Source of the DNA: an uncultured Gammaproteobacteria bacterium
GTDB lineage: Bacteria; Pseudomonadota; Gammaproteobacteria; Pseudomonadales; Pseudohongiellaceae
DNA length: 64,000 nt
Assembly (NCBI GenBank): GCA_913060975.1
Contig: CAJXVC010000005.1
Span: 186,001-250,000 of the forward strand
Direction of reading: 5' to 3'
The notes beneath the pieces were generated by a model. The model was not told the DNA's origin, did not search any database, and saw only the letters and a program-made list of their open reading frames with translations. The stretch's first letter is position 1, and the number at the start of each line of letters is the position of its first letter. Below, in pieces: positions 1 to 64,000 of the stretch. A program made the translations under genes and the position numbers.

Positions 1-368
1 TTGATCGTGGAGAGTCTGTGCATTTTATTGGCACCGATATCACCGAATCCCATGTCATCGGCAGTTGCTCGCTGAGCAATATTATTCGCGGTGTCTTTAT
101 GGCTTGTCACATGGGCTATTCAGTTGCCGAACGTTACGAAGGCCAGGGCTATGCCAGGAAGATTGTCAGCTGTGCTATCGATTATGCGTTCAAGGATCTG
201 AAGCTGCATCGCATCATGGCCAATCACATGCCGCAGAACGATCGTTCAGCCGCGCTACTCAAAAGCCTGGGGTTTAAGCGTGAAGGTTATGCGCAGAGTT
301 ACTTGCTGATCGATGGCCGCTGGGAAGATCACGTGCTTAACTCGCTGATCAATCCCAGACAAAAATAG
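1..368 (+). CDS. GNAT family N-acetyltransferase, RimJ-like (5' truncated by window edge)
   Basis: YEGQGYARKIVSCAIDYAFKDLKLHRIMANHMPQNDRSAALLKSLGFKREGYA is typical of RimJ/RimL acetyltransferase C-termini. Confidence 0.85.
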   Translation, partial: DRGESVHFIGTDITESHVIGSCSLSNIIRGVFMACHMGYSVAERYEGQGYARKIVSCAIDYAFKDLKLHRIMANHMPQNDRSAALLKSLGFKREGYAQSYLLIDGRWEDHVLNSLINPRQK

Positions 369-454
369 CCATTGTCTGTTAACAAAATGTGGTTAATAGG
401 GGTAGGATTGTTCGGCAACCAGCAGCTATTCGTAGTCAATAGAGTGAGGCGACC

Positions 455-1135
455 ATGGCCAGCAGCAAATCAGCAAGGAATTCCAACACAACTGACAATA
501 AAAACCCAGGCGACTCCGAAGCTAGCAGGAAGGTCGATGACTATTTGACCAAGCACGCACAATGGCAACACATCTTGCAGCCTGTGCGCGAGTTACTACT
601 TGGTACCGAACTTACCGAGGCAGCGAAGTGGGGTGCGCCAGCCTATTTGCTCGATGGCAAGATCGTTGTGACCCTCGCTGCCTTCAAGCAGCACTGCGCG
701 ATCTGGTTTCATCAGGGTGCGCTACTAAGCGACAAGAGTAACAAGCTGATCAATGCGCAGGAAGGCAAGACCAAGGACATGCGGCATTGGCGCTTTGCAA
801 TCGATGACAAGCCCAATAAACGCTTGATCAAATCCTATGTCAGCGAAGCCATTAAAAATCAGCGCGCTGTAAATAAAGACAAAACAGTCAAAAAAGGCAC
901 AACAGGCAAACCACAAACCAGGAAACTCAGTATTCCGGACGAACTCAATGCGGCATTGAAGAAAGACAAGAAACTGGCTACAGCGTTCAAGGCGTTAACA
1001 CCGGGCCGACAACGAGAGTATGCCGGCCATGTGGCAGATGCCAAGCAAGAGAAAACCCGGCTGTCGCGCACGGTAAAAATTACGCCGATGATTCTGGCTG
1101 GGGTGGGTCTGCACGACAAGTACCGAAACTGTTGA
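455..1135 (+). CDS. YdeI/OmpD-associated family protein (DUF1801-like N-terminal domain)
   Basis: EAAKWGAPAYLLDGKIVVTLAAFKQHCAIWF plus IPDELNAALKKDKKLATAFKALTPGRQREY (YdeI-type C-terminus). Confidence 0.8.
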   Translation: MASSKSARNSNTTDNKNPGDSEASRKVDDYLTKHAQWQHILQPVRELLLGTELTEAAKWGAPAYLLDGKIVVTLAAFKQHCAIWFHQGALLSDKSNKLINAQEGKTKDMRHWRFAIDDKPNKRLIKSYVSEAIKNQRAVNKDKTVKKGTTGKPQTRKLSIPDELNAALKKDKKLATAFKALTPGRQREYAGHVADAKQEKTRLSRTVKITPMILAGVGLHDKYRNC

Positions 1136-1165
1136 GCACGCTCGCGTGCTTGTTACTGTAGCTCG

Positions 1166-1837
1166 TTACTCTGAATCGACAGGATTGCTCGCCGAGCTTG
1201 AAGTGACGCCGTCTTCGTGTGATTCACCCGGTTTTAATTCACTCAACACTGAATACGTTGCGCCATGCGGCAAAGTATCCGATCGATACAGGCTCACGTG
1301 CGGCGCAGCAAACTCTCCCCATTCCTGAGCCTCGAATGTCTGCAGTACCTGTGTTACTGAATCCTTCAGTGGTGGCGGGAAGCGGGCGATAGTGACGTGT
1401 GGCACAAAGGCTTTGTCCTCGATGCTAAAGCCCAACAAGCCAAACGCAGTATTGAGTTCTTCAACCAAAGCGGTCAGAGCGGGTTCCTGCTCGATACCAA
1501 CCCAGGCCGAATTCTTGAACACACCAATGCCAGTACAGCGTAGTGTTGGCAGGGTATGTTTACTGATCACTTGTTGGGCCAATTGTTCGATATTGCCCAG
1601 CTGATCTACTTGCACCGTGCCTAAAAATTTTACGGTGACATGCAGATGCTCCGGCGGCGCCAGACGTGGCGGCTTGCCATCATTGGTTCGCAAGGGCTCC
1701 AGCAGTTCATAAACGGGCTTGAGTTGGGCATGCAGCGGGCAGGGCAGGCCAAGAAAGCAGCGCATCTTTGCAGCTTTTTCACTGGCTTTTTGTGCCTGAC
1801 GGGCAGCGCGGCGGCTGGCTTGTTGGGATTTGGACAT
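1166..1837 (-). CDS. thpR: RNA 2',3'-cyclic phosphodiesterase (2H/LigT family)
   Basis: Two HxT motifs (HVTVKFLG, HVTIARF); start MSKSQQ chosen within the longer ORF. Confidence 0.85.
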   Translation of the reverse strand: MSKSQQASRRAARQAQKASEKAAKMRCFLGLPCPLHAQLKPVYELLEPLRTNDGKPPRLAPPEHLHVTVKFLGTVQVDQLGNIEQLAQQVISKHTLPTLRCTGIGVFKNSAWVGIEQEPALTALVEELNTAFGLLGFSIEDKAFVPHVTIARFPPPLKDSVTQVLQTFEAQEWGEFAAPHVSLYRSDTLPHGATYSVLSELKPGESHEDGVTSSSASNPVDSE

Positions 1838-1904
1838 GACAAAGACTTCTTTTTGATAAGCCGCGTAGCTTAACACTTTGCGCCTTGTAATAGCTGATAA
1901 TCCG

Positions 1905-2324
1905 TTAACTGACCTTCCTGTATTGATAAATACTGTGGGCATCGATTGTGTTAACCAAATGCCAGCCATTGGATTCATACAGCGCGGCCGTGTCCGTATA
2001 CGCATACAAGCCATACTCTGCATAGCCCTGAGCAGTCAGCTCCACAGCCTTCTTTAACAATGCAGAAGCAACGCCTCTGTGGCGCCGCGACGGTCTGACA
2101 TAAACCGTGTTCACCCACAGGCCGATCACGTTGCTGTCCGGTTTGTTGTGCCAGGTAAACGACAAGCCGCCAACCACTTCATCGTCAACGAATGCCAGAA
2201 CGGGTGGTGGTAGCTTGCTGCCTTCATGCTCACTGTCAAAAGCATCGACAGCGGACCACTGCGCTTCGATCATGGCGCGGAATTCTGTTAACTGATCTGC
2301 TGTGTAATCTGTCGTGATAAGCAT
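1905..2324 (-). CDS. GNAT family N-acetyltransferase
   Basis: VRPSRRHRGVASALLKKAVELTAQG...LYESNGWHLV; start MLITTDY preferred. Confidence 0.8.
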   Translation of the reverse strand: MLITTDYTADQLTEFRAMIEAQWSAVDAFDSEHEGSKLPPPVLAFVDDEVVGGLSFTWHNKPDSNVIGLWVNTVYVRPSRRHRGVASALLKKAVELTAQGYAEYGLYAYTDTAALYESNGWHLVNTIDAHSIYQYRKVS

Positions 2325-2433
2325 GAGTAGACCATAAGAACGCGTGCAGCAATAATGAGACGGTATAAGAGTAAACAATACGAACGCTAGACGATCTCGA
2401 TCTAACCGCGAAACACATCAAACTAAATAAGCG

Positions 2434-3108
2434 TCAGGTCACCCACCCACCGGCCAGCGGCAAGACTTGCCCCACCATGTGCTTGCAGTTCTCGCTCGCA
2501 AGATACGCCGCCAGCTCAGCAGTTTCTTCGGCGGCACCTATTTGCCCGGTAGGGACATTGCGCTTGATGTGATCAATGAACTTGGGATTGGCGAGTATGT
2601 CATCGGGGAAATAGGTATTGTTGTTAATGTAATTCTGACCGATCGCATTCACCTGAATATTGCTGCGCGCCAGTTCCATGCCCACCGCCTTGATAAAGGC
2701 GTTCTGCGCACCACGCGCGGCACAATAGGCCGAACCATTGGGAATGCCGCGCAGTGGCGCGGCGCTGGTGACAGCAATAATCTTGCCTGACTTGAGTTCC
2801 AGCAGTGACGGCGTCACCGCACGAACCAGATACATCAGCGGGTCGACCATCACCGCAAACAGCCGCTGCCAATCCGCGTTGGCAATGTCTTGCACCGGGC
2901 TCAGCGCCGGAGGCTCGGCAAGATTGGCGATGATCACATCGATCGCGCCACCGGCGAGCGTGTCATCCACCAGCCTCTGCACGGCGGCCTCGTCGGACAA
3001 AACGGCAGTAGAGGCAATCACTTCATAGCCAAGCGCAGTGAATTTCGCGTGAATGGCCGGGCCCATGTACTGGTCCGCGCAGGTAATGAGAACTCGAGGG
3101 CTGGGCAT
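2434..3108 (-). CDS. SDR-fold protein with halohydrin dehalogenase signature motifs
   Basis: T-x4-Y-x-G (TCADQYMG) and S-x12-Y-x3-R (SAAPLRGIPNGSAYCAAR); C-terminal AIGQNY...GQVLPLAGGW resembles HheC. Confidence 0.75.
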   Translation of the reverse strand: MPSPRVLITCADQYMGPAIHAKFTALGYEVIASTAVLSDEAAVQRLVDDTLAGGAIDVIIANLAEPPALSPVQDIANADWQRLFAVMVDPLMYLVRAVTPSLLELKSGKIIAVTSAAPLRGIPNGSAYCAARGAQNAFIKAVGMELARSNIQVNAIGQNYINNNTYFPDDILANPKFIDHIKRNVPTGQIGAAEETAELAAYLASENCKHMVGQVLPLAGGWVT

Positions 3109-3317
3109 AGTAATGAGCCTGTTGGTTTGATGTGCTGACTGATCGGGCTTCTACAGCCGTTCCGATCCCGTGTTTTTAGGGGCTTTTGCTACTGTAACAA
3201 ATCGTAAGTCTGATGAGTAAGAGCATACTCGAACAGATGTTCGATAGGGTATACTCGACGGTCTAAAAGATTTCACAGTTATAAGCGCAAAGAAGAACAA
3301 TACTCGAGGAGAGAGTT

Positions 3318-4967
3318 ATGCGTAAGTTGATTGCACGATTGTCGCTGGTAGCCGCAGTGGCTACAGTCGCGGCTCCTTTATATGCACAGGATTCCGATGC
3401 ACTGGCGATTCTGATTCCCGGTAGCGGCGATTATGGCCGCGAGATCTCCACTGACAGCGAAAGGGCGCAAGCCTTCTTCGATCAGGGCCTGCGCATGGCC
3501 TGGAGTTTCTATTTCCCGGAATCCATTGCTTCCTATCAGGAAGCCTCGCGCCTCGACCCCGACAGCCCGATGCCGTACTGGGGTCTGGCCCACGCCGCCG
3601 GCCCTAACCCTAACAGTCGCTATCAGAGCTTGCCCGACGACCCGCAGGGCGCCGGATTGGCCGCTATTCGTCAGGCACTTGAGCTGGCCAATAATGGCAC
3701 AGGCAAAGAGCGCGAAATGATCAACGCCTTGTTCGTACTTTATAACAAAGACGCCATTCCCGATGATCGCGAGCGTGACTTTGCTTACATGGACGCCATG
3801 CGTGACCTGCACAACAAATACCCCAACGACCCGGACATCGCGTCCGTGTTCGCCGAGTCCTACATGAACACCACGCGTTGGGACTACTGGGAACTGGATG
3901 GCACCGCCAAGCCAGGTACCGCTGAAGCCAAAGCGGCGTTGGAAGCGGCCATGACCGCCGAGCACGACCACCCCGGCGCCAACCACCTTTATATCCATTT
4001 GATGGAAGCCTCCTCCGAGCCAGAGCTGGCCATGCCAGCCGCACAAAAACTGGAAGGCAGCGTGCCTATCTCTGGTCACATGGTGCACATGCCGGGCCAC
4101 ATCTATCTGCGCGTAGGCGAATATGAAAAAGCCGTACTGACTAACGAGCGTTCACAGATCGTTGACGATCAGTTCGCCGAAATCTGGGGCGACACCAATT
4201 TCCCCAACATCGGCACCTATGCGCTTTCGCACAAGGTTCACCAACCCCACGCACTGGACTTCGTGCGTTACGCCAACATGTTGCAAGGCAATTACGCTGG
4301 CGCCATCGATGCGGCCGAACGCAATGCCGGGCGTCGTGGCACCAAGACCGTGGCGCATGCCTGGATGATGGACAAGGTGTTTGGCAATTGGGACAAAATC
4401 CACGCCAACAACGCCGCCAATGTCGCCGCTGCTGACAACCCCTACTTGAAAGGTATGTGGAGCTACGTCATGGGTAGCGCCCACGTCGCCCGCGGCCACA
4501 TGGGCCCGGCTGAAGCCGAACTGGAAAACATCCGTACCCAGATCAGCGCTGATGGCGTTGATGATTCCGGTGTCGGCCCGACGCCAGCCTCGCACGTTCT
4601 GAATCTGGCGATGCATGCATTGCTGGGCGAGATCAACGAAGCCAATGGCAATCTCGATGCGGCCATCCTGCACTACGGCCATGCCATTGAGTATTACGAC
4701 AACCTCAACTACACCGAGCCACCGGATTGGTCACAGTCAGTGCGCCTGTACCTGGGTGCCGTGTTGATCGACGCCGGCCGCGCCGAAGAAGCCGAGGCTG
4801 TTTACCGAAAAGATCTGGAATGGAACCAGCAAAACGGCTGGGCCAACTTCGGCCTGTACCAGGCACTGGAAGCCCAGGGCAAAACCCACGAAGCCCAGAT
4901 CGTCTATCGTCAGTTCGAAAGCATGTGGCGCAACGCCGACGTAGAACTGACTCGCTCGAGAATCTAA
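3318..4967 (+). CDS. Secreted tetratricopeptide-repeat protein
   Basis: Signal peptide, TPR-like helices (PYWGLAHAAGPN, GAVLIDAGRAEEAEAVYRKDLEWNQQNGWANFGLYQALEAQGK). Confidence 0.75.
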   Translation: MRKLIARLSLVAAVATVAAPLYAQDSDALAILIPGSGDYGREISTDSERAQAFFDQGLRMAWSFYFPESIASYQEASRLDPDSPMPYWGLAHAAGPNPNSRYQSLPDDPQGAGLAAIRQALELANNGTGKEREMINALFVLYNKDAIPDDRERDFAYMDAMRDLHNKYPNDPDIASVFAESYMNTTRWDYWELDGTAKPGTAEAKAALEAAMTAEHDHPGANHLYIHLMEASSEPELAMPAAQKLEGSVPISGHMVHMPGHIYLRVGEYEKAVLTNERSQIVDDQFAEIWGDTNFPNIGTYALSHKVHQPHALDFVRYANMLQGNYAGAIDAAERNAGRRGTKTVAHAWMMDKVFGNWDKIHANNAANVAAADNPYLKGMWSYVMGSAHVARGHMGPAEAELENIRTQISADGVDDSGVGPTPASHVLNLAMHALLGEINEANGNLDAAILHYGHAIEYYDNLNYTEPPDWSQSVRLYLGAVLIDAGRAEEAEAVYRKDLEWNQQNGWANFGLYQALEAQGKTHEAQIVYRQFESMWRNADVELTRSRI

Positions 4968-5010
4968 GAAAGATTAGGACTCCAAGAGTCAAAGATCACA
5001 AGAGCAAAAG

Positions 5011-5045
5011 AGATCGCGGCCCTAGCTGGCCGCGATCTATTCTTT
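5011..5045 (+). terminator. Intrinsic terminator-like hairpin
   Basis: AGATCGCGGCC-ctagct-GGCCGCGATCT followed by a T-rich run, just after the TPR gene. Confidence 0.75.
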
Positions 5046-5143
5046 CACCCCTCCAGATATACTTCTCATATCCCGCAAATTTAGCCTGTTGCAAGAATTC
5101 CACAAAGTATTAAGATTCACCCACCAATGAGCCGCATCAAACT

Positions 5144-5220
5144 CGGAGTGTAGCTCAGCCTGGTAGAGCACTGCCTTCGGGAGGCAGGGGCCGGAGGTTC
5201 GAATCCTCTCACTCCGACCA
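5144..5220 (+). tRNA. tRNA-Pro (anticodon CGG)
   Basis: Cloverleaf: acceptor CGGAGTG/CACTCCG, anticodon arm CTGCC-TTCGGGA-GGCAG, T-loop GGTTCGAATCC, encoded CCA. Confidence 0.95.
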
Positions 5221-5232
5221 ATTCTTAAAAGC

Positions 5233-5275
5233 GAAAGGCCAGCTCTCTGCAAAGCGGGCTGGCCTTTTCCTTTTT
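5233..5275 (+). terminator. Intrinsic terminator after tRNA
   Basis: AAAGGCCAGC...GCTGGCCTTTTCCTTTTT. Confidence 0.8.
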
Positions 5276-5697
5276 CCGATTGGTAAGAATGCTTCTAGTA
5301 CGGCCAGGATCTAACTTTCTCACAGCACGACGCCAAAAGCGCTATCTCTCCACTGATGAATCAATAGAGCGATAGTGAAATTTCAATAAATAGCGCCAAT
5401 ACGCGTTTATTCTCGCATACTGCACGCTTTTCGAGATTCAAGCGCTCTCTTTCTCAAAGGCGTGAACTTATAAACCCTTTATTTAGATAAAGAGACCCCT
5501 GTTATTCTGAATACGGGGACTGACTAAGTATCGTTGCCTGGTCCGCAATGCTTGAACTAACTAATTGTTCCATTTCATGGGCATGCAGACTACACTTGAT
5601 GAAAGTCCCGCCATTAAAGGCTGCGAGATTTATCTGAATAAGAAATATTGGAGCCACCCTAGTGTTCACAGATTTTTTAGAAGCCAGTTGTACTGAG

Positions 5698-5766
5698 GCA
5701 CATCAACAATTGAATCATTGGGACAAGTCGCTTCGCAACTTGCCCAATATCCAGATCGTTATGCAG
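5698..5766 (+). repeat. attC-like site upstream of higB
   Basis: CATCAACAA ... TTGGGACAAGT-cgcttcgca-ACTTGCCCAA ... ATCGTTATGC; imperfect stem with a bulged base, as in integron attC sites. Confidence 0.6.
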
Positions 5767-5801
5767 CTTGACTTCGTTGCGCAACGCGCTACACTGCATG
5801 G

Positions 5802-6080
5802 ATGATCAAATCCTTCAAGCACAAAGGGCTCAGGATATATTTCGAAACTGGGAGCACTAAAGGCATTCAGGCTGCACATTCGAAGAAACTCCGAATGCAA
5901 CTGGCAGCCCTTGATACAGCGCATTCTATTGACGATATGGATATCCCCGGATACCGCCTGCATCCACTAAAAGGCTAACGTAAGGGGCTTTGGTCAATTT
6001 CCGTGAGTGGGAACTGGAGGCTAACCTTCGAGTTCGCAGACGGTAACGTATATGAACTCGATTACGAGGATTATCACTAA
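5802..6080 (+). pseudogene. higB: HigB/RelE-type toxin interrupted by an in-frame TAA
   Basis: MIKSFKHKGLRIYFETGSTKGIQAAHSKKLRMQLAAL...RLHPLKG*RKGLWSISVSGNWRLTFEFADGNVYELDYEDYH; TAA at 5976-5978, frame otherwise open to 6080. Confidence 0.85.
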
Positions 6081-6373
6081 TGAGCATGCATAACCCCCCT
6101 CATCCTGGAGAGTTTGTGATGGCAACCTACATGGAGCCGTTCGGGCTGAGTTGCCGTTATTTGGCAGAGCAACTCAATGTTGCTGCATCAACTCTGAATC
6201 GCATACTGAAGAAACAAAGTGGTGTCAGCCCTGAGATGGCTCTTCGGTTGTCCAAATCTCTTGGGCGATCCCCTGAAAGCTGGCTTGCAATGCAAGATTC
6301 CTATGATCTTTGGGTCGCTAAAAAGAGCGTCAAACTAGGAAAAGTCCAAAAAGTAAAGCTGGACGCAGCATAA
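6080..6373 (+). CDS. higA: HigA family antitoxin (XRE-type HTH)
   Basis: NPPHPGEFV...YLAEQLNVAASTLNRILKKQSGVSPEMALRLSKSLGRSPESWLAMQDSYDLW; ATG overlaps the higB stop (TAATG). Confidence 0.93.
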   Translation: MSMHNPPHPGEFVMATYMEPFGLSCRYLAEQLNVAASTLNRILKKQSGVSPEMALRLSKSLGRSPESWLAMQDSYDLWVAKKSVKLGKVQKVKLDAA

Positions 6374-6433
6374 CAATCAAATCAATAAGGACAGGCCGCT
6401 ATGCGGCCTGCTCTATTATCAATGGCGTAATGT
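6369..6433 (+). repeat. attC-like site after higA
   Basis: GCATAACAATC...AGGCCGC-tat-GCGGCCT...TGGCGTAATG; R' core degenerate. Confidence 0.65.
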
Positions 6434-6439
6434 GTCTAA

Positions 6440-6802
6440 ATGCCGGCCATGAACAACGAAGAAAAATATAACAAAGCGAAGCGCCTTGTTGAATTGATTG
6501 GTATCGGAAGAAGCTATATTGGAGGCGCTAGAAAGGAATCGCCTCCGGAAAGCCCTCGTGGAACACACGAAGAGTTTTTGGTCGAGCTTCAGATAAAACT
6601 CAGAGCCAAACATATGAGCAACGAGCAGCTGGATGCATTATTGGGTTTTTATACCAGCGATATGGGTAGATCTATACTTGAAGCCCAGGAGCGAATTAGA
6701 AAAGAAACAGGCGTGACACTGGCTTCTTTAACTAACAATTCCGGGTCGAAAGCCGCGGGCTGGGTGCCTGATCCGAGTAACAATAGTGATGACGACACAT
6801 AA
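6440..6802 (+). CDS. Cassette-type hypothetical protein (possible DUF2059-like motif)
   Basis: MSNEQLDALLGFYTSDMGRSIL resembles the eELdalxxFYxSpxG pattern; stop lies within a TAACAA R''-like core. Confidence 0.5.
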   Translation: MPAMNNEEKYNKAKRLVELIGIGRSYIGGARKESPPESPRGTHEEFLVELQIKLRAKHMSNEQLDALLGFYTSDMGRSILEAQERIRKETGVTLASLTNNSGSKAAGWVPDPSNNSDDDT

Positions 6803-6810
6803 CAATTTTA

Positions 6811-7165
6811 GTGAAGATTAGGTACAGGCCCATTGCTATTGCAGCTGCTATCCCGCTCGCGGTGGTTTCTGGGTACTATTTCATCTCCCCCGAAAGCAGT
6901 AGTATCGAGTCATTCTGAGACAGATTACCAAGAGTTTGTTGTTTCTCTACCAACTAGCTGGATTTCGTTTAGCCCAGTTTCTGCCGGTGAGTCCAGTACG
7001 ATTTTATTCTCTCAGCAAAAACAGTCGGGTGTAGGCTCTTACTCTCTGAAGAATGAAAGTACAAAGGTATTCGGAGATAGTTTCCTTGATCAGGAGGGGA
7101 GTGAAATTGGACGAGTGTTGCAATTTACAATAGAAAGAGATGGGCAAGTATCATTCGATGACTAG
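6811..7165 (+). pseudogene. Possible frameshifted cassette gene
   Basis: GTG at 6811 gives VKIRYRPIAIAAAIPLAVVSGYYFISPESSSIESF*; the +1 frame continues DYQEFVVSLPTSWISFSPVSAGES... Confidence 0.4.
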
Positions 7166-7189
7166 TTCTGAGCAGAAATGCGCTTAGAC

Positions 7190-7225
7190 CGACACAAAAC
7201 AATCAGTTCAACAAGGGCGTTATGT
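7190..7225 (+). repeat. Degenerate attC-like site without central hairpin
   Basis: ACAAAACAATCAGTTCAACAAGGGCGTTATG; R' core at 7217-7224 overlaps the next ATG. Confidence 0.5.
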
Positions 7226-7677
7226 TTCAGTTGAAGATAGTGCTAGCAGCGGCAGTGTTTTGGGTGATTTCGGCAGATGCCCAAACAACTGATCCGAGAA
7301 TTATCAATCCTTCCGGTTGGAGTGGTACGTACGAACCACTGTTCCGTGCGTTCAGTGCTGCCCGCGAGAACCCGTGGGAGCCAGTCAGACAAATTACATC
7401 TCCCTTTCTGACAAGTAGTATTCGCATTATCGAAGAATCTAACACCATTCAAATTCCGCCTGGTGATACTCAGATGAAAGCGGTGATATTCATCGAGGAG
7501 TCACCAGAAGTAACGGTAGAATTGTTCTCATATCGAAACTTCGAGTTTCGTTGGATCAACGAGAAGGTAATTCATCTGTTTAGCTCCCCGGGTAGGTGCG
7601 TTACTGTAGATACCATTTTTGATATTAACGAGCGTGAAGTGATCTATAGCGCTGCATTCAATCACTGTGGCGTTTGA
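7222..7677 (+). CDS. Secreted hypothetical cassette protein
   Basis: MFQLKIVLAAAVFWVISADAQTTDPRI signal peptide; flanked by attC-like sites. Confidence 0.6.
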   Translation: MFQLKIVLAAAVFWVISADAQTTDPRIINPSGWSGTYEPLFRAFSAARENPWEPVRQITSPFLTSSIRIIEESNTIQIPPGDTQMKAVIFIEESPEVTVELFSYRNFEFRWINEKVIHLFSSPGRCVTVDTIFDINEREVIYSAAFNHCGV

Positions 7678-7678
7678 A

Positions 7679-7744
7679 ACATAACAATAAGTTAGATCAG
7701 GGACTAACTGCTGTGCAGTTTGCCTATAAATATGAGCGTTAGGT
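7679..7744 (+). repeat. attC-like site
   Basis: ACATAACAATAAG...AACTGC-tgt-GCAGTT...GAGCGTTAGGTG. Confidence 0.75.
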
Positions 7745-7750
7745 GACTAT

Positions 7751-8185
7751 ATGCAGAATTATGCAGACCTGAAAGTAATGCTAACTGCGATATTTCTAAC
7801 ATTCTGGACCACTTCAGCTTCCTATGGAATCGAGTGTGAGCTTGAGAGTGCAAGCAGCCTGTCTAGCGACAACTTATCTCTAGAGCCTGTAGCAGAATAC
7901 TCTGATTTAGTAGGAGACAAGTTTGAAATAGATTTACAGTCAGGCTCTATTCTGAATCTGCCAGAGTTAGATGGGCATTCTTGGAAAATTTTCAATTATA
8001 AGCCGAATCCTGAAATGGGGTCTTATTCCACTAGACTTGAGTCTACCACTTTGCCGCGCACATACGCTCAGTTCAATGTTGCAGAGACAGACCAAGAGGA
8101 AGCTGGCGCAAATTTTGGATTTTTCATCATTGTTGACGAAGGTACAAGTTACTTTGGCAGGTGCAACACGTCACCTGACAATTAA
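7751..8185 (+). CDS. Secreted hypothetical cassette protein
   Basis: N-terminal hydrophobic signal (LTAIFLTFWTTSASYGIECELE); bracketed by attC-like sites. Confidence 0.55.
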   Translation: MQNYADLKVMLTAIFLTFWTTSASYGIECELESASSLSSDNLSLEPVAEYSDLVGDKFEIDLQSGSILNLPELDGHSWKIFNYKPNPEMGSYSTRLESTTLPRTYAQFNVAETDQEEAGANFGFFIIVDEGTSYFGRCNTSPDN

Positions 8186-8235
8186 ATCAATCTGGGTCGA
8201 GGCCCTGCCTCGCCCATTAACCAGGGCGTTAGGCA
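8172..8235 (+). repeat. attC-like site
   Basis: CACCTGACAATTAAATC...CGAGGC-cct-GCCTCG...GGGCGTTAGGCAG. Confidence 0.75.
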
Positions 8236-8281
8236 GCGCTATATACCTCTGTTCCGCCTGACGGATTATAGAGATTACTGG

Positions 8282-8686
8282 ATGAACGCGTCTTTCCATA
8301 TTCACTTCAACGGTCAATGTCGTGAAGCTTTCGAATACTATGCGGATGCGCTTGACGGCAAAATTGGGACTATGTTGCCTTTTAGCCAATCTCCTGAATC
8401 GGAAAATGTTCCAGAATCATGGCAATCCAAAATTATTCACGGCAATATCAGAATTGGGAACATTAATATCGCTGGCGGTGATCTGCAGCCGGAACATTAC
8501 CAACAACCAAGTGGGTTTTATATTCTGTTGAGCATCGAGAATGAGACTAAAACAAAAGCAACTTTCGACAGTCTCTCAGAGAATGGTACCGTTCTATTCC
8601 CCCTACAAAAGACTTTTTGGTCTCCTTGTTACGGAATTGTTATAGACCAGTTTGGTATCCCATGGAAAGTGAATTGTGCAGCCTGA
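8282..8686 (+). CDS. VOC family protein (PhnB-like)
   Basis: FHIHFNGQCREAFEYYADALDGKI...GNINIAGGDLQP...LQKTFWSPCYGIVIDQFGIPWKVN. Confidence 0.85.
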   Translation: MNASFHIHFNGQCREAFEYYADALDGKIGTMLPFSQSPESENVPESWQSKIIHGNIRIGNINIAGGDLQPEHYQQPSGFYILLSIENETKTKATFDSLSENGTVLFPLQKTFWSPCYGIVIDQFGIPWKVNCAA

Positions 8687-8714
8687 TCATTATCTCTATA
8701 CAGAGCGTTATGTT
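8680..8714 (+). repeat. Degenerate attC-like site
   Basis: GCCTGATCATTATCTCTATACAGAGCGTTATG; R' core 8705-8712. Confidence 0.45.
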
Positions 8715-8818
8715 GCCATTGAAGATAGTGCTGGCGGCGGCTGCATTTATCTTGATTGCGGGAAATGCCCAAACAACTGGTCCGAGAATCGTTAGTCTTT
8801 CCTGATGGGGTGGTGCGT
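8710..8818 (+). pseudogene. Truncated, nonsense-interrupted paralogue of the 7222-7677 gene
   Basis: MLPLKIVLAAAAFILIAGNAQTTGPRIVSLS*WGGA versus MFQLKIVLAAAVFWVISADAQTTDPRIINPSGWSGT. Confidence 0.75.
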
Positions 8819-8964
8819 AGGACCCGGTTTTAGACAAGTCACAGCGCGTTTGACAAGTGACGGGGCCTAATTAGCGCTCAGTGAAATGACCGTTATTAAT
8901 TTCGTAGCATCAATATTGAATTAGAAGTAAAGAGATCAAAACAATCTAATCCAGGAGGGGAATA

Positions 8965-10287
8965 ATGAAAAGACGAGAAGCTCTAGGTTTGTTCGGGGCC
9001 GCGGGTGCCATGTCGCTTATGCAATCTCAGAATGGGTTCGCGCAGGTGGCAGATTCCGATGCAAATGATACGCAGAACGCCATTGGGTTGGCCAATCGAG
9101 GGCTACCAGAACTCACCATTACCGACGTAAAAGTCATTCAGGGGCGGTTTGGCGCGGATGAACATACTTGCGTGAAGGTCTATACCAGCGAGCCAGGTCT
9201 TTATGGGGTGGGCGACGGATGCAACTCACAACGTGCCAAGACCATCAAGACCTATATTGAAGAATACATCGCACCGTTTGTGATCGGCCGCAGCGTTAAT
9301 GATATAGAAAAGCTCTGGAACGAGCTTTGGGTTGGTCCTTACTGGCGCGCAAGCGTGGATCACTCAAACGCTATTGCAGCAGTGGATGGTGCATTGTGGG
9401 ATATTCTTGGCAAGCGTGCAGGGAAACCTGTCTATGATTTGTGGGGCGGCAAGGTGCGCGAAGGCAACCGGGCGTTCCATCAGGTCCGTAGTGGCAGTGA
9501 TCAGGATCTGCGCATGCAGGACATTCAAGATCACATCGACAAGGGCTTTCGCCATTTCCGCCTGCGTGCAAGCTACTTCGAAGAAGGATATGGCTGGGAT
9601 GAAGGTTTCCGCGGTAATGACGGGGCATTCACAGCTGCTACGGTCCGTCAGTTCCAGCGAATTCGCGACGAATTTGGTTGGGATATCGATGTGGGCATCG
9701 ATGTACACTCTGCACTCTCTCCGGCAGGTGCGATTGTGTGTGCCAAGGCAATCGAAGAATTTCGCCCCTTCTTTGTAGAAGATCTATTTACAATCGAGGA
9801 TATGAATTGGCATGAGGTGCTTCGGACCCAGAGTGCTATTGGTGTAGCCACCGGTGAGCAGATGGTGAGCAATAATGAATGGATCGAACTGGTTGCCAAT
9901 CGTTGGATCGATTATATACGTCCACACGTTTCAGCGATGGGCGGCCCATCACTGGTCAAGAAGCTGCTGCATTGTTGTGAATTCTTCGGCGTTCAATCAT
10001 CGCTCCACGGCCCTGGCAATGTCTCACCTGTTGGGCACGCGATCAATGCGCACCTGGAGATATGTATTCCTAATTTTGGAATTGGTGAAGGTGAAGACTT
10101 CGACGAGGATCGCCAAGCCGCTTACCCCGGGTGTCCTGAAATGGATGGAGCTGTGCGTAAGCTGAACGGCCTTCCCGGCTGGGGAATCGACATCGACGAA
10201 GAAGTCATAGCCAACTTCCCACATGACCCTGATCAAGTGCGAATGCGGACACGCTACGACACCGAAGGCGCTCCTCGCAATCCATAG
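8965..10287 (+). CDS. Mandelate racemase/muconate lactonizing (enolase superfamily) protein, ManD/RspA-like, with Tat-like leader
   Basis: ELTITDVKVIQGRFG...AIAAVDGALWDILGKRAGKPVYDLWGG...HVSAMGGPSLVKKLLHCCEFFGVQSSLHGP; N-terminus MKRREALGLFGAAGA. Confidence 0.85.
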   Translation: MKRREALGLFGAAGAMSLMQSQNGFAQVADSDANDTQNAIGLANRGLPELTITDVKVIQGRFGADEHTCVKVYTSEPGLYGVGDGCNSQRAKTIKTYIEEYIAPFVIGRSVNDIEKLWNELWVGPYWRASVDHSNAIAAVDGALWDILGKRAGKPVYDLWGGKVREGNRAFHQVRSGSDQDLRMQDIQDHIDKGFRHFRLRASYFEEGYGWDEGFRGNDGAFTAATVRQFQRIRDEFGWDIDVGIDVHSALSPAGAIVCAKAIEEFRPFFVEDLFTIEDMNWHEVLRTQSAIGVATGEQMVSNNEWIELVANRWIDYIRPHVSAMGGPSLVKKLLHCCEFFGVQSSLHGPGNVSPVGHAINAHLEICIPNFGIGEGEDFDEDRQAAYPGCPEMDGAVRKLNGLPGWGIDIDEEVIANFPHDPDQVRMRTRYDTEGAPRNP

Positions 10288-10464
10288 GGTGAATGACTAT
10301 ATTTTAGTATGCGGGTATGCGCCAATTTTGATTACACTAAATCAGATAGAGGTATCGTATTGGCCGTAATCAAGCTAACAATGAGCAACACAGTGTACTG
10401 AGCCCAGCGTGCATGTCGCCAGGCGTGAAAGTTAGATAATCAACTACACTCTAAGGAGAGACTT

Positions 10465-10920
10465 GTGAAGAAGCTGTTACCACCTGCTTTATTCGTTGGA
10501 TTCCTGATTGCGATGGCTAGTATTTGCTGGGCCCTGGGATCCCCGCACACGTTATCTTACCCTTACAGTCTTATTGGTGCTTTCTTTCTATCTGTCGGGC
10601 TTGGTATTTCCATCTACCATAGCCTGCTGTTCAAAAAAGAACGCGCGAATATCATGACTTTCGGAGAACCTACCAAGATTGTAAAGTCAGGTCTGTTCCG
10701 GTATTCAAGAAACCCTATGTATCTTGGGTTTGTTGTCACCTTATTGGGTGCCGCGTTTTTATATCAGGCCGCCCCCACTTCTTTGTTACTGGTCCCTTTG
10801 TTCTGGTTTGTCACGGATCGCTGGTACATCCGGTTTGAGGGAGCTGAGATGCACAAGAAGTTTGGCGACGAGTACAGGCAATACTGTAGCCAAACTCATC
10901 GGTGGTTTGGGCGAGCCTGA
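10465..10920 (+). CDS. Isoprenylcysteine carboxyl methyltransferase / phospholipid methyltransferase family membrane protein
   Basis: LFRYSRNPMYLGFVVTLLGAAF ... RFEGAEMHKKFGDEYRQYCSQTHRW. Confidence 0.85.
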   Translation: MKKLLPPALFVGFLIAMASICWALGSPHTLSYPYSLIGAFFLSVGLGISIYHSLLFKKERANIMTFGEPTKIVKSGLFRYSRNPMYLGFVVTLLGAAFLYQAAPTSLLLVPLFWFVTDRWYIRFEGAEMHKKFGDEYRQYCSQTHRWFGRA

Positions 10921-11184
10921 AAAAGTGATTCAAACTTGCTCTGTTCAAGTGTTGGCCCCTTGGTCATTCGGTTTTCATGGCGGCGCTATACGCCTGCCAT
11001 TCACTATCAACGAGGCGTAAACCTAAAGATTAAGTAAGAGGCAAATTGATCTGGTTGGGGAATTCAGGTTTAAATAATTTTAATGAATTTCTGCCCCAGT
11101 GTTTTGTGCAGCATGACTCCTAACGATTGCTTGAAGAAAATGCGTTGGAAGCATCATCAAACCAATACCAAATAAGAGAAAAAT

Positions 11185-11604
11185 ATGACTGTTAGAAATG
11201 GAAGTTGTGGGTGTGGTGATTTAAAATATTCCGTCGAAGGTGAGCCAGTAAACTCGGTATTTTGTTATTGCAAAGAATGCCAGATTCATACGGGATCAGA
11301 TAAGTGGTTTGGCGTATGGTATCCAAAAGAAAAGTTCAAGATCACGTCTGGAAACCCGTCAATCTATGCGCGCAAAGGCATGTCAGGTAAAGACATGAAT
11401 CACTTGTTTTGCGCTAATTGCGGAGTGATGGTTGCGGCCGAAGTTACTGCGGGAAACTTTTATTCGGTCGGCGTCTCAACTCTTGATGAATTCGATGGCC
11501 TTGCGCCTGCAATGGCCATTTATACCGCGTCAGCTCCTTCATGGGCTGTTTATCCTGAGGGCGTACCAAAATTTGATACCTTACCCCCGGGTATGGGTGG
11601 GTAA
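11185..11604 (+). CDS. GFA family protein
   Basis: CGCGDLKYSVEGEPVNSVFCYCKECQIHTGSDKW ... FCANCGVMV zinc-binding pattern. Confidence 0.85.
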   Translation: MTVRNGSCGCGDLKYSVEGEPVNSVFCYCKECQIHTGSDKWFGVWYPKEKFKITSGNPSIYARKGMSGKDMNHLFCANCGVMVAAEVTAGNFYSVGVSTLDEFDGLAPAMAIYTASAPSWAVYPEGVPKFDTLPPGMGG

Positions 11605-11751
11605 GGTAAAATGCCTGACCAACACTTCATAAATCTCCCCGATTCGCCGCTTCGGAACCTGCTGACGCTCTGCCGTTAACGCGGCCGCTAGGAGTTGGCA
11701 AAGAGAGCATGAAGCGTGCAGGAAGCAGAGGAAGCAAAAGGAGCAAAGGAA

Positions 11752-11823
11752 GCATAGAGCGCATAGAGCGCATAGAGCGCAAAGAGCGCATAGAGCGCAA
11801 AGAGCGCAAAGAGCGCAAAGAGA
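11752..11823 (+). repeat. 8 x 9-bp tandem repeat GCA(T/A)AGAGC
   Basis: gcatagagc x3, gcaaagagc, gcatagagc, gcaaagagc x2, gcaaagaga read directly. Confidence 0.97.
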
Positions 11824-11828
11824 ATCCT

Positions 11829-12416
11829 GTGTCTACCGCAAGCTATAACAATGATACGTCCAACGGATGGGAAGCTATCGCCAAAGATTTTATTTCGATT
11901 CAGGATGTACTAACTGGCAAATCGATAATTGCTGATTGGGCCAGTTTCTTGGGTCCTGGTCAAGATGTCCTCGATGTGGGTTGTGGCTTTGGTGGTGTAT
12001 ATACGAAAGAGTTAATCGACAAAGGAATAGCGGTTTACGGAATTGACGCTTCCGGGACTCTGGTGAACGAGTACAAGAAACGATACCCAAGCGCAATTGC
12101 ACAATGTGAATCTGCGGAAGAGTCTTCGCTCTATCACAGAAAGTATGATGGCATTGTATCCATAGGTATGATGTTTCTCTTACCAGTAGATAATCAGCTG
12201 TTGGTACTTCAAAAAATGGCGAATGCTCTAAAACCAGGAGGCAAGATCCTTTTTACATCTCCATATCAGATTTGTGAATGGGATGATTTGCTTACTGGTC
12301 GCAAGTCAACATCTCTGGGCAGGGATTCCTATGAGAACGAACTTCGTAAGTACTCACTTAGCTTAGGTGAGGAGTATACTGATGAGGGAGGCAATCACTA
12401 TTACAGCTTTCAATAG
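11829..12416 (+). CDS. Class I SAM-dependent methyltransferase (ORF open from ATG 11709; GTG 11829 is an alternative start after the repeat)
   Basis: DVLDVGCGFGGVYTKELIDKGIAVYGIDASGTLVNEYKKRYP ... LKPGGKILFTSPYQ. Confidence 0.8.
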   Translation: MSTASYNNDTSNGWEAIAKDFISIQDVLTGKSIIADWASFLGPGQDVLDVGCGFGGVYTKELIDKGIAVYGIDASGTLVNEYKKRYPSAIAQCESAEESSLYHRKYDGIVSIGMMFLLPVDNQLLVLQKMANALKPGGKILFTSPYQICEWDDLLTGRKSTSLGRDSYENELRKYSLSLGEEYTDEGGNHYYSFQ

Positions 12417-12655
12417 TCAACATGCCTACCAAGTGTTTTTAGCCATGAAATCAATAATAGTTTCAGCGTTGTGTGTAACGTATCGATAGGGGAATTATGT
12501 GCTTTGTAACTTGGTCTACTGATCGGAACACTAACTACTGAATATCTAAAACGGCATAAGTCATTAGTATTTTTCTACACTTGTGGCTTGAATGAGAATA
12601 TTCTTTGCCTTCATAACTCCATAACATTCCAACCAAATAAACACAGGAGACTCAG

Positions 12656-13048
12656 ATGAGACTATCCAACACACGATTCACGGGCGCGCTCTTTACAGCG
12701 CTGGCAATAATGTTCGCTGTTACTTCCCAAGCTAACGCACAGATAAATATGACTGGTTCATGGGCTTTGGAAGTATCAACCAGCCAGGGCACGACCATGC
12801 CTGAACTTACTTTGGCCCAGGAGGGAATGACACTCACTGGAAGCTATTCGTCCGACACACTAGGTGACAATGAGGTTTCCGGTACGGTGGAAGGGAGCAA
12901 CGTTACCATATCCTTCGAAGCGAACTTGCAGGGTCAGTCGGCCCCGGTGGTTTATAAGGGTACGGTCGATGGCGAAGGTGTATGGTCGGGTACAATCGAC
13001 ATTGCCGGTGGCCTATTGACGGGCACTTTCGAAGGCACGAAGAAGTAA
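12656..13048 (+). CDS. Small secreted protein
   Basis: Signal peptide ending ANAQ; repeated G-T/S-x-S/T-G beta pattern. Confidence 0.65.
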   Translation: MRLSNTRFTGALFTALAIMFAVTSQANAQINMTGSWALEVSTSQGTTMPELTLAQEGMTLTGSYSSDTLGDNEVSGTVEGSNVTISFEANLQGQSAPVVYKGTVDGEGVWSGTIDIAGGLLTGTFEGTKK

Positions 13049-13162
13049 GTTAAAGCTCAATGGCTGCTTTTCCCTGGAACCAGGCATTGGTTGAGGGAAA
13101 AACTCAAAACAAGATGGGCATATAGCAATTAATCCAAAAAAGGGGGCAGCCAATGCTACTTT

Positions 13163-13498
13163 TTGTTATTCAAAAAAGTTAGGGGGTGGCAAATGATAGT
13201 GTGGCTAATTTTAATTGCTGGGTCCTTAGCTACAGGCTATTTTTTTGGTTTGCGATCTGAGATTAAAGGCAGCTGGTATTACGCAATCGCAGTGCCTTGG
13301 CTCGTTCTCCTTGTTGCCATTCTGATTACAGAGTACGTAGTCCCCTATCAAGGAGGGGGCGCATCAATGTGGCTGGTTGCGCAATTTTTTGGCGGCACCA
13401 TTGCAGGATATTTAGGCGCTGTAGGTCACGGGTTGGGAAAGAAAAAGGCTCAAAAAAATAGAACGAATAACACAGAACATCCAAACGAAAATATATAG
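13163..13498 (+). CDS. Small membrane hypothetical protein
   Basis: Three hydrophobic segments; start uncertain. Confidence 0.45.
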   Translation: MLFKKVRGWQMIVWLILIAGSLATGYFFGLRSEIKGSWYYAIAVPWLVLLVAILITEYVVPYQGGGASMWLVAQFFGGTIAGYLGAVGHGLGKKKAQKNRTNNTEHPNENI

Positions 13499-13566
13499 GT
13501 CTATGCGTCCGTTCTATTCTTGAATGCGTTCTAAACACTCATAATTCGCCACAGGAGCAGGCAGCT

Positions 13567-14034
13567 ATGTTCGGCACCCATCCTGAACTAGAGGAGCAGG
13601 CTGCAAAGGCTTTAGGATATATCCATTTTGCGTTTTCGAGACTTGATACGGATCTCGGTTTAGCTCTAGTGTGGGCTCATGGAGATGAAAAGCTCGAGAT
13701 ACGTACTAACAAAGTATCAAAATTAAGTTTCCATGCTCGATTAGAATTGCTGAGAAAGTTTTCAAAAGATCTGTATTCGAATTCGCCAAAGATTGTCGCT
13801 GAATATGAGGATTGGATTAACGATGCACATTCAGTAAGGGAATTGCGAAACAGGTTTTTTCATGGCAGGTGGGGGGTGTCTTCCAAAGATGCAGTAGGGA
13901 ATGTATTGGGTTTGCCAACTTCACCGGATCAGGAAAGCACAGAATTCACAATTCAAGAGCTTAAATCACATTGCGAAACCCTGCATAGTTTGAGTTTTCG
14001 TCTAGCGTCTTTGAGAAAAGAGCACCCTGTATGA
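13567..14034 (+). CDS. Hypothetical protein with HEPN-like RNxxxH motif
   Basis: VRELRNRFFHGRW within a predicted all-helical protein. Confidence 0.55.
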   Translation: MFGTHPELEEQAAKALGYIHFAFSRLDTDLGLALVWAHGDEKLEIRTNKVSKLSFHARLELLRKFSKDLYSNSPKIVAEYEDWINDAHSVRELRNRFFHGRWGVSSKDAVGNVLGLPTSPDQESTEFTIQELKSHCETLHSLSFRLASLRKEHPV

Positions 14035-14056
14035 TGTGCATTTTTAGAATCGTTAA

Positions 14057-14515
14057 TTGTATTGCAAAGGCCAAAACCAAGTGCAACTAGCACCACGAAA
14101 TCTGATCGCAGTAATTGCGTTAGCTGTTTCATGCACTAGTGCTAATGCACATCATGGATTAGCAGCAGACGTTGATTTGGGAAACTACGTCGATTTGTCG
14201 GGCACCATTGAGCTGGTTGAGTGGATCAACCCGCATGTGGTTGTGCATTTGAGTACTGAAGATGAGAATGGGTTTAACCAAACCTGGCTTATTCAGGCTG
14301 ATTCGCCTAACACTCTCCTACGTGCGGGAGTAAATCGTGCATCATTTGCAACGATGATCAGAGTGCAAATGCGTGTATACCCCTCCGTATCAACCCCTTG
14401 CAGTAACGCCTGCTACGGCTATGGGTACGAATTCAGTGCAGTAAACGGAAACACTTACATACTGCACCAGAGAATGTATGAACTGGTGCATGAATTGACA
14501 CTTGAACCCGACTAA
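14057..14515 (+). CDS. DUF6152-like secreted protein
   Basis: Signal peptide then HHGLAADVDLGNYVDLSGTIELVEWINPHVVVHL. Confidence 0.75.
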   Translation: MYCKGQNQVQLAPRNLIAVIALAVSCTSANAHHGLAADVDLGNYVDLSGTIELVEWINPHVVVHLSTEDENGFNQTWLIQADSPNTLLRAGVNRASFATMIRVQMRVYPSVSTPCSNACYGYGYEFSAVNGNTYILHQRMYELVHELTLEPD

Positions 14516-14637
14516 ACAGGGGCCTAAATCCAGTGCAATCCAAACCAGAATGCCAGGCTAAGCTGAAGCCAAAACATACTATGCGCGTTGATAATCAGAT
14601 CACCAGGGTGAACAAACTTTAAAGCAAGGAAACCGCA

Positions 14638-14958
14638 ATGGCATGGACAATTCTCATCATCGCTGGTCTGTTGGAGATTTGCTGGGCGATCGGCCTGAAG
14701 TATACTGAGGGCTTTACTCGATTGTGGCCGAGCATTGGCACGGTGCTGGCAATTGTGATGAGTCTTTGGTTGCTAAGCATCGCCATGAAGACAATTCCAG
14801 TAGGCACTGCTTACAGCATTTGGGTAGGAGTCGGCGCGGTGGGCACCGTGGTGTTTGGCATACTCTTGTTCGGTGAAGCAGTGAATATGGCTCGATTGTT
14901 AAGCGTGCTACTTATCATCGTTGGTATCGTCGGCTTGCAGCTTTCATCCGCTAGTTGA
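14638..14958 (+). CDS. sugE: SMR family efflux protein, SugE/Gdx type
   Basis: [32 protein letters not shown] ... [19 protein letters not shown]. Confidence 0.93.
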
Positions 14959-15019
14959 GTGAACCGGGCCGATCGCTTTCGCGGTACTTGCTTTAACACT
15001 TTCGCAGAATTTTCTTCGT

Positions 15020-15117
15020 GCTTTCTCTGGACTCTCTCTGGACTCTCTATGGGCTCCCTCTGGACCCTCTCTGAACTCTCACTGAACTCTCACTGAACTC
15101 TCTCTGGATTCTCTCCA
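15020..15117. repeat. Imperfect ~11-bp repeats CTCTCTGGACT / CTCACTGAACT
   Basis: tctctggactctctctggactctctatgggctccctctggaccctctctgaactctcactgaactctcactgaactctctctggattctctcc. Confidence 0.9.
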
Positions 15118-15136
15118 TTTCCTCAGTACAACGAAA

Positions 15137-15206
15137 AACGCCGGGATGATTGGCGAGCAGTCTGATCTACTGACTCATCGCTGGTAATCATCCCGGCGTT
15201 CTTTTT
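15137..15206. terminator. Long perfect inverted repeat between convergent genes, probable terminator
   Basis: AACGCCGGGATGATT (15137-15151) / AATCATCCCGGCGTT (15186-15200) then CTTTTT; AAAA on the other side. Confidence 0.75.
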
Positions 15207-15277
15207 ATTTCGTTCTTGCGTTTTTCATATTTGCGTTGTTTACCGCAACGCCTATCGCAAGACTTGTCTCAAAGTGA

Positions 15278-15748
15278 TTAGTCGCCAATCACAGCTGCGG
15301 CTGCCAAAGACACTTGCTCATCTTCGCTACCGGCTGCACCGCTGGCAGTAATCGCACCAATCTGTTCGCCATCGAGCATGACTGGCACGCCGCCGGCATA
15401 GTGAATGCCGCCTTCAATTTCTTCGATCTCACCGGCTTCCAGCAGTCGACCGTATTCACCAGAGAACAAACCAGTTTCGGTGACTACTTTGGCTTTGGCC
15501 AATGCAATGTCATAGGTTCGCGCAGAGGCGCCATCCATGCGATGTAACATGACAGGCAAGCCATTGTGATCAGCAATCACGATGGTGAGGTTCCAGCCGT
15601 TATCACGCGCTTCTTCCAGTGCTGCCGCCATGGCGCGTTCGGCCATTGCGTAATCCAGGATAGTGGAAGGCTCGTCTTGCGCCATTGATGGGCCGGACAG
15701 AGTCAGGCCGATAAGTAATAGTGTGCTTGTTAGGAAACGCTGTAACAT
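15278..15748 (-). CDS. GlcG/HbpS family heme-binding-type protein, secreted
   Basis: AMAAALEEARDNGWNLTIVIADHNGLPVMLHRMDGASARTYDIALAKAKVV ... GGVPVMLDGEQIGAITASGA. Confidence 0.88.
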   Translation of the reverse strand: MLQRFLTSTLLLIGLTLSGPSMAQDEPSTILDYAMAERAMAAALEEARDNGWNLTIVIADHNGLPVMLHRMDGASARTYDIALAKAKVVTETGLFSGEYGRLLEAGEIEEIEGGIHYAGGVPVMLDGEQIGAITASGAAGSEDEQVSLAAAAVIGD

Positions 15749-16007
15749 GAAAAGAACTCCTGTTGATGGTGGTGTTAAGTGATTATTCGCCATGTAAAAA
15801 CTGCCGTTGGCTACCGTAAAGCGATCTCCGGAGTTTAATTGTTGCTGAGTAACTAGCCAATGTATTTCCGCCGATATTCACCGTTGTGCAGACCAACCGA
15901 GGGCGTATTATTGGTTAGGGATCGCATCGGATGCGAGAATAGGGGTTTTATGCGACTATCGCCACACGATTCCCGAAAGCAGATGTAGAGGCGGGTGAGG
16001 TGTTTGC

Positions 16008-16253
16008 GTGAGTAACAACGACATTGATTGGGGAGACAGTCTCGACAATCTCCCAGACGTACGCGACGGCCTTAATAAAAAGGAGCGTATGATCATGTAC
16101 TGCCTGCAGCAAACTCAGGATGAGTTGGGTGGCCGCAATGTGCCGACCATCATGCTATACGGTCGTGTGATTGAGAAAATCGACATCAGTCAGGAGGAAT
16201 TCCAACTCATCCTTTCACGCTTGACTGGTTTGACCCGAAATACCGATATGTAG
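16008..16253 (+). CDS. Small hypothetical protein
   Basis: Intact 81-aa ORF between unrelated genes. Confidence 0.5.
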   Translation: MSNNDIDWGDSLDNLPDVRDGLNKKERMIMYCLQQTQDELGGRNVPTIMLYGRVIEKIDISQEEFQLILSRLTGLTRNTDM

Positions 16254-16336
16254 AAGATGCGTCGCCAACAGCCGACATGGGCTCTTTGCCGACAATACTA
16301 CTGACAAAGACTAATTAGAAACCAGAGGGCTGCGAA

Positions 16337-17059
16337 TTGCCAGTCGACAGAATTTTCAAAGGTGCACTTGGGCTCGTAGTGTACTACCGCAAGGAACTCG
16401 CCAAGGCCTTGTTGTTTCCGGTTGGCGCTTACTTGCTTATCAACTATCTCTTGATCACCCCGGCTAATGCCGGAATCTCAATGATTGGCTCATTGATTAC
16501 CATGGCACTCCAATGTCTGATTGCCGTTACGGTGCATCGCATTGTGCTGATCGGCCCACAGGCGGTCGATATCTGGGGCCCAAAACGTTGGACTGCCAGA
16601 GACTCGCGGTTTCTATTACACATGATTGGATTGGTGTGCCTGATTACCGTTGCCTGCATGCCATTCGTATTATTGATTGCAGTCACTCCGGTGATTCCAA
16701 TTCTTGGCGCGATCTTTTGTTATGTCATGCTAACCATGCGACTGTCTTTGGTGTTTCCGGCCATTGCGCTGGAACGGGAATTTGGTTTCAAAGAAGCCTG
16801 GCATCTATCGGGTCGTTATCTGAAACAGATGTTCTTCACGGTCGCTATCGTGCCATTTGTCGTGATGTTGCCAGCCATTCCGTTGTCATTGCTGGTTTCA
16901 TTTAACCTGTCATTGGTCAGTGTGGTAACAACAATCTGGTCTATGCTTGCCACAGTAGTCATCGTCACTGCTTTGTCGGTTACCTATAAAGGCATCCTGG
17001 ATGCTGAGGCTGGCAAAGCTACGGCTGCACCGTCTGAGACTGGAGCGGACGACGAATAG
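16337..17059 (+). CDS. Polytopic membrane hypothetical protein
   Basis: Multiple hydrophobic helices; FPAIALEREFGFKEAWHLSGRY resembles a glycerophosphodiester-like membrane domain. Confidence 0.6.
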   Translation: MPVDRIFKGALGLVVYYRKELAKALLFPVGAYLLINYLLITPANAGISMIGSLITMALQCLIAVTVHRIVLIGPQAVDIWGPKRWTARDSRFLLHMIGLVCLITVACMPFVLLIAVTPVIPILGAIFCYVMLTMRLSLVFPAIALEREFGFKEAWHLSGRYLKQMFFTVAIVPFVVMLPAIPLSLLVSFNLSLVSVVTTIWSMLATVVIVTALSVTYKGILDAEAGKATAAPSETGADDE

Positions 17060-17349
17060 GAAGCAGGGCCACAAACAGTGAAGCCTTACGTATATCAGAA
17101 AGAATAAAGGGGCTGCAGATTATCCTGACAATCCCTTCACCCACAGGTCCGCAACACTTTCGCCCACCGAAAACGATGAAGTCCTGATACTGCGATGTTT
17201 CCAACCTATCACGTTCTATCTTAATAACTTCGCATACCTCAGGGAATGCGACAGAATGTAGCAGCTACTCGCAATTATCTGCGACATTATGTCTCACTCG
17301 CGTATTACCCTGATTGTCTATACTGCGAGTAAGGTAAAGGTCTGTTCAA

Positions 17350-18531
17350 TTGGAATGGACATTTGAGAGTGGTGGAAGCATGAAAAAATCTCAGCTTTTT
17401 ACAGCATTTCTACTGTGTTCCAATCTGCTCTATCTGTACGCAGATTCGGGCGATTCCAAAACCATTGAAACTGGTCCGGTCGGTCAAGAAAGCGATGATT
17501 GGATCATGCCTCGTACCGAGTATGGTCAGCCAGACTTTCAGGGTACATGGCATTTCGGTTCACGTACGCCGATGCAAAGGCCAAGAGACCTGGGGAACAG
17601 ACAAAGTTATAGCCTGGACGAAGTAAGAGAGCTGGAGGCGGGCATGCGCGGCCGGTTGGATCAACTGGCAGCTGATGTAGACCCGGATCGTGGCGCACCG
17701 GAGGCAGGCGCCGTGATCAGGCAAGAAGCAGATGACAATTTCCTCGCCCACTATCTGGAACCCATCATAGTCCCTGTAGACGGCGAGTACCGCACGTCGG
17801 TTATCGTCGATCCGGAAAATGGCAAGTTGCCGTTGCGAGCGGGGTTTCGGGATTATAATGCCCGAGTTAGAGCATCGGGCTTAGGCGAAGCAGATGGGCC
17901 GGAGGGCCAACCTTTGAATGGTCGTTGCATCATGTTTGGTGCGGCTGTGCCTTCGCTTACACCCATTATGATGAATCCCAATCTAACGATTGTGCAGAAC
18001 AAAGACTATGTCGTGATTACGACAGAGATGGTTCATGACGCGCGTATCATTCCCCTCAACAAAACACACCGGGAAGTTGCTGTCCCGCGCTGGATGGGAG
18101 AGTCGGTGGCGCGTTGGGAAGGCGATACATTGGTTGTTCATACCAGGCATTTTCGACCGGAACAATCACATCCTATGTTTATAGCGATGTCTGACGAATT
18201 TGAATTACTCGAACGCTATCGCTTAACCAGCGACAATACGATTCGTTATGAGTTCACCGCTACAGACGACAAAGCCTACACCCAGCCGGTGACGGGAGTG
18301 CGGACTATCACTCGCAACAGGCCGAACGAACAGGTCTATGAATTTGCCTGTCACGAAGGCAATTACTCCATGGCAAGTATACTCCGTGGGGCAAGGACTC
18401 AAGAGCTTGAAGCGGAACTAAAAATGCTGTCTGATGATCTATCAGAAGATCACGGGGCTGAACAAGAAACCGAAATGATGCCTGAAAATCACCATGAAGG
18501 TCACCACGACGAAGTAGAGAGAATTTACTGA
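17350..18531 (+). CDS. Secreted uncharacterised protein (EMxHDAR/WEGDTLV/CHEGNY family, copy 1)
   Basis: EYGQPDFQGTWHF, EMVHDARIIP, RWEGDTLVVHT, YEFACHEGNYSMASILRGAR; signal peptide after MKKSQLF. Confidence 0.75.
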   Translation: MEWTFESGGSMKKSQLFTAFLLCSNLLYLYADSGDSKTIETGPVGQESDDWIMPRTEYGQPDFQGTWHFGSRTPMQRPRDLGNRQSYSLDEVRELEAGMRGRLDQLAADVDPDRGAPEAGAVIRQEADDNFLAHYLEPIIVPVDGEYRTSVIVDPENGKLPLRAGFRDYNARVRASGLGEADGPEGQPLNGRCIMFGAAVPSLTPIMMNPNLTIVQNKDYVVITTEMVHDARIIPLNKTHREVAVPRWMGESVARWEGDTLVVHTRHFRPEQSHPMFIAMSDEFELLERYRLTSDNTIRYEFTATDDKAYTQPVTGVRTITRNRPNEQVYEFACHEGNYSMASILRGARTQELEAELKMLSDDLSEDHGAEQETEMMPENHHEGHHDEVERIY

Positions 18532-18895
18532 GGCAGTTCATGGCTACTAAAGTGATATTTTCTGCGAGCCAATTTTTTTACAGCAGCTAAAGGCGTAGAG
18601 GGAAATTGCGAAAAAGGATTTCTACTGAGTGGAAAACAAAGGCTGGAATAAATAACGGGGCCAATAGTTTTCACCACTGACCCCGCTCTCTCCCGAAACA
18701 GAGTTTAGCGCAAGATTACTTTCTTGTTCTAGTATTTTCGTCCAATAATAAACGTGCTTCATGCCCCCTTATGGGGCGCTCTGCCAAGGCGCCATCAGGG
18801 AAAAATTATAACTCAGGAATGACTACATCCACGTCGACCCTCAGGTCGATTGAGCTTTTCTGACATCTAGCCTATTACGACCATTTCATTGCCGC

Positions 18896-21394
18896 CTACT
18901 CATAGCGCAACACGGCCGCCGGTCGTACGCGTGCGCTGCGCAGGCTCTGCGAAAAAACTGCAGCGAAAGCTATGAGGCTGGAAAGACCGAGGCTGATTAT
19001 AAATGGCCAGGCGTCGATAGTGACATCAGCTGCAAACAAAGAGATATAGCCATTGGCCAGTACATAACCGAGCGGCCATGCCAAAGCATTGGCAATCAGA
19101 ATGGGTTTGGCAAAATCGAGTAACAACATACGCAGCAGGCGGCCACTGCTGGCACCCATGACTTTGCGAATGCCAACTTCTTTGCGGCGGATATTGGTAA
19201 TGAATGTAGCGTTACCTAACAGGCCAATGCTGGCAACAAAGAAACCAAAGATCGAAAGCGCGCCAATTGAGACGCTGATTGCGAGAAACAGGCCATAGCT
19301 CTGATAGAACAGATCATCGACAAATTCTCGTTGTAGCGGGATTTCCGGCATCAGAGTGCGCCAGGTATCTTCCAGATGCTGCACAGCTGCATTGAGCTGT
19401 GTGCGATCAATGCGCAGGATGACAGTACCTGCATCTTCTGGCCGCAGCAAATAGACGTTACCCTGTGAGCCAAATGTCGCGAAATCGATAAACTCGTATT
19501 TGCGCTCGCTCATGCCACCAATAATTGACATTTCTACCGTAAACTCTGTCGCCGTGGCAGGCGGTCCAACCTGCAAGAAGATCGAGTTGCCTGTCGCTTC
19601 GCTTGTGTTCGCCCAGCCCAAACTTTGCGCGGCGACGTCGTCGATGATGACTGCATAAGGGCCGCCATTGGCACTGAGCTGGTTGGCAGGGGGTAATAGG
19701 TCATTGGTTCGATCACGGGAAAATTCGCGACCAGCGATGATCGGTTGGTTCATCGTGTCGGCATAGTCGTAACCTATAACATGACGACTCAAATTATATT
19801 CCGTGGCATTGGTGTCTGGCGTCAAAGAGAACTCACTACTCGAGTTGCTGATCTCCCAGGGCTGATCGCTGGTGCGCGTGACCGACAGAATGGCTGGATG
19901 TTGGTTGAGCTGATTGATTAGCAGATCAGGGTCTACGGTATAGGAATCCGTATTGACCATAATCGCGAGTTTTACATCGCTGGTGTTGGCATCCAGTTGC
20001 TGAGTCATTGCCCGGTTTTGACTGAACATGACCACTGCCAGAATCATTAATGTTCCGGAAATGAAAAACTGCGTGCCCACCATCAGCGAACGCAAGCGCC
20101 CCGAGTAGCCTGTCGAGCCTTTGGGGCGCATCATCTGCACAAGAGGGATCCAGGCAGTGCGCATAGCCGGATAGCCGCCAGCAATCGCTACAATACAGAG
20201 CATGACGATGGCAATGGCACTCCACAGTGACAGATCCAGTAGCAAGCCGGGCTGCAAGCCGACAACACCGACTGCTTGCAACTGGGTCAGCGCGTAGCCG
20301 AGAAGCCCGAGTGTGATCACCAGCGCGATAAGCATGAAGATCAGGCTTTCATAGCAGTACTGCGCCAGCAACAAGCCGCGTCGTGAGCCAAGAATTTTCT
20401 GGATGCCGATTTCCTGGCTGCGCAGGGATAGCTGCGCAATAACCAGATTGGAATAGTTGAGACAGCCGATCAGTAATACCAGCGTTCCGGCAACGATCAA
20501 GATATCTGTCAGATTAAAACCACTGGTGATGAAGGCCATTTGCGTGGCGATCAATTCATTGATGGGTAATAGTTCGAAGGTTTGAATATCACGGTAATCT
20601 TCCGGCAAGGTGCTTTGCACAAAATCATCAAGTCGTTGATTGAACGAATCTCGATCGAAGTCCATGTCTTCGGGAATTTCCAGATAGACGAAGTGGGATT
20701 GGTTGCCCCAGCGATCTGCATCCGGGTCAGATCCACTGTTGATACGTTCTTGTCGCTGCGCTTGAAGTTGCAACTCCAGCGGTACATAGAGTTCGGTGCG
20801 GAAAAAAGCGATGGAGGATTCCAGGTGTGAAGGAAACTCCAGCGTCTTGGCGACGCCGGCGATCACGACATCCCAACGATTGTCGATCAGAAGCCGCTCG
20901 CCCACTACGTCCTTGCGGCCGAACAGCTTCATCGCGCCAGTTTCTGAAATCATGACGGAATTGGGTGGCAGTTGTTCACCGGCAGCAATTCCGTACAACG
21001 TCTCCAATGGGAAAATATCGAAAAAGCGCTCTTCAACAAATTTGCTGTCCAAAGCCATGGAGCGACCATCGACACTGACAGTCTGCGGAAAACCCGGGGT
21101 AGCTTGGGCTATGTTGGGAACTTCCGGAAAGGCGCTACGCAGGTAGCGCGCCGTTGGCTCATTGACGATTGGAAAACGGTCGGGCATCGGGCTGTCGCCA
21201 ACACTGCGAATCATGATGCTGAAGATACGGTCAGCATTCGGGAAGTCGCGGTCAAAGCTTTGCGAGTAGTTCGAGATCACCAGTGCCGAAACAAAACAGG
21301 TAAAACCAATCACCAGACTCAACATGCTGATGGCGGTGTGCAGTTTAAATCGGAAGAGGGCTTTGCAAGCCATTTTGGTCCAGTGCGCCAGCAT
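18896..21394 (-). CDS. ABC transporter permease, MacB/FtsX family
   Basis: MLAHWTKMACKALFRFKLHTAISMLSLVIGFTCFV ... NIRRKEVGIRKVMGASSGRLLRMLL. Confidence 0.9.
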   Translation of the reverse strand: MLAHWTKMACKALFRFKLHTAISMLSLVIGFTCFVSALVISNYSQSFDRDFPNADRIFSIMIRSVGDSPMPDRFPIVNEPTARYLRSAFPEVPNIAQATPGFPQTVSVDGRSMALDSKFVEERFFDIFPLETLYGIAAGEQLPPNSVMISETGAMKLFGRKDVVGERLLIDNRWDVVIAGVAKTLEFPSHLESSIAFFRTELYVPLELQLQAQRQERINSGSDPDADRWGNQSHFVYLEIPEDMDFDRDSFNQRLDDFVQSTLPEDYRDIQTFELLPINELIATQMAFITSGFNLTDILIVAGTLVLLIGCLNYSNLVIAQLSLRSQEIGIQKILGSRRGLLLAQYCYESLIFMLIALVITLGLLGYALTQLQAVGVVGLQPGLLLDLSLWSAIAIVMLCIVAIAGGYPAMRTAWIPLVQMMRPKGSTGYSGRLRSLMVGTQFFISGTLMILAVVMFSQNRAMTQQLDANTSDVKLAIMVNTDSYTVDPDLLINQLNQHPAILSVTRTSDQPWEISNSSSEFSLTPDTNATEYNLSRHVIGYDYADTMNQPIIAGREFSRDRTNDLLPPANQLSANGGPYAVIIDDVAAQSLGWANTSEATGNSIFLQVGPPATATEFTVEMSIIGGMSERKYEFIDFATFGSQGNVYLLRPEDAGTVILRIDRTQLNAAVQHLEDTWRTLMPEIPLQREFVDDLFYQSYGLFLAISVSIGALSIFGFFVASIGLLGNATFITNIRRKEVGIRKVMGASSGRLLRMLLLDFAKPILIANALAWPLGYVLANGYISLFAADVTIDAWPFIISLGLSSLIAFAAVFSQSLRSARVRPAAVLRYE

Positions 21395-21404
21395 GGCAGT
21401 GTCC

Positions 21405-22136
21405 TCAGTCAGCGTTTGCGGTGTGAGCGGAATCTGCCGTGGCACCGACAACCGACAAATGGGCAGCGTTATCGGGTGTGACAATCTCGCCGTCGAGCAT
21501 ATTGATAATGCGGTCAGCTCGTTCACCGTGTTCGGGTGAATGGGTCACCATCATGATGGTGACGCCTTTGTCTTTGAGACGGCCAAGCATGTTCATGACA
21601 TCGTCGCCGTTCTTGGTGTCGAGATTGCCCGTGGGTTCGTCGGCGAGAATGAGTTTTGGGTCGCCAACTACAGAGCGGGCAACGGCAACACGTTGCTGTT
21701 GCCCGCCCGACAGTTCCTGAGGTTTGTGGTGAGCCCGGCTTTCCAGGCCGACCAGAGTAAGCGCTTCTTTGACACGACGTTGTCGTTGGGCTTTGCTATA
21801 GCCCAAATAGAGCAGGGGCAGATCGACATTCTCGGCTACTGACAAATCATCGATGAGATTGAAGTTCTGGAATATGAAACCGATGTTCTGTTTGCGAATC
21901 TCCACCAGATTGTTTTCAGACCGATGGCCAACCTCATCACCATCGAAGTAATAGTTGCCGCTACTGGGCTCATCGATCATGCCGACGACATTGAGAAGGG
22001 ACGACTTGCCACAGCCTGACGGCCCCATAACGGCGACAAACTCGCCTTTACCGATGTGCAGATTGATATTATTCAGCGCGGTAGTTTCCATATACGCCGT
22101 GCGATAGACCTTGCTCAGGTTTTCAAGTTTGATCAT
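21405..22136 (-). CDS. ABC transporter ATP-binding protein, MacB/LolD type
   Basis: Walker A GPSGCGKSS, signature LSGGQQQRVAVARS, Walker B LILADEPTGNLD. Confidence 0.95.
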   Translation of the reverse strand: MIKLENLSKVYRTAYMETTALNNINLHIGKGEFVAVMGPSGCGKSSLLNVVGMIDEPSSGNYYFDGDEVGHRSENNLVEIRKQNIGFIFQNFNLIDDLSVAENVDLPLLYLGYSKAQRQRRVKEALTLVGLESRAHHKPQELSGGQQQRVAVARSVVGDPKLILADEPTGNLDTKNGDDVMNMLGRLKDKGVTIMMVTHSPEHGERADRIINMLDGEIVTPDNAAHLSVVGATADSAHTANAD

Positions 22137-22317
22137 TGGTGTGCGCCCTTGTTCAGAGATTCTGCCGCCAAATACGCAGTCATTTTCAGGTTTAGACGCA
22201 GCAGGAGAGGAAGAGTTACTAAATTTGTACCTATAGCTGGGAATGGCCCATCTTGCAGCAAGCGCGCAGGGTGCAGGTTGTCAGCAAATTGCAAAATGAA
22301 TACGTTACACTGATGCT

Positions 22318-23247
22318 ATGAAACCGCTATTTCAACAGGGCTTAACGCCCCGGGCCGCCAGTGCCAATATGGGCTCGAGCTCCGACCTGGCGGAGTTTCT
22401 GCAGGAACACCCCAACCTCTTCGTCATCACTGGTGCGGGTATCAGTCAGGCATCCGGTATTCCGACCTATCGCGACGACGGCGGTGTCTGGCGCAGCAAT
22501 ATTCCGATTCATCATGCCGAATACATGCGCGACCCTGCCAAGCGGAAACGCTATTGGGCACGCAGTTTCGGTGGTTGGCCAAATGTACAACGCGCCGAAC
22601 CCAATCAGGCTCACCATGCTCTGGCAGGCCTGGAGGCGCTTGGCATCGTGTCGCTGCTGGTCACCCAGAATGTGGACCGCCTACATCAAAAGGCAGGGCA
22701 CAAGAAGGTAGTGGATCTGCATGGGCGTATGGATCAGGTATTGTGCATGGATTGCGGTGCGATCACGCCGCGGGATGAGATACAGGAGTGGCTGTGGCAA
22801 CACAATCCGCATCTTGCGAACATCAAGGCAGTTGTGGCGCCCGATGGCGATGCCGAGGTTCAGCAATCCATGATCGATCGCGTTATCACGCCTGACTGCC
22901 AGCGCTGCAGCGGATTATTGAAACCCCATGTGGTTTTCTATGGCAGTTCAGTGGAGAAGCATATCGTCACTGAGTTAATGGCCAATTTGCTGCAGGCCAG
23001 TGCCGTGCTGGTAGTTGGCTCGTCCCTCATGGTCTATTCAAGCTACCGATTCTGTAAGCTGGCCGCTGAACAGAACATCCCCATTGCTTGTATCAATCAG
23101 GGGCTGACCCGTGCCGATGAGCTGTTTGCTTTGAAGGTGAATGGCGAATGTGGTGCTGTGCTTGGCGACATACTGGACTCATTGCAGCAACAAAATCCCG
23201 AGTTCACGCCTTCTGTTTATGCGGCAGATTCTTTACCTGCCAGGTAA
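22318..23247 (+). CDS. SIR2 family NAD-dependent protein deacetylase
   Basis: FVITGAGISQASGIPTYRD, TQNVDRLHQKAGHKKVVDLHG, CMDC/CQRC Zn ligands, KPHVVFYGSSV. Confidence 0.93.
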   Translation: MKPLFQQGLTPRAASANMGSSSDLAEFLQEHPNLFVITGAGISQASGIPTYRDDGGVWRSNIPIHHAEYMRDPAKRKRYWARSFGGWPNVQRAEPNQAHHALAGLEALGIVSLLVTQNVDRLHQKAGHKKVVDLHGRMDQVLCMDCGAITPRDEIQEWLWQHNPHLANIKAVVAPDGDAEVQQSMIDRVITPDCQRCSGLLKPHVVFYGSSVEKHIVTELMANLLQASAVLVVGSSLMVYSSYRFCKLAAEQNIPIACINQGLTRADELFALKVNGECGAVLGDILDSLQQQNPEFTPSVYAADSLPAR

Positions 23248-23338
23248 TTGAATCTGCAGATCTTCGCGGCACAATGCAATCAATGCCGTCATTCACTTGG
23301 CGAAGCAGCGCACTTGCAGAAAGAGCAGAGGATGCCCA

Positions 23339-23653
23339 ATGACTCTACGCAACACCTATCTGGTTCTGGCTATTGTTGGCGCTATTGCGCCCTATCTGTT
23401 TTTCGTCAACTTCGGGCTGACACAAGGACTCGACTTGATGGGGTTCTTGACCGCTCTGTTTGCAAACGGCGCCAGTGGTGGATTCACCGTCGATTTGCTG
23501 ATTAGCTCTGTCGTATTTTGGGTATTCATGATCAATCGCCAGAGCGGTCCAAAGCCCCATTGGTTCATCGTGCTTAACCTGACAATTGGCTTGTCATGTG
23601 CACTTCCTGCCTACCTCTGGGCTACAGCCGGACGGTCTGGGGAGCCAGTGTGA
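23339..23653 (+). CDS. DUF2834-like membrane protein
   Basis: LRNTYLVLAIVGAIAPYLFFVNFG...GFTVDLLISSVVFWVFM. Confidence 0.75.
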   Translation: MTLRNTYLVLAIVGAIAPYLFFVNFGLTQGLDLMGFLTALFANGASGGFTVDLLISSVVFWVFMINRQSGPKPHWFIVLNLTIGLSCALPAYLWATAGRSGEPV

Positions 23654-23876
23654 CAAAAAAATAGTTGACGCCGCTATTGACTGCAGCCCCCGGCAAGAGT
23701 ACTGTTGCGGCAGCTTGAAACTAAGCACGCTATTTATTTCACCACTTTTCGACATCCCTCCCAAAGATCTCGTTCTGCCGGCAAGTAAGTAAACGCCAAA
23801 TTTCCAGCACCATCCCCTGACTGATCGCTCAACATGCGACCGGCAGGTTGTAACTATTTCCGACAGGAGAATCTAA

Positions 23877-24086
23877 ATGTCAGATCGAGTAAAAGGAACC
23901 GTTAAGTGGTTCAATGAGAACAAAGGTTTTGGTTTTATTGCACAAGAAAATGGCCCGGACGTATTCGCCCATTTCAGCGGCATCAAAAGCGCAGGCTTTA
24001 AAACTCTGGCCGAAGGTCAAATGGTTGAATTCGCAGTTGTGAATGGCCAGAAAGGACCACAAGCTGAAGACATCGTTGCTGTTTAA
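23877..24086 (+). CDS. Cold-shock domain protein
   Basis: [30 protein letters not shown]. Confidence 0.95.
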
Positions 24087-24116
24087 ACTTCTAGTTTAAG
24101 CACAGCGCTAGTCGCG

Positions 24117-24147
24117 AAAAGGCAGGCCTTCGGGTCTGCCTTTTTTT
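24117..24147 (+). terminator. Intrinsic terminator after csp gene
   Basis: AAAAGGCAGgccttcgggtCTGCCTTTTTTT. Confidence 0.9.
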
Positions 24148-24173
24148 ATGCCCGCGATTTGAGAGTATCTGAT

Positions 24174-24872
24174 TCAGGCAAAGTCTTTGGGAAATACCTT
24201 GCGCCAACGGATGGACAGCTTGGCGAGATTGATAATGCCGTTACTAAACGCAGTCAGTGGGCCGGGCATTTGTTCGCGAAACACATCCATGAGTAAAGCG
24301 ATGCGCCACTGATCGGTGTCATTACGAACGCTGTGCGGATAGGTGTCGTCCCACAGTAGTGACTCGCCATTGGCAATTCTATATGGCTTATCGGCGATGG
24401 TCAGTGTTACGCCCGGCTCGCCGTTATTCAGCAAAGGTACCTGAAGTCCCATATAGAATCGGGTGATGCCACGAAAAGGCCCGGTATGAGTCGGCACTTG
24501 TTTGCCCGGTGCGAGAAACGAAAACGACGCCGATTTTATCTGCGGATTCGCCCGCAGCAAGGCTGCCAATTGTGGACACTTGCTCATGTTCTCTTCGATG
24601 TCGAGGTCGTAGGCACGGAGTACAAACATCCGCCATTCCTTCTCACCAAAAGCAGACAACTGATACTGCTCGGGCATGAGTTCATGGAATTTGGGAATAG
24701 CATTGATCTCGTCACACAGGGCCATAGCCTCTGCGCGGATGTCTTTCCAGTTCTCGGTGAACTGCGGTGCATCCGGGAAAAACTCGGCCATTTCCAGCAC
24801 GGGAGGTGTCTTGAGAAAGGCATTGTAGACGCCGGTCATAGTGCTGCGGACCAGGCGGTAAGCCAGAGACAT
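24174..24872 (-). CDS. Aspartyl/asparaginyl beta-hydroxylase domain protein
   Basis: VPTHTGPFRGITRFYMGLQVP ... GESLLWDDTYPHSVRNDTDQWRIALLMDV. Confidence 0.88.
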   Translation of the reverse strand: MSLAYRLVRSTMTGVYNAFLKTPPVLEMAEFFPDAPQFTENWKDIRAEAMALCDEINAIPKFHELMPEQYQLSAFGEKEWRMFVLRAYDLDIEENMSKCPQLAALLRANPQIKSASFSFLAPGKQVPTHTGPFRGITRFYMGLQVPLLNNGEPGVTLTIADKPYRIANGESLLWDDTYPHSVRNDTDQWRIALLMDVFREQMPGPLTAFSNGIINLAKLSIRWRKVFPKDFA

Positions 24873-25129
24873 TGGGCGATCCTCATTCAGCGTATTTGTC
24901 TCTGGCCAATTTATCGCAATAGTTGGGGGTTTTCCAGCTAGCCTGCAACCTCCGAATCTGACTGCACAGGGCTAACTTTAAATTCTTACGAGCCACCCAA
25001 CTGGACTAAATCTTGGGACACGCACGCTTCTACTGAAAACCAGTAGCAACTAATACCAAAGAAAGGATGTTAAGAAGGAAAGCGTGGCAGCAGCGATGTG
25101 TGAACTTGTTATACAGCGCTCACTATCGG

Positions 25130-26449
25130 TCAATCCTGATAGTACGTATCGGATTCATCTTTTGGCAGAACCGTACCCTCGAAGACTTCATCATCGCTGT
25201 CTTCATTGGCGAGGCCGTCACTAGCAAGGTCTTCATCATCAGAGCGTGGATCCATTTGCAGTGCGCCTTGTCCCGCGGCGGTGGTCGCTGGCGCGAAATC
25301 GACAACATGATCTGATTGGCGATCGCGCAGGCGAATCAGTACGAGAATAGTCATTGCGCCAAGCAACAAGATGATCGCGAGGCTGACGAAGAACAGATCC
25401 GCACCTATTCGAAACATTAACTGTGAGGTTGCCAGGGGTCCGATAATCGAACCGACACCATTTAGCATCTGCAAACCTGTACCGACTTCCAGGAACGTAC
25501 CCGGCTCGGCGAAATCGCTGGCATGGGCCAGGCTCAATGCATAGATCGGCATCACTGCTGCGCCGAAGGCAAACATGATATAAGGCACGATGTGAGTTGG
25601 CACCAGCAACGCACAGCCGGCCATGATGGCACCCAATACCAATGCCGCAAAAATCACCCGGCGCCGATCGAAACGGTCGGACATCCGGCCGATAGGAAAC
25701 TGAAAGAGTGCGCCACCGGCAATAGCCAGTGACATCATGATCGATATTTCGAAAACGTTCATGCCGGTCTGCAAGCCGTAAACAGGCCCGAGGCCGTAGA
25801 ACGAACCTGATACCAGGCCAGCGATCAGGGCGCCAACCACTGCTGCCCGGGATGTCTTTAAAACCAGTCGTGGCGAAAACCGGGCGCTCGGAATACTTTG
25901 CGGTTGCGACGATCTGGTCAGGCAAACTGGTAGCGCGGCCAAGACGATGAGTATGCCAGCGATAATAAATAATTGGTCGCCTTCAGGTGGTGCGAGGTTC
26001 AGCAATAGCTGTCCCAATGCCAGGCCGGCGAGCACAATGGCAGTGTAAGCAGCCAGGACACTACCGCGGACTTCGTTGCTGACTTGTGAGTTCAGCCAGC
26101 TCTCAATAACCAGATACAGGCCGACAATGCCAAGGCCGGAGATGAATCGCAGTAACAGCCAGAATATAAACGAATCGGTGAGTGCGACACCGAGAACCGT
26201 CGCGGTCATGATCGCCGTCATCGATGCAAAGGTACGGATATGACCGACGCGGGACACGACCTGCGGAACAATGAAGCAGCCCGTGATGAAACCAATAAAG
26301 TAGACTGAGCTTAAATAGCCAATGTCGATGCTGGTCCAGCCAATAAACTCTGCACGCAGCGGCACCAGGGCCAATTGCAAACCGTGGCCTGTGAGCAGAA
26401 GTGCAACTCCAATCAGGAGTGATGACAAACTGATAATTGACTTGAACAT
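25130..26449 (-). CDS. MFS transporter (YcaD-like), acidic C-terminal tail
   Basis: 12-TM pattern, IGRMSDRFDRRRVI; C-terminal DEDLASDGLANEDSDDEVFEG. Confidence 0.85.
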   Translation of the reverse strand: MFKSIISLSSLLIGVALLLTGHGLQLALVPLRAEFIGWTSIDIGYLSSVYFIGFITGCFIVPQVVSRVGHIRTFASMTAIMTATVLGVALTDSFIFWLLLRFISGLGIVGLYLVIESWLNSQVSNEVRGSVLAAYTAIVLAGLALGQLLLNLAPPEGDQLFIIAGILIVLAALPVCLTRSSQPQSIPSARFSPRLVLKTSRAAVVGALIAGLVSGSFYGLGPVYGLQTGMNVFEISIMMSLAIAGGALFQFPIGRMSDRFDRRRVIFAALVLGAIMAGCALLVPTHIVPYIMFAFGAAVMPIYALSLAHASDFAEPGTFLEVGTGLQMLNGVGSIIGPLATSQLMFRIGADLFFVSLAIILLLGAMTILVLIRLRDRQSDHVVDFAPATTAAGQGALQMDPRSDDEDLASDGLANEDSDDEVFEGTVLPKDESDTYYQD

Positions 26450-26561
26450 GAGCTCGAATTGACTGTCTGGGGGTTGTATTGGCACGAAGAGACTGCGACG
26501 AAGTCACAGTCTCTCTAATTTGCGGCCCAATTAAAAGGCATGATAGGGGAAACCGATGCGA

Positions 26562-27902
26562 CTAATCGATGTCGGGAAGCCTGCCAATATCGGACGAGCG
26601 CAGATGCAGGTCGCGTTGTGGGTAGGGGATTTCCACGTTATTGGCTTTGAACTTGTCCCAGATGCGAATGAGCAGGTCACTCGTTACATTGGCCCTACCG
26701 TTCATAGGGTCGTTGATCCAAAAGCGTACTTCAAAGTTCACCGAGCTATCGCCATATTCGTTCAGTAAACACACCGGTTTGGGATCATCGAGGATGCGCG
26801 GCGTTTCTTTAGCGGCTTCGAGACACAGAGCAATAACCTGATGGATATCGGATTTGTAGTGCACACCGACAACCTTGCGCAAGCGTAGCAGCTCATGGCT
26901 ATGCGACCAGTTTTCAACACGCGAGATGATCAGTTCTTCGTTGGGAATAAGGTGCTCGATACCATCGCGAGTAGTCACTGATACATAGCGAGCGCCCAGT
27001 GCATCAACGCGACCATAGTAGCCGGCCACGGCGATGGTATCGCCTGGTTTGATCGACTTGTCGAGCAGCAGAATGAATCCGGAGACCAGATTGGCGAAGA
27101 TCTTTTGCAGGCCAAAACCCAAACCAACACCGATCGCTCCGCCCAGAACCGCCAGAGCGGTGAGGTCGACGCCAACAACTGCCAGTGCGGATAGGAACGC
27201 AAAAGAACCTAGCGCGATCCACAGTACTTTGGTGGACAGCACTTTCATCGAAGGCGTCAGGTTGGGGCTGGACGTTAAACGGTTCTCCATTAATTGCCCG
27301 ATGATGGCGGTGAACCACAACAGAATGCCCAATGCGACCATGCCCTGAATGACCATCAGGGCCGATATCCGGGCCTCGCCTAAAGTGAGCGCAGCCTCAT
27401 CAAGAATGCGAATGCTCTGATCCAGCAAGCCGACGATATTGAGCGCAGCAACCAACCAGGCGGCTATGGCGATGGTGCGCGACCAAAACGCATTCGCCAC
27501 CACGATCGAGGCCAGCCCAACAATAATCCAGGCGCTAAGCAAACTGGTGGTAATAATTTGCGTGGCATTGCGTAATTCCAATTCTCTGGAAACAACAACT
27601 GTGAGCCATTGCACCAACAGCCAGACAATCGGGAATGATTGCTCCCACAGCTCGATCCATAGCCGCTTCATCAACGCGAACTTTGAGTCACGGTGGGACA
27701 ATTCGTTGAAGCGATCGCGAAGCTTGTGAGAAATCGGCCAGGCCACCAGCGCGGCGAAGAGTATCAGCCCGACTTCGATTAGAGTTTGTTCAGTAAACAG
27801 AAATTCCTCTGCCCATAGCGAGGCCTGTCCGATCCATTGACTCCAGGACTCCGGGTCGGTCAGCATCTCTATCGCCGTTGCTTCGTCCGCTGCTTCAGCC
27901 AT
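26562..27902 (-). CDS. Mechanosensitive ion channel, MscS family
   Basis: AVLGGAIGVGLGFGLQKIFANLVSGFILLLDKSIKPGDTIAVAGYYGRVDALGARYVSVTTRDGIEHLIPNEELI. Confidence 0.93.
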   Translation of the reverse strand: MAEAADEATAIEMLTDPESWSQWIGQASLWAEEFLFTEQTLIEVGLILFAALVAWPISHKLRDRFNELSHRDSKFALMKRLWIELWEQSFPIVWLLVQWLTVVVSRELELRNATQIITTSLLSAWIIVGLASIVVANAFWSRTIAIAAWLVAALNIVGLLDQSIRILDEAALTLGEARISALMVIQGMVALGILLWFTAIIGQLMENRLTSSPNLTPSMKVLSTKVLWIALGSFAFLSALAVVGVDLTALAVLGGAIGVGLGFGLQKIFANLVSGFILLLDKSIKPGDTIAVAGYYGRVDALGARYVSVTTRDGIEHLIPNEELIISRVENWSHSHELLRLRKVVGVHYKSDIHQVIALCLEAAKETPRILDDPKPVCLLNEYGDSSVNFEVRFWINDPMNGRANVTSDLLIRIWDKFKANNVEIPYPQRDLHLRSSDIGRLPDID

Positions 27903-28873
27903 TAAATCCAGCCCTTACGTTTGAAGTAGGTAAATTGCGCGATAGCTGCTGCAAACATGACGCCAAGCACAATGAAATAACCGCTTCTACTATTCAGCTC
28001 CGGCATGTTCTGGAAATTCATTCCATAGATGCCTGCCAGGAATGTCAGCGGTACAAAGATCACGGTAAAGACGGTGAGAATTTGCATTACATTGTTCAGT
28101 CGGTGTGATGACATAGCCAGATAGCCATCGGTTAAATCTTTGGCAACTTCGTAATACAAGTCAGCAAGGCTACGAGTACGTTCTACTTGTTCGTAAACGT
28201 CGGTGACTTCATGTTCCAGCTCTTCACTGATGAAACGCGACTGTTCCCGTTGCAGATGAGTAATGACTGTTTGATGGTAATTGGCAATGCGTGCCAAATG
28301 CCGTAGCCGGGATTTGTAACCAGTCAGTTCTGACAGCAATGCATCGTTTGGCTTCTGAAACATTTCATTCTCAATGTCATCCAGGCGAGGTTCCAGTTCT
28401 AACAGTATTTGCACATAGCGGCGTACGAGACGACCACTCAAGCGTACTGCCATACTGCCTGGGTTGATATCGCCTTCGAAACGGCCTTCCTGAATTTCAT
28501 TGAATAACCAGTTGGCACTTGAAGATTCGCGCTGATGCCGAGTGATTAAAAAGCGGTCGCCGATAAACATGGCCAACTGAATATTGGCATAGTCGATTCC
28601 TTCGGTCTTGCTGGCATCAAGACCTTTGAGTAACAGGAACAGGTAATTGTCGAACTGTTCCAGCTTGGGTGGGTGGCGTGTGCGCATCGCATCCTGTATG
28701 GCCAAAGGGTGGATGTCGAAATCTTCGAGAATCGGACGTTCTGTGTCAGCTTCTTCTTCATTGATATCCAGCCAGAGAATCAAGTCCCTGTTGGCTTTCC
28801 AGGTGTCTACTTGCTCCATTCCGCCGGCGGATACTGCCCCGGCTTGCGTGTCCAAAAGTAGAGATCTGATCAT
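27902..28873 (-). CDS. CorA/ZntB family divalent cation transporter
   Basis: C-terminal GMNF motif (YGMNFQNMPEL), LNNVMQILTVFTVIFVPLTFLAGIYGMNF. Confidence 0.93.
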   Translation of the reverse strand: MIRSLLLDTQAGAVSAGGMEQVDTWKANRDLILWLDINEEEADTERPILEDFDIHPLAIQDAMRTRHPPKLEQFDNYLFLLLKGLDASKTEGIDYANIQLAMFIGDRFLITRHQRESSSANWLFNEIQEGRFEGDINPGSMAVRLSGRLVRRYVQILLELEPRLDDIENEMFQKPNDALLSELTGYKSRLRHLARIANYHQTVITHLQREQSRFISEELEHEVTDVYEQVERTRSLADLYYEVAKDLTDGYLAMSSHRLNNVMQILTVFTVIFVPLTFLAGIYGMNFQNMPELNSRSGYFIVLGVMFAAAIAQFTYFKRKGWI

Positions 28874-29069
28874 CTGCCTATCGCCTTGTCGAATAGTGAA
28901 AGTTATATTGATTGTTTTACTTGCTGCTTCAGCCAGCGTCAACAGACCATATCTGGCTATTTACCCGCCTTGGCTTTTCAGGCATGTTGCGCACATTCTG
29001 GTATCTGCGACGATGACCGCAGCTTGGCTAGTCGGGTATTACAGTTTATTCGGGGTTAGGGGATTCACA

Positions 29070-30224
29070 ATGGGTAAAAAGATTTTAGCGCTGGCGGGGC
29101 TTATAGCTCTGGCAGGCGGTGTTCAGGCAGCCAATAACGGTGGCCCATATACTGTATGTCCAGCGATTGCCGACGCCACTGATCGGCTGGCTTGTTATGA
29201 CAGTTTTAGTGCGCCTCAGGAAATCACTGACCCGGCGGCCAGTGAAGATGCCGGAGCATCAGGGACTGAGACTGATAGCCTTCCGCGGAGTATACCGAAT
29301 GCAAGCAACGAGGAACCGTTGTTCGGATTCGGCATCGACGGCTTGACCAATCATGAGCCGAACAAGCTGCTGGCGCGAATGGACAGTAATGACATTAACC
29401 GGCTGTATATGGATGCCACTATTTCGATCAAGCATCCTGTACTGAGCCCAGCGGTTGATGCGCTTGCCAGTATTTTCGAGATCGATGAAACCCGTAATCT
29501 GCCGCGCTTGTATTTTGCCTTCAGTGGGCGCTTTTCCCAGTACATTGGCTCGCGGGAATCAGCGCCGGTAGTACCCAGACGCTACAACCCGGAGCTGTTT
29601 CTGCGGGTCTGGCGAGACGGCGGCTATGCTCGCGGTAACCCGGCGTACTGGGACTTTGGTTATGGCCATGAGTCCAATGGTCAGCAGATCAGTACCGAAG
29701 CGGCCTATTTAGTGGCTGAAGAGACGGCAGTCAATAATAACGAGCCAGCGCAGTACGCTCGTGACGGAATTAGTCGTGGCTGGGACTATTTGGGTATTGA
29801 TTGGCACAAGCAATGGAGTACCGGATTTCTACCGAATTTGCCTGGCCGAACAGAAACCCATATTGAATACCGGCACTATCTCGAAAAAGGGGTTTTTCAG
29901 GGAGCACCCGAAGAATACAACGTCTGGGAAAATGACGGCGATGAAGCCAAGACACGTGACTACTACGATGGTCTGCGCTTGTCATTACAATACAATCTAC
30001 GGGGCCGGGATTGCCTGGCGATAGTCTGCTTTGAAAAAGTCGAACTGGTCCATCGTACTGGTTACGCTAAACCGTTTAGCCACAATACGACGTCGTTGGA
30101 GATCACGACGAATATTGCCGGCCTGCCTTTGCACCTGTGGGGGCGCTCTGGCTATAACAGTGACTTGATCGATTACTACGACTACACCAATAGCTGGGGA
30201 TTAGGTGTGGAGTTCAATCGTTAG
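29070..30224 (+). CDS. pldA: Outer membrane phospholipase A
   Basis: DFGYGHESNGQ active-site motif, FSGRFSQYIGSRESAPVVPRRYNPELFLR; signal peptide. Confidence 0.9.
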   Translation: MGKKILALAGLIALAGGVQAANNGGPYTVCPAIADATDRLACYDSFSAPQEITDPAASEDAGASGTETDSLPRSIPNASNEEPLFGFGIDGLTNHEPNKLLARMDSNDINRLYMDATISIKHPVLSPAVDALASIFEIDETRNLPRLYFAFSGRFSQYIGSRESAPVVPRRYNPELFLRVWRDGGYARGNPAYWDFGYGHESNGQQISTEAAYLVAEETAVNNNEPAQYARDGISRGWDYLGIDWHKQWSTGFLPNLPGRTETHIEYRHYLEKGVFQGAPEEYNVWENDGDEAKTRDYYDGLRLSLQYNLRGRDCLAIVCFEKVELVHRTGYAKPFSHNTTSLEITTNIAGLPLHLWGRSGYNSDLIDYYDYTNSWGLGVEFNR

Positions 30225-30262
30225 CAAGTTACCGTTACGGAATCTGATTTACTTGTAGCACT

Positions 30263-30302
30263 AAAAAGGCCTACCCGATAGCTCGAGTAGGCCTTTGCTT
30301 TT
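30263..30302 (+). terminator. Intrinsic terminator
   Basis: AAAGGCCTACccgatagctcgaGTAGGCCTTT. Confidence 0.75.
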
Positions 30303-30349
30303 GTGCATTGCATCTCACGCCAGGCGTTAGTGCAATTATTCTGCGTTGA

Positions 30350-31414
30350 CTATTCCCACTCGCTGGCCGGCGTATTCGGGTCAGAGCGCAGGAAGCGCAT
30401 TAGATCGGCATGGAACTGATCGGGAATCTCGATCTGGGGCGCGTGGCCAATGCCTGGGTAGAGCAGGATGGCACTGTTTTGCAATTCGCTGGCAACGTGG
30501 CGCGCATGGGAAGGGAAGTCAGCAATCAAGCCATCTTCTTCACCAGCCAGAACCAGTGCTTTACTGGTAATGTGTTGCCAGTCATACACGACTGGATCGT
30601 TGTACAACATTTGACCCTGCAGGCGACGTACCATGGCCAGACGCGGCCATTCGCCACTCATGGTTTGCCCAAACTGGCGACGGACGAACTCCAGATGCGC
30701 GGGTGGCCATTCATCCGGGAAGTAACGACGGTGACCACGCAGAATGGACTGATAAGTAGAAACGCCTAGTTCGTTGGCATAAGGGTCTGTCCACGGACGA
30801 CCCTGACGCTGGTCTTCCAAACCAATTTGATTAACCAGCACAACATGCGTGGTAATGTCGGGATACAACATGGCGAAACGGCTCACCACCATGCCACCCA
30901 TTGAATGACCGACGATAGCGACTTCATCAATGCCGAGCTCATCAAGCAGCGCTTTCATGTTCGCGGCGACGAAGTTGAACTGGTAAGGAATGACAGGTTT
31001 CGATGATTTGCCGTAGCCAATGCGGTCTACTGCGATGACACGAAAACCATTGTCAGCCAGTACTTTGAGTGTTGGCGTATAGGCTTCGGAATAAAAGTTC
31101 ATGCCGTGCTGCCAAAAGACGGTTTGGCCGTTAGGAGTCCCATTGGGCGGGATATCCATATAGGCGTATCGCATGTCTTCGCCGAAACGGTTCAGTTCCA
31201 GATACTGCACGGGATAAGGATAGGGGATCTCTTCGAAATTGGCGGAAACAGGGCCCCAATCGGCAGGGGCTTCAGCTGGCGGTTCAGCTGGCCAGTCCAT
31301 ATCGGCGGCTTGCAGAGCCAAAGACCCAAAAGTCAGCGAAAGCGCCATGATGGCAGCGCCAGCGCGTTTAACGGAAGTGACCTTAAAAAAAGCCCGCTTA
31401 ACTGAGTGCAACAT
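30350..31414 (-). CDS. Alpha/beta hydrolase, secreted
   Basis: GHSMGG nucleophile elbow, VFWQHGMNFYSEA, LVLAGEEDGLIAD, GHAPQIE. Confidence 0.9.
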   Translation of the reverse strand: MLHSVKRAFFKVTSVKRAGAAIMALSLTFGSLALQAADMDWPAEPPAEAPADWGPVSANFEEIPYPYPVQYLELNRFGEDMRYAYMDIPPNGTPNGQTVFWQHGMNFYSEAYTPTLKVLADNGFRVIAVDRIGYGKSSKPVIPYQFNFVAANMKALLDELGIDEVAIVGHSMGGMVVSRFAMLYPDITTHVVLVNQIGLEDQRQGRPWTDPYANELGVSTYQSILRGHRRYFPDEWPPAHLEFVRRQFGQTMSGEWPRLAMVRRLQGQMLYNDPVVYDWQHITSKALVLAGEEDGLIADFPSHARHVASELQNSAILLYPGIGHAPQIEIPDQFHADLMRFLRSDPNTPASEWE

Positions 31415-31702
31415 ACTCGGTATACCTTGGTTGTAGATTTTATTAATGGAATTCCAGCGGTGGAGTATTTCAGATTGCGCCCAGTGAATCAAAGCCACTA
31501 GTCGCTACAGAGTGTAAATCGTCCGGGCTTGCGCCAATCCTGGTGCGATAAACCACCTCAGGCCGCGTACCTTGGCAGCTTCAGGCCATTTGGAGTGCCA
31601 TCTCGTAAAGCGAGCATTGCATCGGTTTTTGTGTAAATCTAGCCAATTGACAGCAATGTCGACCAGCAACGGGCTCTCAATAACGAACTTTCAGGAACGA
31701 CT

Positions 31703-32296
31703 GTGTACATACCGAAACATTTTGCCGTGGATGATCAGCAACAGATCATCGCGTTTATCAAAACCAATGCCTTTGGTCAGTTGGTCACGCACGTCGAAGG
31801 CCGGCTGTTCGCCTCACATATGCCGTTTCTGTTGTCCGACGACCAGAAGAGTCTGGTTGGTCATTTGGCCAAACAGAATCCCCAGCACGCCGAACTTGAT
31901 GGACAGGATGGCCTGGTCATTCTGGCCGGCCCCCATGATTACATTTCGCCGACCTGGTATAACGACCCTGGTGTGCCCACCTGGAATTATCAGGCTGTGC
32001 ATGTGGCCGGACGCTGCAAAACATTCACAGACCCAGCGCGACTACAGGCACTGGTAGAGGCGTTGAGTGCTGTGTATGAATCGGGCTCCGAGGCACCATG
32101 GCAACCTGATTACAATCCAGCCATGCTGGGTGCTATCGTTGGCGTAGAGGTCAGCCTCGATACTATTCAGTGTAAATACAAGCTGAGCCAGAATCGGTCC
32201 GTGACAGACAGACAACAAGTGATAGATAAACTGCAAGACAAAGGAGCCACTGAGTTAGCCAACGCCATGGCCGGCGAATTAATCAGAAAGAAATGA
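31703..32296 (+). CDS. paiB: FMN-binding protein, PaiB family
   Basis: MYIPKHFAVDDQQQIIAFIKTNAFGQLVTHVEGRLFASHMPFLL; GTG start. Confidence 0.9.
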   Translation: MYIPKHFAVDDQQQIIAFIKTNAFGQLVTHVEGRLFASHMPFLLSDDQKSLVGHLAKQNPQHAELDGQDGLVILAGPHDYISPTWYNDPGVPTWNYQAVHVAGRCKTFTDPARLQALVEALSAVYESGSEAPWQPDYNPAMLGAIVGVEVSLDTIQCKYKLSQNRSVTDRQQVIDKLQDKGATELANAMAGELIRKK

Positions 32297-32336
32297 TAAT
32301 TCCGGCTTGCCGGGGTGAATTAACGACAAGGGAATA

Positions 32337-32990
32337 ATGGAAAATACAGGAAGCATAAGCGGTATAAAAAACATAAGGCGTATAAAAAGACACTTGCTGC
32401 TTCTACTTGGTGTTTGTAGTTTGCTGACTGCTTGCGGCGGTGACGATGTCAGTCTGAGTCCCTTGCCGCCGGGCACCACCGTAGTCGCGTTCGGTGATTC
32501 GCTCACTGCAGGTTATGGAGCCGGACCTGGGCAAAGTTATCCGGAGGTTTTGGCTGAACTGGCCGTGCTGGATATAGTCAATGCGGGCATTTCAGGCGAA
32601 GTATCGGCGGCTGGATTACAAAGATTGCCGAGCGTATTGGCTCAGTATCGCCCGGCGCTGGTCATTCTCTGTCACGCCGGCAATGATATGTTGCGTAGTA
32701 CTGGCCTCGCGGCTGCCAAGGCGAACCTGTTGGCGATGATTAATCAGATTCATGCCAGTGGCGCGCAAGTTGTACTGATGGGAGTGCCCCAACCGGGCCT
32801 GCTATTGTCGACGGCGGATTTCTATCAGGAAATTGCCGAGGAAACTGCGGTCGCCTATCTGCCTGATACCATGACCGATGTGTTATCGCAGCGCAGTCTG
32901 CGTTCAGATGCTGCCCATCCCAATGCGGCGGGCTATCGGCTTGTCGCCGAAGAGGTCCACGGCTTTCTGCTGGATGCTGGTGCACTCTGA
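32337..32990 (+). CDS. GDSL-type arylesterase/lysophospholipase (TesA-like), lipoprotein
   Basis: TVVAFGDSLTAGYGAGPGQSYP, GNDM, SDAAHPNAAGYRLVAEEV; lipobox LLTAC. Confidence 0.9.
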   Translation: MENTGSISGIKNIRRIKRHLLLLLGVCSLLTACGGDDVSLSPLPPGTTVVAFGDSLTAGYGAGPGQSYPEVLAELAVLDIVNAGISGEVSAAGLQRLPSVLAQYRPALVILCHAGNDMLRSTGLAAAKANLLAMINQIHASGAQVVLMGVPQPGLLLSTADFYQEIAEETAVAYLPDTMTDVLSQRSLRSDAAHPNAAGYRLVAEEVHGFLLDAGAL

Positions 32991-33197
32991 ATCGTTGCCA
33001 GGCTCTGAACTGGCGGCTGCCGAAGCCCTTTGAAAACTGATGTTCAGGGTGTAAAAAAAGATAGGGGATCTGGAACTTTGCTGCCATAATCCGCGCCGCT
33101 CGATTTGCCACCCGATCACAGGGAAATTTTTGCCCCACCTCAATAGCTGGCCTGAGCTGTTGAGTCTGCTTCACTATTCATTGTTGAGAGCAAGTGC

Positions 33198-33866
33198 ATG
33201 ACCACAGCGCTGGATCTGGGCTGCCACAGTAGTGCGGCGGAAGACGATCTGTTTGAAGCCATTGCCTCCGGTTTGGAGCAGCAAGGCTATGTCGTTCTGC
33301 CCGCTGCCTTGCCCGAAACAATAGCGGCGAGCTTGCTAGATTATCTGGCTGTGCTGGAAGCCAATCGCTTCCATCGCGCTGCCGTGGGCCGGGGTAACGA
33401 CCAACAGCGTAATCAGTTCGTGCGCCGTGATCGTATTCACTGGATTGAAGATGACCATCAGGAAAGTGGCCAATGGCTAGCCTGGTCGAAGCGCTTACAG
33501 CAGTATTTGAATCGGCGGTTGTTTCTTGGTCTGTTCTCGTTCGAGAGTCATTTTTCTTTTTACGAGGCGGGTGACTTCTACCGTAAGCATCTGGATGCAT
33601 TTCGGGGTGAATCCAATCGCGTGCTGTCTTTGGTAACTTACCTGAACAAAGGTTGGGAACCGGATCAGGGTGGGGAACTGGTGATCTATACGCCGGACGG
33701 CGCCGAAGAGATGCTGCATGTGCAGCCGGGGTATGCCACTCTCGTGTTGTTTCTAAGTAGTGAGTTCCCGCATGAGGTTAAACCCACCAGCCGCGACCGC
33801 TTTGCCGTGGCTGGCTGGTTTCGGGTCAATAATTCGATCAACGATAATATTGACCCGCCGCGCTAG
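33198..33866 (+). CDS. 2OG-Fe(II) oxygenase
   Basis: FYRKHLDAF...RVLSLVTYLNKGWEPDQGGELVIYTPDG...LVLFLSSEFPHEVKPTSRDRFAVAGWFR. Confidence 0.9.
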   Translation: MTTALDLGCHSSAAEDDLFEAIASGLEQQGYVVLPAALPETIAASLLDYLAVLEANRFHRAAVGRGNDQQRNQFVRRDRIHWIEDDHQESGQWLAWSKRLQQYLNRRLFLGLFSFESHFSFYEAGDFYRKHLDAFRGESNRVLSLVTYLNKGWEPDQGGELVIYTPDGAEEMLHVQPGYATLVLFLSSEFPHEVKPTSRDRFAVAGWFRVNNSINDNIDPPR

Positions 33867-33880
33867 GCGCGATGTACCTG

Positions 33881-34369
33881 CTAGTGGTCGTGACCGTCCT
33901 GATGGACGTGACCGTGTTCGATTTCCTGCTCGGTGCCTTCACGCACTTCAACAACTTCCACTTCAAAGTGCAGTGTCATGCCAGCCATTGGATGATTGGC
34001 GTCGATTGTCACATCATCGCCTTCTACGTCAGTCACGCGAACCTGGCGCTGGGCGCCGCCTTCACCCTGGGCAACGAACGTCATGCCTGGCTCAACTGAT
34101 TCAACACCCTGGAACATTTCCTTGCTGATGGTTTGCACGAAATCGTCGTTGCGCTCACCGTAGGCTTCAGTCGGCGGAATAGTGGCGTCGAATTTGGCAC
34201 CTGAAGTTTTGCCCTGCAGTTCGTTCTCCAACCCGGGAATCAGGTTGTTGGCACCGTGCAGGTAAGTCAGTGGCTCTTTGCCATCGGAGGTGTCGAGTAC
34301 TTCGCCAGCGTCGTCCTTCAGTGTGTAGTGGATGGAAACGACGTTGTTCTTGCCAATCATTAAGGTCAT
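33881..34369 (-). CDS. slyD: FKBP-type peptidyl-prolyl isomerase, SlyD type
   Basis: VVSIHYTLKDDAGEVLDTSDGKEPLTYLHGANNLIPGLENELQGK ... His-rich C-terminus HGHVHQDGHDH. Confidence 0.93.
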   Translation of the reverse strand: MTLMIGKNNVVSIHYTLKDDAGEVLDTSDGKEPLTYLHGANNLIPGLENELQGKTSGAKFDATIPPTEAYGERNDDFVQTISKEMFQGVESVEPGMTFVAQGEGGAQRQVRVTDVEGDDVTIDANHPMAGMTLHFEVEVVEVREGTEQEIEHGHVHQDGHDH

Positions 34370-34457
34370 AAAAATCTCTGTATCTGTGCCTGAAAAATGA
34401 CAATGCTCGCATATTCAGTCGCGAAGGACCATGTTACGGGGCAAATCCCCGCCAAAA

Positions 34458-35759
34458 TCATGTCATTAATGCGCCAAGCCCGGTAATTGCCCGGTCAATA
34501 TGGTTAGTGGTGTTGTAGATAGTAGGACACAAGCGCACACCGCCAGTGGCGGCGCCGGCGATTCCATGCTCACTGTAAAGGCGGCCGCTAATACTGCCGC
34601 CCTGACCAGAAGGCGCGCGCGTGATACAAACGCCATGGCTCAATTCGGGACTCATTGGTGTGACCAGCCGCAGCCCTTGGGCGGCTATGCCTTCCTTCAA
34701 ATGCTGAGCCAGCTCGGTAATACGGGCCTCCACTCGCGCCGGACCGATTTCGTTGTGGAGTTGGGCAGTAATGCCTAATGCCGCCAGCGCAGCGTCATCA
34801 CGTTGCCCCAATGACTCGAACTTGCGCGCCCCGACCGGGTCCGCCTCGACATCATCGCCCCAGCCCGGAGCAATGACACTGGGCCAGATGCGCGGGATAT
34901 TCTCGCTTCTGACATAAAGCAAGCCGACTTCTTTGGGGCCCATGTACCACTTATGGGCGCTGGCGGTAAAGGAATCGGCACCCAGATCGGCCAGATCCAG
35001 TGCCATAGCACCCCAGGACTGCGCGCCGTCGACATGCACGTAGATGCCCCGGGCATGGGCGGCCGCGATAATTTCCTTTACTGGCAATTTGATACCACTG
35101 ACATTGGAGACTTGCGTCAATGCCAGTACTCGCGTGCGTGGGCCGAAGGCGTCGACAAAGGCATCAACCAGCTGTTGTGGGTCGGTAGGTGACGCGGGCG
35201 TGGCTACTTTACGCACTCGAGTGCCAAAGCGGGCGGCTCGTACCTCCCAGGCGACATGATTCGTTGGATGATTCTGATCCCAGATGACGACTTCATCGCC
35301 ACCATCCAATTGCAAACCGTTGTTGATAATATTGTTGGCTTCACTGGTATTGCGAACCAGGGCAACCTCATCACTGTCGACATGCAACTGTTCGGCAACC
35401 AGCGTTCGGGTTTGTTCCAGCATGTCTGAATATTTTGCGCGATTATTGAATGAGCAGTCGCTATCGATGTCGGCTGTCAGTTCGGCAACTGTCTCGGTGA
35501 CAGATTGGAAAGAAGGGCAAAGATTAGCCGCGTTCATGGGTACTGTATTTTCAGGGAACGCAAATTGGTCGCGAACGCTTTGCCAATAATCGCCGGATGC
35601 GGGGTCAGCAAATCGCTGGCCGTTTACTGGAAGTGCCGATTGCCCTAACGAAATTTGTGGCAGCGCCGAGGCGGTGCCCACTAACAGGGCAGAGTGTTGC
35701 AGGAACTTACGACGTGATGTGCGTATGCCGAGTGAGTCTGGGGATTTAGATGCGCTCAT
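34458..35759 (-). CDS. Class V aminotransferase (PLP) with Tat-like signal
   Basis: SRRKFLQHSALLVG leader; VHVDGAQSWGAMALDLADLGADSFTASAHKWYMGPKEVGLLY. Confidence 0.9.
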   Translation of the reverse strand: MSASKSPDSLGIRTSRRKFLQHSALLVGTASALPQISLGQSALPVNGQRFADPASGDYWQSVRDQFAFPENTVPMNAANLCPSFQSVTETVAELTADIDSDCSFNNRAKYSDMLEQTRTLVAEQLHVDSDEVALVRNTSEANNIINNGLQLDGGDEVVIWDQNHPTNHVAWEVRAARFGTRVRKVATPASPTDPQQLVDAFVDAFGPRTRVLALTQVSNVSGIKLPVKEIIAAAHARGIYVHVDGAQSWGAMALDLADLGADSFTASAHKWYMGPKEVGLLYVRSENIPRIWPSVIAPGWGDDVEADPVGARKFESLGQRDDAALAALGITAQLHNEIGPARVEARITELAQHLKEGIAAQGLRLVTPMSPELSHGVCITRAPSGQGGSISGRLYSEHGIAGAATGGVRLCPTIYNTTNHIDRAITGLGALMT

Positions 35760-35942
35760 GAGTTCGCTCCGGGAGGCGTGCTGTGCAAATTTCGCAAAGT
35801 CTTCTTATTAGTATGGGATGATTTCGAGCTTAGCGTATTTGCAGTTTCGGTCACAGTGACTTCGATCAATAAATTGCCGAACCTGTCGTTTAGGGTAGCC
35901 ATTGGGTATAGTCAGCCACACTGGTTTTTGGAACAACGCCTT

Positions 35943-36570
35943 ATGCTGCAAAAATTCCTGCGAATATTTCTCAGCTCAGTATTGCTACAAACAAGTACTT
36001 GCATCGTAGCCGTTGGCAGTGGTGCAACGTACGCTGCAGAATCTGAAGTGACTTATGAGCCTGTGGTGAGCAATGTAAATTTTGATCAGGTGATATCGCT
36101 TCCCTTTACGGCCAGCGACCGAACAATTGTTTACGGGGATGATCCATTACAGTTTGGCGAAGTGTGGTCGCCGGTGGGCACTGCACCACGGGGACTGATC
36201 ATTTTCGTGCATGGCGGTTGTTGGTTGAACGAGTTCGATCTGCAATACAGTTACGCCATGAGTACGGCATTGGCTCAGGCCGGCTATCTGGTTTGGTCAT
36301 TGGAGTATCGGCGTACCGGTGATGCCGGTGGTGGGTGGCACGCCGGAGCAAATACCTGAGGCTTATAGTGCGGCAACTATTGTGAACAAGACTCTGCCGG
36401 CCAATACCTGGCTGTTACAAGGCAACCGTGATGCCATCGTACCGGCTTTGCACACCCGACTGGACGGTGCTGGCACTGTTATCATGGCCGGCGCTGGCCA
36501 CTTTGACTGGGCCCATCCGGGCACTGCGGCTTTCCGGGAGTTGCTTGCCCTACTGGATAAACAACTGTGA
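35943..36570 (+). pseudogene. Alpha/beta hydrolase (possible kynurenine formamidase) with internal deletion and frameshift
   Basis: N-terminal part ends YLVWSLEYRRTGDAGGGW; the C-terminal part GGTPEQIPEAYSAATIV...LQGNRDAIVPA...GAGHFDW is in a different frame; no GxSxGG segment. Confidence 0.75.
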
Positions 36571-37805
36571 CCGCATTACCTGATTGTCAGGCACTTGATG
36601 CCGCTGATGTGTTGGCCAGCAAGCGCGCAGAGTTCAAGATTCCTGCTGGCAAAATCTATTTGAATGGCAATTCTCTGGGCCCATTGCCGGTTCGTGCTCT
36701 GGCCCATTCGCTTACGCTGATAGAACAACAATGGGGCGAGGATCTGATCAGTAGCTGGAACAAACACGGCTGGATCGATATGCCTGTAACTTGCGCGGAA
36801 AAATTGGGCCCCTTGGTTGGCGTAGCCCCTGGGCAGCTATTGTGCTGCGATTCAGTATCGGTAAATCTCTTCAAGCTCCTGGCCGTTGCCTTGCAGCTCA
36901 ACAAGCCGCGCACCACCGTTGTATCACTGCAAGACAATTTTCCTACCGATCTTTATATGGTCCAGGGTATGCAGTCTTTGCTTGGTGCAGGTCAATGTGA
37001 GCTTCAAACAGTAGACGAAGAAGACTTGCTCGACAGCCTGAATAGGGAAGTGGCTGTGTTATTGCTCACGCAAGTGAACTTTCGTTCCGGGGCGATGCTC
37101 GATATTCAGAGTATTACCCAGCGCGCTCACGAGTTGGGTATTCTTGTTATCTGGGATCTGTCTCACAGTGTTGGTGCCGTGCCACTGCAATTGGATGCAT
37201 GGTCGGTCGACATGGCGGTTGGCTGTGGCTATAAATATCTAAACGGTGGCCCGGGTGCGCCGGCCTTTCTTTATGTGAATAAACAGCATCAAGCAAAAGT
37301 TTCGCAGCCGCTTTGCGGGTGGATGGGGCACACATCGCCTTTTGAGTTCTCGCCAGACTATGTACCGGCAAAGGATATCACTGAATTTTTAACAGGCACT
37401 CCACCTATTCTCTCTCTCGGCGTGCTGTCAGCTGCACTGGATGTTTTTGCCGATGTCACGCCGGCACAGTTGCGCAGTAAATCACTGGCTCTGGCAGATT
37501 ATTTTCTGGCGCTGGTTGTTGCCCGACCGGAACTAAGCGAACTGCAATTGGTATCACCAGTGAATGCGGAGCAGCGAGGCGGGCAACTCGCTTTTGCACA
37601 TGAGGAAGGCTATGCCATTTGTCAGGCGCTGGCAGCGGCGGGAATACTGTCAGATTTTCGCAGCCCCGATTTATTACGTTTTGGCTTTTCGCCACTGTTC
37701 TTGCGCTTTGCTGACATTGCCAAAGCGGTGACGGTGCTGGCTGATATAGTCGCTCAGCGTCGCTTTGATGAGCCGGCGTTCAAGCAACGGCAAAAAGTGA
37801 CCTGA
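36567..37805 (+). CDS. kynU: Kynureninase
   Basis: YLNGNSLGPLPVRA ... WDLSHSVGAVPLQLDAWSVDMAVGCGYKYLNGGPGAPAFLYV. Confidence 0.95.
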   Translation: MTALPDCQALDAADVLASKRAEFKIPAGKIYLNGNSLGPLPVRALAHSLTLIEQQWGEDLISSWNKHGWIDMPVTCAEKLGPLVGVAPGQLLCCDSVSVNLFKLLAVALQLNKPRTTVVSLQDNFPTDLYMVQGMQSLLGAGQCELQTVDEEDLLDSLNREVAVLLLTQVNFRSGAMLDIQSITQRAHELGILVIWDLSHSVGAVPLQLDAWSVDMAVGCGYKYLNGGPGAPAFLYVNKQHQAKVSQPLCGWMGHTSPFEFSPDYVPAKDITEFLTGTPPILSLGVLSAALDVFADVTPAQLRSKSLALADYFLALVVARPELSELQLVSPVNAEQRGGQLAFAHEEGYAICQALAAAGILSDFRSPDLLRFGFSPLFLRFADIAKAVTVLADIVAQRRFDEPAFKQRQKVT

Positions 37806-37930
37806 TTCTCTGCGCCGTATTACAGTGTCTGAATACAGCACTTTCTCACATGCTTATGATTCTGCGGCCGGTACCAAAGGGGATGAAGAGGCAATAGCAG
37901 GGCATAAGAAAGCCATGACTAGAAGCGCAT

Positions 37931-37963
37931 AAAAAAGGCGCGGTTTTCGCCGCGCCTTTTTCT
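37931..37963 (+). terminator. Intrinsic terminator
   Basis: AAAAAAGGCGCGGttttcgCCGCGCCTTTTT. Confidence 0.9.
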
Positions 37964-38016
37964 ATTTTCCACTCAGCACTTCGCAGTGCAGTGTTATGAG
38001 TAGCGATACATCAAAT

Positions 38017-39039
38017 TCAAGGATTGGCCCCGGCTTCTCTGGCCATGCGTTCCTCGGCGCGGTGTCCGCGCAAGATGTTTTCCATACCGTAGTTACCTTC
38101 ATGACAGGCATATTCGTAAATCTCACTGTCAGTATGATCGAAGATTATCTCTCGGGTATAGGGCGCAGTGAACTGACCGGGATCATACGATGTCAGTTGA
38201 TACTGGATGGCATCGTCCGAGACCCGGGTAATGCGCTCGACATTACGTTTCTCAACCGTGCGTGGCGCTGTGTCACTGGGCTCGGAATAATTAGTCGTTT
38301 CGATCACCAGCGTATCGCCTTCCCACCAGCCGCGTGAATCGCCATGCCAAAGTTTGACCTTGCTATCCAGATGCGGTTTTTCGCCGATCGGAATAACCCG
38401 GGCATCGTGCGCCATCTCCTGATAGATCACGACTGTATCTTTGGACTGCACGATCTGCCAATAGCTGTTGTACCCGGAGCCCAGACGTGGCGCGCCAAAA
38501 GACAGACAGCGCTCGCCGAGTGGACGATCGGTCCAGGAATCAGCAGGGTGGGCTTCGCGGTGTTCCTGCAGTTGTCGCGCGGCGGCAATAGCAGCTTCAG
38601 TGCGCGGCGGGAACTGGCCATTGGGCGGATCAATAATTTGTGAGGTGCGGCGGTGGATGGTGCGTTCCGCCATCCACTGTGAATCGTAGTTACCGGTGGA
38701 TGGATCGTAGGATTGAATCTCACCACTGAAAGCGGCTTCCAGAACGCCACCACCAAACAGAGCGTCTTCGCCAGCGGCATAAATCTCTTCAAGACGTTGT
38801 TCCAAAAAGACAACGTCTTCATCGGTCAAAAATTGCTTGTCGCCGAAGACAGCAGGCCGCTCGACCGGGGTGATGGTGTTGTTTTCCCACACGCCTTGCA
38901 GATCTGCGGTGCCATCGATTGTTTTCGGGGGGACGTAATCCGGATCGAATTGCGCAGCCAGTTGGCTGGAGGCCAATAAAAATGCGGCAGTCAGGGCAAC
39001 TGCGGATAACTTTCGGGGTAGTGCTAACGAACGGGGCAT
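38017..39039 (-). CDS. Secreted uncharacterised protein (EMxHDAR/WEGDTLV/CHEGNY family, copy 2)
   Basis: ADLQGVWENNTITPVERP, EMAHDARVIP, WWEGDTLVIET, YEYACHEGNYGMENILRGHR. Confidence 0.78.
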   Translation of the reverse strand: MPRSLALPRKLSAVALTAAFLLASSQLAAQFDPDYVPPKTIDGTADLQGVWENNTITPVERPAVFGDKQFLTDEDVVFLEQRLEEIYAAGEDALFGGGVLEAAFSGEIQSYDPSTGNYDSQWMAERTIHRRTSQIIDPPNGQFPPRTEAAIAAARQLQEHREAHPADSWTDRPLGERCLSFGAPRLGSGYNSYWQIVQSKDTVVIYQEMAHDARVIPIGEKPHLDSKVKLWHGDSRGWWEGDTLVIETTNYSEPSDTAPRTVEKRNVERITRVSDDAIQYQLTSYDPGQFTAPYTREIIFDHTDSEIYEYACHEGNYGMENILRGHRAEERMAREAGANP

Positions 39040-39124
39040 AGGGTATCTCCTTCTTAGCGGGGACTACCCTACATAGTCAATCAACCGGCTCCACTTGGCA
39101 AGTGCCAGCGGAGCCGGAATTTGC

Positions 39125-41329
39125 TCAGAATGTCCCGTTTACGAAGAATCCTAGCTCTATGCCGGTGTTCGTGCAGCGGCTTTCGATCTCTTCAAGAACG
39201 CCGTCGTAGATGGCACCAGCGAAGCGATAGCGGTCGCGGCACTGGGCATTGTCCGACAAGTTTTGCAGGTCGAGGCGGTAAGTGATGCCGCGGGTATCGA
39301 CATACTCGGCGAACAGATTGTAGCGCGGTTCACCAACATTAAACTCGATATCGCCGATATCATACTGGAACATATTGCCGTCGGTTCGATCGAAATACTG
39401 TGCACCCCAGTTAACACGCCATTCCGGGATGTCGTGACGGAAGGTCAGGGTAAATCGGCCGCGCTGATAGTTTCTGAAGCGTCGTTCAATTCCCAGAAAC
39501 GGGTCGGTGACTTTCGAATCCTGTACGTTCAGGCCTGGCGATACCAGCAAGTTTGGCATGCCAATCATGCCCATACGAATACTGGCATTGATGTTGGCGC
39601 CGTACTCAGTACCGTCACCGATATTACCGTTGGCCGATACCAGGGAGCCGTCGGTGGTCGGCACCTGAATCCAGTCGATCACATCATCGTGAGCGGCATA
39701 GAACAATTCGGTGTTGATGACACCGACATCGTTGGGCAAGCGATATTCACTGTTAAAGCTATAGCGCCACTGGGTTTGTTGGCGCAGGTTTTCATTGCCT
39801 CCAATAGTATTGCTGTCGACATCTGAGTTGTCGTTGGAGGAAACAAAGTCAGAAAAGCTAAGCTGGTTGACGATGCGTTCGATCGTGCCGCGGACCTGAA
39901 ATGTCGGCGTGATGTTGTAGCGCACATCGACCTTGGGCTTGATGAACTCGAAGTCGCGCTCGTTGCTGACATCGCCGGATTGGCTAATCTCCGAAGCCTC
40001 GAAGATCAAGGTCGACTCCACGGACATCTTCGGGCTCACAGTCCAGTTGTGAATCACGAAAGGTTCAAAGCGAAGTTCTTCCACTTTGGAGTTGGCGTTG
40101 GTGACAACCTGGCGAGTCAGGCCACCGACTTCCGGGTCGGATGTGCCATCTTCTTCTAACAAACCCAGCGCCAGCTTGGAATCGAGAATAGTCTGGGCGC
40201 CTTCGATACCGAATTCCACACTCTGGCCATCGAACAGGTCAGTCGTGTACGAGGTACGCAGGATGCGTTCTTGTGTCACCGAGCCGGTGTCGAGATAGAG
40301 GTTCAATTCTTCGGTGTTGTCAGGAAAGACCTGATAGCGCTCGCGAAGACGATCTGAATCATTTTCGTTAGCAATACCCAGCAACTTGAAACGGTCGCCA
40401 TTGCCGAATGTCAGCTCGTAGTCACCACCCACTTCCCAGTTATCACGCTCGTTAGGCGTGTTTTCCCGCTCAACGAGATAGCTTTCTGGTGTCGTGGTGA
40501 GATCGGTCGTGAGACGGTCGACGTCGCCGTCCGCGTCCTGCATTTCATACAGGCCATTGAAGCGGATACTGCTGTTTGGCGTCAGGGCGTAGCCCAAATT
40601 CATGCTGAACGTGTTGTACACATTGTCGTTGGTCGTTTCTTCGACAATGGTGTCATTCGGGGAAAAGTCACCAAGAATGGAGCTCTCACTGGCGTGACTG
40701 TTGCGGTAGCGCGGCCCGTTTTCCAGGCTGAACAAGTAGTCCAGGCCGCCGCTTTGCCCACTGATTGATGCCAGGGCGCCAGCGTTAATCGTGTCGTCCT
40801 GAATGTACTCGCCGCGGACCTGATAGGAAATGCTGCTGGAATCAAGCTCTTCGAACAGCACGACATTGACGACTTGACCACTACCACGCACGTCAAGATC
40901 ACCCGATGTACCGCGAATAATCTGAATTTCGCGAACCTGATCGGAGGTAATACGATCCAGCAAGCCTCGGGTCTGGTTGTTCTTTCCGGCCGTGCGCTTG
41001 CCGTTCACCATGATTTCGGTGCCGCCGCTGCCGCTACCCAGACCACGGCCACCTGATGAAGGATTGCCTCCTGGACCGCCGCCACCGCCACTTGGGCCCG
41101 AGTCTTCCTGGCCGGGAATGCGGTCGAGCATGTCTTGCGCCGTAATGGGGCGCCACTGATTGAAGTAGTCAGCCGGGTAGACAACGGTGGAGTCGTCGGC
41201 GTTGGTTTCCTGTGCCTGAGCGAGCAATGGCAGTGTCAGAGCAACAAACGCGACAACCTGACAGCCCGCGCGCAGAGCGCGAACAAGGGCTTTGGTCTTG
41301 AATGCAGGTAATAAATCAGTACTAGTCAT
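39125..41329 (-). CDS. TonB-dependent receptor-type outer membrane protein
   Basis: Plug-like ITSDQVREIQIIRGTSGDLDVRGSGQVVNVVLFEE; long alternating beta-barrel region ending in aromatic F (GFFVNGTF). Confidence 0.85.
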   Translation of the reverse strand: MTSTDLLPAFKTKALVRALRAGCQVVAFVALTLPLLAQAQETNADDSTVVYPADYFNQWRPITAQDMLDRIPGQEDSGPSGGGGGPGGNPSSGGRGLGSGSGGTEIMVNGKRTAGKNNQTRGLLDRITSDQVREIQIIRGTSGDLDVRGSGQVVNVVLFEELDSSSISYQVRGEYIQDDTINAGALASISGQSGGLDYLFSLENGPRYRNSHASESSILGDFSPNDTIVEETTNDNVYNTFSMNLGYALTPNSSIRFNGLYEMQDADGDVDRLTTDLTTTPESYLVERENTPNERDNWEVGGDYELTFGNGDRFKLLGIANENDSDRLRERYQVFPDNTEELNLYLDTGSVTQERILRTSYTTDLFDGQSVEFGIEGAQTILDSKLALGLLEEDGTSDPEVGGLTRQVVTNANSKVEELRFEPFVIHNWTVSPKMSVESTLIFEASEISQSGDVSNERDFEFIKPKVDVRYNITPTFQVRGTIERIVNQLSFSDFVSSNDNSDVDSNTIGGNENLRQQTQWRYSFNSEYRLPNDVGVINTELFYAAHDDVIDWIQVPTTDGSLVSANGNIGDGTEYGANINASIRMGMIGMPNLLVSPGLNVQDSKVTDPFLGIERRFRNYQRGRFTLTFRHDIPEWRVNWGAQYFDRTDGNMFQYDIGDIEFNVGEPRYNLFAEYVDTRGITYRLDLQNLSDNAQCRDRYRFAGAIYDGVLEEIESRCTNTGIELGFFVNGTF

Positions 41330-41508
41330 GTGTGGAGTATTCTGGTTATTAGAATGAATTTTCACGGAATCAAGGCGCCTTACGGAATGCGGGGGCCCGA
41401 GCAAGCGCCGATTGTACTGGTAAACCGCAAGATTTCCTTGCTCGTGTTACAAACTGACAAGATTACTCGTTAAGCAGACTACAGCCACCGCGGGTTCTTT
41501 GAGGCATA

Positions 41509-42579
41509 ATGACTAATACTTTTAACGTTAGTCACACATCTCGAACACCGGAGCGAACAATGAAATCTACAAGCTCTCTGCTAATTTGCTTGTCCACGGC
41601 TTTTATCGGCCATTTTTCGGTTTCTGCACAAGAATATCAGGCGCCACAAAATGAGTGGGGTCAGCCTGACCTGCAAGGAGTATGGAATTTTTCCTCGGAT
41701 GTGCCTATGCAACGCCCCGAGCGCTTTGGAACTCGCCAGTTCTTGACCGCTGAGGAAATCGCCGAAATTGAAGCCGCGCGAGCTGCTCGTGATGCCTCGA
41801 CAGATGCGGCGCTGGCTACCGGTGGCGTAGACGAATCCTATAATGATTTCTGGGTCGAAAATGCGGGTATCGGCGATACCGTCCGCACCTCGCACCTCGT
41901 CTACCCGGAGAATGGCCGATTGCCACCGCTCGTTGAAGGCGCAATTGTCAGTCAAGGTGTTTACGGTGGTGGTACTACCGGAGAGTCACGGCCAGTGCGG
42001 ATTGGTGCTGGTGGTATCGGCACGGATGGACCGGAAGATCGCGGCTTATCCGAGCGCTGTCTGGTCGGATTCAATGCTGGCCCGCCTTTCACCCCTAGCC
42101 TGTACAACAACAATGTGCAGATTTTTCAGTCTCGCGATACTGCCGTTATTCTGACGGAAATGATTCATGATGCCCGTATCGTGCCAATTCATGATTCGCG
42201 CGATGACTTGCCGCCATTGGATGAGAACATCGGTATGTATACCGGCGATTCAGATGGCTACTGGGATGGCGATACTCTGGTTGTCGTAACTCGCAACTTC
42301 AATGGCCTGGCGGCCAGTTTCGGCTCCTCTGGTACCTCCGCCGAGAAAGTCCTGACCGAACGTTTTACCCGGGTCGGTTATGACACGGTCAACTACGAAT
42401 TCACGGTGGATGATCCGGCTACTTATACCGACAAGTTCACCGGCATTGTTCCCATGACCAAGGTCGATGGATTGCTGTATGAATACGCCTGTCATGAAGG
42501 TAACTATGGCATGGTCAATATTCTGCGTGGTGCCCGCGCTGAAGAGCGTCGCGCTGCTGAAGGTGAGCAGGAAAACTAG
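41509..42579 (+). CDS. Secreted uncharacterised protein (EMxHDAR/WEGDTLV/CHEGNY family, copy 3)
   Basis: EWGQPDLQGVWNFSSDVPMQRPERFG, EMIHDARIVP, YWDGDTLVVVT, YEYACHEGNYGMVNILRGAR. Confidence 0.78.
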   Translation: MTNTFNVSHTSRTPERTMKSTSSLLICLSTAFIGHFSVSAQEYQAPQNEWGQPDLQGVWNFSSDVPMQRPERFGTRQFLTAEEIAEIEAARAARDASTDAALATGGVDESYNDFWVENAGIGDTVRTSHLVYPENGRLPPLVEGAIVSQGVYGGGTTGESRPVRIGAGGIGTDGPEDRGLSERCLVGFNAGPPFTPSLYNNNVQIFQSRDTAVILTEMIHDARIVPIHDSRDDLPPLDENIGMYTGDSDGYWDGDTLVVVTRNFNGLAASFGSSGTSAEKVLTERFTRVGYDTVNYEFTVDDPATYTDKFTGIVPMTKVDGLLYEYACHEGNYGMVNILRGARAEERRAAEGEQEN

Positions 42580-42601
42580 CCACACAGTATGATTGGACTC
42601 T

Positions 42602-42632
42602 GGCGCCGGAAGCTTTTACCGGCGCCAAAAAC
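42602..42632 (+). terminator. Palindromic terminator-like hairpin
   Basis: GGCGCCGG-aagcttttA-CCGGCGCC followed by AAAAACTCTT. Confidence 0.55.
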
Positions 42633-42645
42633 TCTTATCTGGCGC

Positions 42646-43629
42646 TCAAACCCCTTTCATTCTGCTTTGCAGGCTCTTTTTGCTGCTGAAGACCTGGTCC
42701 TTGGCCTGAAGGCACTTTTCTCGCGCTGAGGACTCTTTCCCGGCGCTTAAGGCTTTACCTGGCGGCAAGTCGCCGTGCCACTCAATTCCCATGATCTCTT
42801 CGTAGCGACCGCTCTGAACCAATTCCTGATAGGTTTCGGTGAGCAGGGTAGCAATCTCGGGGTCGGTTCTCTTGCTCAGAATAATATTCAGGCTGGTTGC
42901 CAGGGCTTCGATCCGTAGCATTGGCGCGAGTAGGTCAGAATCGGCTTCTTGCAGACGTAAAAACTGATTGATGCCATGCTCGGCAAAAGGAATCAGATCG
43001 ATGCGACCGCGTTGCAGCATTGCGATCGATCGGGAGAAATCCTGAAAATAGACCAATTCCGTAAAGCCTGTGCTGCTGAGATAGTCATCCACCACGTTCG
43101 CGCGCAAATTGCCGATGCGATAGTCGCGTGCCTGTTGTAGCGTAGTTGGCAGCTCATGGGCTCTAGCACGCAAACCGAACAGATAAATATCCACTGGTCT
43201 CGTCTGACCGATCCAGTAGTACCGTGACTCCCGCTCAGCTGTTCTCACTATCGAATAGACGATGACATTCGGCTCGCTATTGACTGCCTGAATGGCCCGG
43301 GACCATGGCGCGACTTCGACTGCATAAGGTATGCCGCTTGCCTCGAGCAGTGCCTGGACCAGATTACCAGCAGAGTTGGCAGGTAATTCCTGGCCTGTAG
43401 TAGTCTGAACATAGTCGGCGGGGTAACGAACATCGGCAAAAACTGTTAAAACCGGTGCATCGTCAGCTTGGGCGGAGACTGTTGAACAGACGAAAACAGT
43501 TAAACCCAGGGTAAAAAAGCAGCGAATAGGGTCGTGTATGAGCCAGAAAGGGCGCCGGCTACACAAATTGCCTGGCATTGTCACAATGCGACTCACAATA
43601 ATATCGCAAACATGACAATTTTGATTCAT
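42646..43629 (-). CDS. Periplasmic solute-binding (family 3-like) protein
   Basis: YPADYVQTTTGQELPANSAGNLVQALLEASGIPYAVEVAPWSRAIQAV ... IDLIPFAEHGINQFL; start uncertain. Confidence 0.8.
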   Translation of the reverse strand: MNQNCHVCDIIVSRIVTMPGNLCSRRPFWLIHDPIRCFFTLGLTVFVCSTVSAQADDAPVLTVFADVRYPADYVQTTTGQELPANSAGNLVQALLEASGIPYAVEVAPWSRAIQAVNSEPNVIVYSIVRTAERESRYYWIGQTRPVDIYLFGLRARAHELPTTLQQARDYRIGNLRANVVDDYLSSTGFTELVYFQDFSRSIAMLQRGRIDLIPFAEHGINQFLRLQEADSDLLAPMLRIEALATSLNIILSKRTDPEIATLLTETYQELVQSGRYEEIMGIEWHGDLPPGKALSAGKESSAREKCLQAKDQVFSSKKSLQSRMKGV

Positions 43630-43736
43630 GAGATCCGTTCCGCAGCCGTAATCAGTATTCTAACTATAGCTCGCACAGCTTCAATGATAATCAACACCTG
43701 TCGATATTCCCAGTAATCTGCAACATTGGTAACCCC

Positions 43737-46022
43737 TTGAAAAAACATTTGGCAACCAGACTCGCGATTTACACTATCCTGGTGGCTTTTCTCATGAGTA
43801 TAGCAATCTCGGGCTTGAGCACTTGGCGTAATTTTTCACTCACTGTTCAAGAAATAGAGCGCACCGCAGTGCAGTTGATGTCATTGACCCGACAGTCGGC
43901 CGCCGAAGCGGTTTTCCAGCTGGACCCCGAACTTGCCAATGACGTACTCAGCGGTCTGATGAACCATGTGCTGTTCACTGAAGTCACGATTCAGGATGAG
44001 CTAGGCCAGGTGCTAGCTACGCAATCTCGAGAGCGACAGCAAACGACCGGTCTGGCCTCGCTGATAGAGGTCGAGCCGCAGGCGCTGTCTTTAGCGTTGC
44101 CGTTACCGCAAAGTGAAGAGCTGCTCGGCTCTTTGAATGTGGTGCTGGATATTCAGGCAGGTTTGAGTGATTTTTATGAGCGTGCGACCTTTTCGGCGTT
44201 AGCGCTGTCCGTGGAAGCCGTTGTTCTGGCGGTGGTCATTTTCTTTGTTGTTGTGTATCTGGTGACCAATCCACTGTCCATGCTGGCGGAGCGGCTCGCG
44301 CAGATTAAACCCGGTTCCGAGAAGCGTTTACAGGTGCCTGCGCGTCATAAAGATGATGAGTTGGGTCAGCTGGCGCGATCCACCAATAACTATCTTGATA
44401 CGGTTTTCAATTATCAGAAAGAACTGGAGGAGAGCCGGCAGCGCCTGCAGGATACTCTCGATAATCTGATCGAAGGTGTAATCATCGTCGATGGCAACGG
44501 TTTCATTGTTGAGCTAAATCGTGCTGCCGAGAAAATGCTGGGCTACCTGCAAAATTCCTCAGTTGGACATCCTCTGGTCGGTTTTTTGGCAGATGAGGGC
44601 ATAACCAGTTTCGCGGAGTTGCGTTCTCAAGCGCGTGTCAATCAGCATGCTGGCCTGCGAAGTTATATTCGCCATCGCAATGGCAATTTGCACGCCGTTG
44701 AAATAAACAAAGCCTATTTCGCGAAGGAATCCAGTGACAATTCATTATGGACGATTCGTGATATATCCGAACGCGAGAACGCAGAAAAAGAACGTCGCGA
44801 ATTGGAAGAACAATTGCGCCATTCACAGAAGATGCAAGCTATCGGTACATTGGCAGGTGGTATTGCGCACGATTTCAATAATATTCTGGCGGGCATATCC
44901 GGTTATACCGAACTGGCACAAATGGAACTGGAGCAAGGTCAACTAAACAAAGAACACCTGGCCAGCATCATCAAAGCGTCCAACAAGGCGGCGCAGTTAA
45001 TCAGTCGCATCATGGTATTCAGTCGCAAGCAGGAAGAACGCAGGGAAGTGATCGACATGATTGATGTCGCGCACGAATGTTTGTCGCTGCTTCGGCAAAC
45101 GATTCCCTCGACAATCAGCATCAAGGAAGAGGTGCCGGAATCAGCGCTGCACATTATTGGTGATGAGACCATGATGCATCAGGTATTGATGAACCTGTTT
45201 GCCAACGCTGCCAGTGCCCTGAAAGACAATCCTGGCGAGATCACCATATGCATGGATACTGTTGATCGTGAGGCGTTGTCTCAAGCCTCCACAGACGCAA
45301 TCAGCAAGAAATCCCTGGCCCCGGCTGATCGCTATCTGCGTGTCGTTGTTACCGATGACGGCCCTGGTATTCCCGCTGAAATAATTGAGCGCATCTTCGA
45401 ACCCTATTTTACGACCAAGCCTCAGGGCGAGGGCACTGGTATTGGCCTGGCACTGGTGCACTCTATTGTTGAGAGCCACGGTGGCCGCATTCACGCCAGC
45501 AACACCGAAACCGGTGCGCGCTTTGCCGTTGTGTTGCCATTGCACGCCGCTGAGGAACCAGCCGCTGTGCAAACAATCGCCGACGAAGTATTTCCGGCAC
45601 ATGGTCATGGTAAAATTCTGATCGTCGAAGATGACGATATTCTTGCTGCTTTGTACCCGCAGTTAATGCAGTCGCTAGGCTATGATCATGTGATGGCGGA
45701 CAATGGTAAAGCGGGTTTGGCAATCTACCGCGAGCAGCCGAATGAGTTTGACTTGGTGATAACAGATCAAACTATGCCAGAACTGAACGGCGACAAACTG
45801 ATCTTGGCGATTCGCCAGATCAATCCGCGCCAACCGGTTATTTTATGCACAGGCTACAGCGAGGTAATGAATGCTGACCGGGCTCAAGAGCTGAATATCA
45901 ATCGCTTCCTGACCAAGCCTGTTCCGTTGGAAACTCTCGGCAATGCTATTCGTGAAGTGCTTGCTGAATCGCGTTCTGACAATGTCGTCAATTTTCAAAA
46001 TGTGCGTATAAAAGAGCATTAA
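43737..46022 (+). CDS. Hybrid sensor histidine kinase with PAS and C-terminal receiver domain
   Basis: [25 protein letters not shown]-box, [32 protein letters not shown] ATPase, receiver [10 protein letters not shown]...[15 protein letters not shown] start. Confidence 0.93.
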
Positions 46023-46192
46023 ATCTGGAAAAGACCAGCAGCACGGCTTATTCTTTGCTCGCTTTTGATCAATTGTCCAATAACCAACTCTGCATCAAAG
46101 CTTGGCTGTCCCGTATATTGGTGCCGGTTGAATTCAGTAGCAATAAAGAACTGGTGATTGAGCGTTAAACAAAAATAATAAGGAACCCACCA

Positions 46193-46468
46193 TTGAAAAA
46201 GTTAACACTGTTAATGCTGTTTAGCATGATTCTGACTTCCTGTGTTTCCACCGAAGGCGATGTCAATTTTGAGAGAATGTCTGAAGAAGAGCTGGCAGCT
46301 TACAATGCCACGCAACCAATTCGCCAAATGATAGTATGCATTAATGAAGATCGCTCTTTGAGTCGCGTACGCCGCCGCCGTTGCATGACTGTTGAGCAGG
46401 CCTATGGGTCGGCACAACAAGCGCAGCAACTCGGCGTATTGAATACTGTCCCCGGTTATAGCCAGTAA
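46193..46468 (+). CDS. Small lipoprotein
   Basis: MKKLTLLMLFSMILTSCVS lipobox. Confidence 0.65.
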   Translation: MKKLTLLMLFSMILTSCVSTEGDVNFERMSEEELAAYNATQPIRQMIVCINEDRSLSRVRRRRCMTVEQAYGSAQQAQQLGVLNTVPGYSQ

Positions 46469-46496
46469 GCTCTGTTACTAAAAAAGTTGCACAATG

Positions 46497-46528
46497 AAAA
46501 GGCGGTTCATTAATGAGCCGCCTTTTTT
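46497..46528 (+). terminator. Intrinsic terminator
   Basis: AAAAGGCGGTTCATTAATGAGCCGCCTTTTTT. Confidence 0.95.
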
Positions 46529-47003
46529 GTTGCTGATTCTTTTCTGCCTCGCCTCTACCATCACGCTAGTAGCGTTTGCAATCCAGTCATTCAAGCGATC
46601 AACAAGCGCCTCCGCGGTCAAAAAAATGTCAGATTGCTGGCCAGACCACCAATGACAACATCGAGCGATCTTTGGAAAAGGTAGTTCGTTATCGTTGTTT
46701 CACGTTTTGTTCAATAAAAACTCTCGCTTGATATCTATCTGTAAAATAATCCCAGCTCACCATCTGCTGCGGCTTCGCAGAATGTGACCCGCCCGCTTTT
46801 ACCCGCTTCTACCCGCAACGTTGTGACAGCCTTCACATCATCAGCAAGCCAGAGAAAATCCATACATCCGTAAATCTACTTACACGCGTAGCCCCCATAC
46901 GCCTCTGCATCGAACCGCCAAGCAAATGCACTGATTCGACTAGTTGGAACCCGGTTTGACAGAGATAGCGTGTTCATTAAAGCAATTAATTTCAGGAGAA
47001 ATT

Positions 47004-48431
47004 ATGTTTACACAACCCAAACGAAGTCATTTCTACAAGGCGGTTGTTGCAGCTACTGCATTGTCCACCTGTGCTGTAGCGATCGCTTCGAGTCACCGAG
47101 AGGCGCCGATGATTGCAGGCTTGCCGCGTCTAGATGGCTCCGACTTCTATATGTTCAGAAGTTACGAGACTGGTCGGGAAGACTACGTCACGTTTCTGGC
47201 GAACTATGTGCCACTGCAAGATCCATATGGTGGACCCAACTACTTCGACCTGGAAACCAATGCCCTCTATGAGATTCACATCGACAACAATGGTGATTCC
47301 ATGGAAGACATCACTTTCAGTTTCGATTTCGAAACCATTTTAGCTGGCGTAACAGTGCCTGTTGGTGACCAGAACACGCCAATACCGCTGGTAATTGCCG
47401 GTGCCGTAGGTCCAGGTGCTGATGACACGGCGAACGTGAATTCCCGTCAGGAATACAGCATCAATATGGTTACTGGCGACCGCAGAACGGGGCAATCCGC
47501 TGCGGTGACCAACGCAGTAACTGGCGAGACCTCGTTCCGTAAACCGCTGGACTACATCGGTACCAAATCGCTTCCCGATTATCCGGCTTACGCGAATGAT
47601 CACATTGCCAGTGTCAATATCCCCGGCTGCAGTAGCGCAGGGCGTGTCTTTGTCGGTCAACGCAAAGAAGGCTTTGCCGTCAATCTGGGTCCGGTATTCG
47701 ATCTGGTGAATCTGAATCCACTCGGTGCCGAAGATGCGGTACCTAATCAGATTGGTAATACCAACGTGACAACACTGGCCATGGAAGTGCCGATCAGTTG
47801 TCTGACCAATGGTGATCCAGTGATTGGCGCGTGGACCACGTCCAGCCTGGATACCGCAGGCAGTGAGCCGATGCAGGTTTCGCGTCTTGGTTTTCCATTG
47901 ATGAATGAATTGGTCATTGGTGTGCCTGACAAGGACAAGTGGAACATGAGTGAGCCGGTCGATGATGGCCAGTTTGCCCGGTACGTCGCTAACCCGACCC
48001 TGCCATTCCTGCTTGAGCTATTGTTCGGCGATGCCGGCGCGGTCGCACCGACCAATTTCCCACGTACGGACCTGGTCGCCGCGATTGGTGGTGTCGACGG
48101 GCTTAACTTGCCAGCGGCAGTCGCCAATGGCTCTTTCGGTGGCAGTGCAATGCTGCGCTTGAACACCGGCATTGCACCAGTGGGTCCAACCGAGCAAAGC
48201 AATAAAGGTGTGCTTGGTGGTGATACGGCAGGTTTCCCGAATGGGCGTCGGCCAGGTGATGACGTGGTGGATGTTGCCTTACGAGTCATGATGGGCGCAT
48301 TGAATCCGGATGCCACGCAGGCACCGAACAACGCTGTGCCTTTTACTGACCAGACTACTGTCAGTGCAGTGGAATTTCAGCCGGGCTTCCCGTACCTGAA
48401 TGACCCACTGCCAGGCAATGCCAGTAACTAG
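47004..48431 (+). CDS. DUF4331 family secreted protein
   Basis: SSHREAPMIAGLPRLDGSDFYMFRSYE ... PLVIAGAVG ... GRRPGDDVVDVALRVMMG. Confidence 0.9.
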   Translation: MFTQPKRSHFYKAVVAATALSTCAVAIASSHREAPMIAGLPRLDGSDFYMFRSYETGREDYVTFLANYVPLQDPYGGPNYFDLETNALYEIHIDNNGDSMEDITFSFDFETILAGVTVPVGDQNTPIPLVIAGAVGPGADDTANVNSRQEYSINMVTGDRRTGQSAAVTNAVTGETSFRKPLDYIGTKSLPDYPAYANDHIASVNIPGCSSAGRVFVGQRKEGFAVNLGPVFDLVNLNPLGAEDAVPNQIGNTNVTTLAMEVPISCLTNGDPVIGAWTTSSLDTAGSEPMQVSRLGFPLMNELVIGVPDKDKWNMSEPVDDGQFARYVANPTLPFLLELLFGDAGAVAPTNFPRTDLVAAIGGVDGLNLPAAVANGSFGGSAMLRLNTGIAPVGPTEQSNKGVLGGDTAGFPNGRRPGDDVVDVALRVMMGALNPDATQAPNNAVPFTDQTTVSAVEFQPGFPYLNDPLPGNASN

Positions 48432-48499
48432 TCGCACTGACGTGAAAGCCAACGTCACAGTGATGTTGGCTGAGCGAAACATTTAGAAAGTGCAAGTAG

Positions 48500-48528
48500 C
48501 CGGGGACAGGGAGGTTCCCGGTTTTTTT
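48500..48528 (+). terminator. Intrinsic terminator/attenuator-like hairpin
   Basis: CCGGGGAcagggaggTTCCCGGTTTTTTT. Confidence 0.75.
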
Positions 48529-48567
48529 ACTCAGGATTTGAGTTTGTTTTAAAGACAGGATGCAACA

Positions 48568-49806
48568 ATGATGAAAAAAACTACTACTGATGAAAGTAAG
48601 AAGTTGTTGCTGTTTCAAACAGTGATACTGCTAGTCATCTTCATCGTGTTTCTCAGCGAGACGCGCGCGGACAGTTTCGTGCCGCAATCGGATGATCAGG
48701 TATTACTGACACTCTCGCCGGCCGTAACGGCGATTGCTCGCAGCGTGCGGGCACAAGAACGCAGTTTAGAATCGAACAATGCAGGTAACGCCGCGACTCA
48801 GTACTCCAGCAGAGAGTTAGCTGCGGCAATTTCAGAAGCCTATACACTGGCGACGCGCAACAACGACCCGCGCGCCTTCGGGCACACACTCTCACTCATT
48901 AACGCATGGCCGCAGCAGCAGCCAAAACCGGCAATGGTTCGCCTGATCCATGCCTCCGTTTTGCAACACAGTCACGAATTCATGGCCGCGCTACAGCAGT
49001 TGGACACAGTGCTCAGCAATGATCCGGCTAATCTACAGGCGCGGCTCATCTACTCCCAGGTCAGTTTGGTTATCGGCGATTACGAGGCAGTGGCACAACA
49101 ATGTCAGGCAATTGAGGCTGCAGGCGTACAAATTTATGCGCTTAACTGCGGCGCACAATTGCAATCAATAACGGGCAATGCCGAGTTCGCACTAAGCGCC
49201 GTTGAAGAAACGCTGCTGGCGCGGCCAACCAATGCGACACAACAAATTGAGCTGCTGTTAAATGCCGCCACAACCGCCGAACGCCTGGGTTTTGCCGATC
49301 GCGCTGAGCGTTATTATCGCAGGGTCCTGAGCATGAACCCGCAGAGCCTATTCACAACATTGCGGCTGTCTGCTTTTCTGTTACATCAGAGTCGACCTGA
49401 GGCAGCCATCGAATTGTTGCGACCCTATGCCAACAGCGCGAATGATCTCGAAGCACAGATACTGTTAGTACGCGCACTGCAGGGTGCCGGAATGCCGGTC
49501 AATGCCGAGCTACTGGCAAGCATCGGTGCCGAGATCGAGTCATTGCAACGCCTTGGCGATGAAGCGCCACATAAACTGCTGGCGCAATACCAGTTATACA
49601 TTGCCGAGGATTTCGCTACCGCAGTACGCTCAGCCACCCTGAATTGGAAACTACAAAAAGAGCCTGGTGACACATTACTGTTGGCAAGTGCTGCGGTCGC
49701 CAGTGAACAATCGCAGACCCAGGAACAGGTGCGTGCCTGGATTACTAAAACCGGATTGCAGGATGCAAGAATTCAGACGGTATTGTCTGCACAGGAGGTG
49801 CTGTAA
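48568..49806 (+). CDS. TPR-like hypothetical protein
   Basis: Repeated alpha-helical units (LQQLDTVLSNDPANLQARLIYSQVSLVIGDYEAVAQQ, RAERYYRRVLSMNPQSLFTTLRLSAFLLHQSRPEAAIELL). Confidence 0.7.
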   Translation: MMKKTTTDESKKLLLFQTVILLVIFIVFLSETRADSFVPQSDDQVLLTLSPAVTAIARSVRAQERSLESNNAGNAATQYSSRELAAAISEAYTLATRNNDPRAFGHTLSLINAWPQQQPKPAMVRLIHASVLQHSHEFMAALQQLDTVLSNDPANLQARLIYSQVSLVIGDYEAVAQQCQAIEAAGVQIYALNCGAQLQSITGNAEFALSAVEETLLARPTNATQQIELLLNAATTAERLGFADRAERYYRRVLSMNPQSLFTTLRLSAFLLHQSRPEAAIELLRPYANSANDLEAQILLVRALQGAGMPVNAELLASIGAEIESLQRLGDEAPHKLLAQYQLYIAEDFATAVRSATLNWKLQKEPGDTLLLASAAVASEQSQTQEQVRAWITKTGLQDARIQTVLSAQEVL

Positions 49807-50927
49807 TGACTCGCCTGTTTAAATCACTAGTAACGATTTGTTTGTGCTGGCCAGTGCTGGTTGCCGCCCACAGTCTCAATGACAGTTTTTTCGATCTGCA
49901 GCTCAACGAAGGCGCGGTAAGCGGTTCGTTGCAAGTGGCTATTTCTGATCTGGAAATTGCGATCGGCCTCGACAACAATCAGGACACGCAGATTACCTGG
50001 GGTGAGATCAGGCGCGCATCGCCGGCGATTGCTGGCTACGTGAACAGCAGGATCGAGCTGTCCCGCGGCGATCAGGTTTGCACTCTAAGCACCAACGACC
50101 TCGCCATCGAGCAACTCAGCGGCGGTCCCTACGTCACTATGGGGCTCTTCGGTCAATGTGCCGAGTCGGGTGCATTGTCGTTGGACTATGGCTTGTTGTT
50201 CGATGTGGATAACTCTCACCGTGGCATCGCTGCCATTAGCGTTGATGGCGAGTCAGCCACACGACTTTTCTCACCAGCCAATCAAAGTCTCACCCTTGAT
50301 GGCGGCAGCTTGTCATTCTGGACGCCGCTGATCAGTTTTATTGGTGAGGGCATCTGGCACATCTGGATTGGTATTGATCATATTCTGTTTCTTCTGGCCA
50401 TGCTATTGGGTGTGGTGCTGCATACCCATCGCACGAGAACCACGTCGACTGCAATCTGGACCGAAACCGGTTGGTCAATCGTCAAGATGGTAACGGCTTT
50501 CACCTTGGCCCATTCTATTACTCTGATTCTCGCGTCGCTACGCATTGTCGAGCTACCGGCGCAGCTGGTCGAAACGGCGATTGCCTTATCAGTAGTCGTC
50601 AGTGCGGTGAATATTCTGATACCTATTTTTGGGCGTCACCATTGGCCGGTGGCATTCGCGTTCGGACTCGTGCACGGGTTTGGCTTTGCCAATGTGCTGG
50701 GCGATTTGAATCTGGCCACCGGACAGTTCGTCGCCAGCTTGTTGGGTTTCAATATTGGAGTTGAGATTGGTCAGTTGGTCATCGTGCTCGGTTTGATCCC
50801 GATACTGGCACTATTGATTCACTGGCAGTGGAGTCGGCGTCTGACCACAGTGCTGTCGGCACTGGCAATTGCTCAAGTCGGTATGCTGTGGTTTCTGGAT
50901 CGGGGCTTTGGAGTGACGGTGTTGTAG
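49806..50927 (+). CDS. HupE/UreJ family membrane protein
   Basis: GIWHIWIGIDHILFLLAMLLGVVL ... FTLAHSITLILASL ... AFGLVHGFGFANVLGDL His-rich TM motifs. Confidence 0.85.
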   Translation: MTRLFKSLVTICLCWPVLVAAHSLNDSFFDLQLNEGAVSGSLQVAISDLEIAIGLDNNQDTQITWGEIRRASPAIAGYVNSRIELSRGDQVCTLSTNDLAIEQLSGGPYVTMGLFGQCAESGALSLDYGLLFDVDNSHRGIAAISVDGESATRLFSPANQSLTLDGGSLSFWTPLISFIGEGIWHIWIGIDHILFLLAMLLGVVLHTHRTRTTSTAIWTETGWSIVKMVTAFTLAHSITLILASLRIVELPAQLVETAIALSVVVSAVNILIPIFGRHHWPVAFAFGLVHGFGFANVLGDLNLATGQFVASLLGFNIGVEIGQLVIVLGLIPILALLIHWQWSRRLTTVLSALAIAQVGMLWFLDRGFGVTVL

Positions 50928-50934
50928 GCGGTTG

Positions 50935-51882
50935 TTAGCCAGAACAGCTACCGCCCCCTAACACGCAAAACTTGGCGCAGTGGGAGTGATTCAGTTTCAC
51001 GCTGCGCCAGGCTTCTTTGAGCGTTTTGCCCATGTTGAAGCGCTGATCATAGGGCAACAAAGTGCAGGCCATCACCGACAGGTGGTCGTCGCCTTTGTGT
51101 TTGACGACCATGCGTGAGCTTGCACACATGATGTCCGCTGGATCTTTGTTGAGAATACCCCAGCAGGAAATAGTAATCTCCGGCACATCATCGCCGCCAT
51201 CCATCTCCGGAAACAGAATCAGGTCGGCTTGATCGTGTGCGTTGAGTTTGATGTTTTCTCGCGCAAACAAATCCGCGTAACCGGCGCGCATTTGGGCTTC
51301 GCTTTCATTCCAGAAGGTGCGCCCGGCGATGGAAAAATTCAGGTCGCTATCGGACAGCCACTTCAGTCCCTTGATAGCCGGCTTCCAGGAGCGGGGGCCA
51401 CGTTCTTTAGTGTGCATGCTTTCCAGATAATGATCCACCGACACGCGCAAGAACAGTTTGCCGGGATACCTGGCATGCATGTCAGCCAGCGCCTGCTTTT
51501 CTCGTAGCATGGTGTTCATGGCATTGGTCAACACCAAAACCTGAAACTTGCGCGCCAGACACAATTGCAAGATGGCGATCATGTCGGGATTCAGAAAAGG
51601 CTCGCCACCAGTAAAACCGATCTCGCGAGTGGGGAAGCCTTCTTCGGCAATCTCGTCCAACAGCAGGTCGACTTCCTGCAAGCTGATATAACTGAGCCGG
51701 TCATTGGTCGGCGTGGATTCGATATAGCAATTCTCGCAGGCCAGATTGCACAGGCTGCCGGTGTTAATCCACAAGGTCTCAAGGCCACGAGGGTCAACTG
51801 AGGCACGGGCTTCTCCGCCGGCAGTGATGTCGGGGTCAGAAAATTTCCGTGTCGGGATTTCAGTGACGTTGAGTTTGTTCAT
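50935..51882 (-). CDS. Radical SAM protein with Cys-rich C-terminus
   Basis: NTGSLCNLACENCYIES (CxxxCxxC), GFTGGEPFLNPD; C-terminus HCAKFCVLGGGSCSG. Confidence 0.9.
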   Translation of the reverse strand: MNKLNVTEIPTRKFSDPDITAGGEARASVDPRGLETLWINTGSLCNLACENCYIESTPTNDRLSYISLQEVDLLLDEIAEEGFPTREIGFTGGEPFLNPDMIAILQLCLARKFQVLVLTNAMNTMLREKQALADMHARYPGKLFLRVSVDHYLESMHTKERGPRSWKPAIKGLKWLSDSDLNFSIAGRTFWNESEAQMRAGYADLFARENIKLNAHDQADLILFPEMDGGDDVPEITISCWGILNKDPADIMCASSRMVVKHKGDDHLSVMACTLLPYDQRFNMGKTLKEAWRSVKLNHSHCAKFCVLGGGSCSG

Positions 51883-51903
51883 GAAATTACTATTTTGATC
51901 GCG

Positions 51904-52368
51904 TTACATCTTGCTGGCAAAGAACGCCATGATTTCGGCGCGAGTCATTTCTTTGGTCTTGTTGCTGAAACAATAATACCCGGGGCGCTGATCACTAAAA
52001 TACTGCATGTCCATCTCCAGCCCTTCCAGTGCCGGAAAGAGACCCACCGGCATATTATAGTCGCCAGTCTCCTTGACTTGATAGAACAGGTGGGTACCGC
52101 ACTTGGCGCAGAAGCCACGACGCGCCCACGTCGACGAATCGTAAGTAGTCACGTTCTCTTCGCCGGTCATTACCACTGCAGTTCCACACTGCACAGCGAA
52201 GTACGGGGCGCCGCCCCAGGTACGACAGGAATCGCAATGGCATACCGTAAACCTGGGATTGATTTCACTCGCGGTAATTTTTACTGCGCCGCACAAGCAG
52301 CTGGTTTCGACCGGTGTTTGGCTCATTGTTTTCGCAATTCCTCGTTGCCCGTTCTTTGACAGGCGCAT
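51904..52368 (-). CDS. GFA family protein
   Basis: CLCGAVKITASEINPRFTVCHCDSCRTWGGAPYFAV ... RGFCAKCGTHLFY. Confidence 0.93.
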   Translation of the reverse strand: MRLSKNGQRGIAKTMSQTPVETSCLCGAVKITASEINPRFTVCHCDSCRTWGGAPYFAVQCGTAVVMTGEENVTTYDSSTWARRGFCAKCGTHLFYQVKETGDYNMPVGLFPALEGLEMDMQYFSDQRPGYYCFSNKTKEMTRAEIMAFFASKM

Positions 52369-52641
52369 TTAGTGAATGCCCATGCAGCTTAACTGTTTGT
52401 CGTTGCCGGGGCGAGACTTGTCAGCATGCGGCTTATCGCTTTATTAGCAGCTGCCCCGCTGTGGCTTGCCTTGCCAAAAGGCCGAGAACTGATTACTTTC
52501 CCTACTCTTAATTGATTTCAATGACACTCAATCACTCTCAACGACGCTCAGTCAATCTAACTTGCATTTGATTTCTGTCTGGATGCGATTTCAGATTACC
52601 AAGCATCGGCCCCGGATTTGAAGGACGCAAGGAGAATTTGC

Positions 52642-53091
52642 ATGACCATTCGCAGTTTGGCTACTCGAATCACACTATTAGCGCTCATGTTGGTCTCGCC
52701 TGTGCTTATGGCCCAAGAGCGCAGCTTCATTGGTCGCAGTAGCGCCGAGGACAATAGTGGTCCGCCTTTCAGCACGGCCGTGATGGCGGATAACACCCTG
52801 TATATTTCCGGCAGTTTGGGATTGGAGAACGGCCAAGTACCGGAAGACCCGGCTGTTGAGGCACACAACCTGTTGTCCGGATTCGTCGCTACCCTGGCTG
52901 AGGCCGACATGACGATGGATGATCTGGTCTACGTGACTATATACTGCTCTGACTTGTCCCTTTATGATCAATTCAACGAGATTTACCGCACGTATTTTAC
53001 CCAGGAGTTTCCAGCCCGGGCATTCATCGGTACCAGTGTCTTGTTGCGCGGTGCGCGCTTTGAGATGCAGGCAATTGCCGTCAAGGATTAG
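52642..53091 (+). CDS. RidA family protein with signal peptide
   Basis: PPFSTAVMADNTLYISGSLGLENGQVPEDPAVEAHNLLSGFVATLAEADMTMDDLVYVTIYCSDLSLYDQFNEIYRTYF...PARAFIG. Confidence 0.92.
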   Translation: MTIRSLATRITLLALMLVSPVLMAQERSFIGRSSAEDNSGPPFSTAVMADNTLYISGSLGLENGQVPEDPAVEAHNLLSGFVATLAEADMTMDDLVYVTIYCSDLSLYDQFNEIYRTYFTQEFPARAFIGTSVLLRGARFEMQAIAVKD

Positions 53092-53149
53092 GTACAGTCT
53101 AAAACTCGCAAGATTTTTTCAACAACAATAATTAATACAGGAAGCTAGT

Positions 53150-53668
53150 ATGACGAGTATAAAAAGCATGAAAATTATAAAAAACACAACGCAATTGGTA
53201 GCAGGACTGGCAGCGACATTGTTAGCGTCACTGAGTTTGGCGCAGGAGTATGTCAGTATCGAAATGGAAATCGATGTGAACGCGTCTGCTGAGCATACCT
53301 GGGATGTGGTTGGCGACTATTGTGCCATCACTGATTGGTTGAACCTGAGTTGTGAAATCACATCAGGCAACGGTGGCATTGGTACCGTACGCTCGTTACT
53401 GGACGGCCGCATTCTGGAAATCATGGTTGCCGAAACCGAGTTGTCCTATGGCTATACACAGCCAAACGTGCCGGGTGAATTTTATAATCTGTATCATGGC
53501 TTCATGGAGGCGCGACCGGTTTCAGCCAATTCATCGAAACTGATTTACACCCTGATGCTGGATGTATCGAACATGGAAGATCAGGCGGCCAAAGACGCGG
53601 ATGTAGCACGTCGCCGTGCTACGTTTGAGCGTGCATTGGCGACTATGAAAGAGATGGCTGAGAGTTAA
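53150..53668 (+). CDS. SRPBCC family protein, secreted (MxaD-like)
   Basis: EIDVNASAEHTWDVVGDYCAITDWLN ... GIGTVRSLLDGRILEIMV. Confidence 0.85.
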   Translation: MTSIKSMKIIKNTTQLVAGLAATLLASLSLAQEYVSIEMEIDVNASAEHTWDVVGDYCAITDWLNLSCEITSGNGGIGTVRSLLDGRILEIMVAETELSYGYTQPNVPGEFYNLYHGFMEARPVSANSSKLIYTLMLDVSNMEDQAAKDADVARRRATFERALATMKEMAES

Positions 53669-53707
53669 TCAGCGGATTAAACCCGCGGTTATTTGAGGTT
53701 TGAGTGA

Positions 53708-53814
53708 GGGGCTTGTCAGGGGTAGCGGTTGCGGCACGCCGTAACCCATCCCTGGGGGCTCGTCCTCGGCATCCCTGCCTCACACGGCCGCAACCGCTAC
53801 CCCCGACAACCCCC
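53708..53814. repeat. Long imperfect inverted-repeat element, copy 1
   Basis: GGGGCTTGTCAGGGGTAGCGGTTGCGGC ... GCCGCAACCGCTACCCCCGACAACCCC with core acgccgtaacccatccctgggggctc..tcggcatccctgcctca. Confidence 0.9.
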
Positions 53815-53909
53815 TTGCAGGCCTGTCGCTGAATTTTTACAAAGCTTCACTAGGATTGAGTGCTGGGCTTACGTACGGACGAAATTTCTAAGTCAGGATT
53901 AGTGAACTC

Positions 53910-54017
53910 GGGGCTTGGCAGGATTAGCAGTTCGGGCACGCCGTAAACCCATCCCTGGGGGCTCGAATTCGGCATCCCTGCCTCATACGGCCCCAACTGC
54001 CAGCCCTGCCAAACCCC
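53910..54017. repeat. Long imperfect inverted-repeat element, copy 2
   Basis: GGGGCTTGGCAGGATTAGCAGTTCGGGC ... GCCCCAACTGCCAGCCCTGCCAAACCCC with nearly identical core. Confidence 0.9.
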
Positions 54018-54093
54018 TCGGCATGTTCAGTGCTGAATTTTCACAAGCACTTTTACAACTCGTGATATCAAACGGCCAGCATATGATCGAAGC

Positions 54094-56433
54094 CTATTTC
54101 GACTCTTGCTTGGCCGCGGCTTGTTTGAGCAGATCACCAAACGTTCCTGTGGTCGGTGCTTTCGGCTGTTGCTGCCGTGGTTGACTGCGTGCTGAGCGCT
54201 GCTGATTTTTACTGGCAGCTCCACCGGCTGGTTTAGCGCTCTTGTTGCCGGCAGTAGCAGGATCATCGCCAAGGCGCATGGACAGACCAATGCGTTTGCG
54301 CTGAATATCCACTTCCATCACTTTGACTTTGACGACTTCACCTGTCTTCACCACGGTGTGCGGGTCTTTGACGAAATGATCGGCCAGCGCAGAAATGTGT
54401 ACCAGGCCATCTTGGTGTACGCCAATATCGACAAAGGCACCGAAGTTGGTGACGTTGGTAATCACGCCTTCCAAGGTCATGCCGGGTTTGAGATCGCTCA
54501 GTGATTCGACGCCGTCTTTGAACGCGGCGGTGGTAAATTCCGGGCGCGGGTCGCGGCCGGGTTTATCCAGTTCGGCAAGAATGTCAGTCACAGTTGGCAG
54601 GCCAAAATTCTCATCTATGAATTCTTTTGGGTCGAGCTTGGTCAGGAACTGATGATCGCCGATTATTTTCTCGACGCTCTTGCCGTGCTTGGCGATGATC
54701 TTTTCAACAATGCTATAAGACTCCGGGTGCACGGCTGAGGCATCCAGTGGATTGCTGCCACCGGCAATGCGCAAGAAACCTGCCGCCTGCTCGAAACTCT
54801 TGTCACCAAACCGTGGCACTGCCTTGAGGTCTTCGCGGCTCTTGAAGGCGCCGTGACTGTTGCGGTAGCTGACAATATTCAGGGCAATGGATGGCGTCAG
54901 GCCGGACACGCGCTTTAACAATGGGGCGGAGGCGGTGTTGACGTCTACGCCGACCGCGTTTACACAGTCCTCGACCACGGCATCCAGTGACTGGCTGAGT
55001 TTTACCTGGCTCACATCATGTTGATACTGGCCTACACCGATCGACTTGGGGTCGATCTTCACCAGTTCTGCCAGGGGGTCTTGCAGGCGGCGGGCGATAG
55101 AGATAGCGCCGCGCACAGTCACGTCCAGATCAGGAAATTCTTCGCGGGCTAGATCGGAAGCCGAGTACACCGAAGCGCCAGCTTCGTTCACCATGGCTTT
55201 GACGACTTTCAATTCAGGGTGACGTTTCATCAGGTCGCCGGCCAGTTTGTCGGTCTCTCGTGAAGCAGTGCCGTTGCCGATAGCCACAAGTTCAACGCCA
55301 TGCTTTTTACACAGTTTGGTCAGGACGGAGATGGACTCGTCCCATTGATTGCGCGGCGCGTGTGGATAGATCGCGGTGTCTTCCAGATACTTGCCAGTAC
55401 GATCGACGACACAAACCTTCACGCCGGTGCGCAGGCCCGGGTCCAGACCCAGTGTAATCTTGTTGCCGGCCGGCGAGGCGAGCAGGATGGCCTTCATGTT
55501 TTCGGTGAACACGCGAATGGCTTCTTCGTCAGACTGTTCGCGCAATTGACCCAGCAGATCGGTTTCCATGCGCGTGAGCATTTTCACCTTCCAGGTCCAA
55601 CGTACGACTTCGCCCAGCCATTTGTCGGCGGGACGACCCTTGTCTTCAATGCCAAACTGTTGGCCTATCATGGTCTCGCAAGGATCGGTCTGACCGGCTT
55701 CAACACCCGCGCTGCCAATCTCGACTGTCAGGAAACCTTCCTTGCGGCCACGAAAAACTGCCAAAGCGCGATGCGAAGGAATTTTGTTCAGGCGTTCGCT
55801 GTATTCGAAATAGTCGCTGAATTTGGCGGCTTCATTCTTCTTGTCTTCGATGACTTTCGAGCGCAGCTCGCCGTCTTCCCACAAGTGCTTGCGCAGTTTG
55901 CCGCTCAGTGCGGCATCTTCGCTAAAGCGCTCCATCAAAATATACTTGGCGCCTTCCAGGGCAGCCTTGGTATCGGCGACAGGATTTTCCTGCCGATCTT
56001 TGTCAACAAAATCTGCGGCGAGTTTTTCCGGATCAAGTGATGGGTCGGCAAAGAGTTTATCGGCCAGTGGTTCCAGGCCGGCTTCGATGGCGATCATGGC
56101 CTTGGTGCGGCGCTTGGGCTTGTAGGGCAGGTAAATATCTTCCAGTTCGGTCTTGGTCTCCGCCGCGTTGATTTGCTTTTCCAGTTCCGGGGTCAGTTTT
56201 TCCTGTTCCTTGATGCTGGCCAGAATTGTTTCACGTCGTTCCAGCATTTCCCGCAGGTAGCCCAGACGTTGCTCGAGGTCTCGTAGTTGCAAGTCATCCA
56301 GGCCGCCAGTGGCTTCCTTACGGTAACGGGAGATGAAGGGCACGGTCGCGCCGTCATCCAGCAGCGCAATCGCGGCGTCTACTTGTGAGTTCTTGATCTT
56401 GAGTTCTTCGGCTATTTTCTGGGCAATATTCAT
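54094..56433 (-). CDS. tex: Tex family protein (S1 RNA-binding)
   Basis: [27 protein letters not shown] ... [16 protein letters not shown] ... S1 domain [26 protein letters not shown]. Confidence 0.96.
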
Positions 56434-56880
56434 AACTATCCTGCATTCTCTGTCGCCAGAGAAATTTTATTTCTTGGGGAGGTCAGCCTCTCGTTTGGCG
56501 ATTGACACGGCAGCCAGCGTTGCGTGTCAATTCATGGGGTACGGAGAGGCTGTACACTGCGAATGGGGCATTGATTTTAAGCTGATTGGAGCAGCAGAAC
56601 CAGTGCAAACTTTAATGAGAGTGTGAGTTGGTTTGCAGGCGGGGCATGCGGATTGCTGCGCGGCCACAAACTGATGCAGATCTGCAACCATGCATAGCTC
56701 TGGCACGTCAGTTGTGCCCCATTCGATAAGATTGTTTTACTTCAGTGAATTTTGAGTGTAGCGAGGAGTCGACAATCTCCAGGTTGTACCAGAGTGTGGG
56801 GAACTGCTCTGGCAAGTTTCTCCGAATGTTCTGAAACGAGCACAGGGCTCTAGCGCACTGGACTATTGAGGCAGTGCCGC

Positions 56881-58245
56881 TTAAGGCTGGTAACGTTTGT
56901 TTGTTGCCTGTGCATCCAGTCGCCGAAACTCCGCCATCTTCTCCTTGATACGCATCTCCAAACCCGCTTCGCGCGGTGCATAGAATTCAGTCTGGTGAAT
57001 CTCTTCTGGCAGATAATTCTCGCCAGCGGCAAAGGCATTGTCTTCATCATGGGCGTAGCGATACTCGGCGCCATGGCCCATCTCCTTGCTCAGACTTGTG
57101 GGCGCATTGCGCAAGTGAATGGGCACTTCCAGTGAGCCGGTGTCGGTGACTAATTGCTGCGCGCTGCCGAATGCCTGATACAGTGCATTGCTCTTCGGTG
57201 CGCTGGCCATGTAGACCGCGGCTTGCGCCAGCGCCAGATCGCCTTCGGGGCTACCCAGTCGCGTGTAGGTATCCCAGCAATCCAGACACACCTGCAGAGC
57301 GCGCGGATCGGCCAGGCCGATGTCCTCGGACGCCATGCGGGTCAAGCGGCGCGCCAGATAGATTGGATCACAGCCGCCGTCAAGCATGCGCGTTAACCAG
57401 TAAAGTGCGCCGTCCGGCGAAGAGCCGCGCACCGCTTTGTGTAGTGCCGAGATCTGGTCATAGAAATGATCACCACCCTTGTCGAAGCGGCGATAGCTTT
57501 CGGCCAGTACCTGATCAATATGCTCATCGCTAATGACGCGTTGGCCATCCACCGCTTCAGCCATATCACTGAGCACTTCCAGATAGTTCAGGGTGCGCCG
57601 GGCATCGCCATCGCCGGCGCGAGCCAGATGGGTTTTCTGTTCGTCGCTCAGAGTTAAACCCAGCGCACCCAGGCCGCGTTCGCTATCAGTCAGCGCGTGC
57701 TCAATCACCCCCAGCAAGTCGGCTTCGGTCAGGCTCTTTAACAAATAGACCCGGGCGCGGGAGAGCAGGGCGTTGTTTAGCTCGAACGAGGGGTTCTCGG
57801 TGGTGGCACCAATAAACAGGACGGTGCCGTCTTCGATGTGTGGCAGGAAGGCATCCTGTTGGGACTTGTTAAAACGATGCACCTCATCCACAAACAGGAT
57901 GGTCTTCTTGCTGCTGCGCGCCTGCTGGTATTTGGCGCGCTCGATGGTCTCGCGAATGTCTTTGACGCCCGACAACACCGCCGACAAGGCTTCGAAGTGA
58001 CAATCGCAGGCCGCGGCAATTATGCGCGCGAGCGTAGTCTTGCCGACACCGGGCGGGCCCCACAAAATCATCGAGTGGGGCTGCTGCTTGTCGATGGCCT
58101 CGAAGATGGATTTGCCGGGACTCAACAGATGCGCCTGACCGACAAACTCGGCCACGGTGCGCGGGCGCAGCCGGGCGGCCAGTGGCTGATAGAGCGGCTG
58201 GCTTTCTTCGTCGGCGAACAGGGAGTCTGTGCTGGTGTCGGACAT
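56881..58245 (-). CDS. rarA: Replication-associated recombination protein A (AAA+ ATPase)
   Basis: [74 protein letters not shown]. Confidence 0.96.
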
Positions 58246-58496
58246 AGTCTGTAGTGATCTGGGTAAAGTGCAGCTGCGGATACGGCGCGATTAAAATGTG
58301 GGTATCTGTGTAACCCCATGATAGTACAGACCAACAACAAATAGTTTCCCGGCAGAGCAAATTGCCAGTTAATTGTTGCGCCGCAATCCGGCATAATCGG
58401 CGGCTCGCTTTTCACTTGCTTAACCCTTGTTCAACTCTTGCTAATAGCCCGCTTGGCTCCTGTTTCGCCAGCCAGCGTCGCCCGGAAAACTGATTT

Positions 58497-59519
58497 ATGT
58501 GGTTCAAGAACCTTCGCCTGTATCGCTTTACCCAGCCTTTTAATCCCAGCTCTGAAGAACTCGAAGCCCGATTGGCCGAGATCCCCTTTGTGCCCTGTAG
58601 CAACTATGAGAAATCCAGTCTGGGCTGGACAGCGCCAATTCCGGCCAGTGATCGCACTCACGAAGTCGTCAGCGAAGAGGAAGCCGAGGCTGGCGGTCTC
58701 GAAGAACTTGAACCGCCACTGACCCACACCATTGGCAAGTACACCATGATCTGCGCCAGACGCCAGGAACGCCTGTTACCGGCATCGGTGATTCGCGAAT
58801 CCACCAGTGAAAAAGTTGCTGAGCTGGAGCAGCGTCAGGCACGCAAGATCTACCGCAAGGAACGCAAGCAGATTCAGGAAGACGTCACCGCCATCCTGCT
58901 GCCGCAAGCCTTTACCCGTACCCAGCGCACTTATGCCTATTTGTCGCTGGAAGACAACCTGCTGGTCGTCGATGCGGCATCCGCGCCACGCGCCGAAGAG
59001 CTGGTCACGCTGCTGCGTAATTCACTTGGCTCACTGCCAGTGGCCCTGCCGGAAACCAAGCGCAACCCGTCCGATGTCATGACCAGTTGGCTGCAGGCCA
59101 GCAAGGCCAGCGACAAGTTTGATTTGTATGAAGACTGCGAGCTCTACAACCCACAGGATGGTAGCAATATCGTGCGTTGCAAGGGGCAGGATCTGGAAGG
59201 CGAAGAAATCGGTGCCCACCTCGAAGCCGGCAAGCGCGTCAAAGCCCTGGGCGTGTCCTGGAACCATTTGCTGAGCTGCGTCATCGATGACGACCTGACT
59301 ATCAAGCGTCTGCGCTTTGAAGAGATGAAAGAAGAGTCAGAGAGTTTTGCCGAAGAAACCCCGGCGCAGAAATTCGATCAGGAATTTGCCTTGATGACGC
59401 TGGAGTTGTCCAACTTCTTCAAGTCACTCTTCAATGCCTTTGGTGGACTAGAGACGCCAAAACAAGGTGACAGCCATGCGAGTGAGTCAGAAAACCAAGA
59501 GAGTAACGACAGCGACTAG
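58497..59519 (+). CDS. rdgC: Recombination-associated protein RdgC
   Basis: MWFKNLRLYRFTQPFN ... RKIYRKERKQIQEDVTAILLPQAFTRT ... LGVSWNHLLSCVIDDDLTIKRLRFE. Confidence 0.95.
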   Translation: MWFKNLRLYRFTQPFNPSSEELEARLAEIPFVPCSNYEKSSLGWTAPIPASDRTHEVVSEEEAEAGGLEELEPPLTHTIGKYTMICARRQERLLPASVIRESTSEKVAELEQRQARKIYRKERKQIQEDVTAILLPQAFTRTQRTYAYLSLEDNLLVVDAASAPRAEELVTLLRNSLGSLPVALPETKRNPSDVMTSWLQASKASDKFDLYEDCELYNPQDGSNIVRCKGQDLEGEEIGAHLEAGKRVKALGVSWNHLLSCVIDDDLTIKRLRFEEMKEESESFAEETPAQKFDQEFALMTLELSNFFKSLFNAFGGLETPKQGDSHASESENQESNDSD

Positions 59520-59664
59520 CAGCAAGCTATCGCAGCCAGGTTAGCGACCATGCGTTGGCAATTGATGCTGTTATGAGACCCAAAACAGGGCGGAATTAGC
59601 CCTGTTCCTGCCCGGTGATTCTTGCTACAACTAACGCAGTACCCAATCACCCGAGGGTTTTGCC

Positions 59665-61143
59665 ATGGATAGACGTCGCTTTTTACGTTTGAGCGTAGCA
59701 ACAGGCGCACTGCTGGCCTTGCCGGTAGCGGTCAGCCGCCAGGCCTTTGCCGCCGCACTACCCTCGGCGATTACCGATTTTTCTGCGCTGGATCTCTCGG
59801 CCGCCATTCGCGCCAAAGAAGTTAGCTGCGTCGAAGTCATGCAGGCTTATCTGACTCATATCCACCGCGTAAACCCCACCTACAATGCCATTGTCAGCCT
59901 GGTCGATGATGACTCCTTGCTGCAACAGGCCAGGCAGGCTGACCGCGAACTTGCCGCTGGCAACTACGCCGGTTGGATGCATGGCATGCCTCATGCGGCC
60001 AAAGATCTCACTGCGGTAGCAGGGCTCGTCTATACCAGCGGCTCCCCCATGTACGCCGATCGTATTGCCGATCGCGATGCCAGTTGGGTTACTCGCGTGC
60101 GCAACAGCGGCGCTATTTTTATTGGCAAGACCAACTCCCCGGAGTTTGGTCTGGGCTCACAAACCTACAACCCCGTGTTCGGCGCGACCGGCAGTGCTTG
60201 TCGACCGGATCTCACTGCCGGTGGCAGTAGCGGCGGTGCTGCCTCGGGTCTGGGTACACACATGCTCCCGGTTGCCGACGGCAGCGACATGATGGGCTCG
60301 TTGCGCAATCCCGGCGCCTTTAACAACGTCATTGGCTTTCGTCCCAGCGCCGGCAGCATGAACGACACGCCGCCGTCATCTCTGCCGTTGTCCACCGGTG
60401 GCCCGATGGGGCGCAACACGGCGGACACGATTCAACTGCTCAATACTATGCGGCCTGAACCAATAACCGGTGATTTTACGCCGCTGAATTTGCGTGGCGT
60501 GAACATCGGTTGGCTGGGCGATCTGGACGGCTATCTGACCATGGAAACTGGCATTCTGCCGCTGTGTGAAGAGGCGCTCGATAGCGTCGCCGAAGCCGGT
60601 GCCGAGGTCGATGCCACGCAACTACGTTTCGACCCGAGTGACCTGTGGGAGTGCTGGACAACACTGCGCCATTCCGGCCGCGCTAACATGCTCGACTTCT
60701 ACAACAACCCACAAACCAAAGCCCTGTTAAAACCCGAACTGATCTGGGAAATCGAACAGGGCATGGCGATGACCGATGCCGATGTGGAACGTGCGCAGGG
60801 CATTCGCACGCGCTGGCTGGCGGAACTGGATCGCCTGTTTGGCGACTATGATTTTCTGGTTTTGCCAACGGCGCAAGTGTTCCCGTTCTCCAAAGACGTA
60901 CACTGGCCCAAGTACATCGGTCTACGCGAGATGGATACTTATCATCGCTGGATGGAAGTGGTTATTCTCGGCAGTCTTGGTGGTTTGCCGATTATCAATG
61001 TGCCAGTTGGCTTTGATGCCGGCGGTCGTCCGATGGGTATGCAGGTCATGGGCCGCTACGGCGATGACAAGCGGGTGTTGGAGTTTGGTCTGGCCTACGA
61101 ACAGCGCAATGACTTTTTGGGGCAGCGACCTGCTCTGGGCTGA
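59665..61143 (+). CDS. Amidase (amidase signature family) with Tat-like signal
   Basis: MDRRRFLRLSVATGALLAL; GMPHAAKDLTAVAGLVYTSGSPMY, TAGGSSGGAASGLGTHMLPVADGSDMMGSLRNPGAF. Confidence 0.93.
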   Translation: MDRRRFLRLSVATGALLALPVAVSRQAFAAALPSAITDFSALDLSAAIRAKEVSCVEVMQAYLTHIHRVNPTYNAIVSLVDDDSLLQQARQADRELAAGNYAGWMHGMPHAAKDLTAVAGLVYTSGSPMYADRIADRDASWVTRVRNSGAIFIGKTNSPEFGLGSQTYNPVFGATGSACRPDLTAGGSSGGAASGLGTHMLPVADGSDMMGSLRNPGAFNNVIGFRPSAGSMNDTPPSSLPLSTGGPMGRNTADTIQLLNTMRPEPITGDFTPLNLRGVNIGWLGDLDGYLTMETGILPLCEEALDSVAEAGAEVDATQLRFDPSDLWECWTTLRHSGRANMLDFYNNPQTKALLKPELIWEIEQGMAMTDADVERAQGIRTRWLAELDRLFGDYDFLVLPTAQVFPFSKDVHWPKYIGLREMDTYHRWMEVVILGSLGGLPIINVPVGFDAGGRPMGMQVMGRYGDDKRVLEFGLAYEQRNDFLGQRPALG

Positions 61144-61238
61144 CAAGCATTACAGCTTGTAAGGGATATCGGGAAAGGCCAATTGCGGCCTGTACCTGTT
61201 ACAATGGCGCTTACTAAACTAACAAGTAGTCGAGCCCT

Positions 61239-61607
61239 ATGTCTGCCTATCTGATTATCCGTTCCATCCATATGCTTTTCGCTATTCTGAGTTTCAGCGG
61301 TTTCGCACTGCGTGGCTACTGGATGCTGAAAGACTCACCCAAGCTGCAATCCAAACCCGCCCGTGTCTTGCCACACATTGTGGATACGTTCCTGTTACTC
61401 AGCGCGATTGTGCTGGTGATTATGAGTGGCTTTTACCCGATCGCTACCAGCTGGATCAATATCAAGATCGTCCTGCTGATTGCCTATATTGTGCTGGGCA
61501 CGATTGCCTTGAAGCGCGGCAAAACCAAGCAAGTGCGCACGATTACTTTCGTGCTCGGGTTAATCACCGTGCTGGCCATTTTTGCAGTGGCTTCAATCAA
61601 GCCATAA
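61239..61607 (+). CDS. SirB family membrane protein
   Basis: [29 protein letters not shown] ... [23 protein letters not shown]. Confidence 0.85.
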
Positions 61608-61612
61608 ATTCA

Positions 61613-62611
61613 ATGAGCACTAAAATCTCAATTCCTCTTTCGGTGTTAGACCTGGCGCCTGTAACCAGCGATGGCACAGTGGCGCAGGCCTTGCACAACG
61701 TCGTCGACCTGGCACAGAACGCCGAGCGTCTTGGTTACAATCGCTACTGGGTTGCTGAACACCACAACATGGCTGGCATCGCCAGCTCGGCAACGGCAGT
61801 ACTGATCGGCCAGATCGCAGCGGCAACCAAGACTATTCGCGTCGGTTCCGGCGGCATCATGTTGCCCAATCACGCCCCGCTGGTTATCGCCGAACAGTTC
61901 GGCACGCTGGCGGAATTCTTCCCCGGTCGCATCGAATTAGGCCTGGGGCGCGCGCCGGGCACCGATCAACTCACTGCCCATGCATTGCGCCGCAATCTCA
62001 CCGGCGACGTCGATGACTTTCCCAATGATGTGGTTGAGCTACAGAATTATCTGGGCGAACCCAGACAAGGGCAGGCGGTTGTGGCCAATCCCGGTGCCGG
62101 TACCAATGTGCCGATCTGGATTCTTGGCTCCAGCTTGTTCGGCGCGCAACTGGCTGCTGCACTGGGCTTGCCCTATGCTTTTGCCTCGCACTTCGCGCCG
62201 CAACAAATGCTCGACGCGGTACGCCTTTATCGCGAACGCTTCAAGCCCTCGGCGCAACTGGACAAGCCTCATGTCATGCTGGGTTTTAATGTCTGCGTGG
62301 CGGACACGGACGAAGAAGCACACTACCTGCGTTCGTCGGCATCGCAGATGGCGCTGTCACTGCGTACTGGCAGTCCGATTCGTTTACCACCACCTATCGA
62401 AGGTTATGAGAATCAGATCAGCGCCAGCGACAAGGCCATGCTCGCCAACTGGACAGTGTGTTCGGGTGTTGGTTCGCAGGAAACCGTGCAGCGCCGCATG
62501 CAGGAATTCATAGAGCAAACTGGTGCTGACGAACTGATGTGCGTCTCGGCAATCTATGATCATGCCAAGCGCATTGAATCTTTTCGACTGACTGCTGAAC
62601 TAGCCGGCTGA
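61613..62611 (+). CDS. LLM class flavin-dependent oxidoreductase
   Basis: [89 protein letters not shown]. Confidence 0.95.
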
Positions 62612-62708
62612 TAGAGAGCTTACTGCCAGATAACGCAGGCGAGAAGAATAGAAAGAGCAAATATAAAAAGAACTGAAATAGAAAAATCAGAAATATAAAG
62701 AATGAAAC

Positions 62709-62746
62709 AAAAAGGGCGATGAGTCTGCACTCATCGCCCTTTTTTA
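62709..62746. terminator. Intrinsic bidirectional-type terminator between convergent genes
   Basis: AAAAAGGGCGATGAGT-ctgc-ACTCATCGCCCTTTTTT. Confidence 0.95.
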
Positions 62747-62819
62747 TGCCGCTTGTTTGAGTCCAGTCGTCTGGCTTTGTATTAACAGCTAGACGAAGCG
62801 ACTCAAACCCGCACGTTCA

Positions 62820-64000
62820 TCAGAAGCGCGCAGTAAAACCGCCGTAGATATGACGATCCGGCGCGGGCTCGTAGGCACGACCACCGAAGGCATTGGTACG
62901 TACGTTAGAGAAGTACTCTTCGTCAAACAGATTGTTAATACCCAGGAACGGTGCAATCGTCGTGCTGCCCCACTCATAGGAATTACCAAAGCGCAGGTTG
63001 GAGACCAGATAGGAATCAGTCTTCTCGGTACCCGCGTTGTCGACAGTGAACTCACCCACATTCTGGGCATCCCATACTACGTAGGCACCGTTGCTGAAGT
63101 CGTAAGACAGTTCCAGATACAGCTGGTGCTCTGGAATACCGGGAATGGCCTGGCCAACTGCCGCCGGGTTGCCCTGGAAACTTTCAAACTCAAAGTTTGA
63201 ATAAGTGTAGGCAACTACCGCTTCGAAGTTATCCGTCAGTTGCGCCTGAATCTGGGTTTCCAGACCGCGACGATCCGTGTCGGCATTTTCGAAGAAGGCA
63301 CGGTTGGCAATGCTGGAGACGTTGACGATCTCGTCTTCCACATCCATGGTGAACAGGGCCACGTCGAAGTAAACATCGCCATCGGCAACAGTACCCTTGG
63401 CGCCGATTTCAAAGCTGTCTGCCTTCTGGGCATTCACATTGGAGAAGCCGCCAAGACTGACAGTGAAGTTCTGTGCCGGACCGCCCAGCTCGGTAAACGT
63501 TGGCGTCTCGAAGGAAGACGAGTAATTCGCATACAGGCTGGTCTGATCATTGGTGCGCAGCACCAGTCCGACAGACGGGCTGAACTCCGTGAATTCTATC
63601 GACGCGCTTTGGTCCTGGTTGGCCAGATACAAGTCGTTAACCGACAGATCCACATTGTCATAACGGCCACCAACGGTCAGTGCCAGCGCATCGGTCAATG
63701 AAGTCTCATTGCGGACATAGAGCCCCAGTGCTTCGGCTTCTTCTTCCTGGTTAAAGGTCAGCGTACCTTTCACGCCAGCATTGTTCAGAAAGCGCTGGCG
63801 GTCATCGCGCTGATAGTCAGCATCGGCGCCAACCGTGAAACGATTCGGCAGACCGCCTAACTCACCGCGTTTGGTGTAGCTAAAGCCGCCACCAAAGAAA
63901 TGCCGATCGAAGGCGACGACGCCATCATCGCCAACAAAGGGGATGTGCGTACCAATTGGCAGGAAGGATTCAAAATCTTTCCATGCGGTGTAGGCACGCA
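62820..64000 (-). CDS. TonB-dependent receptor (N-terminal part beyond window)
   Basis: LYANYSSSFETPTFTELGG, FLGINNLFDEEYFSNVRTNAFGGRAYEPAPDRHIYGGFTARF C-terminal strand; frame stays open upstream of 63773. Confidence 0.92.
   Translation of the reverse strand, partial: RAYTAWKDFESFLPIGTHIPFVGDDGVVAFDRHFFGGGFSYTKRGELGGLPNRFTVGADADYQRDDRQRFLNNAGVKGTLTFNQEEEAEALGLYVRNETSLTDALALTVGGRYDNVDLSVNDLYLANQDQSASIEFTEFSPSVGLVLRTNDQTSLYANYSSSFETPTFTELGGPAQNFTVSLGGFSNVNAQKADSFEIGAKGTVADGDVYFDVALFTMDVEDEIVNVSSIANRAFFENADTDRRGLETQIQAQLTDNFEAVVAYTYSNFEFESFQGNPAAVGQAIPGIPEHQLYLELSYDFSNGAYVVWDAQNVGEFTVDNAGTEKTDSYLVSNLRFGNSYEWGSTTIAPFLGINNLFDEEYFSNVRTNAFGGRAYEPAPDRHIYGGFTARF

Follow-up and report, generated by a model that had tools for sequence, protein, structure and literature searches.

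A very probable cofactor-independent halohydrin dehalogenase from a gammaproteobacterial genus, with a predicted selenoprotein and CoA genes beside its relatives

Halohydrin dehalogenases (HHDHs), which interconvert halogenated alcohols and epoxides, are prized biocatalysts, the first of which came from strains enriched on industrial haloalcohols, and to our knowledge their natural function is largely unknown. At the position of the HHDH pocket loop, SDRs usually have a PG motif that contacts the nicotinamide. Two motifs, T-x4-F/Y-x-G and S-x12-Y-x3-R, define the family (PMC4989007, PMC11976700). Only two of the HHDH genes then known were found in an operon with an epoxide hydrolase, and room was left for other physiological functions (PMC4989007).

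The protein considered here is encoded in the window, by which we mean the whole 64,000-nucleotide stretch of DNA that was analysed (Table 1). When PDB sequences were searched with phmmer, 8xxb, 7b73, HheB, 6a41, HheA and HheC were found in this order, all before any SDR or dehydrogenase. The first two, a mutant of HheD8 with chloride (8xxb) and HheD2 (7b73; PMC9629495), share with the window protein both motifs, an SDR fold without a cofactor site, a similar length and a TYFP loop, with pairwise identities of 47% and 43% and TM scores of 0.92 and 0.91, respectively. However, they fall with HheB in a separate clade, have Phe rather than Tyr as the aromatic residue of motif 1, and lack three extra residues that the window protein has near positions 49–51. 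HheB (4zd6) is also alike in motifs, fold (TM 0.92) and loss of the cofactor, but is 37% identical according to Foldseek and groups with the D types and not with the window clade. HheC (1pwx), HheA2 (1zmo) and 6a41 have the same catalytic Ser-Tyr-Arg and a pocket loop of the form AIGxN(Y/F), though at 25–32% identity (Foldseek) and in a separate A/C clade, and HheC has a C-terminal extension that the window protein lacks. Classical NAD(P)-dependent SDRs of the FabG type resemble it in the Rossmann-like fold and the active-site Ser and Tyr, whereas their TGxxxGxG cofactor motif, the catalytic Lys of Y-x3-K and the PG motif are all absent from its sequence.

Table 1. Positions of the features discussed, in the window unless a related locus or genome is named
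Feature	Position	Strand	Basis or remarks
Second GNAT-like protein, shared far flank, near window edge	18..368	+	63–78% identical orthologue in L122, L045, L016, L018
DUF1801/OmdA protein, shared far flank	455..1135	+	Pfam; 50–53% identical orthologue in L043, L122, L020
LigT/2'-5' RNA ligase-like protein, shared far flank	1166..1837	-	Pfam; 36–40% identical orthologue beyond the CoA block in relatives
GNAT acetyltransferase, directly downstream of HHDH, at the place of the relatives' CoA block	1905..2378	-	Pfam; unmatched in all seven syntenic loci compared
Halohydrin dehalogenase-type SDR-fold protein, 224 aa	2434..3108	-	Open reading frame, HHDH motifs, PDB sequence matches HheD8/HheD2, tree, AlphaFold pLDDT 92.6
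Loop I156-G-Q-N-Y-I161, putative nucleophile-pocket loop, aligned with HheC AIGPNYL	2626..2643	-	Alignments; role from HheC literature
HHDH motif 2, S115-x12-Y128-x3-R132, predicted catalytic Ser-Tyr-Arg	2713..2766	-	Translation; invariant in 45/45 aligned sequences
HHDH motif 1, T9-CADQ-Y14-M-G16, predicted nucleophile/halide pocket replacing the SDR glycine-rich cofactor motif	3061..3084	-	Translation; kept in relatives; definition PMC4989007, PMC11976700
TPR-repeat protein, likely signal peptide, divergent from HHDH	3318..4967	+	Pfam TPR; 72–79% identical orthologues beside HHDH in relatives
tRNA-Pro (CGG), just past the TPR gene	5144-5220	+	
Family III CoA-transferase, related to 2-methylfumaryl-CoA isomerase	L027:905-2098	-	Orthologues in 24/24 other congeners
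DsbA-like (PF01323) predicted selenoprotein, UPWC site	L016:5375-5998	+	51 other occurrences in related loci
Degenerate selenoprotein gene beside intact HHDH	L015:5598-5912	+	Related contig
Degenerate selenoprotein gene beside intact HHDH	G010:C185:20977-21426		Congener

Motifs, tree and predicted fold

The sequence-only reading had given the coordinates of the open reading frame exactly and left its strand unstated; it is the minus strand, the plus-strand reading being ruled out by the stops that it contains. Both motifs that had been pointed out are present in the translation. Residues 9–16 are TCADQYMG, matching T-x4-Y-x-G where an SDR would have GxxxGxG, and residues 115–132 are SAAPLRGIPNGSAYCAAR, that is S115-AAPLRGIPNGSA-Y128-CAA-R132, with Arg in place of the SDR Lys. 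The claim that these two motifs define HHDHs agrees with PMC4989007 and PMC11976700. The likeness to the C-terminal part of HheC (AIGxNY...GQVxxLAGG) that had been proposed is real, and the HheC sequence used agrees with PDB 1pwx from end to end. The loop after the catalytic helix, AIGQNYI, resembles AIGPNYL of HheC, and the pocket residues match those of HHDHs in the alignment. Neither motif is found in any of the four distinct paralogous SDRs scored from the window genome, three of which have S-x12-Y-x3-K instead of motif 2.

An alignment of the protein with 44 relatives shows that the motifs did not arise by chance. Residues G16, S115, Y128 and R132 are invariant in all 45 sequences, as are I156, Q158 and N159; position 9 is Thr in 43 and Ser in two, and position 14 is Tyr in 44 and Phe in one. 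Motif 2 was part of neither of the two patterns used for retrieval, so its conservation is no artefact of the search; motif 1 was partly included in one of them. The two sequences with Ser (L022 and L026) are natural variants in which motif 1 reads S-C-A/V-D-R-Y-M-G. The window subclade adds HHDHs with Tyr in motif 1, and in HheC the substitution F12Y raised the specific activity up to 5-fold (PMC11976700). The description of the HHDHs as a small enzyme family no longer holds, since one scan over contigs of genomes yielded 470 relatives, of which 80 were kept.

A maximum-likelihood tree of 45 proteins, including HHDHs and the SDRs of the window genome itself, separates all HHDHs, the window protein among them, from these SDRs at 100/98, and thus places it outside the classical SDRs. 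The large clade to which it belongs is sister to HheB plus HheD, in a tree that has few reference HHDHs, none of them of the F or G type, and in which HheA, HheC and several SDRs sit on long branches. The AlphaFold model (a monomer, from the alignment of 45 sequences) has a pLDDT of 92.6 and a pTM of 0.90, and matches HHDH crystal structures best: Foldseek ranks 1–21 are all HHDH or dehalogenase structures, ahead of ordinary SDRs, with chloride-bound HheD8 at the top (TM 0.92). Together with the absence of an intact glycine-rich cofactor motif, the tree and the predicted fold uphold the HHDH interpretation first made from the sequence.

The protein also matches Pfam adh_short_C2 with 108 bits and many NCBIfam SDR models, none of which reaches its cut-off, so an automatic annotation would likely call it 'SDR family oxidoreductase', as had been expected. 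These matches and the SDR fold are what one would cite if the protein were seen as an ordinary SDR, dependent on NAD(P), that came to look like an HHDH by drift. We rejected this as highly improbable on motifs, tree and fold, given that the glycine-rich cofactor motif and PG are missing, Arg replaces Lys in 45 of 45 sequences, and both the tree and the fold go with the HHDHs. The protein is very probably a cofactor-independent HHDH of the B/D/(E) branch, and as such a newly identified member of an enzyme family already known. Subtype D was rejected as an assignment from identity alone (43–47%) because the tree sets the window clade outside HheB plus HheD. Subtype E is possible; E-type HHDHs are presumably to be expected from marine gammaproteobacteria and at a position near B/D, which we take as a lead only. 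What speaks against the HHDH reading is that at 43–47% identity to the characterised enzymes the substrate, and even the reaction, can shift.

By homology to the enzymes described in PMC4989007, Ser115 and Tyr128 would hold the hydroxyl of a vicinal halohydrin. Tyr128, its pKa lowered by Arg132, would take the proton, and the alkoxide would then displace the neighbouring halide to give the epoxide. The released halide would sit in a pocket made by T9, Y14, G16 and the 156–161 loop, where an SDR would hold its nicotinamide; in reverse, an anion in this pocket (halide, azide, cyanide or nitrite) would open an epoxide. One epoxide hydrolase of the EHN type (142 bits) is encoded in the window genome, which also gives a weak match of the limonene-EH kind; neither is linked to the HHDH gene, and no linked epoxide hydrolase was seen. 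An alpha/beta hydrolase at 30350-31498 was rejected as a candidate, being generic and 27 kb away. A route through HHDH and an epoxide hydrolase is therefore possible, though not indicated by linkage, and in the window lineage the epoxide may drain through an unlinked enzyme of this kind.

Gene neighbourhood in related loci

The HHDH was found in 17 of 25 genomes of the window genus, its own included (E < 1e-40; several genomes are incomplete), with an orthologue present in 16 of the 24 other congeners. It is rare outside the genus: among 368 genomes sampled elsewhere in the class, the lineage was seen in four (E < 1e-45). In relatives a recurrent gene order is seen: a TPR gene on the opposite strand, a DsbA-like gene, the HHDH gene and then a block of CoA genes, again on the opposite strand. 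This conserved neighbourhood is apparently undescribed so far. With the lineage retained in roughly two thirds of the genomes sampled within this genus, and with a predicted selenoprotein and CoA genes around it, the neighbourhood offers a first, testable handle on a native role and may surprise specialists.

The DsbA-like gene might be taken for a truncated open reading frame, an option we dropped: reading upstream reveals a TGA, in frame, where the first Cys of CxxC would be, and the frame was therefore reinterpreted as a selenoprotein gene. In all 52 occurrences the TGA takes the place of the first residue of the CPWC active site. The ten codons that follow are nearly fixed, even at synonymous sites, and later codons vary. 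The fold of this stretch is a short stem-loop whose loop contains GU, the form expected of a bacterial SECIS, for which it is a candidate. Most simply, the gene would encode a selenoprotein with a UPWC site. The window genome has a tRNA-Sec match over the family cut-off, though the selenoprotein gene is missing there. A cluster of opposite-strand open reading frames overlapping the selenoprotein gene was taken as an artefact of gene picking. Among predicted selenoproteins, a UxxC-containing 'DsbA-like protein form 1' has been listed before (PMC13188914), and our literature search did not find selenoproteins and halohydrin dehalogenase mentioned together.

Of 50 measured cases, 39 have the HHDH start at most 100 bp from the selenoprotein stop, and in 22 the start is at or before that stop. 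The selenoprotein gene is present in all 16 congeners with an HHDH, the window genome aside, with 15 intact copies and one that is degenerate, and in four of the eight congeners in which no HHDH was detected. Given the incomplete state of several genomes and the non-independence of close relatives, this co-occurrence is suggestive and does not amount to a test.

By Pfam, the CoA block runs from a family III CoA-transferase through, in many cases, an AMP-ligase to a MaoC hydratase and an acyl-CoA dehydrogenase. Against TIGR04253, the model for 2-methylfumaryl-CoA isomerase, the CoA-transferase reaches 572 bits, below the cut-off of 725, and is thus to be seen as a relative and not a proven member. 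Taken with the hydratase and the dehydrogenase, it possibly represents a mesaconyl-CoA-type pathway. A general acyl-CoA context for the HHDH branch is unsupported, as no family recurred when 60 neighbours, taken from 15 loci that lack the genus-type locus, were scanned with Pfam; the selenoprotein/CoA linkage is limited to the window genus and its close kin.

Neighbours of this sort are unlike the classical haloalcohol pathway, which, like the missing link to an epoxide hydrolase, counts against the HHDH reading. A possible alternative, about which we are doubtful, is that the protein has HHDH chemistry in vitro, but in nature carries out a related step, likewise without a cofactor, on a different substrate. 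This would be an epoxide or leaving-group reaction with, for instance, an epoxy- or halo-acid, the CoA thioester of such an acid, or a thiol adduct. In that case its halide chemistry would be incidental, with the DsbA-like selenoprotein oxidoreductase and the CoA genes as the ancestral partners. This alternative draws on the closely spaced, co-directional neighbour with its constant TGA, on the adjacent genes for the isomerase-like CoA-transferase, hydratase, dehydrogenase and AMP-ligase, and on the room that PMC4989007 leaves for other functions, with its mere two epoxide hydrolase operons. However, the neighbourhood does not recur outside the genus-type locus, the window genome keeps the HHDH without any of the three partners searched for, and four congeners have the selenoprotein without a detected HHDH. 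In addition, the CoA-transferase is found in all 24 other congeners and is thus independent of the HHDH, and plain vertical inheritance could explain much of the synteny.

In relatives the HHDH gene follows that of the predicted selenocysteine DsbA-like protein and lies beside CoA-thioester genes, so that ancestrally the enzyme may have provided a step by which an organic acid, or its halo or epoxy derivative, was catabolised or detoxified. We tentatively suggest, as a view that could well prove wrong, that this HHDH lineage has a native metabolic function in marine gammaproteobacteria of the Pseudohongiella-like kind, and that an ancestral operon couples it to the selenocysteine DsbA-like oxidoreductase, next to a CoA pathway that includes an enzyme like 2-methylfumaryl-CoA isomerase. 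The role of the HHDH would be an unrecognised epoxide or halo-acid step, not the breakdown of man-made haloalcohols, and the window genome would be a natural experiment in which the pathway was deleted and the HHDH alone retained.

The window locus

Neither the selenoprotein gene nor the CoA-transferase gene, the latter present in every other congener, was found in the window genome, and a search there for the MaoC gene, run without a positive control, found nothing. The simplest reading of the gene order is that the partner genes were lost in the window lineage, with the HHDH and both outer flanks being kept. Such loci do erode, as seen from the degenerate selenoprotein copies in a congener (G010) and a related contig (L015). 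One might then ask whether the HHDH is itself a relic, heading for loss after deletion of the operon, for which one could also point to its comparatively long terminal branch (0.5). We consider this improbable: the open reading frame is intact, the catalytic and pocket residues are all kept and the fold is predicted with confidence. Only three of 66 near-invariant columns are changed, none of them catalytic, which is unlike a decaying gene.

Elsewhere in the window, three proteins (17350-18531, plus strand; 38017-39039, minus strand; 41509-42579, plus strand), none with a Pfam match, look by eye like paralogues of one another, with D-Q-G-W and YE-ACHEGNY in common.
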